64,000 nucleotides of DNA, from positions 3,747,471 to 3,811,470 of the forward strand of contig CP070815.1 of the NCBI GenBank assembly GCA_020344215.1, in the 5' to 3' direction. Positions 1 to 64,000 of this stretch are shown here, in pieces (position 1 is the stretch's first letter; the number at the start of each line of letters is the position of its first letter). The notes beneath the pieces were generated by a model, which did no database searches, was not told where the DNA came from, and saw nothing but the letters and a program-made list of their open reading frames with translations. The translations under genes were made by a program, and so were the position numbers. The stretch is from Gemmatimonadota bacterium. Lineage in GTDB: Bacteria > Gemmatimonadota > Gemmatimonadetes > Palauibacterales > KS3-K002.

Positions 1-14
1 CAGCCGCACCCGCG

Positions 15-119
15 CTAGCCGCGTTCTCTCCTAAAGTTGAAGAACGCGATTGCGAAGTTCCGGCCGGTCCAGGTGTATCGACTCACGACGGCTCCCAACT
101 CGTCGTCCACCTCCGAGTA
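15..119 (-). pseudogene. Possible orphan C-terminal tail of an outer-membrane beta-barrel protein
   Basis: The minus strand encodes about 34 residues ending in TAG at 17-15. The tail alternates aromatic and polar residues (motif YTWTGRNFAIAFFNFRR), which resembles the last strand of a TonB-dependent receptor barrel. The reading frame runs straight out of the 3' end of the initiator tRNA, so no start codon or upstream coding region exists here. It could be the remnant left by a rearrangement at the tRNA, or chance. It is short and at the window edge. Confidence 0.22.
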
Positions 120-191
120 GCGGGGGTGGGATTTGAACCCACGACCTCCGGGTTATGAGCCCGGCGAGCTACCTGACTGCTCCACCCCGCA
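118..191 (-). tRNA. Initiator tRNA-fMet (CAT)
   Basis: The minus strand folds as a complete cloverleaf with anticodon CAT (plus-strand atg at 155-157). Three consecutive G:C pairs in the anticodon stem, an A11:T24 pair in the D stem and no Watson-Crick pair at 1:72 (T opposite T) are the hallmarks of a bacterial initiator rather than an elongator tRNA-Met. The T arm is GTGGG-TTCAAAT-CCCAC. The 3' CCA is not encoded. Confidence 0.95.
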
Positions 192-276
192 GCATGAAAG
201 CCTCGTAACGTATCGGGGAAGATGGGGGGTGTCAACAATGGAACTCCTGGGAATTGTTGAACTTTCGTTGGGGGGA

Positions 277-352
277 GGGATTCGGGAATCCGGGAATCCG
301 GGAATCCGGGAATGGGGGGATCGGGGAACTGGGGAATTAGGGAACTAGGGAG
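277..352 (+). repeat. Degenerate GGGAATC-word tandem repeat
   Basis: Between the tRNA and arsR lies a run of imperfect 7-8 bp units of the type GGGAATCC, decaying to GGGGAACT and GGGAATTA. The same word family recurs at 7209-7240 and 63099-63150, always between genes. The remaining bases from 192 to 276 show no gene. Confidence 0.75.
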
Positions 353-357
353 TCGGG

Positions 358-395
358 TTGACAAGCGCTTGGTTATTTGGCAAAATAGCCAAGCG
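358..395 (+). promoter_or_regulatory. arsR promoter with overlapping palindromic operator
   Basis: A -35 box TTGACA (358-363) and a -10 box CAAAAT (381-386) are separated by 17 bp. A near-perfect 30-bp inverted repeat spans 366-395, with outer arms CGCTTGG and CCAAGCG and an AT-rich centre, and covers the spacer and the -10 box. This is the usual arrangement for ArsR/SmtB autorepression: the apo-repressor would block RNA polymerase and metal(loid) binding would release it. Confidence 0.8.
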
Positions 396-420
396 ATTAC
401 CCCTGCCGGAGGTCCGTTTC

Positions 421-741
421 ATGGACGAGAAAGCGCGTGCCCGCTATGAGGCCAGGGCCCGGATCATCAAGGCGATGGCCCACCCCACCCGGCTCCTCTT
501 CGTGGACGAGCTGGCGAAGGGAGAGCGCTGTGTCTGCGAGCTGAACGAGATGGTGCACGCCGACGTGTCGACCATCTCGAAGCACCTGGCGGTGCTGAAG
601 AACGCCGGGATCGTGCAGGACGAGAAGCGGGGGAGCCGGGTGTTCTACTCGCTGGTGGCGCCCTGCGTGCTCAACTTCTTCTCCTGTGTCGAGGGTGTGC
701 TCGAGGCGCAGGCGAAGGAACGGGCGGAGCTGGTGTCGTGA
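421..741 (+). CDS. arsR: ArsR/SmtB-family metal(loid)-responsive repressor
   Basis: This 106-residue winged-helix repressor matches the family length. The start at 421 is chosen because a GGAGG site lies 6-7 bases upstream and the operator-promoter lies just before it; a TTG at 358 would place the promoter inside the gene. The region around residues 45-75 (VSTISKHLAVLKNAGIV) is the recognition helix and wing. Cys37-Val-Cys39 at the start of helix alpha-3 matches the CVC arsenite/soft-metal sensing site of classical ArsR proteins. It overlaps the permease gene by 4 bases (GTGA), so the two are translationally coupled. The inducer is inferred to be a thiophilic metal(loid), not shown. Confidence 0.9.
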   Translation: MDEKARARYEARARIIKAMAHPTRLLFVDELAKGERCVCELNEMVHADVSTISKHLAVLKNAGIVQDEKRGSRVFYSLVAPCVLNFFSCVEGVLEAQAKERAELVS

Positions 742-2102
742 CGGCGCGCGCCGTGCCCGAGAGCGCGGTTCGCGTGGGTGAGCCGGCGACGAGGTGGCGC
801 CGGGAGTGGAAAGCGCTCGTCGTCATTCTCGGCGTCTTCCTGCTCTGCTTCTATCTGCCGGTGGAGTGGTTGAGCGGGTGGGGTCGTCTGCAGGACGCGT
901 TCTGGGAAGGGCTGTACCTGGTCCGCTGGTACGCGCAGGAGCACGTCATCCTGTGTCTGATCCCCGCGTTCTTCATCGCCGGCGCGATCGCGGTATTCGT
1001 CAGCCACGCGTCCGTGATGAAGTACCTGGGGGCGGGCGCGAACAAGGTGCTTGCGTACGGCGTGGCGTCGGTCTCGGGGGCGATGCTGGCGGTTTGCTCG
1101 TGCACGGTGCTGCCGCTCTTCGCCGGTATCTACGGGATGGGCGCGGGGCTGGGTCCGGCGTCGGCGTTCCTTTACGCGGGTCCGGCGATCAACGTGCTGG
1201 CGATCATCTTCACCGCCCGCGTACTGGGTCTGGAGCTCGGTGTCGCCCGGGCGGTCGGCGCGATCGTCTTCAGCGTGGTGATCGGGCTCTTCATGCACTT
1301 CATCTTCCGCAAGGAGGAGATGGAGAAGGCGCGGATCCAGGCGCAGATGCCGGCCCCGGAGGTGAGTCGGCCGCTCTGGCAGAACGCGCTCTTCTTCGCG
1401 AGTCTCGTCGGCGTTCTTGTCTTCGCCAACTGGGGCGAGCCCGCCGAGGCGTCAGGGCTGTGGCAGGGGATCTACTCGGTGAAGTGGATCATCACAGCGG
1501 TCGTGGCGCTAGTGCTCGCCGTGATCCTGGTGCGCTGGTTCGATCTGGAGCTTTGGAAAGTCGCAACGGTAGTCGTTCCAACGGCGGTAGTGGCGATCCT
1601 GGTCCCGGGCGAGCCGCTCATCCCGTTCGCCGTCGCCGTCGTCGGGCTCTCCGTTATTACCAGTACGCGGGCCGGGGAGCCTGGCGATTGGTTTGCTGAG
1701 TCATGGAAGTTCGCGAAGCAGATCCTGCCGCTCTTGTTGCTGGGCGTGTTGATCGCCGGGATGCTGCTCGGTCGGCCGGGTCAGGAGGGGCTCATCCCGT
1801 CGGAGTGGGTGAGCGGTGCGGTCGGCGGCAACTCGCTCTTCGCAAACTTCTTCGCGTCGATTGCGGGCGCCTTCATGTACTTCGCCACGCTGACCGAGGT
1901 GCCGATCCTTCAGGGGCTCATCGGCAACGGTATGGGGGCCGGACCGGCGCTGGCGCTATTGCTGGCCGGGCCAGCGCTCTCGCTGCCCAACATGTTAGTA
2001 ATCCGGAGCGTGATCGGAACGCGTAAGACGGTGGTCTACGTGGCGCTGGTGGTCGTCATGTCCACGGCTGCCGGCTTGCTCTACGGAGTGATTCACGGAT
2101 AG
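738..2102 (+). CDS. DUF318/ArsP-like membrane permease
   Basis: A 454-residue polytopic inner-membrane protein with about ten hydrophobic segments in two halves joined by a charged linker near residues 190-215. The motif CSCTVLPLFAGIYGMGAG followed by PAINVLAI is the signature of the UPF0718/DUF318 permease family, whose characterised member ArsP exports organoarsenicals. A CSC pair lies inside the membrane. It starts with GTG overlapping the arsR stop and is followed 9 bases later by a thioredoxin-like gene, a cassette seen in many bacteria. It probably exports an arsenical or another thiol-reactive compound; the substrate cannot be read from sequence. Confidence 0.85.
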   Translation: MTARAVPESAVRVGEPATRWRREWKALVVILGVFLLCFYLPVEWLSGWGRLQDAFWEGLYLVRWYAQEHVILCLIPAFFIAGAIAVFVSHASVMKYLGAGANKVLAYGVASVSGAMLAVCSCTVLPLFAGIYGMGAGLGPASAFLYAGPAINVLAIIFTARVLGLELGVARAVGAIVFSVVIGLFMHFIFRKEEMEKARIQAQMPAPEVSRPLWQNALFFASLVGVLVFANWGEPAEASGLWQGIYSVKWIITAVVALVLAVILVRWFDLELWKVATVVVPTAVVAILVPGEPLIPFAVAVVGLSVITSTRAGEPGDWFAESWKFAKQILPLLLLGVLIAGMLLGRPGQEGLIPSEWVSGAVGGNSLFANFFASIAGAFMYFATLTEVPILQGLIGNGMGAGPALALLLAGPALSLPNMLVIRSVIGTRKTVVYVALVVVMSTAAGLLYGVIHG

Positions 2103-2111
2103 GAGTCTTCG

Positions 2112-2342
2112 ATGAAGATTCAGATACTGGGTAAGGGATGTCCGAGCTGCGAGAAGCTGGCCGAGAACGCCGAGGCCGCCGCACGCGAGCTCGGCATCGA
2201 TTTCCAGATGGAGAAGGTGACCGACCTCAAGGAGATCATGAAGCTCGGTGTCATGATGACGCCCGGCCTTGTAGTAGATGGCGAAGTCAAATCGGTCGGG
2301 AAGGTCTTGTCGAGCGAGGAGATCAAGGAGCTGCTGAACTAG
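2112..2342 (+). CDS. Thioredoxin-like redox-active disulfide protein
   Basis: A 76-residue minimal thioredoxin fold of the redox-active disulfide protein 2 type. The N-terminal strand MKIQILGKG leads into the CPSC active site (about residues 10-13), and a cis-proline MMTPG motif lies near residue 50. It has no signal peptide, so it is cytoplasmic. It is the third gene of the arsR-permease operon, with a good GGAGTCTTCG leader. In such cassettes it may deliver reducing equivalents to, or carry the metal(loid) for, the permease; this is inference from neighbourhood. Confidence 0.88.
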   Translation: MKIQILGKGCPSCEKLAENAEAAARELGIDFQMEKVTDLKEIMKLGVMMTPGLVVDGEVKSVGKVLSSEEIKELLN

Positions 2343-2354
2343 ACAAATGTACTT

Positions 2355-2370
2355 GCGCCCGAGTGGGCGC
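2355..2370 (+). terminator. Short hairpin after the arsR operon
   Basis: A 6-bp GC stem (GCGCCC, loop GAGT, GGGCGC) begins 12 bases after the stop of the thioredoxin-like gene. There is no T tract, so it is at best a weak terminator or mRNA 3'-end stabiliser. Confidence 0.35.
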
Positions 2371-2432
2371 GACGGCACCACTACGATGGGAAGCAAAGCA
2401 CGGCGGTTGTACCGTCGCGATCGCCCAGTCCA

Positions 2433-4048
2433 ATGGAGCTGTCGTTACTTCAGCGCAGGAAGATCCCGCTGCTCTTCCTGCTCGGCGTCGGTATTCCGAG
2501 TCTCGCTCTTGGCTACCTCGCCTTTCGAGGTATCCGGAACGAGCTGGCGCTTCTCGAGCAGCGGCGACTCGGCGAGCACCGTGCGCTCGCCGAGTTGGTG
2601 GGCGATACGATCGCAGAACGCATCGCGGCGGCGGAGCTCCGCGGCGGCGGACAGGCGAACCGGCGAGGAACGAGTTCCAACAGAATCGCTATCGCGCCGC
2701 CGCCACGTCCTATCAGCGTGCGTTCGCCGGGGTCTCCGATCCGGTACTTAAGGGTGAAGCACTGGTCGCCATCGCCAGGGTCCGGCGTAAGGCAGGCGAT
2801 TTCGCGGCTGCGATCACTTCGTGCGAGACGCTGGCCGACGACTACGGCCGGGTGAGGACGACCGCCGGGGTACCGCTTGGGCCGATGGCGCGCCTCGAGC
2901 AGGGCTCTCTGTTGCTCATGACCGGCGACTCGCTGGGTGCACGCGCCGCGTTCACCGACTTGTACGAGCGACTGGTCGACGGGGAGTGGATGCTCGAGCG
3001 AGCGCAGTACGAGTTCTTCGCGGGACAGGCGGGCGACTCGATCGGCGGCATGGCTGCGCGTGCGGCTGGTTCGGCAGGGTCGAGTCAGAGCACTCTCGCA
3101 GATCTGCGAGCGAGGGAAGCCGAGCGCAGGGAGATTACGGAGCGACTCATCCTGTTCCAGGAGAGGGCGGGCGAGGATCTGGCGGCGCGAATCTCTAGAG
3201 CCGGCGACGGTGCACTCAACACCGGGTCGCGGTTCACCCTGGAGAGTGCCGGGCAAAGCTACCTCGTATCTCTGCTGTACCCAGTTCGAGGCGAAGGCGG
3301 TGGGTGGGGTCTGCTCTTCGATGCCGACTATCTGCGGGATGGTCTGCTTCGCCCCGCGCTTGAGGAGTACGTCGACCCTGCGACGAGCGACTGGGTTGTG
3401 AGGGGGAAGGACGGCAGCGCGATCCTGGCGCGCGACGGTTCGCCGACCGGGTCGCTCACGCTGAACGCTACCCTGGCGGGCAATTTCCCGCCGTGGCTGA
3501 TCGAGTTCTACCAGCGGCCGCGGAGTCCGTACAGGCGCCTCTTCGCATCGGGCCAGAGCATCTATCTCTACACGTTCCTACTCATCGCGAGCATCCTGAT
3601 CTTCGGGCTGGCCCTGACGGTCCGAGCCGTCACTCACGAGCTGGAACTCGCGAGGCTCAAGTCCGATTTCGTCTCGACGGTCTCCCACGAGTTCAAGAGC
3701 CCGCTGACCTCGATCCGTCAGCTGGCGGAGATGCTGCAGGGTGGACGGGTACCCTCCGAGGAGCGCCGCCAGCGGTACTACGATGTGTTGGTTGAGCAGA
3801 GCTCCAGGCTCTCTTCTCTGGTCACCAACATCCTCGACCTCGCCAGGATCGAGGAGGGGAGGAAGGAATTCCGGTTTGAGGCGGTCGACGCGGGCGAGCT
3901 CGTGCGGGACCTGGTGGCGACGACCCAGCATCGTGTGGGACACGAGGGTTTCGTCGTGGAGGCTCGTGTCGAGGAGGCGCTGCCGCCGGTGCGCGCCGAC
4001 GCCGTCGCTGCTTGCGGCCCCAGGGCTCGCCACGGTATCGTCACATGA
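2433..4048 (+). pseudogene. Frameshifted and truncated sensor histidine kinase
   Basis: The N-terminus starts at ATG 2433 with a transmembrane helix (about residues 11-31). Near 2641-2650, in a GCGGCGGCGG run, the reading frame changes by one base, and the rest continues in another frame. That part holds a TPR-like extracytoplasmic region, a second TM helix (around 3555-3625) and a HisKA dimerisation domain with the phosphoacceptor motif STVSHEFKSPL (around 3675-3705). The sequence stays kinase-like to about 4005 and then ends at TGA 4046-4048. The whole HATPase_c catalytic domain is missing, and no response regulator follows. The frameshift could be an assembly error, but loss of the ATPase domain cannot be repaired by one base. 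Confidence 0.8.
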
Positions 4049-4049
4049 C

Positions 4050-6791
4050 ATGGCGAGCCCTGCTCTATCCGAAAAACTGCTGAAGCAACTCCGTGCCGTC
4101 GTCGGACGCGGTAACGTGCTCACGGAGCCGGGCGAGCTGCTCGCCTTCGAGTCCGATGCGCTGACCGCCTACCGGGCGACACCCGCCGCCGTCGTATTCG
4201 TTCACTCGACTGAAGAGATCCAGGCGGTCGTCTCCGCGCTGCACATGGCGACGATCCCGTTCGTGCCACGGGGCGCCGGGACCGGGCTGTCGGGCGGTGC
4301 CGTGGCTGACGGTGCGGTGATCGTCGAGCTGTCACGCATGAACCGCATCCTCTGGATCGATGCGGAGAACCGGCGGGCACGGGTACAGCCGGGTGTCATC
4401 AACGCGCGGCTCAACGAGGTGGTGGCGCCGCAGCGGCTCATGTACGCGCCCGACCCGTCGAGCGAGGCGGCCTGCACGCTGGGCGGTAACGTGGCCGAGA
4501 ACGCCGGTGGCCCGCACTGCCTGAAGTACGGCGTGACCTCGAACCACATCGTCGGTCTCACCGTGGTCGCGCCGGGCGGCGCGGTGATCGAGCTACCGGG
4601 TCCCGACGGCCCGGGCTACGACCTGGTGGGTCTGTTCGTCGGCTCGGAGGGTACGCTGGGGATCTGCAGCGAGATCGAGGTGCGGCTCGTGCCGGTCCCC
4701 GCCGCGGTCGGCACGCTCTTGGCCCACTTCGACGACATCGAGGGAGCGAGCCGCGCCGTGTCGGCGATCATCGCGGCGGGGATCGTGCCCGCCGCGCTCG
4801 AGATGATCGATCAGAATACGCTGAAGGCGGTGGAGGCGTCAGTCTACGCCGCTGGGTTCCCGACCGACGTCGCCGCCTCGCTCATCGTCGAGCTCGACGG
4901 GCCGGGCGCCGGCCTCGCCGAGCAGGTACTCCAGGTCGAGGAGTTGCTGGCGGAACACGGGGCGCGGCAGGTGGGTGTGGCGGCGAGCGAGACGGAGCGC
5001 ACGAAGTTCTGGAAGGCGCGCAAGTCGGCGTTCGGCGCGATGGGCCGAATCGGCTCTGACCTGTTTGTACAGGACGCGACGGTGCCGCGCAGCAAGCTGC
5101 CCGAGATGCTCGCCCGGGTGTACGAGATTGCGAAGAAGTACGATCTGACAATCACCAACGTCTTCCACGCGGGTGATGGCAACCTGCACCCGAACATCCC
5201 GTTCGATCGGCGCGAGGGTGGTGTCCTCGACCGGGTGTATGAGGCGAGCAAGGAGATCATCGAGGCGAGCGTCGCGGCGGGCGGCACGATCACCGGCGAG
5301 CACGGCGTCGGCGTCGACAAGCGGAAGTACATGTCGCTCGTCTTCTCCGATGTCGACCGTCAGGTGATGCGCTGGGTGAAGCAGGTCTTCGATCCCGCCA
5401 AGCTCTGCAATCCGAAGAAGATCCTTCCGGATGAGCCGGAGACGCCGGTCCCGGGCTGGGTCGGTACGGTGGGCGTAAGGAGATCGAAGGCGAAGCCCGA
5501 TGAGGTCGCCGGTGCGGTAGAGGTGGCGATCGGCTCGGCCTGCCTGCTGGATAAGCCGGGCACTTTCATTGTGGACGGCGCGCCTGCTGAGGTGGTAGCT
5601 GAGCCCGAGTCGCTGGAAGAACTGGCCGAGCTGATGCAGCTGGCCGGGAAGTCGGGCTGGGCGGTGGTTCCGGTAGGCCACGGGGGTTGGCTCAACGTCG
5701 GCAACCCGCACCGTCATTTCGATCTCGTGATCACCATGCGGCGGCTAAACGGGGTCGTCGAGCATCATCCCGACGATCTCCTGGCCACGGTGCTGCCGGG
5801 GACCTCGCTCCGCGATCTGGGCGCGACGCTGGCCGGGGTGGGGCAGTGGTGGCCGCTCGACCCGCTGGGCGACGGGACGGTTGGCGCGACGATCGCTACC
5901 GGTTCGGCGGGCCCGCTGGCCGCTGCCTTCGGGACGCCTCGCGACCTCGTCCTCGGGCTCACTGTGATCCGGCCCGACGGCCGCGTGGTCAAAGCCGGCG
6001 GCCGGGTGGTGAAGAACGTGGCCGGCTACGACATGGTGAAGCTGTACACCGGGAGCTGGGGGACGCTGGGGATCATCGCCAAGGCGCACCTGCGGCTGCA
6101 CGCGCTACCGCAGGCGGACCGGACGCGCCTCTACCGGGCGCGAGGCGCTGGGGAGTTGGCCGCCCTGGCGATGGAGCTGGTGGCGAGCGGCAGGCTGGCG
6201 CCGGCGGCAGCGGAGATCGCCTCGCCAGCGGCGGCGCGGGCCCTTGATGTCGAGACTGACGATTGGGTGCTGATCGTCCGCTGGCTGGGGCACAAAGCGG
6301 CGGTCAACGACGCTGTGCGTGGTGCGAAATCCGCCGCGGCCAGGCGGTCGATCCGGGTCGAGTCGCGCGACCGGATTTGGGGCTCGGTCGTCGGCCTGGA
6401 GGACAGCCTGCGACCGGCACTGGCCGTCCGGGCCAATATTCCGCTGCGGGCCGTCGAGGAGTTCGTCCGGCAGGCGACGCCGTTCTGCGGTGGGGAGACG
6501 CCGCCGCTACTGGCTTCGCCGCTCACGGGTCGGATCTGGATCTTCGTGCCGCGTTCGCTGTACGGGGCGGCGTCAAGTGAGCGGCTCTGGACGTTGCGGG
6601 TGGAGGAGCTGCGACGCGAGGCCAGAGAGGGCGGCGGTGTGGTGAGGGTGGAGCGGGCGCCGACGTCGCTACGCCGGATCGTCGACCCCTGGGGCGACCC
6701 GGGTGCAGCCCAGCAGCTCATCAGCGCACTCAAGATCAGGTTCGATCCGGACGCGATACTGAAACCGGGCTTCTTCGTGGGAGAGTTGTGA
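4050..6791 (+). CDS. glcD-glcE: Glycolate oxidase, fused GlcD-GlcE FAD subunits
   Basis: A 913-residue fusion of the two flavoprotein subunits of membrane-associated glycolate oxidase (glycolate to glyoxylate). Residues 1-465 match GlcD: PCMH FAD-binding motif RGAGTGLSGG (74-83), GNVAENAGG (147-155), VGSEGTLG (197-204), HAGDGNLHPN (373-382) and GEHGVGVDKRKY (417-428). Residues about 475-913 match GlcE, with a second PCMH domain (VGHGGWLNVGNP; VKNVAGYDMVKLYTGS). E. coli makes these as separate proteins. The partner Fe-S subunit GlcF is at 21040. ATG 4050 has no clear Shine-Dalgarno site and sits directly on the broken kinase, so expression may depend on the deletion junction. Confidence 0.9.
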   Translation: MASPALSEKLLKQLRAVVGRGNVLTEPGELLAFESDALTAYRATPAAVVFVHSTEEIQAVVSALHMATIPFVPRGAGTGLSGGAVADGAVIVELSRMNRILWIDAENRRARVQPGVINARLNEVVAPQRLMYAPDPSSEAACTLGGNVAENAGGPHCLKYGVTSNHIVGLTVVAPGGAVIELPGPDGPGYDLVGLFVGSEGTLGICSEIEVRLVPVPAAVGTLLAHFDDIEGASRAVSAIIAAGIVPAALEMIDQNTLKAVEASVYAAGFPTDVAASLIVELDGPGAGLAEQVLQVEELLAEHGARQVGVAASETERTKFWKARKSAFGAMGRIGSDLFVQDATVPRSKLPEMLARVYEIAKKYDLTITNVFHAGDGNLHPNIPFDRREGGVLDRVYEASKEIIEASVAAGGTITGEHGVGVDKRKYMSLVFSDVDRQVMRWVKQVFDPAKLCNPKKILPDEPETPVPGWVGTVGVRRSKAKPDEVAGAVEVAIGSACLLDKPGTFIVDGAPAEVVAEPESLEELAELMQLAGKSGWAVVPVGHGGWLNVGNPHRHFDLVITMRRLNGVVEHHPDDLLATVLPGTSLRDLGATLAGVGQWWPLDPLGDGTVGATIATGSAGPLAAAFGTPRDLVLGLTVIRPDGRVVKAGGRVVKNVAGYDMVKLYTGSWGTLGIIAKAHLRLHALPQADRTRLYRARGAGELAALAMELVASGRLAPAAAEIASPAAARALDVETDDWVLIVRWLGHKAAVNDAVRGAKSAAARRSIRVESRDRIWGSVVGLEDSLRPALAVRANIPLRAVEEFVRQATPFCGGETPPLLASPLTGRIWIFVPRSLYGAASSERLWTLRVEELRREAREGGGVVRVERAPTSLRRIVDPWGDPGAAQQLISALKIRFDPDAILKPGFFVGEL

Positions 6792-6792
6792 C

Positions 6793-7197
6793 GTGTGGTG
6801 GGGAGCGGAGAAGACACTGGCGCCAGCGCGCAGGCTGGCGCCGGCGATCGTTACGCTTGCTGTATCCGGTTGTGTCTTCTACCAGCCGATCGAGCCGTCT
6901 TTGGTATGGCATCCCTTCGAGGCGACGGCGTATTGTGACTACGGGTTCACCGCCTCGGGTGTTTATGTGCGTGAGGGTATCGTCGCGGGCGATCCGCGGG
7001 TGCTTCCCCTGGGCAGCGAGATCGACATCAAGCTGGAGGACGGCGAGGTCCTTAGTAAGCGCCAGGTCATGGACAAGGGTAGCGCGATCAAGGGCTACAT
7101 CATCGATATCTGGATGCCGACTTGCGAGGAGGCGATGGCGTTCGGGCGTAGAGAGGTGAAGGTGCGGGTGCGGAGGAAGGGGACGCTGAAGAGTTGA
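6793..7197 (+). CDS. 3D-domain lipoprotein
   Basis: A 134-residue exported protein starting at GTG, one base after the glycolate oxidase stop. An N-terminal signal with lipobox VSGC puts the lipidated cysteine at residue 27. The rest is a 3D (three-aspartate) double-psi beta-barrel domain as in MltA and RpfB-like proteins: AGDPRVLPLGSEIDI, then DKGSAIKGYIIDIW and a FGRREVKVRV end. The family contains peptidoglycan lytic or related hydrolases acting in the cell envelope. Whether this short version is catalytic is unknown. It looks co-transcribed with the upstream gene. Confidence 0.8.
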   Translation: MWWGAEKTLAPARRLAPAIVTLAVSGCVFYQPIEPSLVWHPFEATAYCDYGFTASGVYVREGIVAGDPRVLPLGSEIDIKLEDGEVLSKRQVMDKGSAIKGYIIDIWMPTCEEAMAFGRREVKVRVRRKGTLKS

Positions 7198-7208
7198 TGT
7201 TGGAGTGG

Positions 7209-7274
7209 GAGTTCGGGAATCGGGGAATCGGGGCGATGACGATTACGATTACGATCACGATTACGAGCACGAGT
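7209..7274 (+). repeat. Intergenic simple repeats (GGGAATC and ACGATT words)
   Basis: Two GGGAATCG units at about 7214-7231 are followed by five imperfect hexamers of the type ACGATT (7239-7273). The first part matches the repeat families at 277-352 and 63099-63150. The second part appears only here. Confidence 0.7.
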
Positions 7275-7312
7275 AGGAACGAGAGTGGGGGTGCGGAGAT
7301 GAGGGGGAGAGG

Positions 7313-7873
7313 GTGAAGATATACACGCGGAAGGGTGATGGGGGGGAGACCGCGTTGTTTGGGGGTCGGCGAGTTATGAAAGACGAATTGCGGGTGGAAG
7401 CGTACGGGGCGGTTGACGAGCTCAACAGCGCGCTCGGGCTCGCCGTCGCGAGGCTTCCGAAAGAAATGAAGGAATGGCGCGATTCGCTCATGGCCATCCA
7501 GTCCGACCTCTTTACGCTGGGTGCGATCCTCGCAACGCCGAAGGCGCGGGCGGCGAAACCGGAGCACATACCCGAGGTGCGTGAGGCGCGGGTCGAGGCA
7601 CTGGAGGCTTGGATCGACAGGCTCGACGAAGAGCTCGCGCCGCTGAAAGCCTTCGTGCTGCCCGGCGGCGGCGAGTGTGCTGGAACCCTCCACCTGGCGC
7701 GTAGTGTTTGCCGTCGCGCCGAGCGGCGCGTCGTGGCGCTGGCGAAGCTCGAGGAAGTGGAGCCGGTGATTATCAAGTACCTGAACCGGCTCTCCGATTT
7801 CCTGTTCACCGTTGCCCGGGCCGCGAACGCGCGGCAGGGCGTAGCCGATGTGGAGTGGCAGCCGGAGTCGTAG
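7313..7873 (+). CDS. Cob(I)alamin adenosyltransferase, PduO type
   Basis: A 186-residue protein that transfers the 5'-deoxyadenosyl group of ATP to cob(I)alamin, giving coenzyme B12, in the cytoplasm. The N-terminal ATP-binding motif TRKGDGGETALFGG and the KDELRVEAYGAVDELNS segment (about residues 24-40) are diagnostic. The C-terminal helices contain CRRAERR and the conserved YLNRLSDFLFTVAR motif. The start is GTG with a GGGGGAGAGGG leader. The length fits the family. It stands two bases ahead of the alpha/beta hydrolase gene and is probably co-transcribed, although no B12 enzyme lies nearby. Confidence 0.93.
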   Translation: MKIYTRKGDGGETALFGGRRVMKDELRVEAYGAVDELNSALGLAVARLPKEMKEWRDSLMAIQSDLFTLGAILATPKARAAKPEHIPEVREARVEALEAWIDRLDEELAPLKAFVLPGGGECAGTLHLARSVCRRAERRVVALAKLEEVEPVIIKYLNRLSDFLFTVARAANARQGVADVEWQPES

Positions 7874-7875
7874 AC

Positions 7876-8724
7876 ATGACGATCAGGCACACGCAGTTCG
7901 AGTTCTATAATGAGGATGGCGATCCCGTTCGCGGCGACGTTTGGTGCGCGGGAAACGCCAGGGCGGACGCCGCCATCGTCATCTGCCACGGTTTCAAGGG
8001 GTTCAAGAACTGGGGCTTCTTCCCCTACACCTCCGAGCAATTGGCGTACGGGACGAGCTACCCGGTGGTGCAGTTCAACTTCTCCGGCAACGGAATCGGC
8101 CCCGACCTGGAGAACTTCACCGAGCTGGACAAGTTCGAGCAGAACACGTTCAGCAAGGAGCTGGACGATCTGAAGCTCGTGCTCGACGCGGCAGAAGCTG
8201 GCGAGCTGCCGGGGCTGTTGCCGCGTGAGCGTTTCGGGCTCCTGGGTCACAGCCGCGGCGGTCTGAGCGCCATCGTCACTGCGGCCGAGGATCCGCGCGT
8301 GGTTGCCTTGGTGACCTGGAGCGCCGTCGCTCAGATCGATCGCTGGACCGAGGAACAGAAGGAAGAGTGGCGCCGAGTGGGTCGCATCGAGATTCTCAAC
8401 ACGCGCACTGGCCAGATGATGCCGCTGGGAGTCGTGCTGCTGGAAGATGCCGAGCGCAACGCCGATCGCTTCAACCTGGAGCGGGTGGCGGCGCGGCTCG
8501 AGGTGCCCTACCTGATCGTCCACGGTACCCAAGACGAGTCGGTGAGCATAGCCGACGGCGAGCGGCTGGCGGCGGCGGCGCCAGAGGAGAGCACCCGCTT
8601 CGAGCGGATTGCCGGGGCGAGCCATACCTTCGGCGCCGTGCACCCGTTCGCGGGTCCGACCGAACACCTGGACCGAGCCGTCGATCTGAGCGCCGGCTGG
8701 TTCGCAGTGTACCTGGAAGAGTGA
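7876..8724 (+). CDS. Alpha/beta hydrolase (dienelactone-hydrolase-like)
   Basis: A 282-residue cytoplasmic alpha/beta hydrolase. The nucleophile elbow GHSRGG puts Ser126 in place. The other triad members are likely Asp220 (in TQDES) and His250 (in GASHTF). An oxyanion-hole segment CHGFKGFKNWG lies near residues 37-47. The substrate is unknown; related proteins are annotated as esterases or dienelactone hydrolases. The gene overlaps the next one by 4 bases (GTGA), so the pair is translationally coupled. The ATG at 7876 immediately follows the adenosyltransferase stop. Confidence 0.85.
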   Translation: MTIRHTQFEFYNEDGDPVRGDVWCAGNARADAAIVICHGFKGFKNWGFFPYTSEQLAYGTSYPVVQFNFSGNGIGPDLENFTELDKFEQNTFSKELDDLKLVLDAAEAGELPGLLPRERFGLLGHSRGGLSAIVTAAEDPRVVALVTWSAVAQIDRWTEEQKEEWRRVGRIEILNTRTGQMMPLGVVLLEDAERNADRFNLERVAARLEVPYLIVHGTQDESVSIADGERLAAAAPEESTRFERIAGASHTFGAVHPFAGPTEHLDRAVDLSAGWFAVYLEE

Positions 8725-9446
8725 CACTCAGGATCGGCACCGCCGGCTGGACGATTCCGCCGGGGTACGCTGATCGCTTCCCCGACGACGGCTCTCATCT
8801 GGCGCGTTACGCGCGGGTCGCAAACGCGGTCGAGATCAACAGCAGCTTCAAGAAGACTCACCGACCGTCCACCTATCGGAGGTGGGGCGAGTCGGTGCCA
8901 GCGGACTTCCGATTCTCCGTCAAGCTTCCGAAAGAGATAACCCACGTGCGGCGCCTGGTGGATGTCGAAGAGCCGCTCGGAATATTCCTCGAGGGCGTGC
9001 GAGAGCTTGGAAACAAGCTCGGACCACTCCTGGTCCAGTTGCCTCCCAGTCTCTTGTACGGTCCCGGCGTCGCCGCCGCATTCCTCAACTTGTTGCGTGA
9101 GCGGTTTGACGGCGCGGTCGTCTTAGAACCGCGCCACGCGAGCTGGTTCGAGGAAGGCGCCGACGGGATCCTGGAGCGCTGGAAGGTATCACGGGCAGCG
9201 GCAGATCCGGCGAACGTCGAGGGCGCCGGCGAGCCGGGCGGCCGGAAGGAGCTGGTCTACTATCGCCTGCACGGCTCGCCGGTGATGTATCGCTCGCCGT
9301 ACTCACGCGCGTTCCTTGAGAGGCTGGCAGCACGCTTAGGGGAGTGGGGCGACGAGATCGAGCGCTGGGTGATTTTCGACAACACGGCGGAAGCTCAGGC
9401 GGTTCCTAACGCATTGGATTTGATGGACTACACGAAAGGTCGGTGA
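8721..9446 (+). CDS. DUF72 (YecE-like) family protein
   Basis: A 241-residue TIM-barrel-like protein of the DUF72 family. Typical features are the N-terminal RIGTAGWTIP, the NAVEINSSFKK segment (about residues 36-46), FRFSVKLPKEITH, the QLPPSL motif, and VLEPRHASWF. The C-terminal Y-x-R-x-HG segment (YYRLHGSP) and the FDNTAEAQAVPNAL end are also typical. The biochemical role of the family is not established. The GTG start overlaps the stop of the hydrolase gene. This version is shorter than many homologues in its middle section. Confidence 0.88.
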   Translation: MTLRIGTAGWTIPPGYADRFPDDGSHLARYARVANAVEINSSFKKTHRPSTYRRWGESVPADFRFSVKLPKEITHVRRLVDVEEPLGIFLEGVRELGNKLGPLLVQLPPSLLYGPGVAAAFLNLLRERFDGAVVLEPRHASWFEEGADGILERWKVSRAAADPANVEGAGEPGGRKELVYYRLHGSPVMYRSPYSRAFLERLAARLGEWGDEIERWVIFDNTAEAQAVPNALDLMDYTKGR

Positions 9447-9449
9447 CGG

Positions 9450-9914
9450 GTGCTCAGCCGTGTAACCACGATTGTCTTTATCGGCGTTATCTTGGCATGC
9501 GGGCGCTGGGGCGAACGGAGCCGGGCAACCGATCCGGCGGCCTTTCATGCTGCGGTCGACAGTCTGCTGACTGACTCCGAGGATGCGTGGAACGGGGGCG
9601 ACCTCGACGGCTTCCTCGACTGGTACAAGCGCGATGCTGAGACGAGCTTCATGGGCTCGTCGGGCCCGATCTACGGTTGGGATACGATCCGCAGTCGCTA
9701 CGCCCCGCGCTTCGAGCCCGGCGCGGCCCGTGACTCACTACGCTTCGAGGAGTTGGCGACGCGACCGTTGGCTCCGTGGCTCGGGCTGGCGATGGCGCGC
9801 TACGTGCTCTTTCAGGGTGATTCGATCACCTCGCACGGCAGCTTTACGCTTGTACTGGAGAGGACGTCGGAGGGTTGGCGGATCGTGCACGACCACAGCA
9901 GCGCGGCCGACTAG
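9450..9914 (+). CDS. SnoaL/DUF4440-like lipoprotein
   Basis: A 154-residue exported protein starting at GTG. The N-terminus is a hydrophobic signal ending in a lipobox-like ILAC. The remainder has the cone-shaped NTF2-like fold pattern: helix with WNGGDLDGFLDWY, then TSFMGSSGP, and strands ending SEGWRIVHDHSS. Such proteins often test as small-ligand binders or are of unknown function. It is related in pattern to the protein at 18997. Its stop overlaps the stop of the convergent TPR gene by 4 bases. Confidence 0.75.
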   Translation: MLSRVTTIVFIGVILACGRWGERSRATDPAAFHAAVDSLLTDSEDAWNGGDLDGFLDWYKRDAETSFMGSSGPIYGWDTIRSRYAPRFEPGAARDSLRFEELATRPLAPWLGLAMARYVLFQGDSITSHGSFTLVLERTSEGWRIVHDHSSAAD

Positions 9915-10741
9915 CGCAGAGACTCCTCGAGGGCCTCCTTTCTGGTCCTGGCGACGGCGACCTGCTTGCGGACGTTAGGTGCCTTGTCGCGGCCGTAGAG
10001 CGTCTCGATGGCCTCGTAGACTTTCAGCGCGACTCCATCTTGGCCCAACTGGATCATGGCCGCCGCCTTGTTGAGCATCGCCTTGGCGGCGCGCTCGCGC
10101 AGGACCGGATCCGTGGCATCGCTCCAGCGCTTGACCACCTCGTCAAGGACACCAACGGCCTCGGCGAGTCGGTTGAGTTCGGCCAGTGCGATCCCCTTGT
10201 TGATCATGGCCTTGCCCACGGCCTCGTTCATCACCGGCGTGGTCTCGTTGGAGTAAGTGCCGACGAGCTCGTCGTAGACGGCAAGCGCCTCCTCATAGCG
10301 ATGCATGCCGGACAGGCTGGCCCCCTTGTTGAAGAGCGCTCTGACGGCGTTTTCCCTGAGGCCAAGCTGTCGAGATCCGCCGGTCCGGTTCACCAGGTCG
10401 TCGTAGACTGCGATCGCTTCCTCGGCGCGCCCTAACTGGGCCAGGACCACACCTTTATTAAACAGTGCGCAGTTGACTCTCAGCTCGACGGCGGGCCGGT
10501 AGACATCGTTGCGCGACAACCTGTTGCCTAGCCGGACGACGAGGTCGTAGGCGGCGAGCTCGTCGATCGAGCCGTCGGAGAGGCCGGCAGCCGCGCTGAG
10601 CATGGCGTCCATGAGATTGCTGAGCTGCTCGCGCCCCAGCTCGGTCGCAGGCACGGCGGAGGCGGCGCTGATAGCGTCGCGGAACTGCGAGCGCCGCACC
10701 GCATCGTGCACTCGATCGAGTGGGTTCTGAGGATCCACCAT
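9911..10741 (-). CDS. Tetratricopeptide-repeat-like protein
   Basis: A cytoplasmic 276-residue helical repeat protein with no signal peptide. Four repeats carry the same core, with variants of ALFNKG or MINKGIALAELNR followed by AVxVYDELV, each about 40-45 residues long. Such repeats form a superhelical protein-binding scaffold. The start at 10741 (ATG-GTG) is preferred because a GGAAGAG site lies just upstream and a TATATT -10-like box lies at about 10792-10797. A longer form from 10822 is possible. It is monocistronic and divergent from the acetamidase gene. The partner is unknown. Confidence 0.75.
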   Translation of the reverse strand: MVDPQNPLDRVHDAVRRSQFRDAISAASAVPATELGREQLSNLMDAMLSAAAGLSDGSIDELAAYDLVVRLGNRLSRNDVYRPAVELRVNCALFNKGVVLAQLGRAEEAIAVYDDLVNRTGGSRQLGLRENAVRALFNKGASLSGMHRYEEALAVYDELVGTYSNETTPVMNEAVGKAMINKGIALAELNRLAEAVGVLDEVVKRWSDATDPVLRERAAKAMLNKAAAMIQLGQDGVALKVYEAIETLYGRDKAPNVRKQVAVARTRKEALEESLR

Positions 10742-10837
10742 GCGCTCTTCCGGCACGCCCTTTTGAATGGTTGCCCAACTCACCGTCGGCACAATATACG
10801 CGGGCGGAGGTTCCGTGCACACTTGCTCGTGCCGGGG

Positions 10838-10870
10838 GACGGGTCGGCGAGGGGTCGGCGGACGGTCGTC
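10838..10870 (+). repeat. GGTCGG-word intergenic repeat
   Basis: Imperfect copies of GGGTCGGCG and GACGGTCG lie in the divergent promoter region between the TPR and acetamidase genes. Similar tracts occur at 11951-11985 and 60852-60905. Confidence 0.6.
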
Positions 10871-10898
10871 TCCCTGGCGACTCCGCTACCGACCCGGT

Positions 10899-10927
10899 TT
10901 GTCACGGCGCGGCGAGTCAGGTAGTGT
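10899..10927 (+). promoter_or_regulatory. Sigma-70-type promoter for the acetamidase-like gene
   Basis: TTGTCA (10899-10904), a 17-bp spacer and TAGTGT (10922-10927) lie 42 bases before the ATG at 10969. The match is good for a housekeeping promoter. Confidence 0.6.
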
Positions 10928-10968
10928 AGTGCTCTCGGATGATGCTGAAACCTACCCGGGAGGTGGCT

Positions 10969-11937
10969 ATGCAAGTCCTGCTCTCGCTGGCCCTGGCGGT
11001 CACTGTTCAGGCCGGCGGTCCCGCGCCGAGTGATACCGTGTACTTCGAGCCACAGGTCGGTCACCGGACCTTTGCGGTGAGGGATCCAGTGCTTCGCATC
11101 GAGCCGGGCACGGTGCTCATCTCGCGGACGATGTTCGGCGGTTACTACACGGAGGAGGGCGGGGCCTTCCCCGGCGAGGTCGGCCCGTTCTACATCGAGG
11201 GCGCAACGACGAACGACGTGCTCGTCGTAAAGATCCTCGAGCTGCGCCTCAACCACGATATCGGCGCGGCGCGCCATTATGCCAACTTCGGCGGTCTGGC
11301 CACGGACGCGCGGGTCCGCATGCTCAACGACCCGATACCCGAGCGCCGTTACATCTGGCGGCTGGACCGCGAGAGTATGACGGCGACCGCCGAGCTGCCG
11401 GATAGTCGCGTTGGCCGGGCGACTATCGACCTGCAGCCGATGCTGGGTCGCGTGGCGGTCGCGCCGGCTGGCGCGGAGGCGTTCTCCGGGCTGTGGCCGG
11501 GCGACTTCGGCGGCAATATGGACGCGCCCGAGGTCCGCGCGGGCGCCACAGTCTATCTGCCGGTCTTCCACGAAGGCGCCTACTTCTACTTCGGCGACGC
11601 CCACGCGCGGCAGGGCCACGGCGAGGTGTCGGGCACGGGGCTCGAGACGTCGGTCGACGTGGTGCTGCAGATCGATATGATCAAGGGCAAGCGAATCGAC
11701 TGGCCGCGCATCGAAGATGATGAGTACATCATGGTCGCCGGCAGCGCCCGGCCGCTGATCGACGCCTTCCGGCTGGCCCACGTGGAGCTTATCGAGTGGC
11801 TAGAGGAGGACTACGGGTTCGGCCGCTGGGACGCCTATCAGCTGGTGAGCCAGGTGTGCGAGAGCACGGTCGCCAACATCGTCGACCCGGTCTACACGGT
11901 GGTGGCGAAGTTCCCGAGACGCTTCCTCCCGGAGTAG
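10969..11937 (+). CDS. Secreted acetamidase/formamidase-family protein
   Basis: A 322-residue member of the FmdA/AmdA family, which hydrolyses small amides to ammonia and the acid. Family landmarks are PGTVL near the N-terminus, GDFGGNMD (about residues 180-187) and the metal-site segment FGDAHARQGHGEVSGTG (about 205-221). The start at 10969 follows a strong GGGAGG site and gives a clean signal peptide (MQVLLSLALAVTVQA), so the enzyme should be periplasmic, whereas characterised family members are cytoplasmic. An upstream in-frame ATG at 10939 lacks a ribosome site. It is monocistronic, with its own promoter. Confidence 0.85.
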   Translation: MQVLLSLALAVTVQAGGPAPSDTVYFEPQVGHRTFAVRDPVLRIEPGTVLISRTMFGGYYTEEGGAFPGEVGPFYIEGATTNDVLVVKILELRLNHDIGAARHYANFGGLATDARVRMLNDPIPERRYIWRLDRESMTATAELPDSRVGRATIDLQPMLGRVAVAPAGAEAFSGLWPGDFGGNMDAPEVRAGATVYLPVFHEGAYFYFGDAHARQGHGEVSGTGLETSVDVVLQIDMIKGKRIDWPRIEDDEYIMVAGSARPLIDAFRLAHVELIEWLEEDYGFGRWDAYQLVSQVCESTVANIVDPVYTVVAKFPRRFLPE

Positions 11938-11950
11938 GTATAGGAGGCAA

Positions 11951-11985
11951 CGGTCGGCGCGCGGTCGGTGTGCGGTCGGCGTCGG
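11951..11985 (+). repeat. GGTCGG-word intergenic repeat
   Basis: Three GGTCGG units are spaced about 10-11 bases apart, just after the acetamidase gene. The rest of the gap from 11986 to 12229 is GC-rich and shows no gene or RNA that I can recognise. Confidence 0.55.
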
Positions 11986-12229
11986 GGGGCGCTCGCTCCG
12001 TGCTCGGGCCACCGGCCGTGAGCGACCGGGCCATCCGGGTGTGCTCGCGAACTCCGCTCGGCACCTCCTGACGGCCTGCCTGACAACCCCGCGTGCGCCG
12101 GGAGTCTCCAAGGGGGGTGGGAGGGTTACCTCGCGCGGCCCGCCTCGGGCCCCGCGGTGGAAACGCCGGGCCTCGGTCATCCGTACTGTACGGAAAGAGC
12201 GCTGGAACCTTGGGCGTGCTGCGGGGTTG

Positions 12230-12258
12230 TTGGCAGCATCGCGGCAGGATGGTAGTAT
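12230..12258 (+). promoter_or_regulatory. Sigma-70-type promoter for the membrane TPR gene
   Basis: TTGGCA (12230-12235), a 17-bp spacer and TAGTAT (12253-12258) end 47 bases before the ATG at 12306. This supports the 12306 start over longer forms, which would run through the promoter. Confidence 0.65.
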
Positions 12259-12305
12259 GGGTATCTCTAAGGACGGACCACTGCGGGTGGAGTTCCCTGC
12301 ATCAA

Positions 12306-14636
12306 ATGAGTGATTCTGGTTCTCAGGGCGTGAAAGGCACGATCCGGCGGGCGCACTTGACCCGGGTGCTGGCGGTGTACCTGGGCGGTTCGTACGCGCT
12401 GCTGGAGCTCATGGACATCTTCACCGATCAGCTGGGGCTGCCCGACTGGTTCTTCCGGGGCGCACTGATCCTGCTGCTCATCGGTCTGCCGATCGTAGTG
12501 GCGACGGCGATCGTGCAGGGGCGGCGGCGCCGGATGGCGGCTGTCGGGCCGCCTGCGCCGGCCGAGGCCGCGGCTCCCGAGGCGACGGACGCCGCCGTGG
12601 CGGCCGAGGTCGTGCCTCGGGCCGCGCCTCACGACTGGCTCAACTGGCGGAACGCTGTCCTCGGGTTCGTCGGCGCCTTCGCGGTCTGGGGTCTCATCGT
12701 CACGGGCTACATGGGCATGCGGGCGTTGGGGATCGGGCCCGTCGGCTCGCTGGTCGCCGCCGGCGTGCTCGACGAGCGCGAGCACCTCATCGTGGCCGAC
12801 TTCGAGAACAACACGAGCGACGAGCTCCTGGGGCAGGCGGCGGCCGAGGCGTTCCGCATCGATCTCAGCCAGTCGACGATCGTCACCGTTGTCGATCCCG
12901 CCCACGTGGGCCAGGTGCTCAGGCGCATGCAGCGTGACCCGGACCAGGAACTCGACCTCGACCTGGCGCGCGAGGTCGCGATCCGCGAGGGGATCAAGGC
13001 GGTCGTCGCCGGCGAGATCACGCCGGTGGGCGGCGGGTACCAGCTATCGGCTCAGCTCATCTCGGCAGAGGACGGCAGCGTGCTCGTCCCGTTCCGCGAG
13101 ACGGCGGGCGATTCCACCGAGATCATCCACGCCATCGACCGGCTCTCCAAGCGACTGAGGGAGCGGATCGGTGAGTCGCTGAAGACGATCCGCGCCAGCG
13201 AGCCGCTCGCCCGGGTGACGACGTCGTCGCTGGAGGCGCTGCGCAAGTACTCACAGGCGGTGCGGGTCATCGAGCAGGGCGAGGACGAGCGGGGTATTGC
13301 GTTGCTCGAGGAGGCGGTGGCGCTCGACACGGCGTTCGCCATGGCGTACCGGAAGCTGGGGGTAGCGCTCAGGAACATCGGACAAGATCAGGCGCGGGGC
13401 AGGGGAGCGCTGACGCAGGCATTCGAGCATCGCGACCGGCTGACGGAGCGCGAGCGCTACCTGACGGAGGGCAGCTACTACTGGGGCGTGGCGGGCGACA
13501 ATGAAAGGGCGATGGCCGCGTATCAGACGCTGCTCGACGTCTATCCGGATGATCCGTGGGCGATGAACAACCTGGCTATCCTCTACGAGGAAGCTCGTGA
13601 CTTCCGGCGCGCCGCGCAGCTGTTCAGCCGCGCCATCGAGCTCGATTCCGCCGGCGCCCTTTACTACGGTAACGCGATCGCTGCCGAGGTCGCCCTCGGG
13701 AATTTCGGCGACGCCGAGTACACGCTCACACGCATGGATGAGCGGTTTCCGGGCCATCCCAGCGTGGGGATGCAAGCGACGGCGCTCGCCAGCTCGCAGT
13801 TCGACTACGAGACGGCGGAGCAGCAGGCGTTGGCCTTCGAGGAGGAGCAGCGGGCGAGCCCGCTGATGCAGATGTTCGCGACCTTCACATTAGCTCAGCT
13901 GGCGGAGGTGCGAGGGAAACTCCAGGAGGCGGAGCAGCACGTTCTCGAGACGATGGCCGCGGCCGAGGATGAAGGCGACTACGAGGACTACGTGGCCGGC
14001 GCCGTACGGATCGCCTTCTACGACCTCTGGTTCCGAGGCCAAAGGGAAGCTGCCATCCGCAGGGTCGAGGCCGCGCTGGCACGTCATCCGCTGGAGACGA
14101 TCGAGCCGCTGGAGCGGCCGTACCAGCTGCTGGCGATCTTCTACTCACTGGCGGGACAGCCCGAGCGAGCACGCGCTTACCTCGCCGAGTACGACGTAAC
14201 CGTTGACGAGAGCTTGAGAACGCTGGGCGAGGACCCGGTCGAGGTGGCGAAAGGCGTAACGGCTCTGGCCGAGGGCCGGGTGGAGGAAGCGATCGCCGAA
14301 CTGCGTGCCGCCGACGAAGGTCCGTGCACGATCTGTATTCTCCCGATGCTGGGCGATGCCTATGATCTCGCCGGCGAGGCCGACTCGGTCGTCGCGATCT
14401 ACGAGCGCTACGTGAATACGCCGTGGCTCGGCCGCCTGGCTGCCGCAGACTGGTTCGCGTTGGCCGGCATCTACGAGAGGCTGGGTGGCCTGTACGAACT
14501 TCGCGGCGACACCGATAAGGCGACGCTTTACTACACCCAGTTCGTCGAGCTATGGGAAGAGGCGGACCCTGATCTGCAGCCGCGGGTGGAAGCGGCGCGA
14601 CGTGCGATTCGGCGGCTCTCTGCGGAGGGGACGTGA
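12306..14636 (+). CDS. Membrane-anchored TPR protein
   Basis: A 776-residue protein. Two transmembrane helices lie at about residues 20-40 and 47-72, followed by an Ala/Pro-rich linker and a third helix at about 120-140. Residues about 160-300 form an alpha/beta domain (HLIVADFENNTSDELLGQAAAEAFRIDL) like the FlgO/TolB-type domain common in adenylate-cyclase-like and TPR sensor proteins. The last 450 residues are TPRs. The same two-helix module (YLGGSYALLELMDIF) occurs in the BTAD regulator at 43155. There is no kinase or DNA-binding domain. It was probably derived from kinase-TPR sensors; its function is unknown. Confidence 0.82.
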   Translation: MSDSGSQGVKGTIRRAHLTRVLAVYLGGSYALLELMDIFTDQLGLPDWFFRGALILLLIGLPIVVATAIVQGRRRRMAAVGPPAPAEAAAPEATDAAVAAEVVPRAAPHDWLNWRNAVLGFVGAFAVWGLIVTGYMGMRALGIGPVGSLVAAGVLDEREHLIVADFENNTSDELLGQAAAEAFRIDLSQSTIVTVVDPAHVGQVLRRMQRDPDQELDLDLAREVAIREGIKAVVAGEITPVGGGYQLSAQLISAEDGSVLVPFRETAGDSTEIIHAIDRLSKRLRERIGESLKTIRASEPLARVTTSSLEALRKYSQAVRVIEQGEDERGIALLEEAVALDTAFAMAYRKLGVALRNIGQDQARGRGALTQAFEHRDRLTERERYLTEGSYYWGVAGDNERAMAAYQTLLDVYPDDPWAMNNLAILYEEARDFRRAAQLFSRAIELDSAGALYYGNAIAAEVALGNFGDAEYTLTRMDERFPGHPSVGMQATALASSQFDYETAEQQALAFEEEQRASPLMQMFATFTLAQLAEVRGKLQEAEQHVLETMAAAEDEGDYEDYVAGAVRIAFYDLWFRGQREAAIRRVEAALARHPLETIEPLERPYQLLAIFYSLAGQPERARAYLAEYDVTVDESLRTLGEDPVEVAKGVTALAEGRVEEAIAELRAADEGPCTICILPMLGDAYDLAGEADSVVAIYERYVNTPWLGRLAAADWFALAGIYERLGGLYELRGDTDKATLYYTQFVELWEEADPDLQPRVEAARRAIRRLSAEGT

Positions 14637-14667
14637 GGAATACCGAAGCTAGAATAGTGAATACCCG

Positions 14668-15846
14668 CTATCCACCCCGCGTGTGCATTTCCCTGTGCGG
14701 GTCCTTCCGCAGGTCCTCTATCTGATACAGCGGACCGCGTAGCGAGTTGAGCCGCGCGCGTTCCTCGGCGCCGCGGTCGGTGCGTCCTATCCAGGTGCCC
14801 GCGATCAGTTCTCGGAGCTCGCCGGTCGAAGCGCCGTCGCGCAGCGGGGTACGCAAGTCGAGGCCTTCGGCGGCGTAGAGGCAAAGGAACCAGACGCCGT
14901 CGGCGGTCAGGCGACTGCGATCGCAGGTCCGGCAGAAGGGCTCGGTGGTGGAGGCGATGATGCCGAACACGGTGCCGTCAGGCAGGCAGTAGTGGTTGGC
15001 GGGTGCGGAGCCGTTCTCGCTCAACTCGCGGATCGGTCCGAAGTGCTCTTCCAGGGCGGCCAGCATCTGGCGGCGCGCGACGACCCGGTCGATCGACCAC
15101 TGGGTGGCGCCACCCACGTCCATGTACTCGATGAAGCGGACCTCGGCGCCGGCTTGCTTGCCGAACTCGATAAGGCCTACAAGCTCGTCGTCGTTGAAGC
15201 CGCGTATGACGACGGTGTTGATCTTCAGTCTCCCGAGGCCTGCGCAGCTGGCGGCTTCGATTCCGTCCAGCACGTGGTGAAGCCCATCGCGGCGCGTTAG
15301 CTGCCGGAAGCGATCCGCGCGTAGCGTGTCGAGGCTCACGGTGGCCCGGTGAAGACCGGCACGGGCCAGCGCTTCGGCGTGCCTGGCGAGAAGGAGCCCG
15401 TTGGTGGTGAGGCTCAGGTCGCGGATTCCGGGAATGGTCGCCAGCCGCTCTACCACCTGTTCAACCTCGCGGCGCATCAAGGGCTCGCCGCCGGTCAGCC
15501 GCACCTTGTCCACGCCGAGCCCCGTGAAGGCCTCGACCAGGCGGCCGGTCTCGTCGACATCTAAGATGTCATCCCACGGCAGCCAGACGTAGTCCTCACC
15601 CGGCATGCAGTAGTTGCAGCGCAGGTTGCACGTGTCGATCAGCGACACGCGCAAGCTGTTCAACGGCCGGGCGAGTGCGTCTTTCGGCGCTTCCAGGCGC
15701 GCCGCCGGTGCGGCCTGCGACGGCGCGGCCAGCGGGTCGGCGGGTCTGCTCACTAGCTCATCCAGGGTCTCGGCTCGGAGGTCGAGCGGTCTTCGGTGAT
15801 TAGGGAAGTCTGACCGGCAGCGGCTTCCGATGCAAGGTCGCGTCAT
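14668..15846 (-). CDS. moaA: GTP 3',8-cyclase MoaA (molybdenum cofactor)
   Basis: A radical-SAM enzyme making cyclic pyranopterin precursor from GTP with MoaC. The N-terminal [4Fe-4S]/SAM site is CNLRCNYCMP. The KVRLTGGEPLMR motif binds SAM. The C-terminal cluster is supplied by FCRTCDRSRLTADG plus a following Cys (FLCLYA). The MoaA C-terminal GG tail is present as HTRGG. The start is uncertain: ATG 15846 gives 392 residues with a roughly 58-residue Pro/Ala-rich extension, while GTG 15753 would give 361 residues, closer to the family norm. Neither has a good ribosome site. No other moa gene is present. Confidence 0.9.
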   Translation of the reverse strand: MTRPCIGSRCRSDFPNHRRPLDLRAETLDELVSRPADPLAAPSQAAPAARLEAPKDALARPLNSLRVSLIDTCNLRCNYCMPGEDYVWLPWDDILDVDETGRLVEAFTGLGVDKVRLTGGEPLMRREVEQVVERLATIPGIRDLSLTTNGLLLARHAEALARAGLHRATVSLDTLRADRFRQLTRRDGLHHVLDGIEAASCAGLGRLKINTVVIRGFNDDELVGLIEFGKQAGAEVRFIEYMDVGGATQWSIDRVVARRQMLAALEEHFGPIRELSENGSAPANHYCLPDGTVFGIIASTTEPFCRTCDRSRLTADGVWFLCLYAAEGLDLRTPLRDGASTGELRELIAGTWIGRTDRGAEERARLNSLRGPLYQIEDLRKDPHREMHTRGG

Positions 15847-15922
15847 CTCGGGAAACCGCGCCGGAGCCGTTGCTGTTCCCACTGAAGGAATGGTGAGCAG
15901 TGGCCTCGAACCGGGCAAGTCG

Positions 15923-17071
15923 ATGAGAGCGCGGGTATCCATATCCAGACTGTTGTCGCTGGTCATTCTGACGGTTGTCGCCTGCGGTGAGGCGGAGTCG
16001 CAGGTGGGACGGGCGGATGGCGGCTCGGACGTAAGGGTGCCGTTCAGCACGAGCGGCTGGCGTACCGACTTTTCGAAGCATTCGGTCTCGTTGGACGAGA
16101 TAATGTCGGGTGGGCCGCCGAAGGACGGGATCCCGGCCATCGACGACCCGAAGTTCGTCGGCGTTCGGGACGCGGACCGCTGGCTGGGCGACCGGGAGCC
16201 GATCGTCGTATTCGAACACCGCGGTGAGGTGCGGGGCTATCCGTGGCAGGTCCTCATCTGGCACGAGATCGTGAACGATGAAGTCGCTGGCCTCCCCGTT
16301 ACCATCAGCTACTGCCCGCTCTGCAACACCGCGATCGCGTTCGACCGGCGGCTGGGCTACAGGGTCCTCGACTTCGGCACGACCGGGAAACTGCGGCACA
16401 GCGACTTGGTGATGTACGATCGGCAGACGGAAACCTGGTGGCAGCAGGCGACGGGCGAGGCGATCGTCGGTGAGCTCACGGGGATCACACTGACGTTTCT
16501 GTCCGCACCGACTATCAGCTGGTCCGACTTCAAGAAGGAGTATCCCGACGCCGCGGTGTTGAGCCGCGACACCGGTTACGACCGGCCCTAAGGGAGGAAC
16601 CCGTACGGCGGGTACGACACCGGCCGGCCCTGGCTCTTCCGCGGGCGCACGGACCGGCGGCTGCCGGCGATGGCGCGGGTGTTCGTCGTGAAGAGCGGTG
16701 ACGGCGCGGTGGCATACCCGTTGGAGACGCTAGCCGAGGAACGGGCTGTGAACCACGAGGTGGATGGTACTCCAGTGGCCATCTTCTACCGGGCCGGCAC
16801 GGTTTCGGCGGTCGACGCCGAACGGATCGGCGAAGGTCGCGACGTGGGTGCCGCCGCCGCCTACCTGCGCACCATCGACGGCCGGGCGCTCACCTTTCGG
16901 GCGGCCGGCGATGGGTTCCGAGACGAGGAGACGGGCACGCGCTGGACCTTCTTCGGCGAGGCGGTGGAAGGAGCGTTGGCGGGTAGGAAGTTGGAGCTGG
17001 CGGTTCATTACGTTCCGTTCTGGTTCGCCTGGGCGGCGTTTGCGCCGGATACACCTGTCTACGGGTACTAG
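15923..17071 (+). pseudogene. DUF3179 lipoprotein gene interrupted by an in-frame TAA
   Basis: An N-terminal lipobox (VVAC) is followed by a DUF3179 domain: YCPLCNTAIAFDR, FGTTGKLRHSDLVMYDRQTETWWQQ and SRDTGYDRP. The reading frame then hits TAA at 16589-16591 (codon 223) but continues in the same frame for 160 more codons with clear family sequence (GRNPYGGYD, then EERAVNHEVDG, ending PVYGY). The family usually has Tyr before GRNPY, so a TAC or TAT to TAA change explains the stop. It could be a recent nonsense mutation, a sequencing error, or (least likely) readthrough. The biochemical function of the family is unknown. Confidence 0.85.
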
Positions 17072-17097
17072 ATGCGCCCATCGGGGGGTCGGCACGT

Positions 17098-17180
17098 GCC
17101 GAATACCGAATAGCCAAGCGCCCTGGGGCACCTGGGTGTTCGGTGTTCGGAGCTCTACATTCGTTATTCGGAGCTCCTGA
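17098..17180 (-). repeat. Dispersed CTCCGAAT/ATTCGG repeat, copy A
   Basis: Read on the minus strand this begins GAGCTCCGAATAACGAATG and ends TTGGCTATTCGGTATTCGG. It resembles the element at 23291-23403 in both its start and its end. A shorter look-alike (GGAATACCGAAG...GTGAATACC) sits at 14638-14665. TTCGGAGCTC is directly repeated inside it. The gap from 17072 to 17270 holds no gene. Confidence 0.5.
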
Positions 17181-17205
17181 GGGCTCGATCTCGCTCCTCC
17201 CGGTT

Positions 17206-17234
17206 TTGCGTCTCTGGCCACAGAGCAGCATACT
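17206..17234 (+). promoter_or_regulatory. Weak promoter candidate for the LOG-family gene
   Basis: TTGCGT (17206-17211), a 17-bp spacer and CATACT (17229-17234) lie 36 bases before the ATG at 17271. The match is only moderate. Confidence 0.35.
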
Positions 17235-17270
17235 TCCTGCTCAATACGAACCAATAGCAGCGGGACACCG

Positions 17271-17855
17271 ATGCACATCAATAAGGTCTGCGTCTACTGC
17301 GCGTCGAGCACCCAGGCGGATCCCGTCTACCTGGATGCAGCCGAGCGGCTCGGTCGGATACTTGCCAAGAACTCCATGGCGATCGTCTATGGAGCCGGCG
17401 GCGTCGGCTCGATGGGTCGGCTCGCCGAGGGTGCCCTGGCGGAGGGTGGCCGGGTCATCGGGGTCGTCCCCCGCTTCATGAGAGAGCTGGAGTGGTGCCA
17501 CCGGGGTGTCAGCGAGATCGTCGAGGTGGAGGACCTGCACGAGCGGAAGCGGAAGCTGCTCGACAACGTCGACGCGGTGGTGGCGTTGCCGGGCGGGTCG
17601 GGTACGCTGGACGAGCTGATCGAGGCCATCTCGTTGAAGCGGCTCGGCTCTTACCTCGGTCCGATCGTGATCGTGAACACGCGTGGCTTTTTCGATCCCT
17701 GCATCGAGCTTCTGGAGCGCTGCATCGAGGAGCGCTTCATGGACGAGCGGCACCGCGCCATGTGGCAGGTGGTGGGCGAGCCCGAGGAAGTGCTCGCGGC
17801 GTTCGAGGCAGCGCCGGGCTGGTCGCAGGACGCCATCGGCTTTGCCGCCATCTGA
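17271..17855 (+). CDS. LOG-family (TIGR00730) phosphoribohydrolase-like protein
   Basis: A 194-residue Rossmann-fold protein of the LONELY GUY family. It has the diagnostic PGGSGTLDE motif (about residues 107-115), an N-terminal VCVYCASS strand and a GGVGSMG loop (about residues 43-49). Characterised members split a nucleoside monophosphate such as cytokinin riboside 5'-phosphate or AMP into base and ribose 5-phosphate. In bacteria the physiological substrate is often unclear. It is cytoplasmic and full length. TTTTTT shortly after the stop (near 17873) may mark the transcript end. Confidence 0.9.
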   Translation: MHINKVCVYCASSTQADPVYLDAAERLGRILAKNSMAIVYGAGGVGSMGRLAEGALAEGGRVIGVVPRFMRELEWCHRGVSEIVEVEDLHERKRKLLDNVDAVVALPGGSGTLDELIEAISLKRLGSYLGPIVIVNTRGFFDPCIELLERCIEERFMDERHRAMWQVVGEPEEVLAAFEAAPGWSQDAIGFAAI

Positions 17856-18000
17856 GCCCAGCCGCGCGCTCTTTTTTGGCCCGCGAGCCCTCTGTATCTT
17901 GCGGTACGCGTCGCACAACAGCCTGGGGACTTCGCAGGGCCGTGCCGCGCCTGGCGCGGTGCGCTGCGGACACTTGGCTCGCCCAAGAGGGAGGATGCGC

Positions 18001-18981
18001 ATGCGCACGGCCCCACTTACCCTCAGCTCGCTGCTCGTCGCCGTTCTGGCGTTCGGCAGCGACCGGCAGGCCGACCCGGCGGATAACGGCGGCCTGCTGC
18101 TCGTCACCAACAAGAGCGGGAACAGCGTATCGTTCATCGAGCCGGCGAGCGGCCGAGAGGTGGCACAACTGGAGGCGGGCCCGAACCCGCACGAGGTCGC
18201 GGTCACGCCGGACGGGCAGCTGGCCTTCGTCGCCAACTACGGGTCGAACAGCCTGACGGTGGTCGATGTGCCGGGCCGGGCGGTGCTGGGCATGGTGGAC
18301 CTGGGAGAGCATAGCCGCCCGCACGGCGTGGTGGTGTCGCAGGACGGCGCCTCGGTCTGGGTGACGACGGAAGGATCCAAGCATCTGGTGGAAGTCGATG
18401 TCAGTTCGCTGAGCGTGACGCGCGCCATCCGGACCGACCAGGAGGTCACCCACATGGTGGCGCTCGCCGAGGGGAAGGGTAAGGCGTACACGGCGAACAT
18501 CGGGTCCGGTAACGTCACGGCAATCGACGTGCGTAGCGGCGAGGTGATCGGACAGATCGAGACCGGTGCCGGCGCCGAGGGTATCGCGGTGACGCTGGAC
18601 GAAGAGTACGTCCTGGTGACGAATCGGGCGGCGGGCACTCTGAGCGTGATCGACGTGCTGACGGACGATGTGATTCACAGCATGGAGATCGGCGGCTTCC
18701 CGATCCGGGTCGAGGTGACGCCCGACGGCAGGCGGGCGCTGGTGAGCCAGGCGCAGGCCCGGACCTTGACCGAGATCGAGCTCGACGGTTGGACGGTGAC
18801 TCGCACGCTGGCGATCGGCGCCTTCCCGGTGGGTATAGAGATCCGGCCTGACGGCAAAGCCGCCTACGTGGCGAACACCCTTGACAACATGCTGACGGTG
18901 GTCGATCTGGAGAGTTTCGACGTGGCGATGACGATTCCCGCCGGCGCGGAGCCGGACGGGATGGCTTGGGTCGGCTCTTAA
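18001..18981 (+). CDS. Secreted YncE-like seven-bladed beta-propeller
   Basis: A 326-residue exported protein with about seven repeats of roughly 40-45 residues, each carrying a pattern like PDGxxAFVANxxSNSLTVVD (YVTN family). These fold as a beta-propeller in the periplasm or on the surface and usually mediate binding; no catalytic site is visible. The start at 18001 is preferred over ATG 17995 because the GGGAGG site then sits 7 bases upstream. The N-terminal hydrophobic stretch (TLSSLLVAVLAFGS) is a plausible signal peptide. It is followed closely by an exported SnoaL-like protein. Confidence 0.85.
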   Translation: MRTAPLTLSSLLVAVLAFGSDRQADPADNGGLLLVTNKSGNSVSFIEPASGREVAQLEAGPNPHEVAVTPDGQLAFVANYGSNSLTVVDVPGRAVLGMVDLGEHSRPHGVVVSQDGASVWVTTEGSKHLVEVDVSSLSVTRAIRTDQEVTHMVALAEGKGKAYTANIGSGNVTAIDVRSGEVIGQIETGAGAEGIAVTLDEEYVLVTNRAAGTLSVIDVLTDDVIHSMEIGGFPIRVEVTPDGRRALVSQAQARTLTEIELDGWTVTRTLAIGAFPVGIEIRPDGKAAYVANTLDNMLTVVDLESFDVAMTIPAGAEPDGMAWVGS

Positions 18982-18996
18982 CGTCAACGCGCAAGC

Positions 18997-19515
18997 TTGT
19001 CTCACATCACTCAGCGAACCCGGTATCTGTGGCCGACTGCGGCGGCGATTCTGGTCGCCGCCGCCTGCACGGTGGAGCGCGCCGACGTGCGAACGCCGAG
19101 CGGCGAGCCCCCGGAGGCCGACACCACGCAGATCCGCCGTTTGGTGGACGAGATCGCCCGTGCCTACGAGACGGGCGACCTGGGCTCCCTCGACACCATC
19201 TATCATGAGAGCGCCACCGTGTTCGAAGGCGACAAGGCCGACACGGGCTGGCCGAGCTACCGGGACGGGCATCTCGTCCCGGAGCTTGAACTCCTGAGCG
19301 ATCGGCGCCTCCGCTTCGAGGGTATCCGGGTCAGGCTGACCGGTAGCACGGCGTGGGCGACCTGCCGCTATGCGCTGACGGCGGTGCGCGACGGCGAGGA
19401 TGTCACGGCGCGTGGCCTCGGGACGATGGTCTTCCGCAGGTTCGCGGGTCGCTGGCGTCTCGTTCACGCGCATACATCGACGGGCGGAGGCAACGAAGAT
19501 GGAAACGGAGGGTGA
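18997..19515 (+). CDS. SnoaL/DUF4440-like lipoprotein
   Basis: A 172-residue exported protein with a probable TTG start and a lipobox-like VAAAC near residue 26. The remainder is an NTF2-like fold: RRLVDEIARAYETGDLGSL, then ATVFEG and a C-terminal GRWRLVHAHTS strand. The overall pattern parallels the protein at 9450, so the genome carries at least two such paralogues. It overlaps the start of the aldehyde dehydrogenase gene by 17 bases, suggesting coupled translation. Function unknown. Confidence 0.72.
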   Translation: MSHITQRTRYLWPTAAAILVAAACTVERADVRTPSGEPPEADTTQIRRLVDEIARAYETGDLGSLDTIYHESATVFEGDKADTGWPSYRDGHLVPELELLSDRRLRFEGIRVRLTGSTAWATCRYALTAVRDGEDVTARGLGTMVFRRFAGRWRLVHAHTSTGGGNEDGNGG

Positions 19516-21043
19516 GCGCCGTCGCGAGCGCCTGAGTAGCCGGAACCCGCTCACCGGCGACGAGGTGGGCGATTTCCCGATCATGGGTCCCGAGGAAGTG
19601 CGGGGCTTGGTGGACACAGCGCGCGCGGCGCAGGCCGAATGGTCGCGCCGCTCGCTCGAGGAGCGGGCGGCGGCGCTCGACCGGGTCCGGCGCTTGACGG
19701 CCGAGCGTTCCGAGGAGATTGCCCGGGTCATCAGGGCGGAGACGGGCAAGGTGCTGGGCGAAGCGCTGTTCGAGACGGTCGTCGCCTGCGATTACCTGGA
19801 CTATCTGACCCGGACCGCCCCGAAAGCGTTACTGGCACGCCGGGCGGGGACCGGTTGGCTCTCCCACCGCAGGGCCAGGGTGGTCTACGACCCGTTCGGC
19901 GTGGTGGGCGCGATCACTCCCTGGAACTATCCCTTTACGATCAGCATGAGCAGCGTCGGCACTCCGGTCGCCGCGGGCAACGCGGTGGTGCTGAAGCCGT
20001 CGGAGTACACGCCGGCGACCGGCCAGCTGGTGATCGAGCTGTTTGCGGAAGGGACGGGGATGGAGAACCTGGTGGTCTTGGCGACGGGTGACGGTGGCAC
20101 GGGCGAGGCGCTCATCGAGGCGGGCGTCGACAAGATCGCGTTTACGGGCTCGGCGGAGACGGGCAAGAAAGTAATGGCGAAGGCAGCCGGGTCGTTGACG
20201 CCGGTGGTCCTGGAGTTGGGTGGCAAAGACGCGATGATCGTCTGCGAGGATGCCGACATTGAGCGTGCCGCCCGAGGAGCGGTGTGGGGAGCGTTCTACG
20301 GCTGTGGCCAGGTCTGTATGTCGGTGGAGCGCGCCTACGTGGCAGACGGTGTCTACAATCAATTCGTCGAAGCAGTCGTGGCGGAGGCGCGGCGCGTGCG
20401 GACGAGCGACGAGCCGGAGGCGATGGTCGGCTCGCTCATCGCACCGTTTCAGCTCGAGAAGGTGGAGAGCCAGGTGCGCGATGCACAGACACGGGGCGCC
20501 CGCGTGCTGCTCGGCGGCAGACCGATCAAGGGGCCCGGTCACTTCTACGAGCCGACGGTGGTGGTGGACGTGGACCATGGGATGGACCTGATGCGTGAGG
20601 AGACGTTCGGTCCGGTGCTTCCAATCATGCGGGTAAGAGATGAGAAGGAGGCCGTGCAGCTGGCGAACGACAGCCCCTTCGGGCTCGATGCCAGCATTTG
20701 GACGCGCGATCCCGCTAGGGCGCGGCGGATCGCAGGTCAGCTGCGCGTCGGCTCCGTTGTGGTCAACGACCATCTGATCAACTACACAATCCCCGACCTG
20801 CCGTTCGGCGGCGTAGGGCACAGCGGATTCGGGCGTGTGCATGGGCTCGAGGGGCTACGCGAGTTCGTGCGGCCGAAGGCGTGGGTCGAGGATCGGCTGG
20901 CGCTGAAGCGAGAGCCCTACTGGTTCGAGGAGGGGAGTAGCGGCGAGGGTCTGGTACGATCGCTGCTAAAGTTCCGGCACGGGCAAGGCACCCTGCGTCG
21001 TGTCGGTGCTGCCCTGGGGATGTTGCGCGGCATGAAGAGATGA
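19499..21043 (+). CDS. NAD(P)+-dependent aldehyde dehydrogenase
   Basis: A 514-residue enzyme of the ALDH superfamily oxidising an aldehyde to its acid. The catalytic Cys273 is in GQVC and the general base Glu239 is in LELGGKDA. The nucleotide site includes TPWNYPF and FTGSAETG. The C-terminal FGGVGHSGFGR motif is typical. The start at 19499 has a GGAGG site 8 bases upstream. It overlaps glcF by 4 bases (ATGA), so the two are coupled. That makes glycolaldehyde, whose product would feed glycolate oxidase, an attractive substrate, but specificity is an inference. The last roughly 45 residues are an unusual basic extension. Confidence 0.9.
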   Translation: METEGERRRERLSSRNPLTGDEVGDFPIMGPEEVRGLVDTARAAQAEWSRRSLEERAAALDRVRRLTAERSEEIARVIRAETGKVLGEALFETVVACDYLDYLTRTAPKALLARRAGTGWLSHRRARVVYDPFGVVGAITPWNYPFTISMSSVGTPVAAGNAVVLKPSEYTPATGQLVIELFAEGTGMENLVVLATGDGGTGEALIEAGVDKIAFTGSAETGKKVMAKAAGSLTPVVLELGGKDAMIVCEDADIERAARGAVWGAFYGCGQVCMSVERAYVADGVYNQFVEAVVAEARRVRTSDEPEAMVGSLIAPFQLEKVESQVRDAQTRGARVLLGGRPIKGPGHFYEPTVVVDVDHGMDLMREETFGPVLPIMRVRDEKEAVQLANDSPFGLDASIWTRDPARARRIAGQLRVGSVVVNDHLINYTIPDLPFGGVGHSGFGRVHGLEGLREFVRPKAWVEDRLALKREPYWFEEGSSGEGLVRSLLKFRHGQGTLRRVGAALGMLRGMKR

Positions 21044-22371
21044 GCGCGAGCAGCGTGCCGTCGACCCGGCTCGCCCCGCAGATCGACGACCTGCTCACCT
21101 GCGTGCACTGCGGGTTCTGCCTACCGGCCTGTCCTACCTACGAGCTGCTGGGTGACGAGAACGACTCGCCCCGCGGTCGGTTGTATCTGATGCGTGCGGT
21201 GGCGGAAGGGCGATTGGAGGTTGAGGACCGATCGTTCGCCCTCCACCTGGATCGCTGCCTCGGCTGCCGCGCCTGCGAGCCGGTTTGTCCATCGGGTGTC
21301 CGCTACGGGACGCTGCTCGCGCATGCTCGGGCCGAGCGTACGACGGTGGCCGGAGCGCTGGGCCGCATCGCCCGTATCCCGCTCGATCTCTTGTTCGCGA
21401 GCCGCTGGCTGGGTCGGATCGGCTGGACGTTCCTGCGCCTGCTGCGGGCCAGCGGGATCCCGCGGCTCGTCGCGCGGGCCGGCAGGGCGGGAAGGATGCC
21501 GGGGCGGGTCCGCTTTGCCATGGCGATGCTGGCAGCTACGGCGCCGCGGGCCAGGGGCAAGCTGCGCAGGGTGCGGCGGCCGCGGCGGCGGCGCCGGGCA
21601 GCCTGGCGTCCCGACGTCGATGCCGCTGGCCCGCCCGACGGCGATCTACTCGCCCTGCTCGACGGGTGCGTGATGTGGGGTCTCTTCCGTCACGTGAATC
21701 GAGCCACCGAGCGTCTGGCCCACGCTCAGGGTGCGAGAACGGCGCGGCTGCCCGCCGGTCAGTGCTGTGGGGCGCTGCACGCGCATGCCGGCGAACTCGA
21801 TGTGGCGCGCGAGCTCGCCCGGCGCACGATCGCGGCTTTCGAGGCCTCGGGGGCGACGACCCTGCTCACCAACTCGGCCGGCTGCGCGGCCGCGTTGAAG
21901 GATTACGGGGATTGGCTGCGCGACGATCCGGCCTTCGAGAAGCGGGCGCAGTGGATCGGCAAGCTGGTACGCAACGCCAGCGAGTGGCTCGCCGAGCGGC
22001 CGCGGCTGAGCTATCGGCCGCTGCCGGCGCGCTTGGGCTACGACGCGCCCTGCCATCTACTGCATGCCCAAGGGATCGACGATCCGCCGGTCGGTCTTCT
22101 GCTCCAGATCCCCGATCTCGATGTGGTGAAGCTACCGAGGTCCGAGCGCTGTTGTGGCGCCGCCGGGGTCTACGGGCTAGTGCAACGCCGTCTCAGCGAG
22201 GACCTCCTGCAAAGAAAGCTCTCCGAGGTGGTAGCGACGAACGTCGAGCTGGTGGCCACCGGCAACCCCGGCTGCCTGATGCAGATCGGCGCGGGTGCAC
22301 TCGTCCACCGACTCCCGGTGGAAGCCGTACATCCGATCGAGCTCCTCGATGGCCTGCTCGAGTTCGAGTGA
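21040..22371 (+). CDS. glcF: Glycolate oxidase iron-sulfur subunit GlcF
   Basis: A 443-residue protein with two N-terminal [4Fe-4S] motifs (CVHCGFCLPACP and CLGCRACEPVCP) and two CCG domains (QCCGALHAHAG with SAGC; RCCGAAGVYG with NPGC), the layout of GlcF. It passes electrons from the FAD subunits toward the quinone pool at the inner membrane. Its partners are fused and encoded at 4050-6791, about 14 kb away on the same strand. Residues about 165-195 form a very Arg-rich linker. Other CCG-domain Fe-S proteins (lactate or anaerobic glycerol-3-phosphate type) are possible but fit less well. Confidence 0.88.
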   Translation: MSASSVPSTRLAPQIDDLLTCVHCGFCLPACPTYELLGDENDSPRGRLYLMRAVAEGRLEVEDRSFALHLDRCLGCRACEPVCPSGVRYGTLLAHARAERTTVAGALGRIARIPLDLLFASRWLGRIGWTFLRLLRASGIPRLVARAGRAGRMPGRVRFAMAMLAATAPRARGKLRRVRRPRRRRRAAWRPDVDAAGPPDGDLLALLDGCVMWGLFRHVNRATERLAHAQGARTARLPAGQCCGALHAHAGELDVARELARRTIAAFEASGATTLLTNSAGCAAALKDYGDWLRDDPAFEKRAQWIGKLVRNASEWLAERPRLSYRPLPARLGYDAPCHLLHAQGIDDPPVGLLLQIPDLDVVKLPRSERCCGAAGVYGLVQRRLSEDLLQRKLSEVVATNVELVATGNPGCLMQIGAGALVHRLPVEAVHPIELLDGLLEFE

Positions 22372-22402
22372 TAGGCACCGCTCAATCAAGGTAGGAAAGA
22401 CA

Positions 22403-23224
22403 ATGGCGGAGATGACTCCCAAGATGGCGCCTTGGCGTGAGAAGCTGCACGAGATCATCTTCGAGGCCGAGACGCCCGGCGGTAAGGCTTTCGATGTCGC
22501 GCTGCTGTTGGCGATCATCCTCAGCGTAGTCGCCGTCCTGCTGGAGAGCGTCGCCGGGGTCCGCGCCCGCCACGGCGCGGAGCTGCGCGCGATCGAGTGG
22601 TTCTTCACCATTCTCTTCACCGTAGAGTACGTATTGAGGTTGATCTGTGTCGGGAAATCAATGCGCTACGCCCTGAGCTTCTTCGGGATCGTCGACTTCC
22701 TAGCCATCGTTCCTACTTACCTCAGCGTACTGCTTCCCGGCGCCCAGTCGCTGATCGTGATCCGCGCGCTGCGCCTGCTGCGCGTGTTCCGGGTCATGAA
22801 GCTAGTGCACTTCGTGGGCGAGGCGCGGCTGCTGCGCGCGGCACTACGCGCCAGCACCCGCAAGATCATCATCTTTCTGGGAACGGTGCTGACGCTGGTC
22901 TTGATCATCGGCGCGCTGATGTACCTGATAGAGGGCGAAGAGCACGGCTTCACGAACATCCCAGAGAGCATCTACTGGACGATTGTGACGATGACAACGG
23001 TCGGGTACGGCGACATCGCGCCGGGCACCGTGCTCGGCCGGATCCTCGCGTCGGCCGTGATGATCATCGGCTACGCGATCATCGCGGTGCCGACGGGGAT
23101 CGTGACGGTCGAATTGGCCAGCACTCGCAAGCGGCCCATCAGCACGAGGGTATGCCAGGCCTGCGCGGCAGAAGGACACGATGGTGATGCAGGGTTCTGC
23201 AAGTACTGTGGGTGTCGGCTGTGA
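22403..23224 (+). CDS. Voltage-gated K+ channel with C-terminal zinc ribbon
   Basis: A 273-residue six-TM channel subunit. S1-S3 lie at about residues 30-110. The S4 helix IRALRLLRVFRVMK (120-133) carries regularly spaced arginines. The pore has the K+ selectivity filter TVGYGD (199-204), and S6 follows to about 235. After S6 the usual tail is replaced by a short zinc-ribbon-like unit with Cys251, Cys254, Cys266 and Cys269. It forms tetramers in the inner membrane. The cytoplasmic zinc ribbon may serve in assembly or gating. The start at 22403 is backed by an AGGAAAG site. Confidence 0.9.
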   Translation: MAEMTPKMAPWREKLHEIIFEAETPGGKAFDVALLLAIILSVVAVLLESVAGVRARHGAELRAIEWFFTILFTVEYVLRLICVGKSMRYALSFFGIVDFLAIVPTYLSVLLPGAQSLIVIRALRLLRVFRVMKLVHFVGEARLLRAALRASTRKIIIFLGTVLTLVLIIGALMYLIEGEEHGFTNIPESIYWTIVTMTTVGYGDIAPGTVLGRILASAVMIIGYAIIAVPTGIVTVELASTRKRPISTRVCQACAAEGHDGDAGFCKYCGCRL

Positions 23225-23241
23225 GGAGGCGATGCGGAGGT

Positions 23242-23283
23242 GGTGAGGAAACTATGAGGAGTGGTGAGGAGACTATGAGGAGT
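23242..23283 (+). repeat. 21-bp tandem duplication
   Basis: Two adjacent copies of a 21-bp unit, GGTGAGGA(A/G)ACTATGAGGAGT, differ at one position. It lies directly before the palindromic element at 23291. Confidence 0.9.
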
Positions 23284-23290
23284 CTGCGGA

Positions 23291-23403
23291 CTCCGAATGA
23301 TGAATACTGAATGTAGAATGTAAAATGTAGAATGTAGGAGAGACGCGCCGGAACAGCGCAGTTGGGTATTCGGAATTCAGCATTATACATCCATAATTCG
23401 GAG
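23291..23403 (+). repeat. MITE-like imperfect palindrome, copy B of the dispersed repeat
   Basis: The ends are inverted repeats, CTCCGAAT at 23291-23298 and ATTCGGAG at 23396-23403, with partial inward continuation. Inside are three imperfect GTAGAATGTA-type units. The element fills most of the gap between the channel and nitroreductase genes and encodes nothing. Copy A is at 17098-17180 in the opposite orientation. There is no obvious target-site duplication. Confidence 0.6.
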
Positions 23404-23417
23404 CGCGAGGGTAATGA

Positions 23418-24089
23418 GTGGTGGTTACACCGAAGTTTGTTCCTCTCACGGGATATCGGGAGTATCCGGCCGACGAGATGAAGCGGCGGGCGGCCAAGTT
23501 CCGCGCCGAGTTGTCGCGCAGGCGCTCGGTCCGGCAGTTCGCGGGGCGGCCGGTGCCCCGTGAGGTGGTTGAGGAGTGCCTGCGCGCCGCCGGCAGCGCG
23601 CCCAGCGGTGCGAACATGCAGCCTTGGCACTTTGTGGTCGTCTCGGATCCTGCTGTGAAGCGGCGGATCCGGGAGGCGGCGGAGAAAGAGGAGGCGAAGT
23701 TCTACGCCGAGCGGGCGCCGCGTGAATGGTTGGAGGCGCTGGCGCCATTGGGTACGGACGAGCACAAACCGTTCCTCGAGACGGCGCCCTACCTGATCGT
23801 CATCTTCGTGCAGAGCTACGGCGTGACGCCGGAGGGTAAGAAGTACAAGCACTACTACGCCAGCGAATCGGTGGGCATCGCCACGGGCATGCTGGTCGCG
23901 GCCGTGCACAACGCCGGCCTGGTCTCGCTCACCCACACGCCGAGCCCCATGGGCTTCCTGAACGAGATCCTCGAGCGGCCCCCGCACGAGCGTCCGTTCC
24001 TGATGCTCGTGGTCGGGTATCCGGCGGAGGATGCGCGGGTGCCGGATATCGAGAAGAAGGGCTTGGCTGAGATCGCGAGTTTCGTGTGA
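23418..24089 (+). CDS. Nitroreductase-family flavoprotein
   Basis: A 223-residue FMN-dependent oxidoreductase fold. The N-terminal FMN-phosphate motif [13 protein letters not shown] (about residues 33-45) and [16 protein letters not shown] (about 61-76) are typical. The C-terminal half has [18 protein letters not shown] and a VGYPAED end. The overall layout, with a Tyr-rich lid region ([11 protein letters not shown]), is closest to the iodotyrosine-deiodinase/BluB-like branch. The electron acceptor is unknown. The start is GTG 23418 (or GTG 23421), after a GAGGG site. Confidence 0.85.
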
Positions 24090-24147
24090 TTCGCTATCGG
24101 GTGATCAGATATTGAGTCGACTCCCCAGCCAGTAGCGAGGGACTCGA

Positions 24148-24639
24148 ATGGACAGCTCGATCGTTCCGCTTTACGAGATACTGACTCTGAACACGCGTCT
24201 CTTCCTGAACTGTTTGGAAGGTGTAGACGATGGCACGGCGCGGAAACGCCCCACCGATGACACCAACAGCATCGGCTTCCTCGCCTGCCATGTTCTGCAC
24301 GCCCGCTACTTTCTGGCTGGGAATATCGGGCTCGATCTGGTGAACCCTTTCCAGGAGCTCTTCGATGCGGCGCACGACGTCAACGACCTCGAGGTCCCGC
24401 CGCTGGACGAGTTGCGCGCCGTGTGGAGCGACGTGTCGGCGCAGTTGATCGGTCACCTGCCGGCGCTGACCGGCGAGCGGCTTAGCGGGGCGTCGGAGGT
24501 GGAGTTCCCGGTGGACGATGGAACCCTGCTCGGTTGCGTCGCGTTTCTGGCCGAGCACGAGTCGTTCCATATCGGCCAGATGGCGTTGTTACGGAAGTAC
24601 TTCGGTCTCGATGGGATGGCGTATACAGGCAGGGAGTGA
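24148..24639 (+). CDS. DinB/DfsB-family putative metal-dependent protein
   Basis: A 163-residue four-helix-bundle protein of the DinB-like superfamily. Histidines in CHVLHARYF (about residue 48) and EHESFHIGQM (about residues 138-142) form the predicted metal site. Members include bacillithiol transferases and many proteins of unknown role. It is cytoplasmic. The stop overlaps the next gene (TGAATGAG), so the CDGSH gene is in the same operon. Confidence 0.82.
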   Translation: MDSSIVPLYEILTLNTRLFLNCLEGVDDGTARKRPTDDTNSIGFLACHVLHARYFLAGNIGLDLVNPFQELFDAAHDVNDLEVPPLDELRAVWSDVSAQLIGHLPALTGERLSGASEVEFPVDDGTLLGCVAFLAEHESFHIGQMALLRKYFGLDGMAYTGRE

Positions 24640-25299
24640 ATGAGCGGGAAGATCCGCAAGTATGAAGGTCAGGACATCGTCGTCAAGTACGACGCGCAGC
24701 GCTGTATCCACGCGGAGGAATGCGTGAAGGGGCTTCCCGAGGTCTTTGCGCGCGGCCGGCGTCCCTGGGTCGATGCGGACGCCGCGAGCGCCGATGAGGT
24801 CGCGGAGGTTGTCGTGCGATGCCCGACTGGGGCGCTATGGTTCGAGCGGAGGGATGGTGGCATGGCCGAGACGCCGCTCAGAGAAAGTACGGCGGAGGTC
24901 TCCGCCGATGGGCCCGTCAACTTGAAGGGCGACATCGCGGTCGTCTCCGCTACCGGGGAGTCCGTATTGGAGGCGACACGGATCTCGCTGTGTCGCTGCG
25001 GTGCCTCGAAGAACAAGCCGTTCTGCGACGGCAGCCATTCCGAGATCGGCTTTCAGGATGCAGGCAACCTGGCGGACGCCAAGCCAATGCCGGAAGGGTT
25101 CGAGCCCGGCGGACAGCTGACCGTAACGCCACTGGCCAACGGGCCGGTCTTGGTGAAAGGCTCGCTTGAGGTGCGTAGTGCGGACGGCGCGACGAGCAGC
25201 TTCCACGATAGCCAGGCGGCACTGTGCCGCTGCGGCGGTTCGGGCAAGAAACCGTACTGCGACGGCACGCACAAGAAGATAGGGTTCGTGGCCGAGTAA
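24640..25299 (+). CDS. Ferredoxin-like plus double CDGSH iron-sulfur protein
   Basis: A 219-residue cytoplasmic protein with three parts. Residues about 10-70 match the Fer4_19 divergent ferredoxin domain (CIHAEECVKGLPEVF, then CPTGAL). Two CDGSH domains follow, CRCGASKNKPFCDGSH (about 118-133) and CRCGGSGKKPYCDGTH (about 195-210). Each binds a [2Fe-2S] cluster with three Cys and one His, the pH-sensitive mitoNEET-type cluster. Bacterial double-CDGSH proteins are thought to act in redox or iron handling; the exact reaction is unknown. The start follows directly on the DinB stop. Confidence 0.9.
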   Translation: MSGKIRKYEGQDIVVKYDAQRCIHAEECVKGLPEVFARGRRPWVDADAASADEVAEVVVRCPTGALWFERRDGGMAETPLRESTAEVSADGPVNLKGDIAVVSATGESVLEATRISLCRCGASKNKPFCDGSHSEIGFQDAGNLADAKPMPEGFEPGGQLTVTPLANGPVLVKGSLEVRSADGATSSFHDSQAALCRCGGSGKKPYCDGTHKKIGFVAE

Positions 25300-25319
25300 A
25301 GCAGGAAGGCTGTCTTGCT

Positions 25320-26714
25320 CTAGCGGGGCAGTCGCTCGGGTAGATCCGCCACCACGTAAGCCATCACCGCCATAGCCGCGACGCACTCCGCCATCTCGCG
25401 GGGGTCGAGCTTGTCGATCGTATCGGCTTCCGTGTGGTGGTACCAGAAGTACTTGTCGCCGTCCACGCGCAACCCCATCCCCGGCACACCTTTCCGCATG
25501 ATAGGACCGATGTCGGCGCCCCCACCGCCGCGCCGGACGTCGTCGGCGCCAATGGCCTCGAGCAGCGTGCCAATCTCGCGCACGATCTCGTAGGCGGCGG
25601 CGGAGCCGGTGAAGCCGAACCCTCGCGGCTTGAAGACTCCGGCGTCCGATTCGATGGCTAGAATGTGGTCGTCGAGCTCATCGAGATGTGCGTCGCGATA
25701 GGCGAGCGCGCCGCGCAGGCCGTTCTCCTCGTTGGTCCAGAGCACGACACGCACCGTGCGGCGCGGCCGCAGACCCAGATCGCGCATCAGCCGCACCGCC
25801 TCCCAGGCGGCGACGCTACCGCCGCCGTCGTCCATGGCTCCTGTGCCTAAATCCCACGAGTCGATGTGGCCGCCCGTCACGACGACTTGCTCGGGGTGCT
25901 GCCAACCGACGATCTCGCCGACGACGTTACGGGACCAGACATCGGGCAGCGTCTGCGCGTCCATCTTCAGGAGCACCTCGATCCGCTCACCGCGCTCCTG
26001 CATGCGCTGCAACATCTCAGCGTCCTCCACGGCAATCGCCGCGTGAGGGATCTGGGGCGCCCAGGGGTCGTAGAGCATCTGGCCGGTGTGCGGCGTGCGC
26101 AGGGAGAACGGAGTCACGGAGCGGATCAGGCTGGCAACAGCGCCGGCGCGGGCGGCGGCTATCGCGCCTTGCACCCGGTAGGTTACCGTTTCGCCGTAGC
26201 TGACAAAGGGTGCGTTCAGCAGCACGATCTTACCCTTCGCCTCGTGGCTGCGTGCTTCCAGCTCGTCGAAGCTCCGCACCACCAGCAGCTCGGCGCGGAC
26301 CCCCTCCGGCGACGTGCCGACGCTGCCGCCCAGCCCCAGCATCGGCAGCGCCTGGCGGCGCGGTGATATCAGCTCCAGCGATTCGCTACCGCGCACCCAG
26401 TGCGGCACCAGCACCGGCTCGCCGCGAACGTTCTCCAGGCCGTCGCTCTCCATCTCCGCCAGGATCCAGTCGAGCGCCCGCTCCAGGTTATCCGAGCCGC
26501 TGAACCGGTGGCCGAAGCGGTCGGTGAGCTGGGTGAGCCGCTTGTAGGCGGCGCTGTCCGCCAGGGCCGCGTCGATTAAACGCCGGGCGGCCTCGCCGTA
26601 CGCGTCGGCGATGGACGATACGGCGGGCCGGCTGGACTGAGCCGAGACTTCGGCGGGGAGGCCGGCGGCAGCCGCGAGACAGGAGAGCACGAGTGCGGTC
26701 GGCAGGAATCGCAT
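25320..26714 (-). CDS. Secreted M28-family zinc peptidase (carboxypeptidase Q-like)
   Basis: A 464-residue protein with a signal peptide ending near AEVSAQ, so periplasmic or secreted. Zinc-site motifs of the M28 family appear in order: GGHIDSWDLGTGAMDD, TNEENGLRGALAY (catalytic and binding Glu), IESDAG, and WYHHTEADT. A PA-like insert (ALPMLGLGGS...GKIVLLNAPF) precedes the catalytic domain. The full layout resembles plasma glutamate carboxypeptidase/carboxypeptidase Q. It is monocistronic with its own promoter at 26763-26791, and convergent with the CDGSH gene. Confidence 0.9.
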   Translation of the reverse strand: MRFLPTALVLSCLAAAAGLPAEVSAQSSRPAVSSIADAYGEAARRLIDAALADSAAYKRLTQLTDRFGHRFSGSDNLERALDWILAEMESDGLENVRGEPVLVPHWVRGSESLELISPRRQALPMLGLGGSVGTSPEGVRAELLVVRSFDELEARSHEAKGKIVLLNAPFVSYGETVTYRVQGAIAAARAGAVASLIRSVTPFSLRTPHTGQMLYDPWAPQIPHAAIAVEDAEMLQRMQERGERIEVLLKMDAQTLPDVWSRNVVGEIVGWQHPEQVVVTGGHIDSWDLGTGAMDDGGGSVAAWEAVRLMRDLGLRPRRTVRVVLWTNEENGLRGALAYRDAHLDELDDHILAIESDAGVFKPRGFGFTGSAAAYEIVREIGTLLEAIGADDVRRGGGGADIGPIMRKGVPGMGLRVDGDKYFWYHHTEADTIDKLDPREMAECVAAMAVMAYVVADLPERLPR

Positions 26715-26762
26715 GAAGATGTCGCCCTTCTTACCTCTACGTTGTCGTGGGAATGGTCGCCA

Positions 26763-26791
26763 AGTATGCCTAGATAGGTCGAGATTTTCAA
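26763..26791 (-). promoter_or_regulatory. Sigma-70-type promoter for the M28 peptidase
   Basis: On the minus strand TTGAAA (26791-26786), a 17-bp spacer and CATACT (26768-26763) lie about 50 bases before the ATG at 26714. Confidence 0.55.
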
Positions 26792-26893
26792 GGAAGGTAG
26801 AGTGGACTCGCCGGCGCCGGTCTTGTCACCCAACAGGTGGTGGGCAGTCTGCGGGCGCGACTATCCATGGGCCGGTCGGTCTAGAGGTTTTTG

Positions 26894-29209
26894 CTAGTGG
26901 GTCCAGACTACGATGACTCCGCAGCGGTCATCGAAACCGGCGAACCTGCCGGGAACTTCGATAGCGCTCTTGTAGACCTCGATGCCTGCGACGTCCATCG
27001 GGTGCACGACGTCGTCAATGCTCGTGTACCCGAGGAGCCGGATACCGTTGAGATAGATCGTGGGCGGGCAGCGCCCGCGTGCCATCTCGATGTCATACCC
27101 GCTGAACGCCCGCGGACGAGCATGCACGCCGGGGATCTCTCCAATCAGTTGGCTTATCCAGAAGGGCCGCCGACTCTCGATCTCTTCCCGAGTGATGAAG
27201 TCTCCCCAGCCCCGGTCCAAGCGCTCGTAGAAGCCGCGCATCTTGGGCCGCAACGGCCTGCGCTGTATGACGACGGTGAGCGGTTCCAGCTCGATCGGGC
27301 GCATCGCCAGCCGCACCTCCAGGCCGACGATCTCCCCTCCCCGCAGAAGGACGCTGTCGGATCGCGCACCGTACGCCAGGTGATCGAGCACCAGCTTGTG
27401 GTATCCGGGCTCTACGCTTGCGAACACGAAGCGGCCGTCGTAATCCGTTAATGTCCGCAGTCCTGCTTCCTCGAGGTGCACGTCCACGTCCACAACAGGA
27501 CGGAGAGTGTGGGCGTCGAGCACTTGGCCAACGAGCCGGGTGGGCCCGCCCCGCCCCGTCTCCATCACCCGGGTCACGAGGCCCTCCTCCGGCACCAGCG
27601 CCACGCTCAGGTCGCGGCGCAGCAGGCGGCCTGGCCCCGGCGACTCGAGGCTGACTCGGGCACCGGTGCGGCCGGCCGCCTCCGCCTCCAAAGTGAGCGG
27701 CACGTCGGGCGGAAGACTGCAGAAACGATACGTACCGCTCGCGTCGGTCGACGCACGGGCTACCCTGGACCAGCGGGCCACCACCTTGGCACCGGGCAAC
27801 GGCACGCCGCTCAGCGAGTCGCTGACCAGGCCTGTCACAATCGCAGCGCCATCAGCCCGTTCATCTTCCGGACAAAGCGCGGCAAGCGCCGCCGCCTGGC
27901 CGAGCACGTCCAGCTGCACGCTGATCTCACCGCCGCCCGTGACCAGCACGGTCCGTAGCTCCGGCACGATCCCGAGCCCCTCGAGGTCCGTAAGTGATAC
28001 CTCTACCCCGTATGTTCCTTCCAGCAGCCGCTCGATGCGGAACCGGCCCAGCGCGTCGGTCGTGTCGGCGTGCGACGTGCCTGCCAGACGTACCTCCGCC
28101 CCGGCCAACGGTGCACCGCCCGCAGCGTCCACAACCGTGCCGACGAGCGCTCTCTGCGGCGCCCGCGCCAGCGGCGTCCCGTCGATCCCGTAGACGGCCG
28201 TAGCCTCCGCCCCCTCCTCGAGGATTGCCAGCAATCGCACGTCTTCGCCGGCCAGCATCACCGGCATGCGGATGTGCCAGCGCTCGATGATCCAAGCCCC
28301 CGTGGTCAGCCGCCGGAAGTCGATGCGGCCGCCGGGCTCGGCATCCGGTACGTTGAACGGTAGCGCTGTGTAGCGGAACTCCAGGCGCCGGAGCTCTGCC
28401 GTGGCGCGGTTCACCCAGAGCACTCCCTTAAGGTCTGGCGGCCCGCCTTCTGCGGCGGGCTGGAAGCCAAGCCCCAGCCAAAGCGGGCTCTCGCCGGCCT
28501 GGACCGTGAAGCAGTGTGCTTCCCGGAATTCCTCCGACAGCAGCACCCGCGGGTCCGGCCCGTGGTACACGTAGCCTCCGTCCGGCTCCGCTTGCACGTA
28601 GCCTCGTGCCGCTAGCTCCGGCGCCGTCAGGCCCGTGAACGTTTGGCCACCGGTCTGCTCCCACGAGCTGGTCTCCTGCCGCGCGATCCGCTGGGTTGTC
28701 GGCTCCAGCTCCCGCCCGTAGCGGGTGACCTGGACCCGCGGGGGCGCCAGTCGGCCCGTCCAGACCGTGATCGCCAGGGCCTTTCTTATCTCCTCCCAAA
28801 GAAGCGCCGTGGCGAAGGTATCCTTCGGGTCACCGACGCAGCTCGGTTCGGCGGACGTCCCCAGGGCGGCGAGGTCGAGGGGCCGCGGCGGAACCTCGAC
28901 GCGGTAGCCGAGCTGCTCGTCTGCTTCGAACTCGAGCGCGCCCGTGAGAATAGGGTGATGTCCGATCCGTTCCACGCGCAGCTGGTACGGGCCTGCGGCA
29001 GGGGCCCGGAGGAGGAAGAGGCCGGCGCTGTCGCTCAGGAAGGCGTCGACTTCGGCGCCCCGCTCGTCCAGCAGAACCACGAAGGCGCCGGCGACGGGCG
29101 CATCGCCGTCTTCTTCCACCAGCTCGCCGAGGATCGTTTGCGCGTAGAGGGGCGCGGCACCCAAGAGGAGGGGTACAGCAGCAAACCACAAGATCGGTGC
29201 CGACCGCAT
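26894..29209 (-). CDS. Carboxypeptidase-regulatory-repeat protein with TonB plug-like end
   Basis: A 771-residue exported protein; the signal peptide ends at LYAQ. It contains at least four CarboxypepD-regulatory-like (Ig-type) repeats: around residues 25-105, 350-425, 455-530 and 555-630. Each shows a G-x-V-xDA...PLxGAxV...TDxxGRF pattern. The last roughly 120 residues look like a TonB-receptor plug (IGEIPGVHARP, PPTIYLNGIRL, IEVYKSAIEVPGRF, CGVIVVWT), but the protein stops there with no 22-strand barrel. A region near residues 105-340 is not assigned. It may be a periplasmic scaffold in nutrient uptake; function unknown. The SD site is GAAGGTG. Confidence 0.8.
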   Translation of the reverse strand: MRSAPILWFAAVPLLLGAAPLYAQTILGELVEEDGDAPVAGAFVVLLDERGAEVDAFLSDSAGLFLLRAPAAGPYQLRVERIGHHPILTGALEFEADEQLGYRVEVPPRPLDLAALGTSAEPSCVGDPKDTFATALLWEEIRKALAITVWTGRLAPPRVQVTRYGRELEPTTQRIARQETSSWEQTGGQTFTGLTAPELAARGYVQAEPDGGYVYHGPDPRVLLSEEFREAHCFTVQAGESPLWLGLGFQPAAEGGPPDLKGVLWVNRATAELRRLEFRYTALPFNVPDAEPGGRIDFRRLTTGAWIIERWHIRMPVMLAGEDVRLLAILEEGAEATAVYGIDGTPLARAPQRALVGTVVDAAGGAPLAGAEVRLAGTSHADTTDALGRFRIERLLEGTYGVEVSLTDLEGLGIVPELRTVLVTGGGEISVQLDVLGQAAALAALCPEDERADGAAIVTGLVSDSLSGVPLPGAKVVARWSRVARASTDASGTYRFCSLPPDVPLTLEAEAAGRTGARVSLESPGPGRLLRRDLSVALVPEEGLVTRVMETGRGGPTRLVGQVLDAHTLRPVVDVDVHLEEAGLRTLTDYDGRFVFASVEPGYHKLVLDHLAYGARSDSVLLRGGEIVGLEVRLAMRPIELEPLTVVIQRRPLRPKMRGFYERLDRGWGDFITREEIESRRPFWISQLIGEIPGVHARPRAFSGYDIEMARGRCPPTIYLNGIRLLGYTSIDDVVHPMDVAGIEVYKSAIEVPGRFAGFDDRCGVIVVWTH

Positions 29210-29280
29210 GAGACACCTTCACAGCCGGGAGTCAACCGGACCCGGTAGCTACCGGCCTGCCGTCACGGGATGGCGAAGCC

Positions 29281-29309
29281 ATAATAGCGTCGGCTGTGAG
29301 CGAGGTAAA
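29281..29309 (-). promoter_or_regulatory. Sigma-70-type promoter for the plug-domain protein
   Basis: On the minus strand TTTACC (29309-29304), a 17-bp spacer and TATTAT (29286-29281) lie about 70 bases before the ATG at 29209. Confidence 0.5.
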
Positions 29310-29388
29310 GCCGTTCTGCCTAGATTGTCTGCCTGCCCCTCAGCGATGACGCCCGATTCAACCGATGACCTCAACCCAGAGGTGGGCT

Positions 29389-30189
29389 ATGCGATCGGTA
29401 ACCTTGACGTTGGGGCTGGTGACGGTTCTCGCCAGCACGGGCTTTGCCCAGCATTCGCGACATCTGAACGAGCTGAACTGGATGGAGGTGGAAGAGCTGG
29501 TGCCGGCGCGTATTCAGACGGTGTTCCTCGCGGTAGGAACGGTCGAGGCGCACGGCGTCGGGCCGAACGGGGCCGATAACCTGGTGCCCGAGGCACTAGC
29601 CGAGCACCTGGCCGAGGAGCTGGACGGGCTCATCGCGCCGACTATCTCGTACGGCGTGAACACGCACCTCGACGAGTACGCGGGGACGTTCGGGATTACA
29701 GCCGAGCTGCTTGAGGCGCTGGCGAAGCAGGTGTTCGTCGGCCTGTCGAAGAACGGGGTCAGCAACATCATTGTGCTGAACGGGCATGGCCCGAACTTCG
29801 AGCCGTTGAACAGTGCGGCGCTCGAGGTCTTTCGAGAGACCGACGCCCGGATACTGGTCATCAATTGGTGGAGCGCCACCGCCGATGTGGTGGAGGAGGT
29901 CTGGGGTGAGCAGGGCGGCCACGCCGGTCTGAACGAGAACGCGGCGCTCATGGTGGTGGCGCCGGACGCAGTGCATCCCGAGCGCTACCGTGCGGAGCAG
30001 GCGACGCCCTACAATACGGACGTCTGGCGCGCCTATCCGTTCCCGACGACTATCGGGCTCTACGCGCCCGGCGAAGGCTACCTCGACTTCGATCGCGAGA
30101 AGGCGGAGCGATACTTCGAGCGCGTGAAGGAGGAGATGCTGGCGATCGTCGGCGACGTGATCGCGAAGTGGGAGGCGGGCGGCCGCTAG
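29389..30189 (+). CDS. Secreted creatininase-family amidohydrolase
   Basis: A 266-residue protein of the creatininase superfamily, whose members hydrolyse cyclic amides (creatinine, FAPy and mycofactocin-type substrates) at a dinuclear metal site. The metal ligands are visible in VGTVEAHGVGPNGADN, in VLNGHGPN and in GGHAGLNENAAL. The start at 29389 follows an AGAGGTGGG site and gives a signal peptide ending at GFAQ, so the protein is periplasmic, unusual for the family. An upstream ATG at 29365 lacks a ribosome site. The substrate is unknown. Confidence 0.85.
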   Translation: MRSVTLTLGLVTVLASTGFAQHSRHLNELNWMEVEELVPARIQTVFLAVGTVEAHGVGPNGADNLVPEALAEHLAEELDGLIAPTISYGVNTHLDEYAGTFGITAELLEALAKQVFVGLSKNGVSNIIVLNGHGPNFEPLNSAALEVFRETDARILVINWWSATADVVEEVWGEQGGHAGLNENAALMVVAPDAVHPERYRAEQATPYNTDVWRAYPFPTTIGLYAPGEGYLDFDREKAERYFERVKEEMLAIVGDVIAKWEAGGR

Positions 30190-30248
30190 CGCCGGCGCCG
30201 GCCGGGGCAAGGTGCGGTTGTCAACGCGAACAGACTGAGTGAGTTCTC

Positions 30249-31475
30249 GTGTCGGAAGAACGCCCGTGGTCGGGCCGTCGCCCGTTTGTTGGCAGAGTCG
30301 GTCTCCTGGAGGCGCTCATCCGCGAAGTGGATGAGACGGTGGGCGGGCGCGGTCGCGCCGTGTTCGTGCTGGGCCCTGCAGGGTCGGGTAAAACGGCTAC
30401 CCTGGGCCTCTTTCAGGAGGAAGCGTTCCGCAGACATCGGGCGCTCAAGGCGGAGTACGTCGATTGCGAGGCCTCTGGCGCCAGGACCTGGGCGGAGCTG
30501 GCGGAGCTCTTCACCCGTGGGCACCGGCTGAAACGCTCCGCGCGCAACGTGGCCATGGAGTGGCTCGACGTTACGGTGATCGGAGCGATCATCACCGCCA
30601 TCTACAGGACGGTCGAGGCGGTTCGCACGGGGCGGGTTCCCGAGCGTCGCCGCAGGCGTTCGCGGAAGCAGGCTAGCGACTCGGCGGTCGAGGCGGTGCG
30701 ACTTCTGACGCGTCACGGTCCGCTCGAGCCGCGCCTCATGATCCTCGACAGCCTGGAGCGCGGCGACGATGAGGACCTGGCGGGCACGTTCGCGCTGCTG
30801 AGACGGCTGCCGGAGACCCGCACGCTCTTCGTCGCGGCGACACGGACGACCGACGGGCGACCGCCGGCGGCGATAGACGATCTGATCCGAGAGGGCGAGC
30901 GGCTCGGTCACGTGCGCCGGTTGGATGTGCCGGGTCTCACGCTGGAGGAGATGAGGGACGCCGTCGCTGGCGCCACGCGGGCCGCGGTTCCCGACGATTG
31001 GATCGCTTGGCTGGCGGACGAGAGCCGTGGGTTGCCTGGTGCGCTCTGGGCTGCGCTGGGGAAGTTGGAGGAGGAGGGTGCGCTCCGGAAGTCGGGGCGC
31101 CGCTGGGTCTGGGAGGGTGCACCGCCGCAGAGCGAGACCCTTGCGGTCCAGCAACAGACGGCGACCGCGATTCGGGGTGAGGATCGGTGTGTGCTGGCCT
31201 TGGCCGCCGCCCTTGGGCCGGTCTTCCACTCCACTGTGCTCGCCGAGCTGGCTGGCGTGCCCGAGCTCGAGCTGGAGGATCGGCTCGCACGCTGGTGCCG
31301 GGCCGGTCTCGTGGTGTACCGCGGCGAGTGCGGCAGCGGTGCACAGATCGCCAGCGAGTACGCGTTTCGCGATACCAGCGATGCCGAGGCGCTGGCGGCG
31401 GAATGGTCCGAGAATCAGCGGTCCGAGCTCAGGTCGCGGGCTCAGGAGGTCAGGGGGCGGCTGGGGCTGGCGTGA
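30249..31475 (+). CDS. AAA/STAND-type ATPase without effector domain
   Basis: A 408-residue cytoplasmic P-loop ATPase. Walker A is GPAGSGKT (about residues 41-48) and a Walker B-like LMILDSLERGDD lies near 160-171. It is followed by an arginine-containing sensor region (TRTTDGRP) and winged-helix-like C-terminal segments (LVVYRGECG). A strongly basic stretch (RRRRRSRKQ) lies near residue 137. It resembles the orc1/MalT-like ATPase core but has neither TPRs nor a DNA-binding domain. The start is GTG 30249. A larger ATPase-TPR paralogue is at 33602. Its partner is unknown. Confidence 0.75.
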   Translation: MSEERPWSGRRPFVGRVGLLEALIREVDETVGGRGRAVFVLGPAGSGKTATLGLFQEEAFRRHRALKAEYVDCEASGARTWAELAELFTRGHRLKRSARNVAMEWLDVTVIGAIITAIYRTVEAVRTGRVPERRRRRSRKQASDSAVEAVRLLTRHGPLEPRLMILDSLERGDDEDLAGTFALLRRLPETRTLFVAATRTTDGRPPAAIDDLIREGERLGHVRRLDVPGLTLEEMRDAVAGATRAAVPDDWIAWLADESRGLPGALWAALGKLEEEGALRKSGRRWVWEGAPPQSETLAVQQQTATAIRGEDRCVLALAAALGPVFHSTVLAELAGVPELELEDRLARWCRAGLVVYRGECGSGAQIASEYAFRDTSDAEALAAEWSENQRSELRSRAQEVRGRLGLA

Positions 31476-31830
31476 GCCCGATACCCAAATGCGGCCCTCT
31501 TGACAAACAGACGTGCGGGCCGGAAAGTGTAAGGGACTATACTGTACAAGACCTGGGAGCGTCCGACGCCGTGGCGGGGGCGCCACGGGTTCGTCGGGCA
31601 GAGGAGTGACGCGCCGCTTTGTCCCGCCAGCGCAGTCCGACTAGAGAACAGCGGAAGTGTATGCTCTTGCCCAATTTCCGAGGCCAGCGCGACGGTAGAG
31701 TTACGTCATGGCCGGGCGCCTCCGGCGCCGGGCCTCGGTGTGTGTCTTGCTGTGAGCTTGTGGTGGCGGCGGACGGGATGATGCGGTAGTCCGAGCACCT
31801 CGAACCAGCCCCCGGCTGACGGAGGTAAGC
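31476..31830 (+). other. Gene-free gap with strong hairpins
   Basis: No gene is visible in these 355 bases. TTGACA (31500-31505) is followed by CGTGCGGGCC (31512-31521), a pair of words that recurs at 33549-33567 ahead of the large ATPase. A TATACT lies at 31538-31543, but with the TTGACA it would need a 32-base spacer. A long hairpin at 31563-31597 and a GGCGCC-rich hairpin near 31714-31729 follow. The last 15 bases hold the ribosome site of the next gene. Confidence 0.5.
31563..31597 (+). terminator. Long GC hairpin
   Basis: CCGACG-CCGTGGCG, loop GGGG, CGCCACGG, a three-base bulge, then CGTCGG make a 14-bp stem. No T tract follows. It may end the upstream ATPase transcript or be a structured leader element. 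Confidence 0.45.
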
Positions 31831-33429
31831 ATGAGATGGCGCTCCCCCGCCAAGGTCCCCGCGGTCTTGCTGGCTCTGGCAGTGACGGCAGCGGCCGCGA
31901 TTTCGTTCACGAATTGCACCGATAACCCACCCGACGAGGCAAGCTACAGCCCGACAGCACCGCAATTGGCTGTGGTATCGCCTTGCACGTCGACGCCCTG
32001 CGTGAGGGTGACGGTGTCGTTCAAGGGCGGTGATCCGCCGACGGTGCCTGTGGTGGTGACTCTGGTACACGTGAAGACGCAGGACGGCGGCCCGGGTGTC
32101 GGGCCCTTCGACGAACTCGGAGAGCCGTTGATGCTTGAGACCGATCCCGCAACCGGGGTGATTACGTTCCAGCCCGACGGTGTGAACGGGCGGACGTTGC
32201 TCCCCGGCTACTACTGCGGGCACGCGCGCCCGCTGACGGCGGTCTCGGTGGCGACCGGTGGCCCGGGCGGGACGTTCGTCGTCCCCAACGCCGAGGCGCC
32301 GCCGCAGGAGGCGGCGAAGTACATCGGTGTGATCGCGACAGCGCGAGGACGCGAGTCGGTTCTCAACGGTCCGAACTACATCGACTGTCTGCGAGACCCG
32401 CCGCTAGTGGTGACAGAGTCGAGTACGCTGAACCTGTCCTGGACGATGAACGCGGCCACGGCGTCGCTGGATGTGCTCTGCCGTTTCTTCGACGGGGCGA
32501 CCGAGAATGATTGCGCCACGTGGGCGATCTACGATCTGAGCGAGCTACTGGGGACCGAGGATGAGCCGGCGTGGTGGAAGGACCGCCTGGAGGAAGGGGT
32601 GAAGCCCGGCCTCCTGGTCTCGGCGGCACGCGCCAATGCGAGTCGGCTCTACGGTCTGCCGCTCGATGAACTCGTGCAGGTCGAGGCGGCGCTCGAGATC
32701 TGGCATACTGGAGACAACAACGAGGAGTTCACCGCTTCGCTCAAGGATAAGCCGACACCCAAAGCCAACAAGAAGTCGAGCACATCGCAGTCGGCGACTG
32801 CCTTCATGGACCCTCTGGTCTGCGTGGATTACACCGAACCGGACGAGCCGGAAGGTGACGCCACGTCTGGGATCGACTTCTTGACTGTCCACGACGGCTA
32901 TCTGGGCAAGCTTCCGCTCGACGGTGCGACATTTGTGGTGAACCCGTACCGCACAGCAGCCTGGTACAACCAGTTGGATTTGGGCGGCAGCCAGAACGTC
33001 AAGATACACATGCGGTTCAAGCCGAATCCCGACAGCCCGATTCCCGAGGACCCGACGCTCCCGGAGACGATCAGTCGGCAGTTCACCGTTGACTTCTCCG
33101 GGTGCCCGAATAGTCAGCCGTCCCCTGCCTTGATCGAGGACGAGGTGGTCACGGTGAGGGTCGAATGCCGCACCCAGAACGATTCGACTCGCGTGACCTG
33201 GTCGTTCGGGGTGCTGGGCAGTCGGACGATGGAGTACCGGCTGGAGGTCGTGCCCGAACCCGGTGCTCCCGGCGCACAGTACGACACGCATCCGGGGCCG
33301 GCGCGCTCAGGCGAGGGTGTCGACCGGGCGATGAGGTACGTGGGGTATACGAGCGGTGCCTGCCCGTTGGCGCAGAGCACGATAAGCCAGCTCCAGAGCA
33401 ACGACCCCAAGTGGGCGATCCCTAACTGA
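31831..33429 (+). CDS. Secreted protein of unknown function
   Basis: A 532-residue exported protein that I do not recognise. A basic N-terminus and hydrophobic core (about residues 10-25) form a signal peptide. Cys29 in FTNC is not a standard lipobox. The mature part is rich in beta-strand patterns, Pro, Asp and Thr, with about ten cysteines (for example STPCVRVTV, YYCGH, DVLCRFFDG, SGCPNSQ, SGACPLAQ) that could form disulfides. The start has an excellent GGAGG site. A strong terminator follows at 33437. Between two ATPase genes but with its own leader, it appears monocistronic. Confidence 0.75.
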   Translation: MRWRSPAKVPAVLLALAVTAAAAISFTNCTDNPPDEASYSPTAPQLAVVSPCTSTPCVRVTVSFKGGDPPTVPVVVTLVHVKTQDGGPGVGPFDELGEPLMLETDPATGVITFQPDGVNGRTLLPGYYCGHARPLTAVSVATGGPGGTFVVPNAEAPPQEAAKYIGVIATARGRESVLNGPNYIDCLRDPPLVVTESSTLNLSWTMNAATASLDVLCRFFDGATENDCATWAIYDLSELLGTEDEPAWWKDRLEEGVKPGLLVSAARANASRLYGLPLDELVQVEAALEIWHTGDNNEEFTASLKDKPTPKANKKSSTSQSATAFMDPLVCVDYTEPDEPEGDATSGIDFLTVHDGYLGKLPLDGATFVVNPYRTAAWYNQLDLGGSQNVKIHMRFKPNPDSPIPEDPTLPETISRQFTVDFSGCPNSQPSPALIEDEVVTVRVECRTQNDSTRVTWSFGVLGSRTMEYRLEVVPEPGAPGAQYDTHPGPARSGEGVDRAMRYVGYTSGACPLAQSTISQLQSNDPKWAIPN

Positions 33430-33436
33430 CGCTGCC

Positions 33437-33471
33437 GCGGGGTGCGCCGAGTCTGTCTCGGGGCACCCCGC
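33437..33471 (+). terminator. Strong terminator-like hairpin
   Basis: GCGGGGTGC and CCGAG pair with CTCGG and GCACCCCGC around a TCTGT loop, with one internal mismatch. It starts 8 bases after the stop of the secreted protein gene. Only a short CGTCTCT follows, so it is either weakly intrinsic or acts as a 3'-end stabiliser. Confidence 0.65.
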
Positions 33472-33601
33472 CGTCTCTCACCGGCGCCGGCTGGCCGTCA
33501 GCCGTGTCTCCCACCCAGATTACCGCAGGTTCGAGGGGCCGTTACGGATTGACAGTTCGTGCGGGCCCTGACTTCCTGGCAAACCGTAGGGTGCTCTAGC
33601 C

Positions 33602-36268
33602 GTGACCGTATTCGTCGGGCGCACGCGGGAGTTGGAGCAGCTCGAGAGCCGCCTTGACCGGGCGTTGGCCGGTAAGGGCGGGGTCGTGTTCATCACTGGG
33701 GAGGCGGGAGCGGGGAAGAGCTCACTCAGCGAGCGGTTCCTGGCCGACGTGGCGGGTCGGGCACCTGCGGCCCGCGTGATCACCGCCAGCTGCTCGGAGC
33801 AGTACGGTGCCGGTGAGCCTTACCAGCCGTTCGTGGAAGCCTTCCGCGATCTGGTATCGGGCGACGGGCGGGAGAGCGGCAAGAAGGGCTTCCGCGAGCT
33901 GGCCCGCGAGCTGGCTCCCTACTGGGTGGCGGCCATCCCGGTCGCCGGTGAGGTCATCGCCGCGACGATGCTCACGGCGGCGGAGATCAAGGAGACGCTG
34001 GGCGGGATGAGCGTCGCGGCGCCGCCCAGCGAGGAAGCTCTCTTCTTCCAGTACACCGAGTTGTTCTTTGCCGCGGCCGGCGAGCAGCCGATGGTGCTCT
34101 TCATCGACGACCTGCACTGGGCGGACCGGGCCTCCGTTTCGCTGCTTGCGCACCTGGCGCGGAAGGTGTCGGACAAGCCCGTGCTGATCGTCGGGACCTA
34201 CCGGCCGGCCGACGTCGAGGTTTCCCAACATCCGATCAAGCAGGCGAAGCTCGAGCTGGAGCGCTACGGGGTCGGCGAAGAGCTCGCTCTCGAACCGCTC
34301 GACACGGTCTCTCTGGCGGAGTTAGTTCGCGGCGAGCTGGGCGGCCCGGCGACCCCGGAACTCATGCACCTGCTCGAGCGCCGCGCCGGCACGAACCCGC
34401 TGTTCTTCAGCGAGCTGCTGAGCTGGATGGTCGAGCAGGGTGTCGCGCGGGAGCGGCACGGCGAGTGGGGACTGGCCGAGTCGGCGGAGGAGGTCGAGGT
34501 GCCGCGCTCGGTGGAGAGCGTGATCGAGAAACGGCTGATCCGCTTGGATGAGGATCTCTACCGTGCGCTCGAGTACGCGAGCGTGGAGGGTGACGAGTTC
34601 GACTCGACGCTGCTCGCCGGGTCACTTGGGATGGATGAGCTGGAGCTGGAGGAGCTGATCGATGCGGCGGTGCGGTCGCATCGGCTGGTTCGTTTTTCGG
34701 GGACGCGTGACTTGCCGACGGGCGATCAGACGAGCGTCTACGAGTTCAGCCACACGCTCATTCAGGACGTCCTTCACAGGAACATCCACGGCAAGCGACG
34801 GATCCTGCTCCACCGAAAGATCGCCGAGCTGCTCGAGGAGATCTACGAGGCGGACACCGAGAGCGTCGCCCACAAGCTGGCGCTCCATTACGACGAGGGC
34901 CGAATTCCGGAGCGGGCTTGCCAGTACGCTATGCAAGCCGCGGAACGGGCGAGCCGCGTGTACGCCCACTGGGATGCCATCGCTCTGCTGGAGCGCGCGC
35001 TGAGGAACACCCAGACGGACGAGTGCAGGATCGAGGTACTGGAGCGGTTGGGCGAAGAGAATGAACGTGTCGGCCGCTACACACAGGCGCTGCAGCAGTT
35101 CAACCAGGCGCTGGACGCGGTGGGGTCGGAAGCCGAGCAGATACGTGCGGTTCGCCTGAGACGCAAGCGCGTGCAGGTCGAGCGGCTCCACGGCAGCCGC
35201 TCGGCGGATGAGCTGCTCGGCGAGCTGGAGTCGCTGGCCGAGAGGGCCCGGGCGCTGGGTGAGCGGGCGGAGCTCTGCGAGATCCTCTGGTGTCACAGTG
35301 TGCTGCCGGGTTCTGCGGTCGACGCGGAGCGCGAGGCGCTGGAGATCGCCGCGGGTACGGGGGAGCCGGGGCTCGTGGCGCGGGCGCACTATCTGCTCGC
35401 GCAATCACTTGCGGTCGGAGGTAACCCGGTCGAGGCGATCTCGCACGCCCGGGGGGCGCTGGACTCGTACGCGGAGTACGGTGGCGACATCGAGCTGGCG
35501 AGGTGCCACAACACCCTGGGTATCGCGCACGTCCTGCTCGGCGATTACCAACAAGCCGTCGAGCATTTCGACGCAGCGGCTACCATCTTCGACCGGGCGG
35601 GCGAGCCGGGCGGTGAGGCGATCGTGCGCAACAACCTCGGACCGCTGCTCACCCAGATGGGCGACTGGGATGGTGCCGAGGAGAATCTCGAGGAAGCCGT
35701 GCGCCTCTGTCTGCGTACGGACGCCACGGCGCTTCTGCGGCACCCGCTGGAGAACCTGGCGCGCCTGCACCAAGCGAGAGGGGACGCCGAGGCGGCTCGC
35801 GTGGGCTGGGAGGAGTTGTTGGAGCGAGCGCAGTCGATGGGCTACTGGGACACGGAGATTGTCGCGCGCTGTGGACTGGGTGTGGTGCATCTGGAGGCGG
35901 GCGACTTGGGTAGCGCCGGTGTGGAGCTGGCGGCGGCGCGGCAACTCCTGCCGCAGGAGGAGGAATGGCCCGACTATCGGGAAGACTTGGAGTTGCTGGC
36001 GGCGCGGCTGGCGGCGGCTCGGGGTGACGACGCGGAGGCGCTGGAGATTCTCGAGCAGGCGGAAGCGGCTGTTAGTGATCGCCACGTGTGGGCGACCTAT
36101 CGGCTGTATCATGGAGAGATCTTGAGTCACAGCGATCCGGCGCGAGCGGGGCCGATCGTTCGTGAGGCACTCGATGTGTTCGAGCAACTCGGCGCGGAAC
36201 CGATGCGGCAGCGCGCGGTGGCTCTACTCACGCAACTAGGAGGTAGCGATGGTTCGCCTGTTGGATAG
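33602..36268 (+). CDS. STAND-type ATPase with TPR array
   Basis: An 888-residue cytoplasmic protein starting at GTG. Residues 1-330 are an AAA_16/MalT-like ATPase: VFVGRTRELEQLE, Walker A GEAGAGKSS (about 33-41), Walker B VLFIDDLHWAD (about 161-171), then RAGTNPLFFSELL and a winged-helix segment. Residues about 450-880 are TPRs (ARCHNTLGIAHVLLGDYQQAVEHFDAAATIF is one). Homologues of this layout usually end in a LuxR helix-turn-helix or start with a cyclase or kinase; here both are absent. It overlaps the solute-binding lipoprotein gene by 20 bases, which suggests the two work together. Confidence 0.82.
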   Translation: MTVFVGRTRELEQLESRLDRALAGKGGVVFITGEAGAGKSSLSERFLADVAGRAPAARVITASCSEQYGAGEPYQPFVEAFRDLVSGDGRESGKKGFRELARELAPYWVAAIPVAGEVIAATMLTAAEIKETLGGMSVAAPPSEEALFFQYTELFFAAAGEQPMVLFIDDLHWADRASVSLLAHLARKVSDKPVLIVGTYRPADVEVSQHPIKQAKLELERYGVGEELALEPLDTVSLAELVRGELGGPATPELMHLLERRAGTNPLFFSELLSWMVEQGVARERHGEWGLAESAEEVEVPRSVESVIEKRLIRLDEDLYRALEYASVEGDEFDSTLLAGSLGMDELELEELIDAAVRSHRLVRFSGTRDLPTGDQTSVYEFSHTLIQDVLHRNIHGKRRILLHRKIAELLEEIYEADTESVAHKLALHYDEGRIPERACQYAMQAAERASRVYAHWDAIALLERALRNTQTDECRIEVLERLGEENERVGRYTQALQQFNQALDAVGSEAEQIRAVRLRRKRVQVERLHGSRSADELLGELESLAERARALGERAELCEILWCHSVLPGSAVDAEREALEIAAGTGEPGLVARAHYLLAQSLAVGGNPVEAISHARGALDSYAEYGGDIELARCHNTLGIAHVLLGDYQQAVEHFDAAATIFDRAGEPGGEAIVRNNLGPLLTQMGDWDGAEENLEEAVRLCLRTDATALLRHPLENLARLHQARGDAEAARVGWEELLERAQSMGYWDTEIVARCGLGVVHLEAGDLGSAGVELAAARQLLPQEEEWPDYREDLELLAARLAAARGDDAEALEILEQAEAAVSDRHVWATYRLYHGEILSHSDPARAGPIVREALDVFEQLGAEPMRQRAVALLTQLGGSDGSPVG

Positions 36269-37877
36269 GCAATACTCGACGTGGCTCGCCGGGCTCGCGG
36301 CGCTCTCGCTGCTTGGCTGCGCTGAGCGGGGTGAGCGGGCGTCGACCGATCTGAGTGATGAAGAGAAGGCGGGTGGCCTGGCGGTGGTGTGCTACCAGGC
36401 GGACATCGGGAGCTTGAACGCGTTCGTCTCCCCCGAGTTGGCTGCTGCCGACATCCAGCAGCTGCTGTTCACACCGCTCGTGCTCTACGGTGAGAGCGGC
36501 GAATACCTCCCGTACCTGGCGACCGAGTGGCTTTGGGAGGATGACGGGCGGCGCCTGGTTCTGAACATCCGGAGCGATGTCGTCTGGCACGATGGCACCC
36601 GACTCGGAGTGGAGGACGTGGCCTGGACGTTGAGGGCGGCAGCCGACCCGGAGTACGCGTACTGGGGTGGCGGCGACTTCTTGGCGCTTCGCGACGTCGT
36701 GGTCCGTGATTCAACGACGATCGAGATCGGCTTCTCCGAGCCGATGGTTGCAGGGCTCGAGCCGTTCGTGGGATTGCCGATTCTACCCCGCCATCTGTTG
36801 GGCGATGTGCCGGCCGCCGAGTTCGCGCAGGCGGAGTACCATCGCGCACCGGTGGGGAGCGGCCCGTTCAGCTTCGCGGGGCGCCGGCCGGACGGCGCGG
36901 TCATGTTCGACCGCTTCGATGACTTCCCCCAGGAGCTGGGGCGACCGTATCTGGATAGGATTGTGCTGCGTCCGATCCTGGAGGCGACGACCATCCTTGC
37001 CGAGCTGGAGACGGGTGGCACCGACCTGTGCGTCGTGGGCTCGGGGCTGGCGACGCGGGCGCAGGGCTCGGGCCGCCTGCAGGTGGTGCCGCTGGAACCG
37101 GCCCAGACGCAGGTCATCCCGCTGAACACGCGACAGGCGCCGCTCGACGATGCGCGGGTGCGCCGTGCGATCTCCGCAGCGCTGCGGCGCTCGGAGATAG
37201 CGGCGGCGACGTCGCCGGTGGCGCGGGCGGCGGTGAGCCCGCTACCCGAGGCGAGCCCGTATTTTGATCCGCAGTTCGTGCAGCCGGATGCCGATCGCGA
37301 TCTGGCGAGCTCATTGCTGGATAGCGCCGGTTGGAGGGAGTTCGGCGACGGGCGTCGCAACGCTCAGGGCGAGGAGCTGCGCTTCACGTTGGTGGCACCG
37401 CAGGGGATGGAGACTTCGCTCACTGTGGTGCAGGCTCAGTTGCGGCGGGCGGGCGTCGCAATGGAGTTGAGGCAGATGGAGTGGACCTCTTACGTGGACC
37501 TGCTGCAGAGCCCGGACGACCGACCGGCCGCCATGGCGCTGGGCTTCGCGCCCGAGAAGATCTTCAATCCGGCCTCTGATCTCTACTCGGAGTTCCACAG
37601 CGAAGGGTTCAGTAACCTCGGCTCGTACTCGAGCGTGGAGGTGGATTCGCTGCTCGAGCTGCTGAGGGCTCCGTTGGCCGCGGATGAGCGTCGCGAGATC
37701 TACAGCGAGATCCAGCGGCGCGTGGCGGACGATGTCCCGATGCTCTTCGTCATCAACGTCCCGAGACTGGCGGTCGTCGGGTCGAGGTTGCAGGGGGTGG
37801 AGGTGGACCTCAACGGTCCCTTCGCGTTCGCCTGGCGCTGGTGGATCGCGCCGGCCCAGCGTCGCGTCGGCGGCTGA
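36249..37877 (+). CDS. Family 5 extracellular solute-binding lipoprotein
   Basis: A 542-residue lipoprotein (lipobox LLGC, Cys24) of the DppA/OppA-type SBP_bac_5 family, which binds peptides, nickel or other ligands in the periplasm for ABC importers. Typical features are YLATEWLWEDDGRRLVLNIRSDVVWHDG and VEDVAWTLRAA near the N-terminus, GSGPFSF in the middle and RRAISAALRRSEI later. No permease or ATPase for import is found nearby. Instead the gene is translationally coupled to the STAND ATPase upstream, with a GGAGG site inside that gene. It may work as a ligand sensor or use a distant permease. Confidence 0.85.
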   Translation: MVRLLDRQYSTWLAGLAALSLLGCAERGERASTDLSDEEKAGGLAVVCYQADIGSLNAFVSPELAAADIQQLLFTPLVLYGESGEYLPYLATEWLWEDDGRRLVLNIRSDVVWHDGTRLGVEDVAWTLRAAADPEYAYWGGGDFLALRDVVVRDSTTIEIGFSEPMVAGLEPFVGLPILPRHLLGDVPAAEFAQAEYHRAPVGSGPFSFAGRRPDGAVMFDRFDDFPQELGRPYLDRIVLRPILEATTILAELETGGTDLCVVGSGLATRAQGSGRLQVVPLEPAQTQVIPLNTRQAPLDDARVRRAISAALRRSEIAAATSPVARAAVSPLPEASPYFDPQFVQPDADRDLASSLLDSAGWREFGDGRRNAQGEELRFTLVAPQGMETSLTVVQAQLRRAGVAMELRQMEWTSYVDLLQSPDDRPAAMALGFAPEKIFNPASDLYSEFHSEGFSNLGSYSSVEVDSLLELLRAPLAADERREIYSEIQRRVADDVPMLFVINVPRLAVVGSRLQGVEVDLNGPFAFAWRWWIAPAQRRVGG

Positions 37878-37882
37878 GCCGC

Positions 37883-38161
37883 TCAGAACTTCCGCTTGCG
37901 CGTGATCAGGTTGACCAAGACGACGAGGATCAGCGCGCCGGCGACCGAGGAGACCAGGTTGAGCCGCGCCGGTCCGAGGGGCACGACGAGTGGCTCGTGG
38001 ATACCGAGCTTGGCGGCGACGCCCGGGCCGAGGAAGGCGCCGAGGAAGGCGACGATGAAGGAAACGGGGCAGCCACCGCGCGAGTAGCCGCTGATGAACT
38101 GGCCCAGCGCCGCGCAGGCGGCGGCGACGACGGCGAGGATGCCGAACTCGATGAGGCTCAT
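37883..38161 (-). CDS. GlsB/YeaQ/YmgE-family small membrane protein
   Basis: A 92-residue inner-membrane protein with three predicted TM helices and the glycine-rich pattern of the transglycosylase-associated (GlsB/YeaQ/YmgE) family: FGILAVVAAACAALGQFISGYSRGGCP, then AFLGAFLGPGVAAKLGI. Members are stress-induced, with no known enzymatic activity. It is convergent with the solute-binding protein gene, five bases away, and divergent from the acyl-CoA enzyme gene. Confidence 0.8.
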   Translation of the reverse strand: MSLIEFGILAVVAAACAALGQFISGYSRGGCPVSFIVAFLGAFLGPGVAAKLGIHEPLVVPLGPARLNLVSSVAGALILVVLVNLITRKRKF

Positions 38162-38445
38162 GGCCTACAAAGGTGCAACGGCGGCGTTGCCGAGACAACG
38201 GCCGCCTGAATCGGGGAAGGTTATGCTGCGCCTGTCGGGAGAAGAGTCCCGCCATGGGCCGTCGTCCTGTTTGCCGACGACCCGGACTACCGGCACCTCG
38301 GGCCCTCGCTGAGCCGGTTGTTCCCTCAACGCGATCCTGATCGGACCGACCGTACGGCAGTTTTCTGATAAGCGGAATGATTCCGGCCGGGTCACGGCGG
38401 CGAACGCGCGTGCCCTGGCCTGACTGCGCCCCTACGCTTTAGGTT

Positions 38446-40809
38446 GTGGGTATGGAAGGGTCAAGCGTAGACCCGCAGGAACCGGGCTTTCCGACCGACG
38501 ACCCACGTCTCCTCTCGCTGCTCCCGCTGATCTACGTGGCGTGGTCGGATAGCGACCTGACGCTCGCAGAGTGGAAGGCGATCGCCGACCGGGTCGAGAA
38601 GCTGGATTTGCCGGAGGGCACGAAGCTGCCGGTGCTGGAGCGGTGGCTGAACCCGGATGCGCCACCGGAGCCGGGCGAGTTGCGTAGCCTGTTGAGCACC
38701 ATTCGGCGGTTGGCGGTGGGCCTTCCGGAGGCGACGCGCCGGTCGCTGGCGGATTTGGGCGTCGAGCTGGCCCGGGTAAGTGGCGGCGACGATGCCGGTT
38801 ACTGGTTGCGTCCGGAGGTCAGCGATGCGCTGGCAGATATTGAGGGCGCCTTAGGGGTCGATGCGTCGCGGGCGTGCACGGAGCTGTTGAGCCCCGAGGG
38901 TGTGCGGCCCGAGGGAGCGGACGGGGAGCCGCATGCGACGTTCGATCCGGTGGGGATGTCGAGGTTGTTGGGCGGAGCGTATCGCGCGATGCGAGAGGAG
39001 GTGCTGAGGGTCCTGCGGGCCCCGACCTTCCGGTACGAGTACGGACTCGACCGGACGACCTACCGAGAGCGGGTGATGGACTGGTGTCGCGAGCTGGCGC
39101 GGCACGGGTTCGGTGCTCTGGCCTTGCCGCCGGACTACGGTGGCAAAGGCGACGTCGGCCGTTTCCTCGCCGTGTTCGAGACGTTGGGCTACCACGATCT
39201 CAGCCTCGCTGTGAAATTCGGTGTGCAGTTCGGGCTGTTCGGCGGCAGTGTCAGCAACCTCGGCACGCAGCGCCATCACGAGAAGTATCTGCCCGACATC
39301 GGCTCGCTCGAGTTGCCTGGTTGCTTCGCGATGAGCGAGGCGGCACACGGCTCGAACGTGCGCGACCTCGAGACGGTGGCGTGTTACGACAAGGAAGCCC
39401 GTGAGTTCGTGGTCGACACGCCGACGGGCCGGGCGCGCAAGGTCTATATCGGCAACGCCGCCCGGCACGGCCGGATGGCTGTCGTGTTCGCCCAACTCGA
39501 GATCGGCGATGCGCGCTACGGGGTACATGCCTTTCTGGTGCCGATTCGCGACCGCGAGGGTAAGCTGCGTCAAGGGATCCGCATCAGGGACCACGGAGAG
39601 AAGCTCGGCTTGGGTGGCGTCGATAACGGCTCCATCTGGTTCAATCACGTCCGCATCCCGCGCGAGAACCTGCTGAACCGCTTCGCCTACGTCAGCGCCG
39701 ACGGCGTTTACACGACGACGATCCCCAGCGATGCGAAGCGCTTCTTCACCATGTTGAGTACGCTGGTTGGGGGCCGGATCAGCGTGGCCGCCGCGGCGCT
39801 GAGCGCGGCGAAGTCGGGACTAACCATTGCCGTACGCTACGGGGTGCGCCGTCGACAGTTCGGCCCGGCAGGCGAGCCCGAAGTGCGAATCCTCGACTAC
39901 CGCCTTCACCAGCGGCGCCTAATGCCGCCGCTGGCCACCACCTACGCCATCGATTTCGCCATCAAGCATCTGGTGCGCAGCTTCCTGGCCAGGCGCGCGG
40001 AGATGTCGAGGGAATTGGACGTGCTGGCCGCCGGGCTCAAGGCCTACTCGACCTGGCACAGCGTCGACACGCTGCAAACCTGCCGCGAAGCGTGTGGCGG
40101 TGCCGGCTATTTGGCGGTGAACCGCATCGGCGCGCTCCGCGCCGACACCGACGTCTTCACGACGTTCGAGGGCGACAACACGGTGCTCATGCAGCTCGTG
40201 GCGAAGGCGCTGCTCACCGACTACCAGGGGCAATTCGAGGAGGCGCGGTTCCTGGGCGTGCTCGGACACGTCACCCGGCATGCGGCCCGGGCAATCGTCG
40301 AGCTCAACCCCATCGTCGTCCGGTTGACGGACGAGTCGCACCTCCGTGATCCCGAGTTCCAGATCGGCGCCCTCCGCTACCGCGAGAGCCAGTTGCTGGT
40401 CAGCGCGGCACGGCGATTGAAGAAGCGGATCGACAAGGGGATGGATCCGTTCGCCGCGTTCAACGACTGCCAGGACCACCTGCTCGCTCTGGCGCGCGCC
40501 CACGTCGAGCGTGGGATACTCGAGCAGTTCCACGATGCGATCGAGGACGTGCCCAACGTCCAACTGCAGTCGGTCCTCAGAACGCTGTGCGACCTGTTCG
40601 CGCTATCGCGCATCGAGGCGGACAGCGGCTGGTTCCTCGAGAGCAACTACATCGAGGGCAACAAGGCGAAGGCGATCCGCAAGCTGGTAAACCGCCTGTG
40701 CTATGAGGTTCGACAGCAGGCCGTACCGCTGGTCGATTCTTTCGGGATCCCGGACGAGTTGTTGGGGGCCCCCATCGCGCTGGGAGAGCTCGCGCCGGAA
40801 CCCCCCTGA
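38446..40809 (+). CDS. Acyl-CoA oxidase/dehydrogenase-like flavoenzyme with N-terminal extension
   Basis: A 787-residue flavoprotein of the acyl-CoA dehydrogenase/oxidase superfamily. The core at about 200-640 shows CFAMSEAAHGSNVRDLET, the FAD region KVYIGNAARHGRMAVVFA, GLGGVDNGSIWFNHVRIPRENLLN, and the glutamate-bearing ACGGAGYLAVNRIG...TTFEGDN region of acyl-CoA oxidases. The C-terminal roughly 150 residues fit an ACOX-like helical end. The N-terminal 130 residues (LIYVAWSDSDLTLAEWKAIADRV) resemble a TerB-like helical domain. It oxidises acyl-CoA to the trans-2-enoyl-CoA; the electron acceptor is unclear. The start is GTG 38446 or ATG 38452. Confidence 0.85.
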   Translation: MGMEGSSVDPQEPGFPTDDPRLLSLLPLIYVAWSDSDLTLAEWKAIADRVEKLDLPEGTKLPVLERWLNPDAPPEPGELRSLLSTIRRLAVGLPEATRRSLADLGVELARVSGGDDAGYWLRPEVSDALADIEGALGVDASRACTELLSPEGVRPEGADGEPHATFDPVGMSRLLGGAYRAMREEVLRVLRAPTFRYEYGLDRTTYRERVMDWCRELARHGFGALALPPDYGGKGDVGRFLAVFETLGYHDLSLAVKFGVQFGLFGGSVSNLGTQRHHEKYLPDIGSLELPGCFAMSEAAHGSNVRDLETVACYDKEAREFVVDTPTGRARKVYIGNAARHGRMAVVFAQLEIGDARYGVHAFLVPIRDREGKLRQGIRIRDHGEKLGLGGVDNGSIWFNHVRIPRENLLNRFAYVSADGVYTTTIPSDAKRFFTMLSTLVGGRISVAAAALSAAKSGLTIAVRYGVRRRQFGPAGEPEVRILDYRLHQRRLMPPLATTYAIDFAIKHLVRSFLARRAEMSRELDVLAAGLKAYSTWHSVDTLQTCREACGGAGYLAVNRIGALRADTDVFTTFEGDNTVLMQLVAKALLTDYQGQFEEARFLGVLGHVTRHAARAIVELNPIVVRLTDESHLRDPEFQIGALRYRESQLLVSAARRLKKRIDKGMDPFAAFNDCQDHLLALARAHVERGILEQFHDAIEDVPNVQLQSVLRTLCDLFALSRIEADSGWFLESNYIEGNKAKAIRKLVNRLCYEVRQQAVPLVDSFGIPDELLGAPIALGELAPEPP

Positions 40810-40871
40810 GGTGGCTAGGGCGGTTGTCTTTGGCCTGCCAGGCCGGGAACAGGGCAGAAGAGATGTAAACG

Positions 40872-40907
40872 AGACGCCGCCAGGCTTCGGTCACCCTGGC
40901 GGCGTCT
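40872..40907 (+). terminator. Strong bidirectional terminator hairpin
   Basis: A perfect 13-bp stem, AGACGCCGCCAGG and CCTGGCGGCGTCT, with a 10-base loop (CTTCGGTCAC), follows the acyl-CoA enzyme gene by about 60 bases. TCT follows on the plus strand. Confidence 0.85.
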
Positions 40908-41085
40908 TCTATGGAGTCGGAGGCTCGTCCGTTATCGGCTGCAACGCTCCCACAGCGGGCAGGTGGGACAGCTGAGGTAGTCTTCGTCAGTTCAAGACAG
41001 TCTGGAAGCGCGAGCTCCCGAACGAGCCTCCGGTAGAATTGTCAAATAGCGCTGTCTCTCCGAATCCCCTCCGCGATCCCCGCGG

Positions 41086-41193
41086 TCAGAGGTACCCGAC
41101 GATCAGATAGATCACCGTGGTCAGGATCACCAGCAACCCGGCGAGTTTTTCGAGACGCTCGGGTGCGGCCAGGATCTTGGCTTTCGTTCTCAT
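41086..41193 (-). CDS. Tiny single-TM protein (35 residues)
   Basis: The minus strand encodes 35 residues: a basic N-terminus (MRTKAKILAAPERLEK) and one C-terminal transmembrane helix (LAGLLVILTTVIYLIVGYL). There is no clear Shine-Dalgarno site, so expression is unproven, but the charge-then-helix layout is unlikely by chance. It is divergent from the BTAD regulator at 41487, and the phased repeats lie between them. This mirrors the 38-residue TM protein opposite the second BTAD gene. Seven bases before its ATG is a word, ATCTACGTGACAGG on the plus strand, that recurs with one mismatch at 46546-46559. Confidence 0.45.
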   Translation of the reverse strand: MRTKAKILAAPERLEKLAGLLVILTTVIYLIVGYL

Positions 41194-41262
41194 GCTGTCA
41201 TCTACGTGACAGGGCAAGGAGAGGTTCGTCGCACAGTTACATGGCCAATGATAGACGGGGCG

Positions 41263-41337
41263 AATCAGGTGGCGGTCAGGTGGGTATCAGGTTGAGGGGG
41301 TGTCTATCAGGCAGCTATCAGGTGGCTATCATGTGCG
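41263..41337 (+). promoter_or_regulatory. Six 11-bp-phased direct repeats, SARP-type operator candidate
   Basis: Six units read AATCAGGTGGC (41263), GGTCAGGTGGG (41274), TATCAGGTTGA (41285), then after 9 bp TATCAGGCAGC (41305), TATCAGGTGGC (41316) and TATCATGTGCG (41327). Within each triplet the spacing is exactly 11 bp. SARP regulators are known to bind heptamers repeated every 11 bp. The array lies between the tiny TM gene and the BTAD gene at 41487, in the orientation of the latter. The rest of 40908-41262 and 41338-41486 holds no gene apart from the tiny one. Confidence 0.7.
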
Positions 41338-41486
41338 CGACGAACGCTTGTTTCCGGGGCGAGCAGGCTGGCTGACTTGTGATGAGGGGGGCGGAGGGTC
41401 AAATTTTGGAAGATCCGCTACGAGGAGAGGACCCCGCATGCTCGGGTCGCCGGCCCTGTCAGGCGGCCGGGTCGGGCTGAGGCGAT

Positions 41487-42854
41487 ATGATCAAGATACA
41501 GACACTGGGGCGGACATCGGTGGCGGTGGCCGGCGAGCCGTTGTCCGGGGAAGCGGCCTGGCCGAAGTCGCTGGCGCTGCTGGTGTACATGGCGCGTGAG
41601 CCGGGCCCGGATCGACGGGACGAGATTCTGGGCGTCCTGTGGCCTGATCGTGACGAGAAGAGGGCGCGGCGTGCGCTGAATCAGCTGCTTTACACGCTTC
41701 GCAAGTCGAGCCCGGAGCTGACGCTGGAGAGCGTGGAGGACGCCGTCGACTTTGGGCGCGAGGTGTGGCTTGATGTAGAGGAATTCGAGCGGCGGCTGGA
41801 GGCCGGGGATCTGAAGGGGGCGGTGGAGCTGTATGAGGGCCCGTTCTTGGCCGACCTGGCGGTGAGCGAGCCGGATTTCGACCATTGGGCGGACCGGCAG
41901 CGTGCGGACCTGCAACGGAAGTTCCGTAAGGCGGCGCTGGAGCTGGCGGGGCAGGCCCGCGAGGAGGGCGACCTGGACGGCGCGGTGGCGTACTGTCGGC
42001 GGCTGGTGGATTCGGATCCACTGGACGACGAGGCGCAGCACCTGCTGATCGAGTCGTTGTACCTGCACGGGGACCGGCTGGCGGCGCTACGCCAGTTCGA
42101 GGTCTACCGGGACCTGCTGGCGCGGGAGCTGGAGGTCGAGCCGCTGGAGCACACGCGGGAGCTGGTGGATCGGATCCGCGATGAGCCACAGCCGGGCGAA
42201 GGCGAGCTCGAGCCGGAAGTGGCGGTGGAGGGTGAGGCGCGGCGGCGGGGGGAGGCCGTTGAGGAGGCCGCCAAGCCGAAGCCGGGAGGCCGAGGGGCGC
42301 CGAGTCGCCGGGACTTGATCGTTGCAGGCTCGGTCGCGGTGGTGGCGGTGCTGGCCATCATATTCTGGCCCTGGCGGCCCGGGGCGCCGGGCGGCGCCGG
42401 GCGCGAGGTCGTCACGGCAGAGTCGTTGCGTGTCGCTGTGCTCCCGTTCTGGCCCCATGGTCTAGGAGACGAAGACCAGGGTCTATCGGCGGGTGTGGCG
42501 CAGCTTTTAGCCATCAACCTCGAGGAGAGCGGGTCGCTTGAGGTGGTACCACACCGCGTGGTACTCGAGGCCTGGGAGCGAGCCGGCTTCAGCGACGCGA
42601 CCGCCTTCAACGCCGCGACGCTGGGCGCGCTCGCCGGTGACATGCGAGCGACGTCGCTGCTGTTGGGTGACCTTCATGCGAGCGGCGACGAGTTCCGGAT
42701 CGTGGCCGAGCTGATAGGCGGGCGGACCGGCGCCGTGCTGGCGCGGGCAGACGTGCGCGGGCCGCGCGACAATCTCTTCGCTCTGCTTGACGAGCTCGCC
42801 GTGTCGCTGGCCGAGGACGTACGGGCCGCGGCGGATACGGCGGGCGGGCGGTGA
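41487..42854 (+). CDS. Membrane-tethered SARP-like regulator (wHTH-BTAD-TM)
   Basis: A 455-residue protein. Residues 1-95 are an OmpR-type winged helix of the SARP kind (KIQTLGRTSVAVAGEPL; WPKSLALLVYMA; RRALNQLLYTLRK). Residues about 96-235 are the BTAD helical domain (LYEGPFLADL; FRKAALELAGQARE). A Pro/Glu-rich linker leads to one TM helix (about 278-295), and the last 150 residues (LRVAVLPFWPHGLGDEDQGLSAGVAQLLA) form a FlgO-like alpha/beta domain predicted to be periplasmic. This is a ToxR/CadC-like layout: DNA-binding inside, sensor outside. It may bind the phased repeats upstream. Known SARPs are soluble. Confidence 0.85.
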   Translation: MIKIQTLGRTSVAVAGEPLSGEAAWPKSLALLVYMAREPGPDRRDEILGVLWPDRDEKRARRALNQLLYTLRKSSPELTLESVEDAVDFGREVWLDVEEFERRLEAGDLKGAVELYEGPFLADLAVSEPDFDHWADRQRADLQRKFRKAALELAGQAREEGDLDGAVAYCRRLVDSDPLDDEAQHLLIESLYLHGDRLAALRQFEVYRDLLARELEVEPLEHTRELVDRIRDEPQPGEGELEPEVAVEGEARRRGEAVEEAAKPKPGGRGAPSRRDLIVAGSVAVVAVLAIIFWPWRPGAPGGAGREVVTAESLRVAVLPFWPHGLGDEDQGLSAGVAQLLAINLEESGSLEVVPHRVVLEAWERAGFSDATAFNAATLGALAGDMRATSLLLGDLHASGDEFRIVAELIGGRTGAVLARADVRGPRDNLFALLDELAVSLAEDVRAAADTAGGR

Positions 42855-42890
42855 TCCGCCGCGTGCCCCGTCTTCGACGTCGGGCTACGT

Positions 42891-43109
42891 CTACTTGGGT
42901 CTCCAGGGCGGCTTCGGCGGCGGGCCCGGATCGCCCATCGGCTCACCGAAGACTTTTCTCTCGAGATTGACGATGTCCCTCTGGACGCGTTCTCCCCACT
43001 CGTAGAGGCACTCGGTCCACTGGACCAGGTGGTTGAAGTCCTCCACAGTCATGACGACGCCGTCAGTCGCGTCGCCGGTCTCGAAACGCCTGCACGGATC
43101 GTCCTGCAT
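42891..43109 (-). CDS. Small hypothetical protein downstream of the second BTAD gene
   Basis: A 72-residue soluble protein with no recognised domain. Its ATG at 43109 follows a textbook AAGGAGG site by 5 bases, which argues strongly that it is real. The middle is helical and acidic (VEDFNHLVQWTECLYEWGERVQRDIVNLERKV), and the end is a Pro-rich tail (PPPKPPW). It starts 45 bases after the BTAD gene on the same strand, so it is probably its operon partner. Confidence 0.7.
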   Translation of the reverse strand: MQDDPCRRFETGDATDGVVMTVEDFNHLVQWTECLYEWGERVQRDIVNLERKVFGEPMGDPGPPPKPPWRPK

Positions 43110-43154
43110 CTGGCCTCCTTGCTAAGGGTGTTTCGGCCGAGTACCGCAAGCGCT

Positions 43155-46100
43155 CTAATCTGAGATTGCGGTCAGGATGTCGTGCCTACCGAGGGCGGCG
43201 AGTCGCTCCCGATGCCGTCCCTCCGATTCGGGGTCCCCGAGCTGGCGGGCCAGTAGCACGCGCAGCGCCAAGCTCCTGGGGAGGTAGATCAAGTCTGACG
43301 AAGGCCGGGCGGGCGCATCGAAGTTGACCGCGAGCTCTAAGGCACTGGCGTACTCGCCGCGTGCGAAGAGCAACTCGGCCAGAGCGATCTGCTCGCCGGC
43401 CAGCGATTCCCAGGGGTACCAGGTATCCTCGTATCTCTTGGTCGGCCGGAGCGACGTGAGGAGCTGCAAGGCCCTGGCGGAATCGCCGGCCACCAGCGCA
43501 GCACGGGCCTCTAGGCTGCGGGCCATCAGGCCTTCGGCGCGGCCCCCGCTCTCGGCGGCCAATTGCGACAGCGAGCTTGCCAGGGCGCTAAGCTCTTGGC
43601 TGCGGCCGCGGCTCATCTCCCATAACCCGAGGAACCAGATCTCGAAGGCCTGCGCCGACCCCTCGCGGTGCCGCTCCCACATTCTCTCCGCGTAGGCGCT
43701 TGCAGCGACCCCGAGGTTGACGCCGGCATCGGCGTCGAGCAGGTAGAAATCACCGGCGTAGTAGCTGATCGAGGTGTCGGACTCGAGGAAGTTGACCAGT
43801 TCCGCGGTCCGGCCTTCCGCTGCGAGCAGACTCTGGAGTGACAGAGCGGCATCGAACAGGCGGTACTCTGCCCAGTCGTCGGTGGCCGTATCGTGGGTCA
43901 GGACCGCCGTCCAGGCCGCCCGGGCACACTCGGCCTGGTAACCGCCGACGGCGAGGGACTCTCCGACCCTGAGGACCGAATTGGGGCGCTCGAGAGTGGC
44001 GCGGCGCCAATCCACCAGGTCGGGGGAGTCCCGCACGCAGGCGAGCATGAGCTCGGCATCGGCGAGCCTGGCGGCGTCGGGTCCGGCGGCCCGGAATGGC
44101 TGCATGAGGTCTTCGGCCCGCGCGAGCTCACCCTTCCGCAGAGCCATCTCTATCAGGTGAAAGACGACGGGCGTGTAGCCGCGGTCGTGGCGATACACCT
44201 CCAGGAAGGCGGCCTCAGCGAGCGAGTCGAGGGGTGACTCGCTGGGCTGGAGGTGATAATACACCTCGCCCAACCGCGCCCAGGTGTCCCACGATTCCGG
44301 CGCGGACGCGATGACCCGCCGGAAGTGCGCGACCGCGGAGTCGGCGCGACCCCCCAGGTACTCCCTGAGGCCGAAGGCGAGTTCCGCGCGGTGAAGTGGC
44401 ATGAAGGCGGGCTGGCGCAGGACCAGGTCGAGCAGCTGATCCGCCGCTGACAGTTCTTGGATCCAGAGCGCCGCCTGGACGCCGCGCAGCGCGGCGTAGT
44501 AGAAGCTCGAGTCGGCTCCCACCGCGCTGCGGTAGTGCTGGAAGGCTGCGGCGAACTGGGCGCGGCGATAGGCGCGCTCCCCTTCCTGGAACTGTGCCGC
44601 GGCCTGGGAGGAAGGACTCGCGGCGGCCAGCTGGATCGGCGGCTCGCTGGGGGCCAGCACGCGTAGTGGGCTTCGCATCGCGCGGTAGGCGTAGGCGCGC
44701 TCCCAATCCCGCTCCAGCGGTCCGGCGGCGCTACCGTGAGCGAGGATCGAATCGCCTTCCACGTCGTGTAGCTCGAGGCGCACGAACGCGGAGTCGACGT
44801 CCAGAACGATACGGCCCTGCACGTAGTAGGCGGCACCCAGGGCGCGCGCCTTGTCGCGGGCGCTGCGAGGGGCCAAAGGCTGCAGACCGGCGCGCTGGAG
44901 ATCGTCGAGCCTGTACCAGCCGTCGATCCACCTGAGTCCTGCCGCCTCAATGGCGAACTGTACCCAAGTGGCGACATGCTCGCCGGCGGCTTCGTTCCCC
45001 TCGGGCGTCACATGGAGCGGGAAGACGACGACGCTGTTCCTGTCGAGTTCGCCGAATCGGATGAGCAGGCGCTGCAACTGCGTGGCGGCCAGCAGCGCCA
45101 CAAACAGCCCGGCGAGAAACCAGAGCACCTGACCGCCTCGTACCCGCTCTGCCCACTGCGGCCAGAGCCGGCGCCGCTCCGTTCTTCGCTCCTCGGCTAA
45201 ATCCGCCGGTTTGAGTTCGTGAGCCCAGGCCAGGGTGAGGGCGAAAGGGAGGCCGACGGCGAGGAAGAACAGGACGACGCGGAAGACCACGTCGGGGAGG
45301 ATGCCGTGCTCGACCAGGGTGCCGGTGAACTGAATCGCCAGCCAGGCGACGGCCAGGTAGACGGCGCCGACGTGGAAGACGCGGTGCTCGCGTAGCTCGG
45401 CCATCACGGCTGACCAGCCGCTCTTCGGCGGCGCACGCTCATCGTCGCGCAGCGCGGCCTCGTCGACTGCGGCGACCGGCTCAGCGACCGGGATCGCCTT
45501 CGCCGGTCGCTCGGTTGCGGTGAGGGGCTGAAACTCGACGGCATCGCCGGCCCGGATCCGCTCGACCAGCGCTACGGTCTCTTCCAGCGGCTCGACTTCC
45601 AGTTCTGTTGCCAGTCGGGATCGGTAGGCGTCGTACTGCTTGAGGGCTGCGGAACGCTGACCGGAACGAGCAAGCAGGGCGATGTAGGTATGCTGCGCTT
45701 CGTCCTCCGAAGGCTCCAACGTCGCCCAACGGGTCGCCGTTGCCAGGGCCGCGTTCAGGTCGCCGGCTGCAACCTGGTGGTCCACAACCTGGCGGAAGGC
45801 AGTTCGTGCCAGGCGGGCGAGCCTGGTGCGGGTGGTGGACTGCCATTTCTCAAACTCCGGCGCACCGGGCAGCTGGAACTGGTCGAGGAACGGCCCGTGG
45901 TAGAGCTCGGTTACGATCTCCCAACGCTCCGCGTCCGCTGCCTCCTGCATCGCCCGCGCGTCTACAGTACAGGCCTCGCCAGCAGCCTCCACCGCATCGC
46001 CCTCGACTCGCAGACACTCCTCACCCAGCTCGCGTCTCAGAGCGTAGAGCGCCTGCGACAGCGAGTGGCGCGCTTTCTCTTCCTCCCGTTCAGGCCAGAA

Positions 46101-46247
46101 GAGGGCCAGGAGACTGTCGCGGGAGACGCGACCTTCGATGGCCAGGTGGGCGAGCAGGGCGAACCTCTGCTTCTGGGCTGTGAGCCCGGCCAGCTCCTCA
46201 CCGTCGCGGCTGATCGCGCCGCGGCCGAGCGTCTTCAGTTCGATCAT
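43155..46247 (-). CDS. Membrane SARP-like regulator with TPR array (wHTH-BTAD-3TM-TPR)
   Basis: A 1030-residue protein. Residues 1-95 are a SARP winged helix (MIELKTLGRGAISRDG; KARHSLSQALYALRREL) and 96-245 are the BTAD domain (LYHGPFLDQF; YRSRLATELEVEPLEE). Two TM helices (about 322-375) form the VGAVYLAVAWLAIQF module shared with the 12306 protein, and a third lies near 425-445. About 600 residues then carry a FlgO-like part and TPR-type helices. The start at 46247 aligns its N-terminus with the 41487 paralogue; longer forms add non-family sequence. If the topology is right, DNA binding is cytoplasmic and the TPRs are periplasmic. Confidence 0.82.
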   Translation of the reverse strand: MIELKTLGRGAISRDGEELAGLTAQKQRFALLAHLAIEGRVSRDSLLALFWPEREEEKARHSLSQALYALRRELGEECLRVEGDAVEAAGEACTVDARAMQEAADAERWEIVTELYHGPFLDQFQLPGAPEFEKWQSTTRTRLARLARTAFRQVVDHQVAAGDLNAALATATRWATLEPSEDEAQHTYIALLARSGQRSAALKQYDAYRSRLATELEVEPLEETVALVERIRAGDAVEFQPLTATERPAKAIPVAEPVAAVDEAALRDDERAPPKSGWSAVMAELREHRVFHVGAVYLAVAWLAIQFTGTLVEHGILPDVVFRVVLFFLAVGLPFALTLAWAHELKPADLAEERRTERRRLWPQWAERVRGGQVLWFLAGLFVALLAATQLQRLLIRFGELDRNSVVVFPLHVTPEGNEAAGEHVATWVQFAIEAAGLRWIDGWYRLDDLQRAGLQPLAPRSARDKARALGAAYYVQGRIVLDVDSAFVRLELHDVEGDSILAHGSAAGPLERDWERAYAYRAMRSPLRVLAPSEPPIQLAAASPSSQAAAQFQEGERAYRRAQFAAAFQHYRSAVGADSSFYYAALRGVQAALWIQELSAADQLLDLVLRQPAFMPLHRAELAFGLREYLGGRADSAVAHFRRVIASAPESWDTWARLGEVYYHLQPSESPLDSLAEAAFLEVYRHDRGYTPVVFHLIEMALRKGELARAEDLMQPFRAAGPDAARLADAELMLACVRDSPDLVDWRRATLERPNSVLRVGESLAVGGYQAECARAAWTAVLTHDTATDDWAEYRLFDAALSLQSLLAAEGRTAELVNFLESDTSISYYAGDFYLLDADAGVNLGVAASAYAERMWERHREGSAQAFEIWFLGLWEMSRGRSQELSALASSLSQLAAESGGRAEGLMARSLEARAALVAGDSARALQLLTSLRPTKRYEDTWYPWESLAGEQIALAELLFARGEYASALELAVNFDAPARPSSDLIYLPRSLALRVLLARQLGDPESEGRHRERLAALGRHDILTAISD

Positions 46248-46524
46248 CGCCCGGGTGTCTGCCGCCTGGAGGTCGACGGGCGGGAGAAGCGGGCCGATGG
46301 GGTGCGGCGGCGCATCGTGGATGCTCCCGGTTTGAGAGGTTGATCGCCGACCGAATCGCAGAGCGGCCGCTGCCCGACCAGCCCGGCGATCGCGCGGTAG
46401 AGCTTGCGATTGCAGACAACCAAAGGTGTGGCCTGGTCCACTGTGCGGCAAGCACCTGTTGTGAGTACCCCCATCGGCCGCCGGCCTCTGGGGAGGGAAA
46501 TCTCGGGGGTCAGGGCACCGGGCT

Positions 46525-46568
46525 GGGTCAGATGACCGCCGGATGATCTACGTGATAGGCCAGATGAC
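46525..46568 (-). promoter_or_regulatory. Phased repeat cluster between BTAD gene and tiny TM gene
   Basis: On the minus strand the units GTCATCTGGCC, TATCACGTAGA, TCATCCGGCGG and TCATCTGACCC follow one another. TCA steps are 12, 9 and 11 bp, with one more TCA 11 bp upstream (at 46578-46576). The units resemble the TATCAGGTGGC repeats at 41263-41337 and run in the orientation of the BTAD gene. Phasing is looser than at 41263. The rest of the 46248-46660 gap shows no gene; a TATAGT (46601-46606) may be the -10 of the tiny TM gene. Confidence 0.5.
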
Positions 46569-46660
46569 AGAGGTTTGAGACCGGGCTGAAGCTGTCGCTG
46601 TATAGTGCCAGCGAGACGTGGAATACAGGTGTAGGGCCAACGGCGGAGAAGGAGGCGGCT

Positions 46661-46777
46661 ATGCTCAACAGATATAAGAGGCTCGGGATGATGATCCGGA
46701 CTGCGAGGGCCGTCGGGCTCGGGGTGTTCTACGTGGCCTTGACCGCCGCGCTCCTGTATTCGGTGCTCGCGTGGTGA
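46661..46777 (+). CDS. Tiny single-TM protein (38 residues)
   Basis: The 38 residues consist of a basic N-terminus (MLNRYKRLGMMIRTAR) and one C-terminal helix (VGLGVFYVALTAALLYSVLAW). The ATG follows GAAGGAGGCGGCT, an excellent ribosome site, and a TATAGT -10-like box lies 55 bases upstream. It is divergent from the BTAD-TPR regulator across the phased repeats, just as the 35-residue TM protein is from the other BTAD gene. It could interact in the membrane with the tethered regulator. I know of no named family. Confidence 0.75.
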   Translation: MLNRYKRLGMMIRTARAVGLGVFYVALTAALLYSVLAW

Positions 46778-46893
46778 AAGCGGGAGCTCCGTACTAGGCC
46801 AGCTCCAAGCGGGCAGGCTCCCCCCACCGCGGTGGAGGTGCAGTCCACCGTGGCAGCCCCACCCAATTAACCTTCAGCACTGCGTCTAGCAGC

Positions 46894-46921
46894 GGGGGGC
46901 GTCCGATCGAGGGCGCCCCCC
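46894..46921 (+). terminator. GC hairpin after the tiny TM gene
   Basis: GGGGGGCG (46894-46901) pairs with CGCCCCCC (46914-46921) around a 12-base loop. No T tract follows. It may still end the 117-base gene's transcript. Confidence 0.45.
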
Positions 46922-47054
46922 GGCCCATCGAGCGTCCCGCAGCGTGGGGCGCGTCGGGGGCGAGGGGGAGGCCGAGGGCAAGGGCCAGGATTTCAGGCAT
47001 ATAAAGGACTTGGGCGCCGACGTGCGAGCGCGGGCGCGCTGAGGAAGATCGGTG

Positions 47055-47345
47055 CTAGGGGAGATCCCAGGCCTCGGTTAGGGCCTTCCAGCGGGCCCAA
47101 CCGCTCGTCAGCCAATCGCGCAACCAGCCGGCGACCGGGTCGAGGCGCAACCAGCCACCCCTGCGGCCGTTGCGCCGCCGGGCCGGGGCGAACAGGTGGC
47201 GCTCCAGGTCGGTCTGGTAGATCTCTGCCGCGTTCGGCCGGATTGAGCCGTTCACCTCACTTAACCCCCTTTCGGCTTGGCTCAAACAACGCACGCTCGG
47301 CGCGTTGGTGCTGCTCCCGACTGTCGCTTTGAATGCTTCCTCCAC
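47055..47345 (-). CDS. Doubtful hypothetical protein
   Basis: A 96-residue frame starts at GTG 47345. It has no recognised domain: an Asn/Ser-rich start, then a basic Trp-rich end (WLRLDPVAGWLRDWL). GGAGGAA lies inside, not before, the start codon, so translation initiation is poorly supported. It may be chance in GC-rich DNA. The surrounding gap from 46922 to 47575 otherwise holds only the repeats at 47366 and the promoter at 47488. Confidence 0.25.
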   Translation of the reverse strand: MEEAFKATVGSSTNAPSVRCLSQAERGLSEVNGSIRPNAAEIYQTDLERHLFAPARRRNGRRGGWLRLDPVAGWLRDWLTSGWARWKALTEAWDLP

Positions 47346-47365
47346 TCATTAATCTGCTGCTGGGC

Positions 47366-47430
47366 GATCATGTGGCAGTCAAGTGAACGGTGCGCCGGCC
47401 GGCCGGCCTATCATGCCGCGATCATGTTGA
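47366..47430 (+). promoter_or_regulatory. Third phased repeat cluster upstream of the M14 peptidase
   Basis: Two pairs of 11-bp units, GATCATGTGGC-AGTCAAGTGAA (47366-47387) and TATCATGCCGC-GATCATGTTGA (47409-47430), are separated by 21 bp of CCGG-rich sequence. Unit GATCATGTGGC differs from TATCAGGTGGC at 41316 by two bases. The cluster lies about 58 bases upstream of the -35 box at 47488. Confidence 0.5.
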
Positions 47431-47487
47431 TCGGCGGGCAAGACGGGCGGGGGGCGGGCCCGGCGGAGCGGCTTGTGGCTGCAAGTC

Positions 47488-47516
47488 TTGCGGGGGTCCT
47501 ACCCCTCCTCTAGAGT
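47488..47516 (+). promoter_or_regulatory. Sigma-70-type promoter for the M14 peptidase
   Basis: TTGCGG (47488-47493), a 17-bp spacer and TAGAGT (47511-47516) lie 59 bases before the ATG at 47576. Confidence 0.55.
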
Positions 47517-47575
47517 GAGCGATCGAGCCCTATCCGAGCTGTGCTAGTCCTTAACGGTGCCCGTCACAGAGGTTC

Positions 47576-49903
47576 ATGATGAGTCTCCGAAACGTGTGCG
47601 TGGTGGTGAAGATGGTAGCCCTGCTGCCGGCGGTGGGTCTGGCGCAGGTAACGGATGCGGGGATCCCCTCGCCTGCTGCGGTGCTCGGCTTCGAGGTCGG
47701 GTCGGACCGCAGGCTCGCGGACTGGGAAGAGATCACGGGCTACATGAACGCCCTGGCGGAGGCCAGCGATCGGGTCTTGCTCGACACGCTGGGCACGACG
47801 ACGCTGGGGCGGCCATTCGTGGCGCTGACGATCTCGAGCGCCGCGAACCTGCGGCGGCTGGACCGTTACCGGGAGATCCAGGGCAAGCTGGCCGACCCGC
47901 GCCGGGTCGAGTCGGAGCTCGAAGCGGAGCAGCTGATCCGGGAGGGTCGCACCGTGGTGCTGATCACCGGCGGCATCCACTCGACGGAGGTGGGTGGCTA
48001 CCAGATGCCGATGCGGCTGGCCCATCAGCTGGCGTCCGGAGAGGACGAGGATACGCGCGCGATCCTCGACAACGTGATCCTGCTGCTGGTCCCGTCGCTC
48101 AACCCGGACGGCAGCCAGATGGTGGTAGACTGGTACGAGGGGACGCTGGGCGAGCCGTGGGAAGGTGCCGGGCCACCGTTCCTCTACCATCACTACGTGG
48201 GGCACGACGACAACCGTGACTGGTACGCATTCACCCAGAAGGAGACGCGGCTCACAGTCAGCAAGCTGCACAACGTCTGGCACCCACAGATCGTGCACGA
48301 CCTGCACCAGATGGGCTCGGATGGGGCGCGCTTCTTTGTCCCGCCGTGGACGGACCCGATCGAGCCGAACGTCGATCCGCTGCTGATCGCCGGGATCAAT
48401 GCCATCGGCACGGCGATGGCGTGGGAGATGTACGGGCAGGGTAAGACGGGGATCATTGTTAACGCGATCTTCGACGCCTGGACACCGGCGCGCGCCTACC
48501 AACACTACCACGGCGGCGTGCGGATACTCACTGAGACGGCGAGCGCCCGGCTGGGGACGCCAGTTACGGTGCCGTTCGACTCGTTGGGGTCGGGTAGGGG
48601 GGTCGATGCGAGGACACCGTCGTGGCGGTTTCCGGAGCCGTGGCCCGGCGGCGATTGGCACCTGTCGGATATCGTCGACTACATGGAAGCCGGGGCGACG
48701 GCGCTGCTGAAGCAGGCGGCACTCTACCGGGAGCACTGGTTGAGCAACTTCTACCAGGTCGGGCTTCGCAGCATCGCGGGTCGTGAGGGGTGGCCGCGGG
48801 CGTTCCTGATCCCGGCCGAGGCACAGAACGCCGACGGGCTGGGCGATCTGCTGCGCATTCTGGTGACCGGCGGCGTCGAGGTGCGCCGCGCAGCGGAGGT
48901 GTTCGTGGTAGGAGGGCGCCGCTACGCTGAAGGGACCTACGTGGTCCCGATGGCACAGCCGTACTCAGGCTTCGCGAAGACGCTGCTGGAAGCGCAGGAG
49001 TATCCGGAGGTCCGCGAGTTCCCTGGCGGCCCGCTGCGCACGCCGTATGACGCAACCGCCCACACCTTGCCGCTGATGATGGGCGTTGAGGTCGTGGCCT
49101 TGGACGAGTTGCCGGATGTGGAGCTGTCCGGGCCCATCGAGGTGCCTTCCTACGATAAGGCGGTGCCGGGTCTGAGCGGAGGTCGTGCCCCGCGCTTGGC
49201 GATCTACGAGCCGTGGGTGCCTTCGATGGATGCGGGGTGGACCCGCTGGGTGTTCGATGAGTACGGGATCGCCTACGAGCAGCTGCGCGATGCAGATGCG
49301 CGCGCCGGCAATCTGGGCGCGCGGTTCGGCGCGATCATTCTCCCCGACATCAGGCCGGAGGAGATGATCGAGGGTCACCAGGAAGGCGAGATGCCGCCGG
49401 AGTACGTGGGCGGCCTGGGTGAGGAAGGTGTGCGCGCGCTGGAACAGTTCGTCAGGGCAGGCGGCACGCTGATCACCTTCAACCGTGCTTCGCTATTACC
49501 GATAGAGCAGTTTACGCTCCCAGTGATGAACGTGCTGGCGGACCTCGACAGGAGCGAGTTCTATATTCCCGGCTCGATTTTGAGGCTGCAACTCATGCGT
49601 GGTCACCCTCTGGCGGAGGGGATGCCGACGCGGACCACGGCCTGGTTCGAACGTGGGCTCGCCTTCGAGCCGGCGGAGGAGGGCGGGGCGAACGTCGATA
49701 TCGTCGGACGTTACGGCGAGGACCCGCTGCTGCTGAGCGGTTGGCTGAACGGCGCGGAGCACATCGCGGGGCACGGTGCCATCGCGGTGGTGCAGCACGG
49801 GCGCGGCCGTGTGGTCCTGTTCGGCTTCAAGCCGCAGTATCGCGGGCAGACGATCGCCACCTACCCGCTCATCTTCAACGCGCTGAGGAGCTTGGCCGAG
49901 TGA
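47576..49903 (+). CDS. Secreted M14-family zinc carboxypeptidase
   Basis: A 775-residue exported protein; the signal peptide ends at GLAQ. The M14 domain occupies about residues 45-350. Zinc ligands are in GGIHSTEVGG (His and Glu) and in HDLHQMG (His), and SLNPDGSQ is the substrate-binding motif. The last 350 residues form a glutamine-amidotransferase-like beta/alpha part (LAIYEPWVPSMDAGWTRWVFDEYGI; GGTLITFNR) seen in related large M14 proteins. It acts in the periplasm or outside the cell on peptides. Expression may be controlled by the phased repeats at 47366. The stop overlaps the DUF1015 start (GTGA). Confidence 0.88.
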   Translation: MMSLRNVCVVVKMVALLPAVGLAQVTDAGIPSPAAVLGFEVGSDRRLADWEEITGYMNALAEASDRVLLDTLGTTTLGRPFVALTISSAANLRRLDRYREIQGKLADPRRVESELEAEQLIREGRTVVLITGGIHSTEVGGYQMPMRLAHQLASGEDEDTRAILDNVILLLVPSLNPDGSQMVVDWYEGTLGEPWEGAGPPFLYHHYVGHDDNRDWYAFTQKETRLTVSKLHNVWHPQIVHDLHQMGSDGARFFVPPWTDPIEPNVDPLLIAGINAIGTAMAWEMYGQGKTGIIVNAIFDAWTPARAYQHYHGGVRILTETASARLGTPVTVPFDSLGSGRGVDARTPSWRFPEPWPGGDWHLSDIVDYMEAGATALLKQAALYREHWLSNFYQVGLRSIAGREGWPRAFLIPAEAQNADGLGDLLRILVTGGVEVRRAAEVFVVGGRRYAEGTYVVPMAQPYSGFAKTLLEAQEYPEVREFPGGPLRTPYDATAHTLPLMMGVEVVALDELPDVELSGPIEVPSYDKAVPGLSGGRAPRLAIYEPWVPSMDAGWTRWVFDEYGIAYEQLRDADARAGNLGARFGAIILPDIRPEEMIEGHQEGEMPPEYVGGLGEEGVRALEQFVRAGGTLITFNRASLLPIEQFTLPVMNVLADLDRSEFYIPGSILRLQLMRGHPLAEGMPTRTTAWFERGLAFEPAEEGGANVDIVGRYGEDPLLLSGWLNGAEHIAGHGAIAVVQHGRGRVVLFGFKPQYRGQTIATYPLIFNALRSLAE

Positions 49904-51177
49904 CGGTGAGGGTCGCGTCGTTCCGGGCGCTCCGCTATCGGGCCGACCGCGTCGGCGACCTGGGGGCGGTGTGGGCACCGCCCTACGACGTGATCAACGC
50001 GGAACTCGCGGCGGAGCTCCGCGAGCGAAGCCCGTACAACATCGTCCGAATCACCAATCCGGGCGGGCGAGACGCCGAGCGCTACGGCGAGGCGGCGCGA
50101 ACGCTGGGCGCCTGGGTGGACGACGGTGTCCTGGCCCGGGAGGACCACCCGGCCTTCTACGTCCACCGGCACAGCTTCGGCTTCGGCGGCAAAGTACTCA
50201 AACGCACCGGGATCTGGTCGCTGCTGAAGCTCGCCTCGTTCGAGGAGGCTGTCGTTCTACCTCACGAGGGGACGATGAAGGGCCCCAAGGCCGATCGGCT
50301 CGCGCTCATGAGCGCGTGTCGTGCGCAGCTCTCTCCCATCTTCTTCATCTCGTCCGACCCCGAGGGGCAGGTTTCAAAGCTGCTCAGAGGTGTTGCCAGG
50401 AAGCGGCCGGCGGAGCGGGCGGAGTTCCCAACCGGTGAAGGTCACGAGATCTGGCGAGTGGAGAAACGCCAGGTGCAAGAGCAACTCAGCGAAGCGCTGC
50501 AGGACCAGGTGTTCCTGATCGCCGACGGCCATCACCGCTATGAAACGGCGCTCGCCTACCGCGATGAGCTGGCGGCCGGCGGCGCGCCGGCTGGCGGTCG
50601 CGGGGCACACGAGTACGTGCTGGCGTACATCGTGCCCGAGAGCGATCCGGGGCTGCTTCTTCTGCCGACTCACCGCACGATCGGCGGCGAGCCCGTGAAC
50701 TGGATAGGTGCGGCGCTGAACGCGGCGGCTGACTTCGAGATCGTCCGGCTAGCTGACTCGGACCTGGACTCGGCTCAGCGGATGCTGGAAGAGGAAGCGG
50801 GGCGGCCGACCTTCGTGCTGGTGGCGCGGAATGGACCCGGCGGCTGGCTCATGCGCCTGCGAGACGCGAACACACAGAGCGCCGTCTCGTCGGTGGCGCT
50901 GCACGACTCTTTTCTGTCCGGCTGTTTGGATCTCACGTGGGAGGAGCAGCTGGAGCGGATCAGCTACGTCAAGGAGGCGGGCGAGGCGCTGCGCGCCGTG
51001 AGGTCCGGGTCGGCGCAGGCGGCCGCGCTGCTCGCCGCGCCGCGTGTGGCGCAGGTAAGGGAGGCGGCGGCGCTGGGGGAACGCATGCCGCCGAAGACGA
51101 CGTTCTTCTGGCCGAAAGTCCCGACGGGGGTGGCGATTCGTGTGGTTGATGCAGGTGAGGAGGTGGGTGATCAGTGA
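49900..51177 (+). CDS. DUF1015 family protein
   Basis: A 425-residue cytoplasmic protein of the DUF1015 family. Typical landmarks are the N-terminal FRALRYRADRVGDLGAVWAPPYDVI, SPYNIVRI (about residues 43-50), FYVHRHSF, KLASFEE...VLPHEGTM and the central IADGHHRYETALAYRDE (about 205-221). The DGHHR motif may be catalytic. The family has been linked to a ParB/serine-kinase-like fold, but its reaction in bacteria is not established. It starts at GTG within the stop of the peptidase gene and is followed 30 bases later by mqnD. Confidence 0.85.
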   Translation: MTVRVASFRALRYRADRVGDLGAVWAPPYDVINAELAAELRERSPYNIVRITNPGGRDAERYGEAARTLGAWVDDGVLAREDHPAFYVHRHSFGFGGKVLKRTGIWSLLKLASFEEAVVLPHEGTMKGPKADRLALMSACRAQLSPIFFISSDPEGQVSKLLRGVARKRPAERAEFPTGEGHEIWRVEKRQVQEQLSEALQDQVFLIADGHHRYETALAYRDELAAGGAPAGGRGAHEYVLAYIVPESDPGLLLLPTHRTIGGEPVNWIGAALNAAADFEIVRLADSDLDSAQRMLEEEAGRPTFVLVARNGPGGWLMRLRDANTQSAVSSVALHDSFLSGCLDLTWEEQLERISYVKEAGEALRAVRSGSAQAAALLAAPRVAQVREAAALGERMPPKTTFFWPKVPTGVAIRVVDAGEEVGDQ

Positions 51178-51207
51178 TCACTGTTGCCACGCGCAACGCA
51201 ACCAGAA

Positions 51208-52044
51208 ATGAGCAAGACACTCACCCTAGCACATAGCCCGGAGGCAGACGACGCGTTCATGTTCTACGCGCTGGCGACCGGAAAGGTCGAGACGGGCGAC
51301 CTCGAGTTCGAGCATCAACTTGAGGACATCGAGGCGCTCAACCTGCGGGCGGTGAATGGGGAAGTCGACATCTCGGCGATATCGATTCACGCCTACGGCA
51401 AAGTGTGGGACGAGTACGTGCTTCTGCCTCACGGTTTCGCCGTCGGGGAGGGCTACGGGCCGCGCGTTGTCGCCCGTGAGCCTATGGATACGGGTGACCT
51501 GAGAGGTTGTGTGGTCGCCGTGCCGGGCCAGCTAACGTCGGCGCACCTGGCGCTGCGACTGTTCGAGCATGACGTCGAGGTGCGATTCGTCCGCTTTGAC
51601 GAAGTGATGAGCTACGTAGGCGACGGCTTTGCCGACGCCGGCGTGATCATCTATGAGGGGGAGCTCACCTATCCCGAGGCGGGCCTCCGCCTGGTGCTCG
51701 ATCTGGGGCAGTGGTGGCAAGGGAAGACCGGACTACCATTGCCGCTGGGTGGCAGGGTGGCACGGCGCTCGCTGGGTGATGAGACGATCGCCCGGGTCTG
51801 CCGCTGTATGCAGGAGAGCATCCAGTACGCGCTCGATCACCGGCGCGAGGCGCTGGAGTACGCGTCGGGTTTCGTCGGGGAGATGCCGGGCGAGCGGGTA
51901 GATGAGTTCGTGGGCATGTATGTGAACGCGCGGACGCTGGACCTGGGTGACGACGGCCGCGAGGCGGTGAGGGAGTTCCTGGTACGCGGCTTTCGGGCCG
52001 GGTTCATCGATAGGGTTCCCGATTCCCTGTTCTTCGGACACTGA
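51208..52044 (+). CDS. mqnD: 1,4-dihydroxy-6-naphthoate synthase MqnD
   Basis: A 278-residue enzyme of the futalosine pathway for menaquinone, converting cyclic de-hypoxanthine futalosine to 1,4-dihydroxy-6-naphthoate. The periplasmic-binding-protein-like fold starts with LTLAHSPEADDAFMFYAL. It continues with the family features DIEALNLRAVNGEVDISAISIHAY, PGQLTSAHLALRLF and LPLGGRVARRSLG. The start at 51208 (MSKTLTLAHS) matches family N-termini. It implies that the organism respires with menaquinone made without the Men pathway. mqnA, mqnB and mqnC are not in the window. Confidence 0.9.
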   Translation: MSKTLTLAHSPEADDAFMFYALATGKVETGDLEFEHQLEDIEALNLRAVNGEVDISAISIHAYGKVWDEYVLLPHGFAVGEGYGPRVVAREPMDTGDLRGCVVAVPGQLTSAHLALRLFEHDVEVRFVRFDEVMSYVGDGFADAGVIIYEGELTYPEAGLRLVLDLGQWWQGKTGLPLPLGGRVARRSLGDETIARVCRCMQESIQYALDHRREALEYASGFVGEMPGERVDEFVGMYVNARTLDLGDDGREAVREFLVRGFRAGFIDRVPDSLFFGH

Positions 52045-52045
52045 T

Positions 52046-52069
52046 TGTCAGCCCGGTCGAAGGCTGACA
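52046..52069 (+). terminator. Hairpin after mqnD
   Basis: TGTCAGCC and GGCTGACA form an 8-bp stem with an 8-base loop directly after the mqnD stop. A second 8-bp GCCGGCGC/GCGCCGGC hairpin lies at 52095-52114. Neither has a T tract. Confidence 0.5.
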
Positions 52070-52157
52070 GATTGAGCGCGGGTGGGCGTGGGGCGCCGGC
52101 GCCAGCGCGCCGGCAGTAGGAAAGGGCACTCGAGTTGCTGGCACCCGGTACAAAGCC

Positions 52158-54737
52158 ATGAGAATGGCACTGCTGTCCCTCGTTTGGCTGGTCTTCGTTG
52201 TGCCTACCGGCGGAGCAGCCCAGATCAATTCTGACAGTCCGGAAGAGACAGTCTCGGTCGTCGCCGGTCCCGACTACGCGGCGGGCGGGACTTGGCGCTT
52301 CTTCTGGGGCGACCACTACCGGGATTCATGGACGGCGGAGATCCGCGTTCCTGTCCTGAAGCTGCGTGAGTACGCCGGCGGCCTGACGCCGATCAGCGCC
52401 GGCGGTGGATTCCAGACGAAGTCGCTGTGGCTTCAGGGCGCGGACGGTCGCCCCTACGCTTTTCGGTCCGTGTATAAGGGGGTGGCGAAACTGGTGCCTG
52501 AGTTGTTGCGCGGCACGTTCGTGGAGGACCTCGCCCAGGACCAGATGAGCGGGCAGCATCCGGTTGGCGCGATGTTGGCCGACTCGTTGCTGAGTGCGGT
52601 GGGTGTGATGAGCACGCACCCGAAGCTGTACGTGCTGCCTGACGATGCGGCGCTCGGGGAGTTTCGAGGAGATTTTGCCAACCTGCTGGGCCTGCTCGAG
52701 CTGCGGCCGGAGGAGACGGCGGATCGGCTGGCTGCGTTTGCAGGTGCGCAGCACGTGGTGGGTACGTTCGCGATTCTGGACGAGTTGATGGGGAGCCCGC
52801 GGGTCCGGGTCCATTCCCGCGCTTTTCTAGCGGCGCGCTTGATGGACCTCTTCCTGGGCGACTGGGATCGACACGCCGATCAGTGGCGCTGGGCCGACTT
52901 CGGCGCGGACTCGACGCCCGGCTGGCGCCCGATCGCCTTGGACCGCGACCAGGCATTGTCGCGGCTCGACGGCTTCATCGTCGGCATCGGGTACAAGTAC
53001 TTCATCGCGCTGTCCAGCTTCGGGGAGCGGTACGACAGAATCGTCAGCCTGCACTACAACGCCCGGTTCCTCGACCGGCTGTTTCTCACGGAGCTAGAGC
53101 GGTCGGTCTGGGACTCTGCGGCCGCCAGTTTGGCCGCGGCTCTCACGGACGATGTGGTTGACGGCGCCGTTGACTGTCTGCCGCCTGAGATGGAGGCGAC
53201 GGACGGCGAATTCATGAGGAGGGCCCTGAAGAGTCGGCGTGACCTGTTGCCGGAAGCGGCCGGGGAGTTCTACGAGCTCATGGCGTCGGAGCCGTACGTG
53301 CACGCGACGAACGCCGGGGAGCTGGTCGAGCTGACAGGGACCTCGGACGGCCTGGTCCAGGTCGCGATCCGAGAGGCGATCCCCGCGTCCGAGCCGTACT
53401 TCCTGCGGGTCTTCCGCCCGGAGGAGACGAATGAGATCCGCGTGTTCTTGCACGGCGGCGACGACCGGGTGGTCATCGAAGGTGGGGAGCGGTTGCCGAT
53501 TCTGGTGCGCCTGATCGGTGGAGCGGGCGACGACGAGTTCCACTTTGCCACCTCGACAGGGAACGTGAGGCTGTACGACGAATCCGGCTCGAACCGAGTG
53601 ACGGGTCAAATACGTCCAGGCATCAACAGCCGGCCGTACGACGAGCCGCCGCTGATCCCGCCGCAGGGCTCCGAGGCACCGCCGCGCCACTGGGGTAACT
53701 GGGGCGTGCCGCTGGGGACGATGGGGTATAGTCCCGACTACGGCTTCAAGATCGGCGCCAGCTACGTGTGGTTCGACTACGGGTTCCGCAAGGATCCCTA
53801 CGCCTCGCGCGTCAAACTGGCGGGCGCGCTGGCCACTGCTGAGAAGGGTGAGCTGCAGCTCGAGACCGACTTCCGGTTCGAGAACTCGCCCTTTTTCGTG
53901 AGGTTCGCGGGTTACGGGTCCGATCTCGGGACCTTGCACTTCTACGGCGTTGGCAACGACAGCGAGCTCACCGAGGACGCGGCCAGCGACTTCTACGACG
54001 TCGAGCATATTTTGATTGGCGGCGAGGCCTCGTTCGGCGTGGCGCTCAGCAGCGAGGTGGCGCTTGGGCTGGGCGCGAGGCTCACCTACTCGAACACCAA
54101 GGACGATCCGGACACCTTCCTCGGCCAGACGCCCGACGTCTATGGAGCCGGCAAGTTCGGGTTCACCGGTGCGATGTTGCGGTTCGACGTGGCTACAAGC
54201 CGCAGGCCGGGGGGAATCTTCGTAGAGACGGAGCCGAGGCCCGGAACTTGGCTGCGGGTCGAGGGCAGCTACACTCCCGCCCTCATCGATGTAGATGAGG
54301 ATTACGGGGCGGTCGATGCAGCCGGTGCGGTTTGGCTGCCGCTCGGGTTGCGGCGCTGGGAAGTGGCCTTGCGGGCAGGCGGGCGGAAGATCTGGGGTGA
54401 CGCTCCGTGGTTCCATTACGCGTTCATCGGCGGTGACGAGAGCCTGAGGGGTTGGCCCCGAGAGCGATTCGCGGGCGACGCATCGCTCTACGGCAGCGCC
54501 GAGCTTCGCCTCGACCTGTTTAACTACCGCCTCGTCTTTCCTTCCACCTTCGGGATCTTCGGGCTGGTCGACGGCGGCCGCGTGTGGGTGGATGGGGAGT
54601 CGCCGGGCGGCTGGCACAGCGGCTACGGCGGTGGCATCTGGCTCGCCCTCAGGGGGACCCGGAACATAGTCTCGGTCGCCTACGCGGAGAGCGCGGAGGA
54701 CAGCGGCCTTTACATTAACTTGGGCTTCTCGTACTGA
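52158..54737 (+). CDS. Outer-membrane beta-barrel fused to a kinase-like domain
   Basis: An 859-residue protein with a signal peptide ending near GGAAQ. Residues about 75-430 resemble the HipA/FAM20-type atypical kinase fold: TKSLWLQGADGRPYAFRSVYK (87-107, nucleotide-binding strands with Lys107), GDWDRHADQWRW (234-245, catalytic-loop-like D-x-H) and ALDRDQALS (260-268, metal-binding-like). Residues about 530-859 are a BamA/TamA-like surface-antigen barrel: repeated amphipathic strands, FIGGDESLRGW, an LRLDLFNYRL segment and the terminal LYINLGFSY. A kinase-like domain in the periplasm would be unusual because ATP is absent there. Function unknown. Confidence 0.75.
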   Translation: MRMALLSLVWLVFVVPTGGAAQINSDSPEETVSVVAGPDYAAGGTWRFFWGDHYRDSWTAEIRVPVLKLREYAGGLTPISAGGGFQTKSLWLQGADGRPYAFRSVYKGVAKLVPELLRGTFVEDLAQDQMSGQHPVGAMLADSLLSAVGVMSTHPKLYVLPDDAALGEFRGDFANLLGLLELRPEETADRLAAFAGAQHVVGTFAILDELMGSPRVRVHSRAFLAARLMDLFLGDWDRHADQWRWADFGADSTPGWRPIALDRDQALSRLDGFIVGIGYKYFIALSSFGERYDRIVSLHYNARFLDRLFLTELERSVWDSAAASLAAALTDDVVDGAVDCLPPEMEATDGEFMRRALKSRRDLLPEAAGEFYELMASEPYVHATNAGELVELTGTSDGLVQVAIREAIPASEPYFLRVFRPEETNEIRVFLHGGDDRVVIEGGERLPILVRLIGGAGDDEFHFATSTGNVRLYDESGSNRVTGQIRPGINSRPYDEPPLIPPQGSEAPPRHWGNWGVPLGTMGYSPDYGFKIGASYVWFDYGFRKDPYASRVKLAGALATAEKGELQLETDFRFENSPFFVRFAGYGSDLGTLHFYGVGNDSELTEDAASDFYDVEHILIGGEASFGVALSSEVALGLGARLTYSNTKDDPDTFLGQTPDVYGAGKFGFTGAMLRFDVATSRRPGGIFVETEPRPGTWLRVEGSYTPALIDVDEDYGAVDAAGAVWLPLGLRRWEVALRAGGRKIWGDAPWFHYAFIGGDESLRGWPRERFAGDASLYGSAELRLDLFNYRLVFPSTFGIFGLVDGGRVWVDGESPGGWHSGYGGGIWLALRGTRNIVSVAYAESAEDSGLYINLGFSY

Positions 54738-54746
54738 CGCGCCCGG

Positions 54747-55916
54747 CTACTCGTTTGCGGGCTTGCCTTCCAGAGCGAGGCCGATCTCGGTCCTTACCCA
54801 GCCGTCATCCTCGAACTCCAAACGGAACTCGAGCGCCTTCACCGCACTTGGGTCGTCGAAGCGGCCGAGCGCCCAGGCGGCGTGGCCGCGAACCAGCGGA
54901 TCTTCGTCGTTCAGGCCGCCGAGCAGGGCCGGCAGGGCGGCGCGGTCTCCCCAGTTGCCGAGGGCGATGGCGACGTTGCGGAGGAGGCCGCGACGCTTAG
55001 CACGGGCGAGGGGCGCGTCGGCGAAGCGCGCATCGAATTCCGCTTCGCTCAGTTGCATGAGCTCGATCAGCTCCGGGCCACTGATGTCGTCCCGTGGCTT
55101 GAAGCGCGGCTCGCTTGTCTGGGGCGCTTCCTTGTTCCAGGGGCAGACTTCCTGGCAGATGTCGCAGCCAAAGATGCGATTGCCGATCGCAGGTCTGAGT
55201 TCGATTGCGATTGGGCCACGGAGCTCGATGGTCTGGTAGGAGATGCAGAGTCGCGCGTCGAGCACCCTGGCGTCTTCTATCGCACCGGTGGGGCAGGCCC
55301 AAATGCAGCGGTCGCAGGTCCCACAGTGATCGAGGCTGAAGGGATCGTCGGGCTCGAGCTGGGCGTCGGTGAGGATCTCTCCTATGAAGATGTACGAACC
55401 GAGCTCGGTGTTGATCAGGCACGTGTTCTTGCCGATCCAGCCGAGGCCGGCCCGTTGGGCGTGGTCACGTTCCAGTACAGGCCCGTAGTCGACGTAAAGG
55501 CGCGTCTTCACCTTATCCCCCGCCAGCTCACGGATCGAGCTCTCCAGTTCAGCGAGTTTCTCCTCGAAGACGGTGTGGTAGTCGACCGCGCGGGCGTAGC
55601 GGGCGAGGACCGCGCGCGATGGGTCGTCGGCTGGGCCGTCCCCGCCGCCGGCGTAGTTCATGGCCACCATTATGATGGAGCGGGCGCCCGGTAAAGCCTT
55701 GGCGGGGTCGAGTCGCCGCTCGACGGCGTCGTCGCGATCGAGATAGGCCATCTCGCCGTTGTACTCGTGCTTCAGCCAATCGAGATAGAAATCAGCGTGC
55801 ACTGGCCGTTCGGCGGGCGCGATGCCCACGAGATCGAAGCCGAGCTGGCGGGCGCGCGCCTTGATGGCTTCGGTCGGCGAGCTCGCCGAACTCGTCGGGC
55901 GCTTCTTCGCTGTCAT
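54747..55916 (-). CDS. queG: Epoxyqueuosine reductase QueG
   Basis: A 389-residue cobalamin-dependent iron-sulfur enzyme for the last step of queuosine synthesis in tRNA (epoxyqueuosine to queuosine). The N-terminal part has GFDLVGIAPAE and DRDDAVERRLDPAKALPGARS. The substrate/B12 region shows YVDYGPVLERDHAQRAGLGWIGKNT. Two [4Fe-4S] sites are CGTCDRCIWACPTGA and CDICQEVCPWN. A HEAT-like repeat end (ALLGGLNDEDPLVRGHAAWALG) is typical of the family. Its B12 cofactor links it to the adenosyltransferase at 7313. It is co-directional with the dehydrogenase upstream, five bases apart. Confidence 0.95.
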   Translation of the reverse strand: MTAKKRPTSSASSPTEAIKARARQLGFDLVGIAPAERPVHADFYLDWLKHEYNGEMAYLDRDDAVERRLDPAKALPGARSIIMVAMNYAGGGDGPADDPSRAVLARYARAVDYHTVFEEKLAELESSIRELAGDKVKTRLYVDYGPVLERDHAQRAGLGWIGKNTCLINTELGSYIFIGEILTDAQLEPDDPFSLDHCGTCDRCIWACPTGAIEDARVLDARLCISYQTIELRGPIAIELRPAIGNRIFGCDICQEVCPWNKEAPQTSEPRFKPRDDISGPELIELMQLSEAEFDARFADAPLARAKRRGLLRNVAIALGNWGDRAALPALLGGLNDEDPLVRGHAAWALGRFDDPSAVKALEFRLEFEDDGWVRTEIGLALEGKPANE

Positions 55917-55921
55917 CGGCC

Positions 55922-56950
55922 TTACGGTTCGAGTACGATCTTGCCGAACTGGTCGCCGGCCTCGAGTCGCTCGTGCGCTTCGCGCGCACGCTCGAGTGGC
56001 CAGACAACATCGACCACCGGCCTGAGTTTCTTTTGGAAGACCAGCGACGTGACTTTGTTGAATTCTGAGACGCTTGACATCGTGCTACCGATTATGCGGA
56101 GCTGCTTCCAGAAGGCGAGTCGGATCTCGACCTGGCCCTTCGCCCCAGTCGTCGCGCCGTAGGTGACGAGTCGGCCGTCGCGGGCGAGCACGCGGAGAAT
56201 GTCCGGCCAGACTGCTTCACCGACGCTGTCGAAGGCGACGTCAACGCCGCGCTTCTCGGTGAGCTTCCAGATCTCCTTCGAGAAATCGGACTCGAGCCGG
56301 TCGATGACGTGGTCGGCGCCCAGATCCCGGACGCGGCCCGCTTTCGCGGGACCGCTTGTCACTGCGAAGACGGTGGCGCCTACGTGCTTGGCGATCTGGA
56401 TGGCCGCGGTTGACACGCCGCCCGACGCGCCGGTGACGAGCACGGTTTCACCCTTCTCGAGGCCGCCGCGGGCGATGAGGCCGCGCCAAGCGGTCTGGTA
56501 GACTAGGGGTACGGCGGCGGCTTCCGCGAACGACAGGTCATCGGGGAGGGGGTGCACGTTGGCGGCGGGAACCGCGACGTACTCGGCGAAGCCACCGCGG
56601 AGGTGCTCGCCGATTATTCTGTAGGATGCGCAGAGGCTCTCCTCCCCCTTCTGGCACCATGCGCAGGTCCCACACCAGAGGCTGGGGTTGACCAGGACGC
56701 GAGTTCCAGGGTCGAGTCGCTGAACTCCTTCACCGGTATCCTCCACGAGGCCGGCGATGTCGGACCCGCCGATGTGGGGAAACTCGAGGTTCAGGCCGGG
56801 CAGGCCACGCCGGGCCCAGAGGTCCAGGTGGTTCATGGCCGCAGCGCGCACGGCGATCAGCACCTGGCCGGGCGTCACCTCGGGAGAGGGGACGTCGGCG
56901 ATCTCGATGACCTCGGGGCCGCCGTGCTGTCTGAAGACTGCCGCTTTCAT
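55922..56950 (-). CDS. Zinc-containing quinone-oxidoreductase-like alcohol dehydrogenase
   Basis: A 342-residue MDR-superfamily enzyme. The catalytic GroES-like domain has NHLDLWARRG and the structural zinc site CGTCAWCQKGEESLC (about residues 91-105). The Rossmann domain has VLVTGASGGVSTAAIQIAK (NADP(H)-binding). The C-terminal end EAHERLEAGDQFGKIVLEP is typical. It reduces or oxidises an unknown alcohol, aldehyde or enone. ATG 56950 (MKAAVFRQHGGPEV) matches family starts. It is divergent from the M28 lipoprotein gene and forms an operon with queG. Confidence 0.9.
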   Translation of the reverse strand: MKAAVFRQHGGPEVIEIADVPSPEVTPGQVLIAVRAAAMNHLDLWARRGLPGLNLEFPHIGGSDIAGLVEDTGEGVQRLDPGTRVLVNPSLWCGTCAWCQKGEESLCASYRIIGEHLRGGFAEYVAVPAANVHPLPDDLSFAEAAAVPLVYQTAWRGLIARGGLEKGETVLVTGASGGVSTAAIQIAKHVGATVFAVTSGPAKAGRVRDLGADHVIDRLESDFSKEIWKLTEKRGVDVAFDSVGEAVWPDILRVLARDGRLVTYGATTGAKGQVEIRLAFWKQLRIIGSTMSSVSEFNKVTSLVFQKKLRPVVDVVWPLERAREAHERLEAGDQFGKIVLEP

Positions 56951-57096
56951 GGCAGGACCTTTGCGTGGTTTTGGTTCTGGTCGGATGGTGCCAGACAAGT
57001 TCGGGGGCATCGCCCCATCCGGGCAATGGGGGTGTTATATTTGACGCCGCGGCTACCCCCTCCGCCGTCCTCGTAAGCCTCTGAACCCGATTTGCT

Positions 57097-58056
57097 ATGA
57101 AGCGGTTCTTCGCGTTGCTGACCCTGGCGCTCGTGGCCTGCGAATCCTCGCCGACGGCGCCCGAGGTCGAGCCGGCCATTAGCGAGGAGAATATCCTCGC
57201 CCACCTCGAGGTCCTGGCCCACGACAGCATGTTCGGTCGCAGGGGCGGATCGGAGTACGAGCTGGCAGCCGCGGAATACATCCGCGAGGAACTTGTCGAG
57301 CTCGGGCTTGAGCCCGGGACGCCCGGTTACTTGCAGACGTTCGAGATTCCGTTCCCTGTAGGAGGGCAGAGTGGGCTGACCTCGCAGAACGTCCTCGGCG
57401 TGATCCCCGGGGCAGGTGCGCTGGCAGCCGAGTGGCTGGTGATCGGCGCCCACTACGACCATGTGGGCTATGAGCAGGTCGACCCGGACTCGGTTGTCGT
57501 CTATAACGGTGCGGACGATAACGCATCGGGCACGGCGCTGCTACTGGAGCTGGCGCGGAACCTGGCTGCGTATGCGGCGACGAGCTCGGGCGGGCCTAAC
57601 GGTCGGCGTTCGATCATGGTCCAGGCCTATGGCTCGGAAGAGCTGGGACTGGTCGGCTCGAACTACTTCTGCGAGCAACCGACGGTGTCGATGACCAGCG
57701 TCGTGGCGATGGTGAACTTCGACATGGTGGGTCGGCTGAGCGATAACGGCCTGATGCTCATCGGGGCGAGCTCGTCGGCCCAGTGGAATCTCATTGTGGC
57801 CCGGGCCAATCGGGAGTCGCTGCCCATCGTCTACACCGACGGCGGCCTGATGGATCGTAGCGACCAGGCCTGCTTCTACGGCGCGCAGAAGCCTGTCCTA
57901 TTCTTCCACACCGGGACGCACCCGCAATACCACCAGCCAACCGATGACGTGTGGCTGATCGATAGCGATGGGATGGTGAGTATCGGTTACCTGGCGGTGG
58001 GTCTGCTGATGGATCTGGCAGAGCGAGGCAATCCCCCGGCCTTTGCAGGGTTCTAG
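57097..58056 (+). CDS. M28-family zinc peptidase, lipoprotein
   Basis: A 319-residue lipoprotein (lipobox LVAC, Cys15). The M28 catalytic domain shows zinc ligands in IGAHYDHVGY, NGADDNASGTA, YGSEELGLVGS (catalytic Glu) and NFDMVG, and a final His in a HPQYHQPTDD motif. It is shorter than the 25320 enzyme and lacks the PA insert, like bacterial aminopeptidases of this family. It is anchored in the envelope and acts on peptides in the periplasm or outside. Monocistronic; the following TPR gene is convergent. Confidence 0.9.
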   Translation: MKRFFALLTLALVACESSPTAPEVEPAISEENILAHLEVLAHDSMFGRRGGSEYELAAAEYIREELVELGLEPGTPGYLQTFEIPFPVGGQSGLTSQNVLGVIPGAGALAAEWLVIGAHYDHVGYEQVDPDSVVVYNGADDNASGTALLLELARNLAAYAATSSGGPNGRRSIMVQAYGSEELGLVGSNYFCEQPTVSMTSVVAMVNFDMVGRLSDNGLMLIGASSSAQWNLIVARANRESLPIVYTDGGLMDRSDQACFYGAQKPVLFFHTGTHPQYHQPTDDVWLIDSDGMVSIGYLAVGLLMDLAERGNPPAFAGF

Positions 58057-58072
58057 GCCTCGGCCCCTTCGG

Positions 58073-58927
58073 TCAATCTAGCGGCGGCAGCTCGCCTGCC
58101 TCGACGGCACGCACCGCGTCGCTACACCTCTTGGCCCACGGGTTGAAGGCGTTGGCGGCGATGCCATCCCTCCAGGCCGAGATCGCGTCGGCCCTGCGCC
58201 CCGCGAGGTATCGGGCGCGCCCGAGCTGGAAGTAGGCCTCACTCATCGCGGGGCCGAGCTCGATGGTCTTCTGGAAGTAGGTCTCGGCGTCGTCGAACAT
58301 CTCGCGGGCCAGGTAGACGAGGCCGAGGTAGTAGTGCCCGTAAAGTGCGGCCTTGCGGTCCGTGCTGCTGCGAATCGCGGTCGACAGGTGCTCCACCGCC
58401 TCGCCGTAGATCTTCTTCTTCAGACAGATGTAGCCGAGGTTGACGCGCGCCTGCTCGTCATCGGGTTTCGCGGCGAGCACGCGCTGATAGGTCATCAGGG
58501 CGTCGTCGTAGTCGTGAGACAACGCCTGCGCCCAACCCAGGGTCGAGAGGGCCTCGAGATCGTCGGCGGCGAGCTCCAGGGCACGCTTGAGCATCTCTTT
58601 GGCGCCGCCGTAGTCGCCGACGGCGATGCAGTCCCAGCCTTTCTGCTTGAAGGTGGAGGACCCAAGCTTGTCGCTGTACACGGGGGGCGCGGCGCCGGCG
58701 ACGGGTTCGGCGGCCTCGTCGGACAGCCACTTGTTACCTTCGACCAGACCCCGGAGTCTGACCTTCAGCTCGGCGACGCGACCCTCCACCTGGTTGAGGG
58801 CCTTGTAGAGCTCGGTTATGGCGCTGATTAGCTGGATGCTCTCGGCGCGACCCTCAGCGCGGTCGAGCGCTTCCTCGATCTCGCGGTAGCGAACAAAGAG
58901 CCCCTCCAGGGGATCACCTCTGTCCAA
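58073..58927 (-). CDS. TPR protein with N-terminal coiled coil
   Basis: A 284-residue cytoplasmic protein. The first roughly 65 residues are heptad-like and charged (REIEEALDRAEGRAESIQ; LNQVEGRVAELKVRLRGL), a probable coiled coil. Residues about 90-275 contain five TPRs with the usual W-LG-Y-G-A-P pattern (YGHYYLGLVYLAREMFDDAETYFQKTIELGP). The start is TTG 58927, justified by a perfect AAGGAGG site four bases upstream. A twofold CGTGTTA word lies in the upstream region around 58969-58999. The binding partner is unknown. Confidence 0.82.
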   Translation of the reverse strand: MDRGDPLEGLFVRYREIEEALDRAEGRAESIQLISAITELYKALNQVEGRVAELKVRLRGLVEGNKWLSDEAAEPVAGAAPPVYSDKLGSSTFKQKGWDCIAVGDYGGAKEMLKRALELAADDLEALSTLGWAQALSHDYDDALMTYQRVLAAKPDDEQARVNLGYICLKKKIYGEAVEHLSTAIRSSTDRKAALYGHYYLGLVYLAREMFDDAETYFQKTIELGPAMSEAYFQLGRARYLAGRRADAISAWRDGIAANAFNPWAKRCSDAVRAVEAGELPPLD

Positions 58928-59110
58928 TCGTCCTCCTTTGCGGGCACGGCGATCGCCGCGCCTAGACTATCTTAACACGGTACCTCTCGTAACACGATCT
59001 CTTCCCCCGGCGGCGGCCGTCGGTGGATGGCCGAAACCGTGGCCCAGTGGGGCTCGTAGGCAAGGTAAATGGGGTGAGCGTGGGCCAACCCAGCGGACAG
59101 GAGTCAGAGA

Positions 59111-60073
59111 GTGCCCAACGATCTGGTCATCCGCACGCAGAAGTTGAGCAAGGCATACAAGGGCGTCCAGGCGCTCGCGTCGCTTGACCTTGAGGTACCC
59201 TGCAACTCGATCTTCGGTTTCCTGGGCCCCAACGGAGCCGGCAAGACGACGACGATCAAGCTGTTGCTGGGATTGATCCGCCCGAGCGGCGGGTCGGCCG
59301 AGGTGTTCGGTCACGACATCGTGGGCGACACGATCGATGTGCGACGGCGGATCGGATACCTGGCGCAGGAGCCGCGCTACTATGAGCACATGACGGCGCG
59401 CCAGACCCTGCGGTTCACAGCGCGCTGCTTCTACAAGGGCCCGAAGTCGGCGCTCGAGAAGCGAGTCGGCGAAACACTCGAGCTGGTCGGGCTTGCCGAC
59501 AAAGCCGACCGCCCGATCAGGGGCTTCTCGGCCGGGGAACGTCAGCGCCTCGGCATCGGCCAGGCCCAAGTGAACGACCCGGACCTGCTCATCCTGGACG
59601 AACCGGCCAGCTCACTCGATCCGATGGGCCGGCGCGACGTGCTGGCGATCATGGAGCGGCTGCGCGAGCGGGCGACGGTCTTCTACTCGACGCACATCCT
59701 GGACGACGTGCAGCGGGTGAGCGATACCGTGGCGATTCTGAACAATGGGGAGCTGGTGGCCAAGGCGCCGATCGAGGAGCTGCTGGCCGGTAGCGATGGG
59801 ATCGTCTACATGATCGATACTAAGGGCAATGGCGCGGAGGCCGAGCGGCGCGTCGCCGCCCAGCCGTGGGTCTCCGAGGTGCGGGTCGCAGCGGACAGGG
59901 AGAGCGCCCATTGGCTGGTGCGCGTTACCGATGCGGGGGCCGCCGAGTCGCAGCTTCTGCGGCTAGTGCTGGCGGACGAGCACGTCGTCGTGACGGCTTT
60001 CGGGCGCAGGACGTACGAGCTCGAGGATGTGTTCATGAACCTGGTCGAGGAGAACGGCGATGGAAGCCGCTAG
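59111..60073 (+). CDS. ABC transporter ATP-binding protein
   Basis: A 320-residue ATPase of the ABC-2 exporter type (CcmA/NatA-like). Walker A is GPNGAGKTT, the signature is FSAGERQRLGIGQ (an FSAGE variant of LSGGQ), Walker B is LLILDEP, with D-loop SSLDP and H-loop STHIL. A C-terminal domain of about 80 residues follows, as in many such exporters. The start is GTG with an AGGAG site. It overlaps the permease gene by 14 bases. The substrate is unknown. Confidence 0.92.
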   Translation: MPNDLVIRTQKLSKAYKGVQALASLDLEVPCNSIFGFLGPNGAGKTTTIKLLLGLIRPSGGSAEVFGHDIVGDTIDVRRRIGYLAQEPRYYEHMTARQTLRFTARCFYKGPKSALEKRVGETLELVGLADKADRPIRGFSAGERQRLGIGQAQVNDPDLLILDEPASSLDPMGRRDVLAIMERLRERATVFYSTHILDDVQRVSDTVAILNNGELVAKAPIEELLAGSDGIVYMIDTKGNGAEAERRVAAQPWVSEVRVAADRESAHWLVRVTDAGAAESQLLRLVLADEHVVVTAFGRRTYELEDVFMNLVEENGDGSR

Positions 60074-60848
60074 TGTTCCGCTCAAGGCCGCCAGCGGACG
60101 TGGCTGGCTGACCGGATTCGGCAATCTGGCCGACAAAGAGTACGGCACGTGGTGGCGGACTCGGCGCGCCCTGCTCCACAACATACTCTGGCTGTCCGTT
60201 ATCAACGGCTTCCTGCTCCTCATCGGGCTCGATGAGATGGGAGGTAACCCCCATCGGCTACTGGGCGAGCTGATCGAGATCTTCTTCCGTGTGGGAGGAT
60301 TCTTCGCCGCCATCGGGATCGTCGTGTCGACGCAGAGCTCCGTGCTGGGTGAGCGCAAGCTGGGGACCGCGGAGTGGGTGCTGTCGAAACCGGTGACGCG
60401 TGAAGCGTTCGTGCTATCGAAGTTCGTCGTCAACGGCGCCTCGTTCGTCGGACTCGCCGTCCTGATCCCGAGCGTCGTGTTCTTCCTGCAGACTCTGCTG
60501 CTCGCCTACCTGCAGCCGAGCCTCGGCCCCTTTCTGCTGGGCTCACTGCTCAACGTCGAGCATCTACTTTTCTACCTAGCGCTCACCCTGGCGCTCAGCA
60601 CCTGGATGAACTCGAGGGGGGCCGTGTCCGGGGCAGCCATCGGGTTCATGTTCGCCGGGTTCATCCTGCCGAGCTTCCTGCCGTGGCTCATGGCGGGGAC
60701 ACCGTGGGGTTTGTGGGAATTCGCCGCTACGGCGGCGCGAGGCCGGGGGCTGCCGGCCGAGGCGTGGCAGCCGATCGTCGTGACGCTCTTGTGGACGGCC
60801 CTGCTGGTGCTGGTGGCGCTGTGGCGGTTCAAGCGCGAGGAGTTGTGA
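60060..60848 (+). CDS. ABC-2 type transporter permease
   Basis: A 262-residue inner-membrane protein with about six TM helices. The cytoplasmic start KEYGTWWRTRRALLHNILWL and the motif SVLGERKLGTAEWVLSKPVTREAFVLSKFV (split by a helix start) are typical of ABC-2 permeases such as those of NosY type. It pairs with the overlapping ATPase gene to form an exporter. The substrate is unknown. Confidence 0.88.
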   Translation: MEAASVPLKAASGRGWLTGFGNLADKEYGTWWRTRRALLHNILWLSVINGFLLLIGLDEMGGNPHRLLGELIEIFFRVGGFFAAIGIVVSTQSSVLGERKLGTAEWVLSKPVTREAFVLSKFVVNGASFVGLAVLIPSVVFFLQTLLLAYLQPSLGPFLLGSLLNVEHLLFYLALTLALSTWMNSRGAVSGAAIGFMFAGFILPSFLPWLMAGTPWGLWEFAATAARGRGLPAEAWQPIVVTLLWTALLVLVALWRFKREEL

Positions 60849-60851
60849 GGG

Positions 60852-60905
60852 GCCGGTAGTCGGTGGACGGTGGGTCGGTGGTCGGTCGTCGGTCGTCGGT
60901 CGTCA
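60852..60905 (+). repeat. GGTCGG-word tandem repeat
   Basis: Seven or more imperfect units of GGTCGT/GGTCGG sit directly after the permease stop and reach the stop codon of the minus-strand remnant at 60903. They resemble the tracts at 10838 and 11951. Confidence 0.75.
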
Positions 60906-61013
60906 GTGATCGGTAGCCTCCAATCCTAACCTTCTGAGAATCTGTATGTAGCGGGGATCGTCGCGGACGAAGTCCGTGGCCGGCTGCCACAGCGTGTCCC
61001 CAGGTGGCGCGAA
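60903..61013 (-). pseudogene. C-terminal remnant of a TPR/kinase-type protein
   Basis: About 36 codons ending in TGA at 60905-60903 read TLWQPATDFVRDDPRYIQIL and then RRLGLEATDH. The LW-P...DF-RDDPR-....LLRR-G pattern is the usual C-terminus of membrane TPR and Ser/Thr kinase-TPR proteins. Nothing upstream in this frame encodes the rest; the next remnant lies there in a different frame. Confidence 0.5.
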
Positions 61014-61019
61014 CGGCCG

Positions 61020-61384
61020 CCAGCACGACCGGGTCGTCGAAGCTCTGGGCGTGGAGGGCGGCGACTTTGCTCACCAAAGAGAGCAACTCGGAGCAGCAGT
61101 CGAGGTAACGGTAGCACCTTGCCCGGGTCCTTCGTCAGCTGCTGCATGTCGACGATATGCGCCAGCGCCCGGAGATCGCGCAGCGCGTGCAGGGCCCGGC
61201 GCTGCTTGATCCAGCCTTCCAGCGTGACTAGGAAGACCAGCAGCAGCCCAACGAAGATCAGCAGGTTGCCCCCGGCCTCCAGCGCCTCGGCCGTCTCGAT
61301 GATGCGGTGCGCCTCGAGCTGGAGCTCCGGAGGGTCGGCCTGGGTCTTCGCTTGCCGGCCGCGGGTTACGCGCATGGTTCGCAA
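61020..61384 (-). pseudogene. Frameshifted remnant of a small conserved membrane protein
   Basis: From ATG 61384 a frame encodes a soluble lead, one TM helix (LLIFVGLLLVFLVTL) and EGWIKQRRALHALRDLRALAHIVDMQQLTKDP. Near 61111-61120 the sense frame shifts by one base and continues as YRYLDCCSELLSLVSKVAAL and HAQSFDDPVVLAAVR. I recognise this two-part pattern as a conserved bacterial family without a name known to me. After that, homology ends abruptly. The gap from 61385 to 61520 shows nothing. Confidence 0.6.
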
Positions 61385-61520
61385 TGCCTCCCGGGAGCGC
61401 GCAGCTCCCTGGTTGACGGGGCGGTGGGTCGCCGGGGACAGACGCTGGATGAGTATCGGCAGGCTGCTGGCGAGGGCGAGCGTAGGGCGTGGGAGTGGCG
61501 TTCGGGGCCGGGGTTTGGAG

Positions 61521-61584
61521 GTTGAAATTCAGTTTCAACTAGCGTATCTTGAGGTTTCGAAGAACGATAATGACTATCGATAAC
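61521..61584 (+). promoter_or_regulatory. Palindrome and Fur-like box upstream of sufB
   Basis: GTTGAAA-TTCAG-TTTCAAC (61521-61539) is a perfect 7-5-7 inverted repeat. At 61566-61584, GATAATGACTATCGATAAC matches the E. coli Fur consensus at 14 of 19 positions. Both lie 60-125 bases before the sufB ATG. Iron- or redox-responsive control of suf operons is well known; which regulator binds here is inferred. Confidence 0.55.
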
Positions 61585-61644
61585 TAGAATCGTTAGCGTG
61601 CGATCGGCGGCGGCGGTTCCCAGGGCGCAGGTCCCACATAGACT

Positions 61645-63096
<1,452 letters not shown>

Positions 63097-63098
63097 AG

Positions 63099-63150
63099 GC
63101 GGGGATTCGGGAGTTCGGGAATCCGGGGATTCGGGAATCCGGGAATCGTT
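63099..63150 (+). repeat. GGGAATC-word repeat between sufB and sufC
   Basis: Units GGGATTC, GGGAGTTC, GGGAATCC, GGGGATTC, GGGAATCC and GGGAATCG follow the sufB stop within the operon. They match the tracts at 277-352 and 7209-7231. About 35 AT-richer bases separate the tract from sufC. Confidence 0.8.
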
Positions 63151-63196
63151 GACTAATAGAACAGTGTAACACTCGAATTCGGAATTGAGTGTGGAA

Positions 63197-63964
63197 ATGC
63201 TCGAGATCAAGAATCTGCATGTGAGTGTTGAGGGGAAGAAGATCCTCAAGGGCCTGAACCTCACGGTGAACGCTGGCGAGGTGCATTCGATCATGGGTCC
63301 GAATGGGTCCGGGAAGAGCACGCTGGCGTCGGTGCTGGCGGGCCGTGACGGCTACGAGGTGACGGAAGGCCAGGTCCTATATAGAGGCGAAGATCTTCTG
63401 GGGATGGCACCGGAGGAGCGTGCCCACGAGGGTGTGTTCTTGGCGTTCCAGTACCCGGTGGAGATCCCCGGCGTCGGCAGCATCCAGTTCCTGACGGCGG
63501 CGCTCAACGCAATACGGGAGCACCGTGGCCTGGAGGAGCTGGACGCACTGGATGCGCTGAAGCTGTTCAAGGACAAGATCAAGGCGCTGCACGTGAGTGA
63601 CGAGCTGCTGGGGCGCTCGGTGAACGAGGGCTTCTCGGGCGGCGAGAAGAAGAAGAACGAGATTTTCCAGATGGCGGTGCTGGAGCCGACGCTGGCGGTC
63701 CTGGACGAGACCGACTCGGGGCTGGACATCGACGCGCTGCGGATCGTCGCCGAGGGTGTGAACGCGCTGCGCAGCCCGGAGCGTGCATTCCTGGTGATCA
63801 CGCACTACCAGCGGCTGCTCAGCTACATCGTCCCCGACTTCGTGCACGTGCTGGTGAACGGGCGGATCGTGCGGTCGGGAGAAAAAGAACTGGCTTTGCA
63901 CCTCGAGGAATACGGCTACGCCTGGGCCGGTCAGCGTGATCCGACTGGTGTCGGATCGGGTTGA
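63197..63964 (+). CDS. sufC: Fe-S assembly ATPase SufC
   Basis: A 255-residue ABC-type ATPase of the SUF system, partner of SufB and SufD. Walker A is GPNGSGKST, the signature is the SufC-specific FSGGEKKKNEIFQM, Walker B is LAVLDETDSGLD, and the H-loop is VITHY. VFLAFQYPVEIPGV is the typical Q-loop region. ATG 63197 (MLEIKNLHV) fits family N-termini; TTG 63185 or GTG 63191 would add two to four residues. It follows sufB after an 88-100 base spacer filled by repeats. Confidence 0.95.
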   Translation: MLEIKNLHVSVEGKKILKGLNLTVNAGEVHSIMGPNGSGKSTLASVLAGRDGYEVTEGQVLYRGEDLLGMAPEERAHEGVFLAFQYPVEIPGVGSIQFLTAALNAIREHRGLEELDALDALKLFKDKIKALHVSDELLGRSVNEGFSGGEKKKNEIFQMAVLEPTLAVLDETDSGLDIDALRIVAEGVNALRSPERAFLVITHYQRLLSYIVPDFVHVLVNGRIVRSGEKELALHLEEYGYAWAGQRDPTGVGSG

Positions 63965-63972
63965 GGGCATCT

Positions 63973-64000
63973 GTGCCCAATATCTTGATTGCCTGGGTCT
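63973..64000 (+). CDS. Possible start of the next suf-operon gene (cut by window edge)
   Basis: GTG 63973 with a GAGGG site 6-7 bases upstream begins MPNILIAWV before the window ends. It does not resemble a SufD start. The start overlaps a small GGGCA-TCTG-TGCCC hairpin (63965-63978), so this may instead be noncoding. Confidence 0.2.

Follow-up and report, generated by a model that had tools for sequence, protein, structure and literature searches.

Predicted membrane-anchored SARP-type regulators and TGA-repeat promoters of divergent small membrane protein genes in a Gemmatimonadota bacterium

The SARPs described so far are soluble proteins that activate antibiotic clusters in actinomycetes, and the family controls antibiotic genes in Streptomyces. 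Regulators of the ToxR/CadC type possess an N-terminal OmpR-like winged helix, a transmembrane (TM) helix and a C-terminal domain on the far side of the membrane. In known SARP boxes, the repeats are spaced by 11 or 22 bp and the one at the 3′ end lies 8 bp from the -10 element; the centre of the afs box is at -29.5 (PMC10936776). MgrB is a PhoP-induced 47-aa membrane inhibitor of PhoQ (PMC2789325). We analyzed a window of 64,000 nucleotides from a Gemmatimonadota bacterium, to which all positions below refer. As described in an earlier note made from the sequence alone, two BTAD regulator genes with TM segments (R1 and R2) are present, each divergent from an ORF for a TM protein of 35-38 aa (tiny1 and tiny2).

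R1 (41487..42854, plus strand) encodes 455 aa with a BTAD domain (Pfam, E 1e-17). The protein is composed of a winged helix (residues 1-~95), the BTAD domain (~96-232), one TM helix (about 274-295), placed by hydropathy and the AlphaFold model (pLDDT 83.7), and a TolB-N/LpoB-like domain (~315-453). By Foldseek, the N-terminus matched the SARP domain of AfsR as present in its activation complex (8k60/8hvr, E 2e-10 to 2e-9) and also EmbR (2fez), the AfsR and EmbR matches together ranging from E 2e-10 to 6e-8, and the C-terminal domain matched TolB/LpoB/PelC (E ~1e-4). If the N-terminus is cytoplasmic, the C-terminal domain would be periplasmic. R2 (43155..46247, minus strand; 1030 aa) also contains a BTAD domain (Pfam, E 1.9e-16; both BTAD matches exceed the cut-off) and has Pfam TPR matches. 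Its winged helix and BTAD domain (1-~235) are followed by three TM helices (~289-397), a TolB-N-like beta-alpha domain (~406-531) and a TPR array (~546-1029). The AlphaFold model of R2 gave this order of elements at a mean pLDDT of 64, and its confidence in the beta-alpha domain was low. Orthologs of R1 were found in the related genomes G001 (78%), G007 (68%), G005 (64%) and G003 (split), and those of R2 in G001 (75%) and G005 (52-53%).

Both regulators have the architecture of the SARP family, in which an N-terminal OmpR-type winged helix precedes BTAD; the Trans_reg_C match was weak in both (E 0.043 and 0.001). The model of R1 suggests a DNA-binding domain, a TM helix and a distal sensory-type domain in one chain, as in ToxR/CadC-type regulators. 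R2 would have the same chain order with three TM helices, at lower confidence, and the TM topology of both was taken only from hydropathy and the model. The proposal of membrane-tethered SARP-like regulators is supported by the modelled AfsR fold, TM segment and TolB-N/LpoB-like domain.

R2 is directly followed on its own strand by a 72-aa ORF (42891..43109, minus strand) with the motif WG..V..DI..LE ... GDPG.PP.PPW, which was absent from the earlier description. It is kept behind R2-type TM-TPR genes in G001 (72%), G005 (two copies, ~40-44%) and G007 (33%), and more weakly in G072 and G117; it is a probable operon partner of R2. TM-TPR proteins with a TolB-N/FlgO-like domain (G072, G117, G051 and G007) resemble the membrane and TPR part of R2 and are likewise followed by a small PPW-motif protein. 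However, they lack the BTAD/SARP domain, whereas in R2 the SARP DNA-binding part is fused in front.

tiny1 (41086..41193, minus strand; 35 aa; MRTKAKILAAPERLEKLAGLLVILTTVIYLIVGYL) and tiny2 (46661..46777, plus strand; 38 aa) are predicted to be small bitopic membrane proteins with a basic head and one hydrophobic C-terminal helix. The core promoter assigned to tiny1 (P1; 41248..41289, minus strand) has TGA cores that begin at 41289, 41278 and 41267 (-36, -25 and -14), followed by N11 and the -10 sequence TATCAT (41253-41248). In that of tiny2 (P2; 46565..46606, plus strand), the cores start at 46565, 46576 and 46587 (-36, -25 and -14), followed by N11 and TATAGT (46601-46606). The P1 geometry was also found in G001 (-10 TATAAT), G003 (TAGATT) and G005 (TACCAT), and the P2 geometry in G001 (TATACT), G003 (TATCGT) and G007 (TATCCT). 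Distal operators are predicted at 41307..41333 for P1 (minus strand; cores 41309, 41320 and 41331; -56, -67 and -78) and at 46533..46555 for P2 (plus strand; cores 46533, 46544 and 46553; -68, -57 and -48). The P2 distal cores at -68, -57 and -48 are kept in G001, and cores at -56 and -67 in G003 and G007. Among eight aligned copies of the tiny1/tiny2 promoters, TGA was kept at -14, -25 and -36 (with 1-bp shifts in one copy) and at about -57 and -68, and little else was kept. Shuffled sequences reproduced the geometry in 1/40,000 (R2 side) and 0/40,000 (R1 side). A search of the region for a consensus sigma-70 promoter gave none.

The 11-bp phasing of the repeats, pointed out previously, is strong at R1, where six ATCAGG-type units occur; these are kept upstream of R1 in G001, G003 and G005. 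At R2, the phasing holds if the repeats are taken as TGA cores in the direction of the tiny gene (spacing of the six cores from 46533 to 46587: 11, 9, 12, 11 and 11). The repeats belong to the promoter of the tiny gene. Autoregulation of R1, with the repeats read toward R1, was rejected because no -10 peak was present on that side. The predicted layout, with repeats 11 bp apart just upstream of the -10, is that of a SARP target. The suspected regulatory link between regulator and tiny gene is supported by this geometry, which is kept in relatives. The word ATCTACGTGAYAGG, reported to be shared by the two intergenic regions, indeed occurs exactly at only these two places in the genome. However, the sister species has ATCTTCCTGACAGG and ATTCGCGTGATAGG instead, and the two copies lie at non-equivalent positions. 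Thus, the 14-mer was rejected as a conserved operator, and apart from one TGA half-site it looks coincidental.

The pattern TGA-N8-TGA-N8-TGA-N11-TANNNT matched the 4.74-Mb genome twice, at tiny1 and tiny2. Over 148 related genomes it gave 49 sites, against 2 for the reversed pattern and 1 for a gap of 14 instead of 11. Sixteen of the 49 sites were no more than 400 bp from the start of a BTAD gene, each in divergent orientation, and 11 of the 16 adjoined BTAD genes that are not R1/R2 orthologs; nine of these 11 drive a lipoprotein gene. A lipoprotein start was located within 250 bp at 19/38 pattern sites (9/11 next to BTAD genes), compared with 5% of random positions. A relaxed search for TGA triplets before a -10, covering 44 further BTAD loci, found them with a gap of 11 (4 loci) or 22 (2 loci) and no other gap, and they pointed only away from the BTAD gene.

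A TM helix follows BTAD in 31/52 sampled BTAD loci, so tethering is not peculiar to the R1/R2 locus. A divergent lipoprotein gene was present at 17/52 BTAD loci versus 4/126 control genes, and a divergent tiny TM ORF at 2/52 by strict criteria, which left out the G001 tiny1 as below the charge cut-off. The usual divergent partner of BTAD genes is a lipoprotein gene and not a tiny TM gene, and the tiny TM ORF was rejected as a general companion of TM-BTAD genes. The reading of the earlier note is supported in part, as to tethering and a regulatory link to the tiny gene; contact between the tiny protein and the regulator would be a hypothesis. The layout is phylum-wide, and the tiny TM gene represents a local variation on it. 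R1 and R2 are thus two family-specific members of this design, in which a SARP-like regulator, often tethered, is divergent from an envelope gene that it probably activates.

The sequences themselves show the domains, their conservation, the geometry of the promoters and its link with BTAD genes, whereas DNA binding, activation, the response of each promoter to its neighbour, sensing and feedback are inferred. The AfsR/EmbR fold match and the SARP-box geometry at the tiny promoters together support SARP-type activation of the tiny genes. Our main reading, held with a probability of about 0.72, is that R1 and R2 are membrane-tethered SARP-type activators of the divergent tiny genes, acting through TGA-repeat promoters and gated by an envelope-sensing domain. 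The cytoplasmic winged helix and BTAD domain would bind the three 11-bp-spaced TGA cores and the distal set, and the bound regulator would recruit RNA polymerase to a -10 lacking a good -35, in the manner of AfsR. Past the TM helix, the TolB-N/LpoB-like domain presumably responds to a signal from the envelope and so gates activation. For the 35-38 aa target, the simplest roles would be feedback on the regulator or a small effector function in the envelope, and the choice between them is a guess. Several observations taken up below tell against the main reading: ATCAGG-type arrays in genomes lacking R1, P1 without tiny1 in G005, P2 without an adjacent R2 in G003 and G007, and the poor ribosome-binding site and weak purifying signal of tiny1.

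At a little under even odds, the tiny proteins would not be feedback partners of the regulator but would act as effectors in the envelope or as toxin-like membrane peptides. Homologous promoters elsewhere drive a lipoprotein gene, an output and not an obvious regulator subunit. In addition, a third tiny TM gene (L090), unlinked and away from any regulator, has the same promoter geometry. On the other hand, tiny2 is conserved beyond hydrophobicity. Its profile matched at E <= 1e-20 only in G000, G001, G003 and G007 (four genomes, two genera), the positions VGLG.FY...Y.VL are invariant, and pN was below pS for the 20-residue core in 6/6 pairs. The conservation of head and helix (VGLG.FY) suggests a specific contact with some partner. 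tiny1 was found in three genomes, at the same place in G001 and G003 (69% identity within the genus and 44% to another genus), and its purifying signal was weak (pN 0.24, pS 0.34). Both ORFs are conserved at the protein level, as the earlier proposal demanded.

It is unlikely that both tiny genes are under a single dominant SARP or under R1 only, with R2 a bystander and the mirror symmetry accidental. In G003 and G007, tiny2 and P2 lie directly behind R1, with R2 absent there. P2 may therefore respond to R1 or to a different SARP, and the mirror symmetry of the two modules is in part historical. The TGA cores and their positions are also common to P1 and P2. However, the bases around the cores are of CCTGAT type in P1 but of GCTGA/ATGA type in P2, and R1 and R2 are convergent in G005 too, which shows that the pair is not recent. 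Elsewhere, moreover, such promoters as a rule belong to pairs in which regulator and target are divergent.

Still less likely is that another OmpR/PhoB-type response regulator reads the ATCAGG arrays, R1 being one target or a mere neighbour. Direct TCA/TGA repeats with an 11-bp period are typical of regulators of the PhoB/PhoP type as well. One site is common to AfsR and PhoP (PMC10972967). ATCAGG-type arrays are present in G002 and G004, both without an R1 ortholog, and some sit between convergent genes, one such array being kept between genera (L095/L112). R1 may therefore not be the only reader, and a promoter-only role of the arrays was rejected. A Pho-regulon reading was also rejected, since the neighbours (Kdo transferase, LolA-like, TonB, lipoprotein, DPPIV and others) are diverse with no phosphate theme. 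Against another response regulator, the same core and -10 spacing occur beside unrelated BTAD genes in other families, always pointing away from the BTAD gene.

That the promoters make small RNAs, the tiny ORFs being incidental, is improbable: although the tiny1 ORF was not found in G005, where R1 and P1 are kept, and the tiny1 ribosome-binding site is poor, tiny2 has a good one (AAGGAGG) and protein-level conservation across genera, and an Rfam search of the region gave no match.

A SARP anchored in the membrane and equipped with a sensor domain of envelope type, a fixed grammar of operators and an adjacent target that can be predicted would be a new use of the family. A search of a collection of open-access papers yielded nothing relevant on tethered SARPs or Gemmatimonadota BTAD regulators, which is no proof of absence, and the layout of anchored regulator and envelope gene across this phylum seems undescribed. 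The pattern beside a BTAD gene is a searchable rule that would predict regulator-target pairs and start sites, and could serve in a phylum where regulation has hardly been studied by experiment. tiny1 and tiny2 are then candidates in which feedback by a small protein on a one-component regulator can be tested. We suggest only tentatively, at somewhat less than an even chance, that membrane-tethered SARPs form a class of one-component systems throughout the phylum, each paired with its own divergent envelope gene under a fixed three-repeat promoter; the target in this family would have become a micro-membrane protein feeding back on the tethered regulator.

Compared with ToxR/CadC-type regulators, R1 and R2 have a winged helix plus BTAD as the DNA-binding part and a predicted operator that is a SARP-type array. 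AfsR, ActII-ORF4, DnrI, EmbR and PimR share the winged helix and BTAD fold of R1, and the divergent regulator-target layout is also that of pimR/pimM. The 11-bp direct repeats of known SARPs, like those of P1 and P2, span the -35 region and sit immediately before the -10 (PMC10936776, PMC5930380). In contrast to AfsR-type SARPs, R1 and R2 are predicted to be TM-anchored with a TolB-N/LpoB-like domain beyond, have no NOD domain, and would use operators of three proximal repeats plus a distal set; they belong to Gemmatimonadota, and their predicted targets are envelope genes rather than antibiotic clusters. Like MgrB, tiny1 and tiny2 would be small bitopic membrane proteins whose genes are apparently targets of the neighbouring regulatory system: the promoter geometry fits a SARP target, although P2 persists without an adjacent R2 in G003 and G007. 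The regulator here, however, would be a tethered one-component activator and not a sensor kinase, and the feedback is hypothetical.

The two BTAD regulators of the window, which lies in a genome assembly of 4.74 Mb, are mutually convergent. R1 (41487-42854, + strand), with one TM helix, is divergent from a 35-aa ORF, tiny1 (41086-41193, - strand), and R2 (43155-46247, - strand), with several, is divergent from a 38-aa ORF, tiny2 (46661-46777, + strand). This bears out and sharpens the layout described in the earlier note. On the strand of R2, and some 45 bp behind it, lies a 72-aa ORF (42891-43109, - strand) with a C-terminal GDPG.PP.PPW(R/K) motif. It is kept behind R2-type genes in the related genomes G001 and G005 and, to a lesser degree, behind BTAD-less TM-TPR genes (G007, G072, G117), and is likely an operon partner of the membrane-TPR part of R2.

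The AlphaFold model of R1 (mean pLDDT 83.7) begins with a winged helix and BTAD helices, followed by a TM helix at residues 274-293 and an alpha/beta domain at the C-terminus. By Foldseek, residues 1 to about 250 matched EmbR and, with E of 2e-10 to 2e-9, AfsR in structures of its transcription activation complexes (8k60, 8hvr). The C-terminal domain matched the TolB N-terminal domain, LpoB, PelC and GNA1162 (E about 1e-4), and the Pfam TolB_N hit on it was weak (E 0.025). R2, modelled with lower confidence (mean pLDDT 64; middle domain below 50), has the same order of elements, except that there are three TM helices and the chain ends in TPRs. Since the TM helices number one or three, the C-terminal parts would lie outside the cytoplasm if the DNA-binding ends are inside.

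The 11-bp repeats that the earlier note placed between the divergent genes are present, and from their sequence we assign them to the predicted promoters of the tiny genes, P1 and P2. The units of the R1 region, ATCAGG when read toward R1, are CCTGAT when read toward tiny1. In 6 of 20 independent ATCAGG-type arrays, a -10-like hexamer was located exactly 10 bp past the last CNTGAY unit. Every other offset occurred in at most three of the 20, and no such peak was detected on the other side of these arrays. Counted from the first -10 base, the TGA cores of the tiny1 promoter are at -14, -25, -36, -56, -67 and -78 in the window's genome (TATCAT). The proximal set is the same in G001 (TATAAT), and G003 has -14, -26 and -37 (TAGATT). 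The equivalent of P1 in G005 has -14, -25 and -36 (TACCAT). For tiny2, the cores are at -14, -25, -36, -48, -57 and -68 both in the window's genome (TATAGT) and in G001 (TATACT), and at -14, -25, -36, -56 and -67 in G003 (TATCGT) and G007 (TATCCT). Beyond the TGA cores, little is conserved. Shuffled intergenic sequence gave the proximal geometry in 1/40,000 (R2 side) and 0/40,000 (R1 side). The geometry agrees with published SARP boxes, in which repeats are spaced by 11 or 22 bp and 8 bp separate the 3' repeat from the -10 (PMC10936776; PMC10972967; PMC5930380); the afs box is centred at -29.5 (PMC10936776).

A pattern built from the tiny promoters, TGA-N8-TGA-N8-TGA-N11-TANNNT, was then run on 148 genomes. 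It gave 49 matches, against 2 for the reversed pattern and 1 with a last gap of 14 instead of 11; P1 and P2 were the sole matches in the window's own genome. A BTAD gene started within 400 bp of 16 of the 49 sites, and all 16 pointed away from it. At eleven of these the BTAD gene is not an R1 or R2 ortholog (at one of the eleven, L146, its start is uncertain); since a ~3.5-Mb genome has only a handful of BTAD genes, we estimate the chance expectation for these eleven at well below one. Judged by a simple lipobox rule, a lipoprotein gene was downstream at 9 of the 11, and at 19 of the 38 sites outside the window's family (random positions, 5%). Among 44 other BTAD loci, picked without regard to promoters, relaxed TGA triplets before a -10 in the away orientation had a gap of 11 in four loci and of 22 in two, and none had any other gap. 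The toward orientation gave a single stray match (gap 17), and TGA ranked best among all 64 trimers.

A TM helix at residues 240-420 was predicted in 31 of 52 sampled BTAD loci. A divergent lipoprotein-like gene was found at 17 (control genes, 4/126), and 14 of these 17 also had the TM helix. A tiny TM ORF, which the earlier note proposed to look for beside TM-BTAD genes, was found by strict criteria at 2/52, both R1 orthologs. Thus, judged from these counts, a SARP-like regulator with predicted tethering, divergent from an envelope gene, is a recurrent design in Gemmatimonadota, of which the window's family has a variant with the tiny TM gene. The regulators at the pattern promoters of L123 and L124 have no obvious TM helix; therefore, the operator grammar is not restricted to tethered regulators. 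Two further TM-anchored BTAD regulators lie near each other in the window's genome (L013, 3498-6368 and 7766-10756).

Beside R1 orthologs, tiny1 was found in G001, which is of the same genus, and in G003, which is of another, and not in G005; its purifying signal is weak (pN 0.24 vs pS 0.34). Among 60 relatives searched, tiny2 was found at E <= 1e-20 in G001, G003 and G007 and nowhere else. Its alignment has invariant R, K, VGLG, FY, Y and VL, and pN was below pS in 6/6 pairs (20-residue core). The window's genome carries a third tiny TM gene far from any BTAD gene (L090 4754-4852, that is, G000:C1 about 3,493,253-3,493,351, + strand; MRHADSHARPALSLLFALAVTTMWMYVVLALV), with TGA cores at -14, -25, -37, -57, -68 and -79 from TAGCAT.

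Seven of the eight family genomes carry R1-type ATCAGG arrays, among them two that lack an R1 ortholog, and some arrays sit between convergent genes. In G003 and G007, tiny2 and P2 are directly behind R1 and R2 is absent; P2 may therefore be read by R1 or another SARP. Array spread and this layout make it less likely that each promoter answers to the regulator right next to it; they do not lower the claim that P1 and P2 are SARP-type. The R1 ortholog of G003 is split between distant positions (G003:C1 725214 and 140723, the latter having masked Ns), which probably reflects an assembly artefact or a rearrangement. RTCAKG 11-bp arrays with no obvious promoter role occupy the same convergent gene-pair junction in two genera (L095 about 4460-4560; L112 about 660-730). 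Long ones, of up to ten units, occur on contigs C14, C64, C76 and C90 of G002 (L100-L103), which is without an R1 ortholog. Another array, conserved in the window's genome and G001 (L091 about 4330-4440; L109 about 3920-3990), has a Kdo transferase gene on one side and, on the other, a gene called DNA adenine methylase-like from its N-terminal sequence only.

Most likely, the cytoplasmic SARP part of the tethered regulator would activate the divergent promoter, and the domain on the far side of the membrane would gate its activity. The TolB-N/LpoB-like domain may sense an envelope signal. The tiny protein might feed back on the regulator, in the manner of MgrB, which feeds back on PhoQ (PMC2789325); it is about as likely to be an effector. 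The earlier interpretation is supported in part: tethered SARP-like regulators and a probable regulatory link to the tiny gene are retained, and a tiny TM gene is not a general companion of TM-BTAD genes. By analogy with AfsR, activation would proceed through the predicted SARP box. The SARP kind of regulator is itself known; what appears to be new is its membrane-tethered form, whose divergent envelope gene has a fixed promoter grammar.
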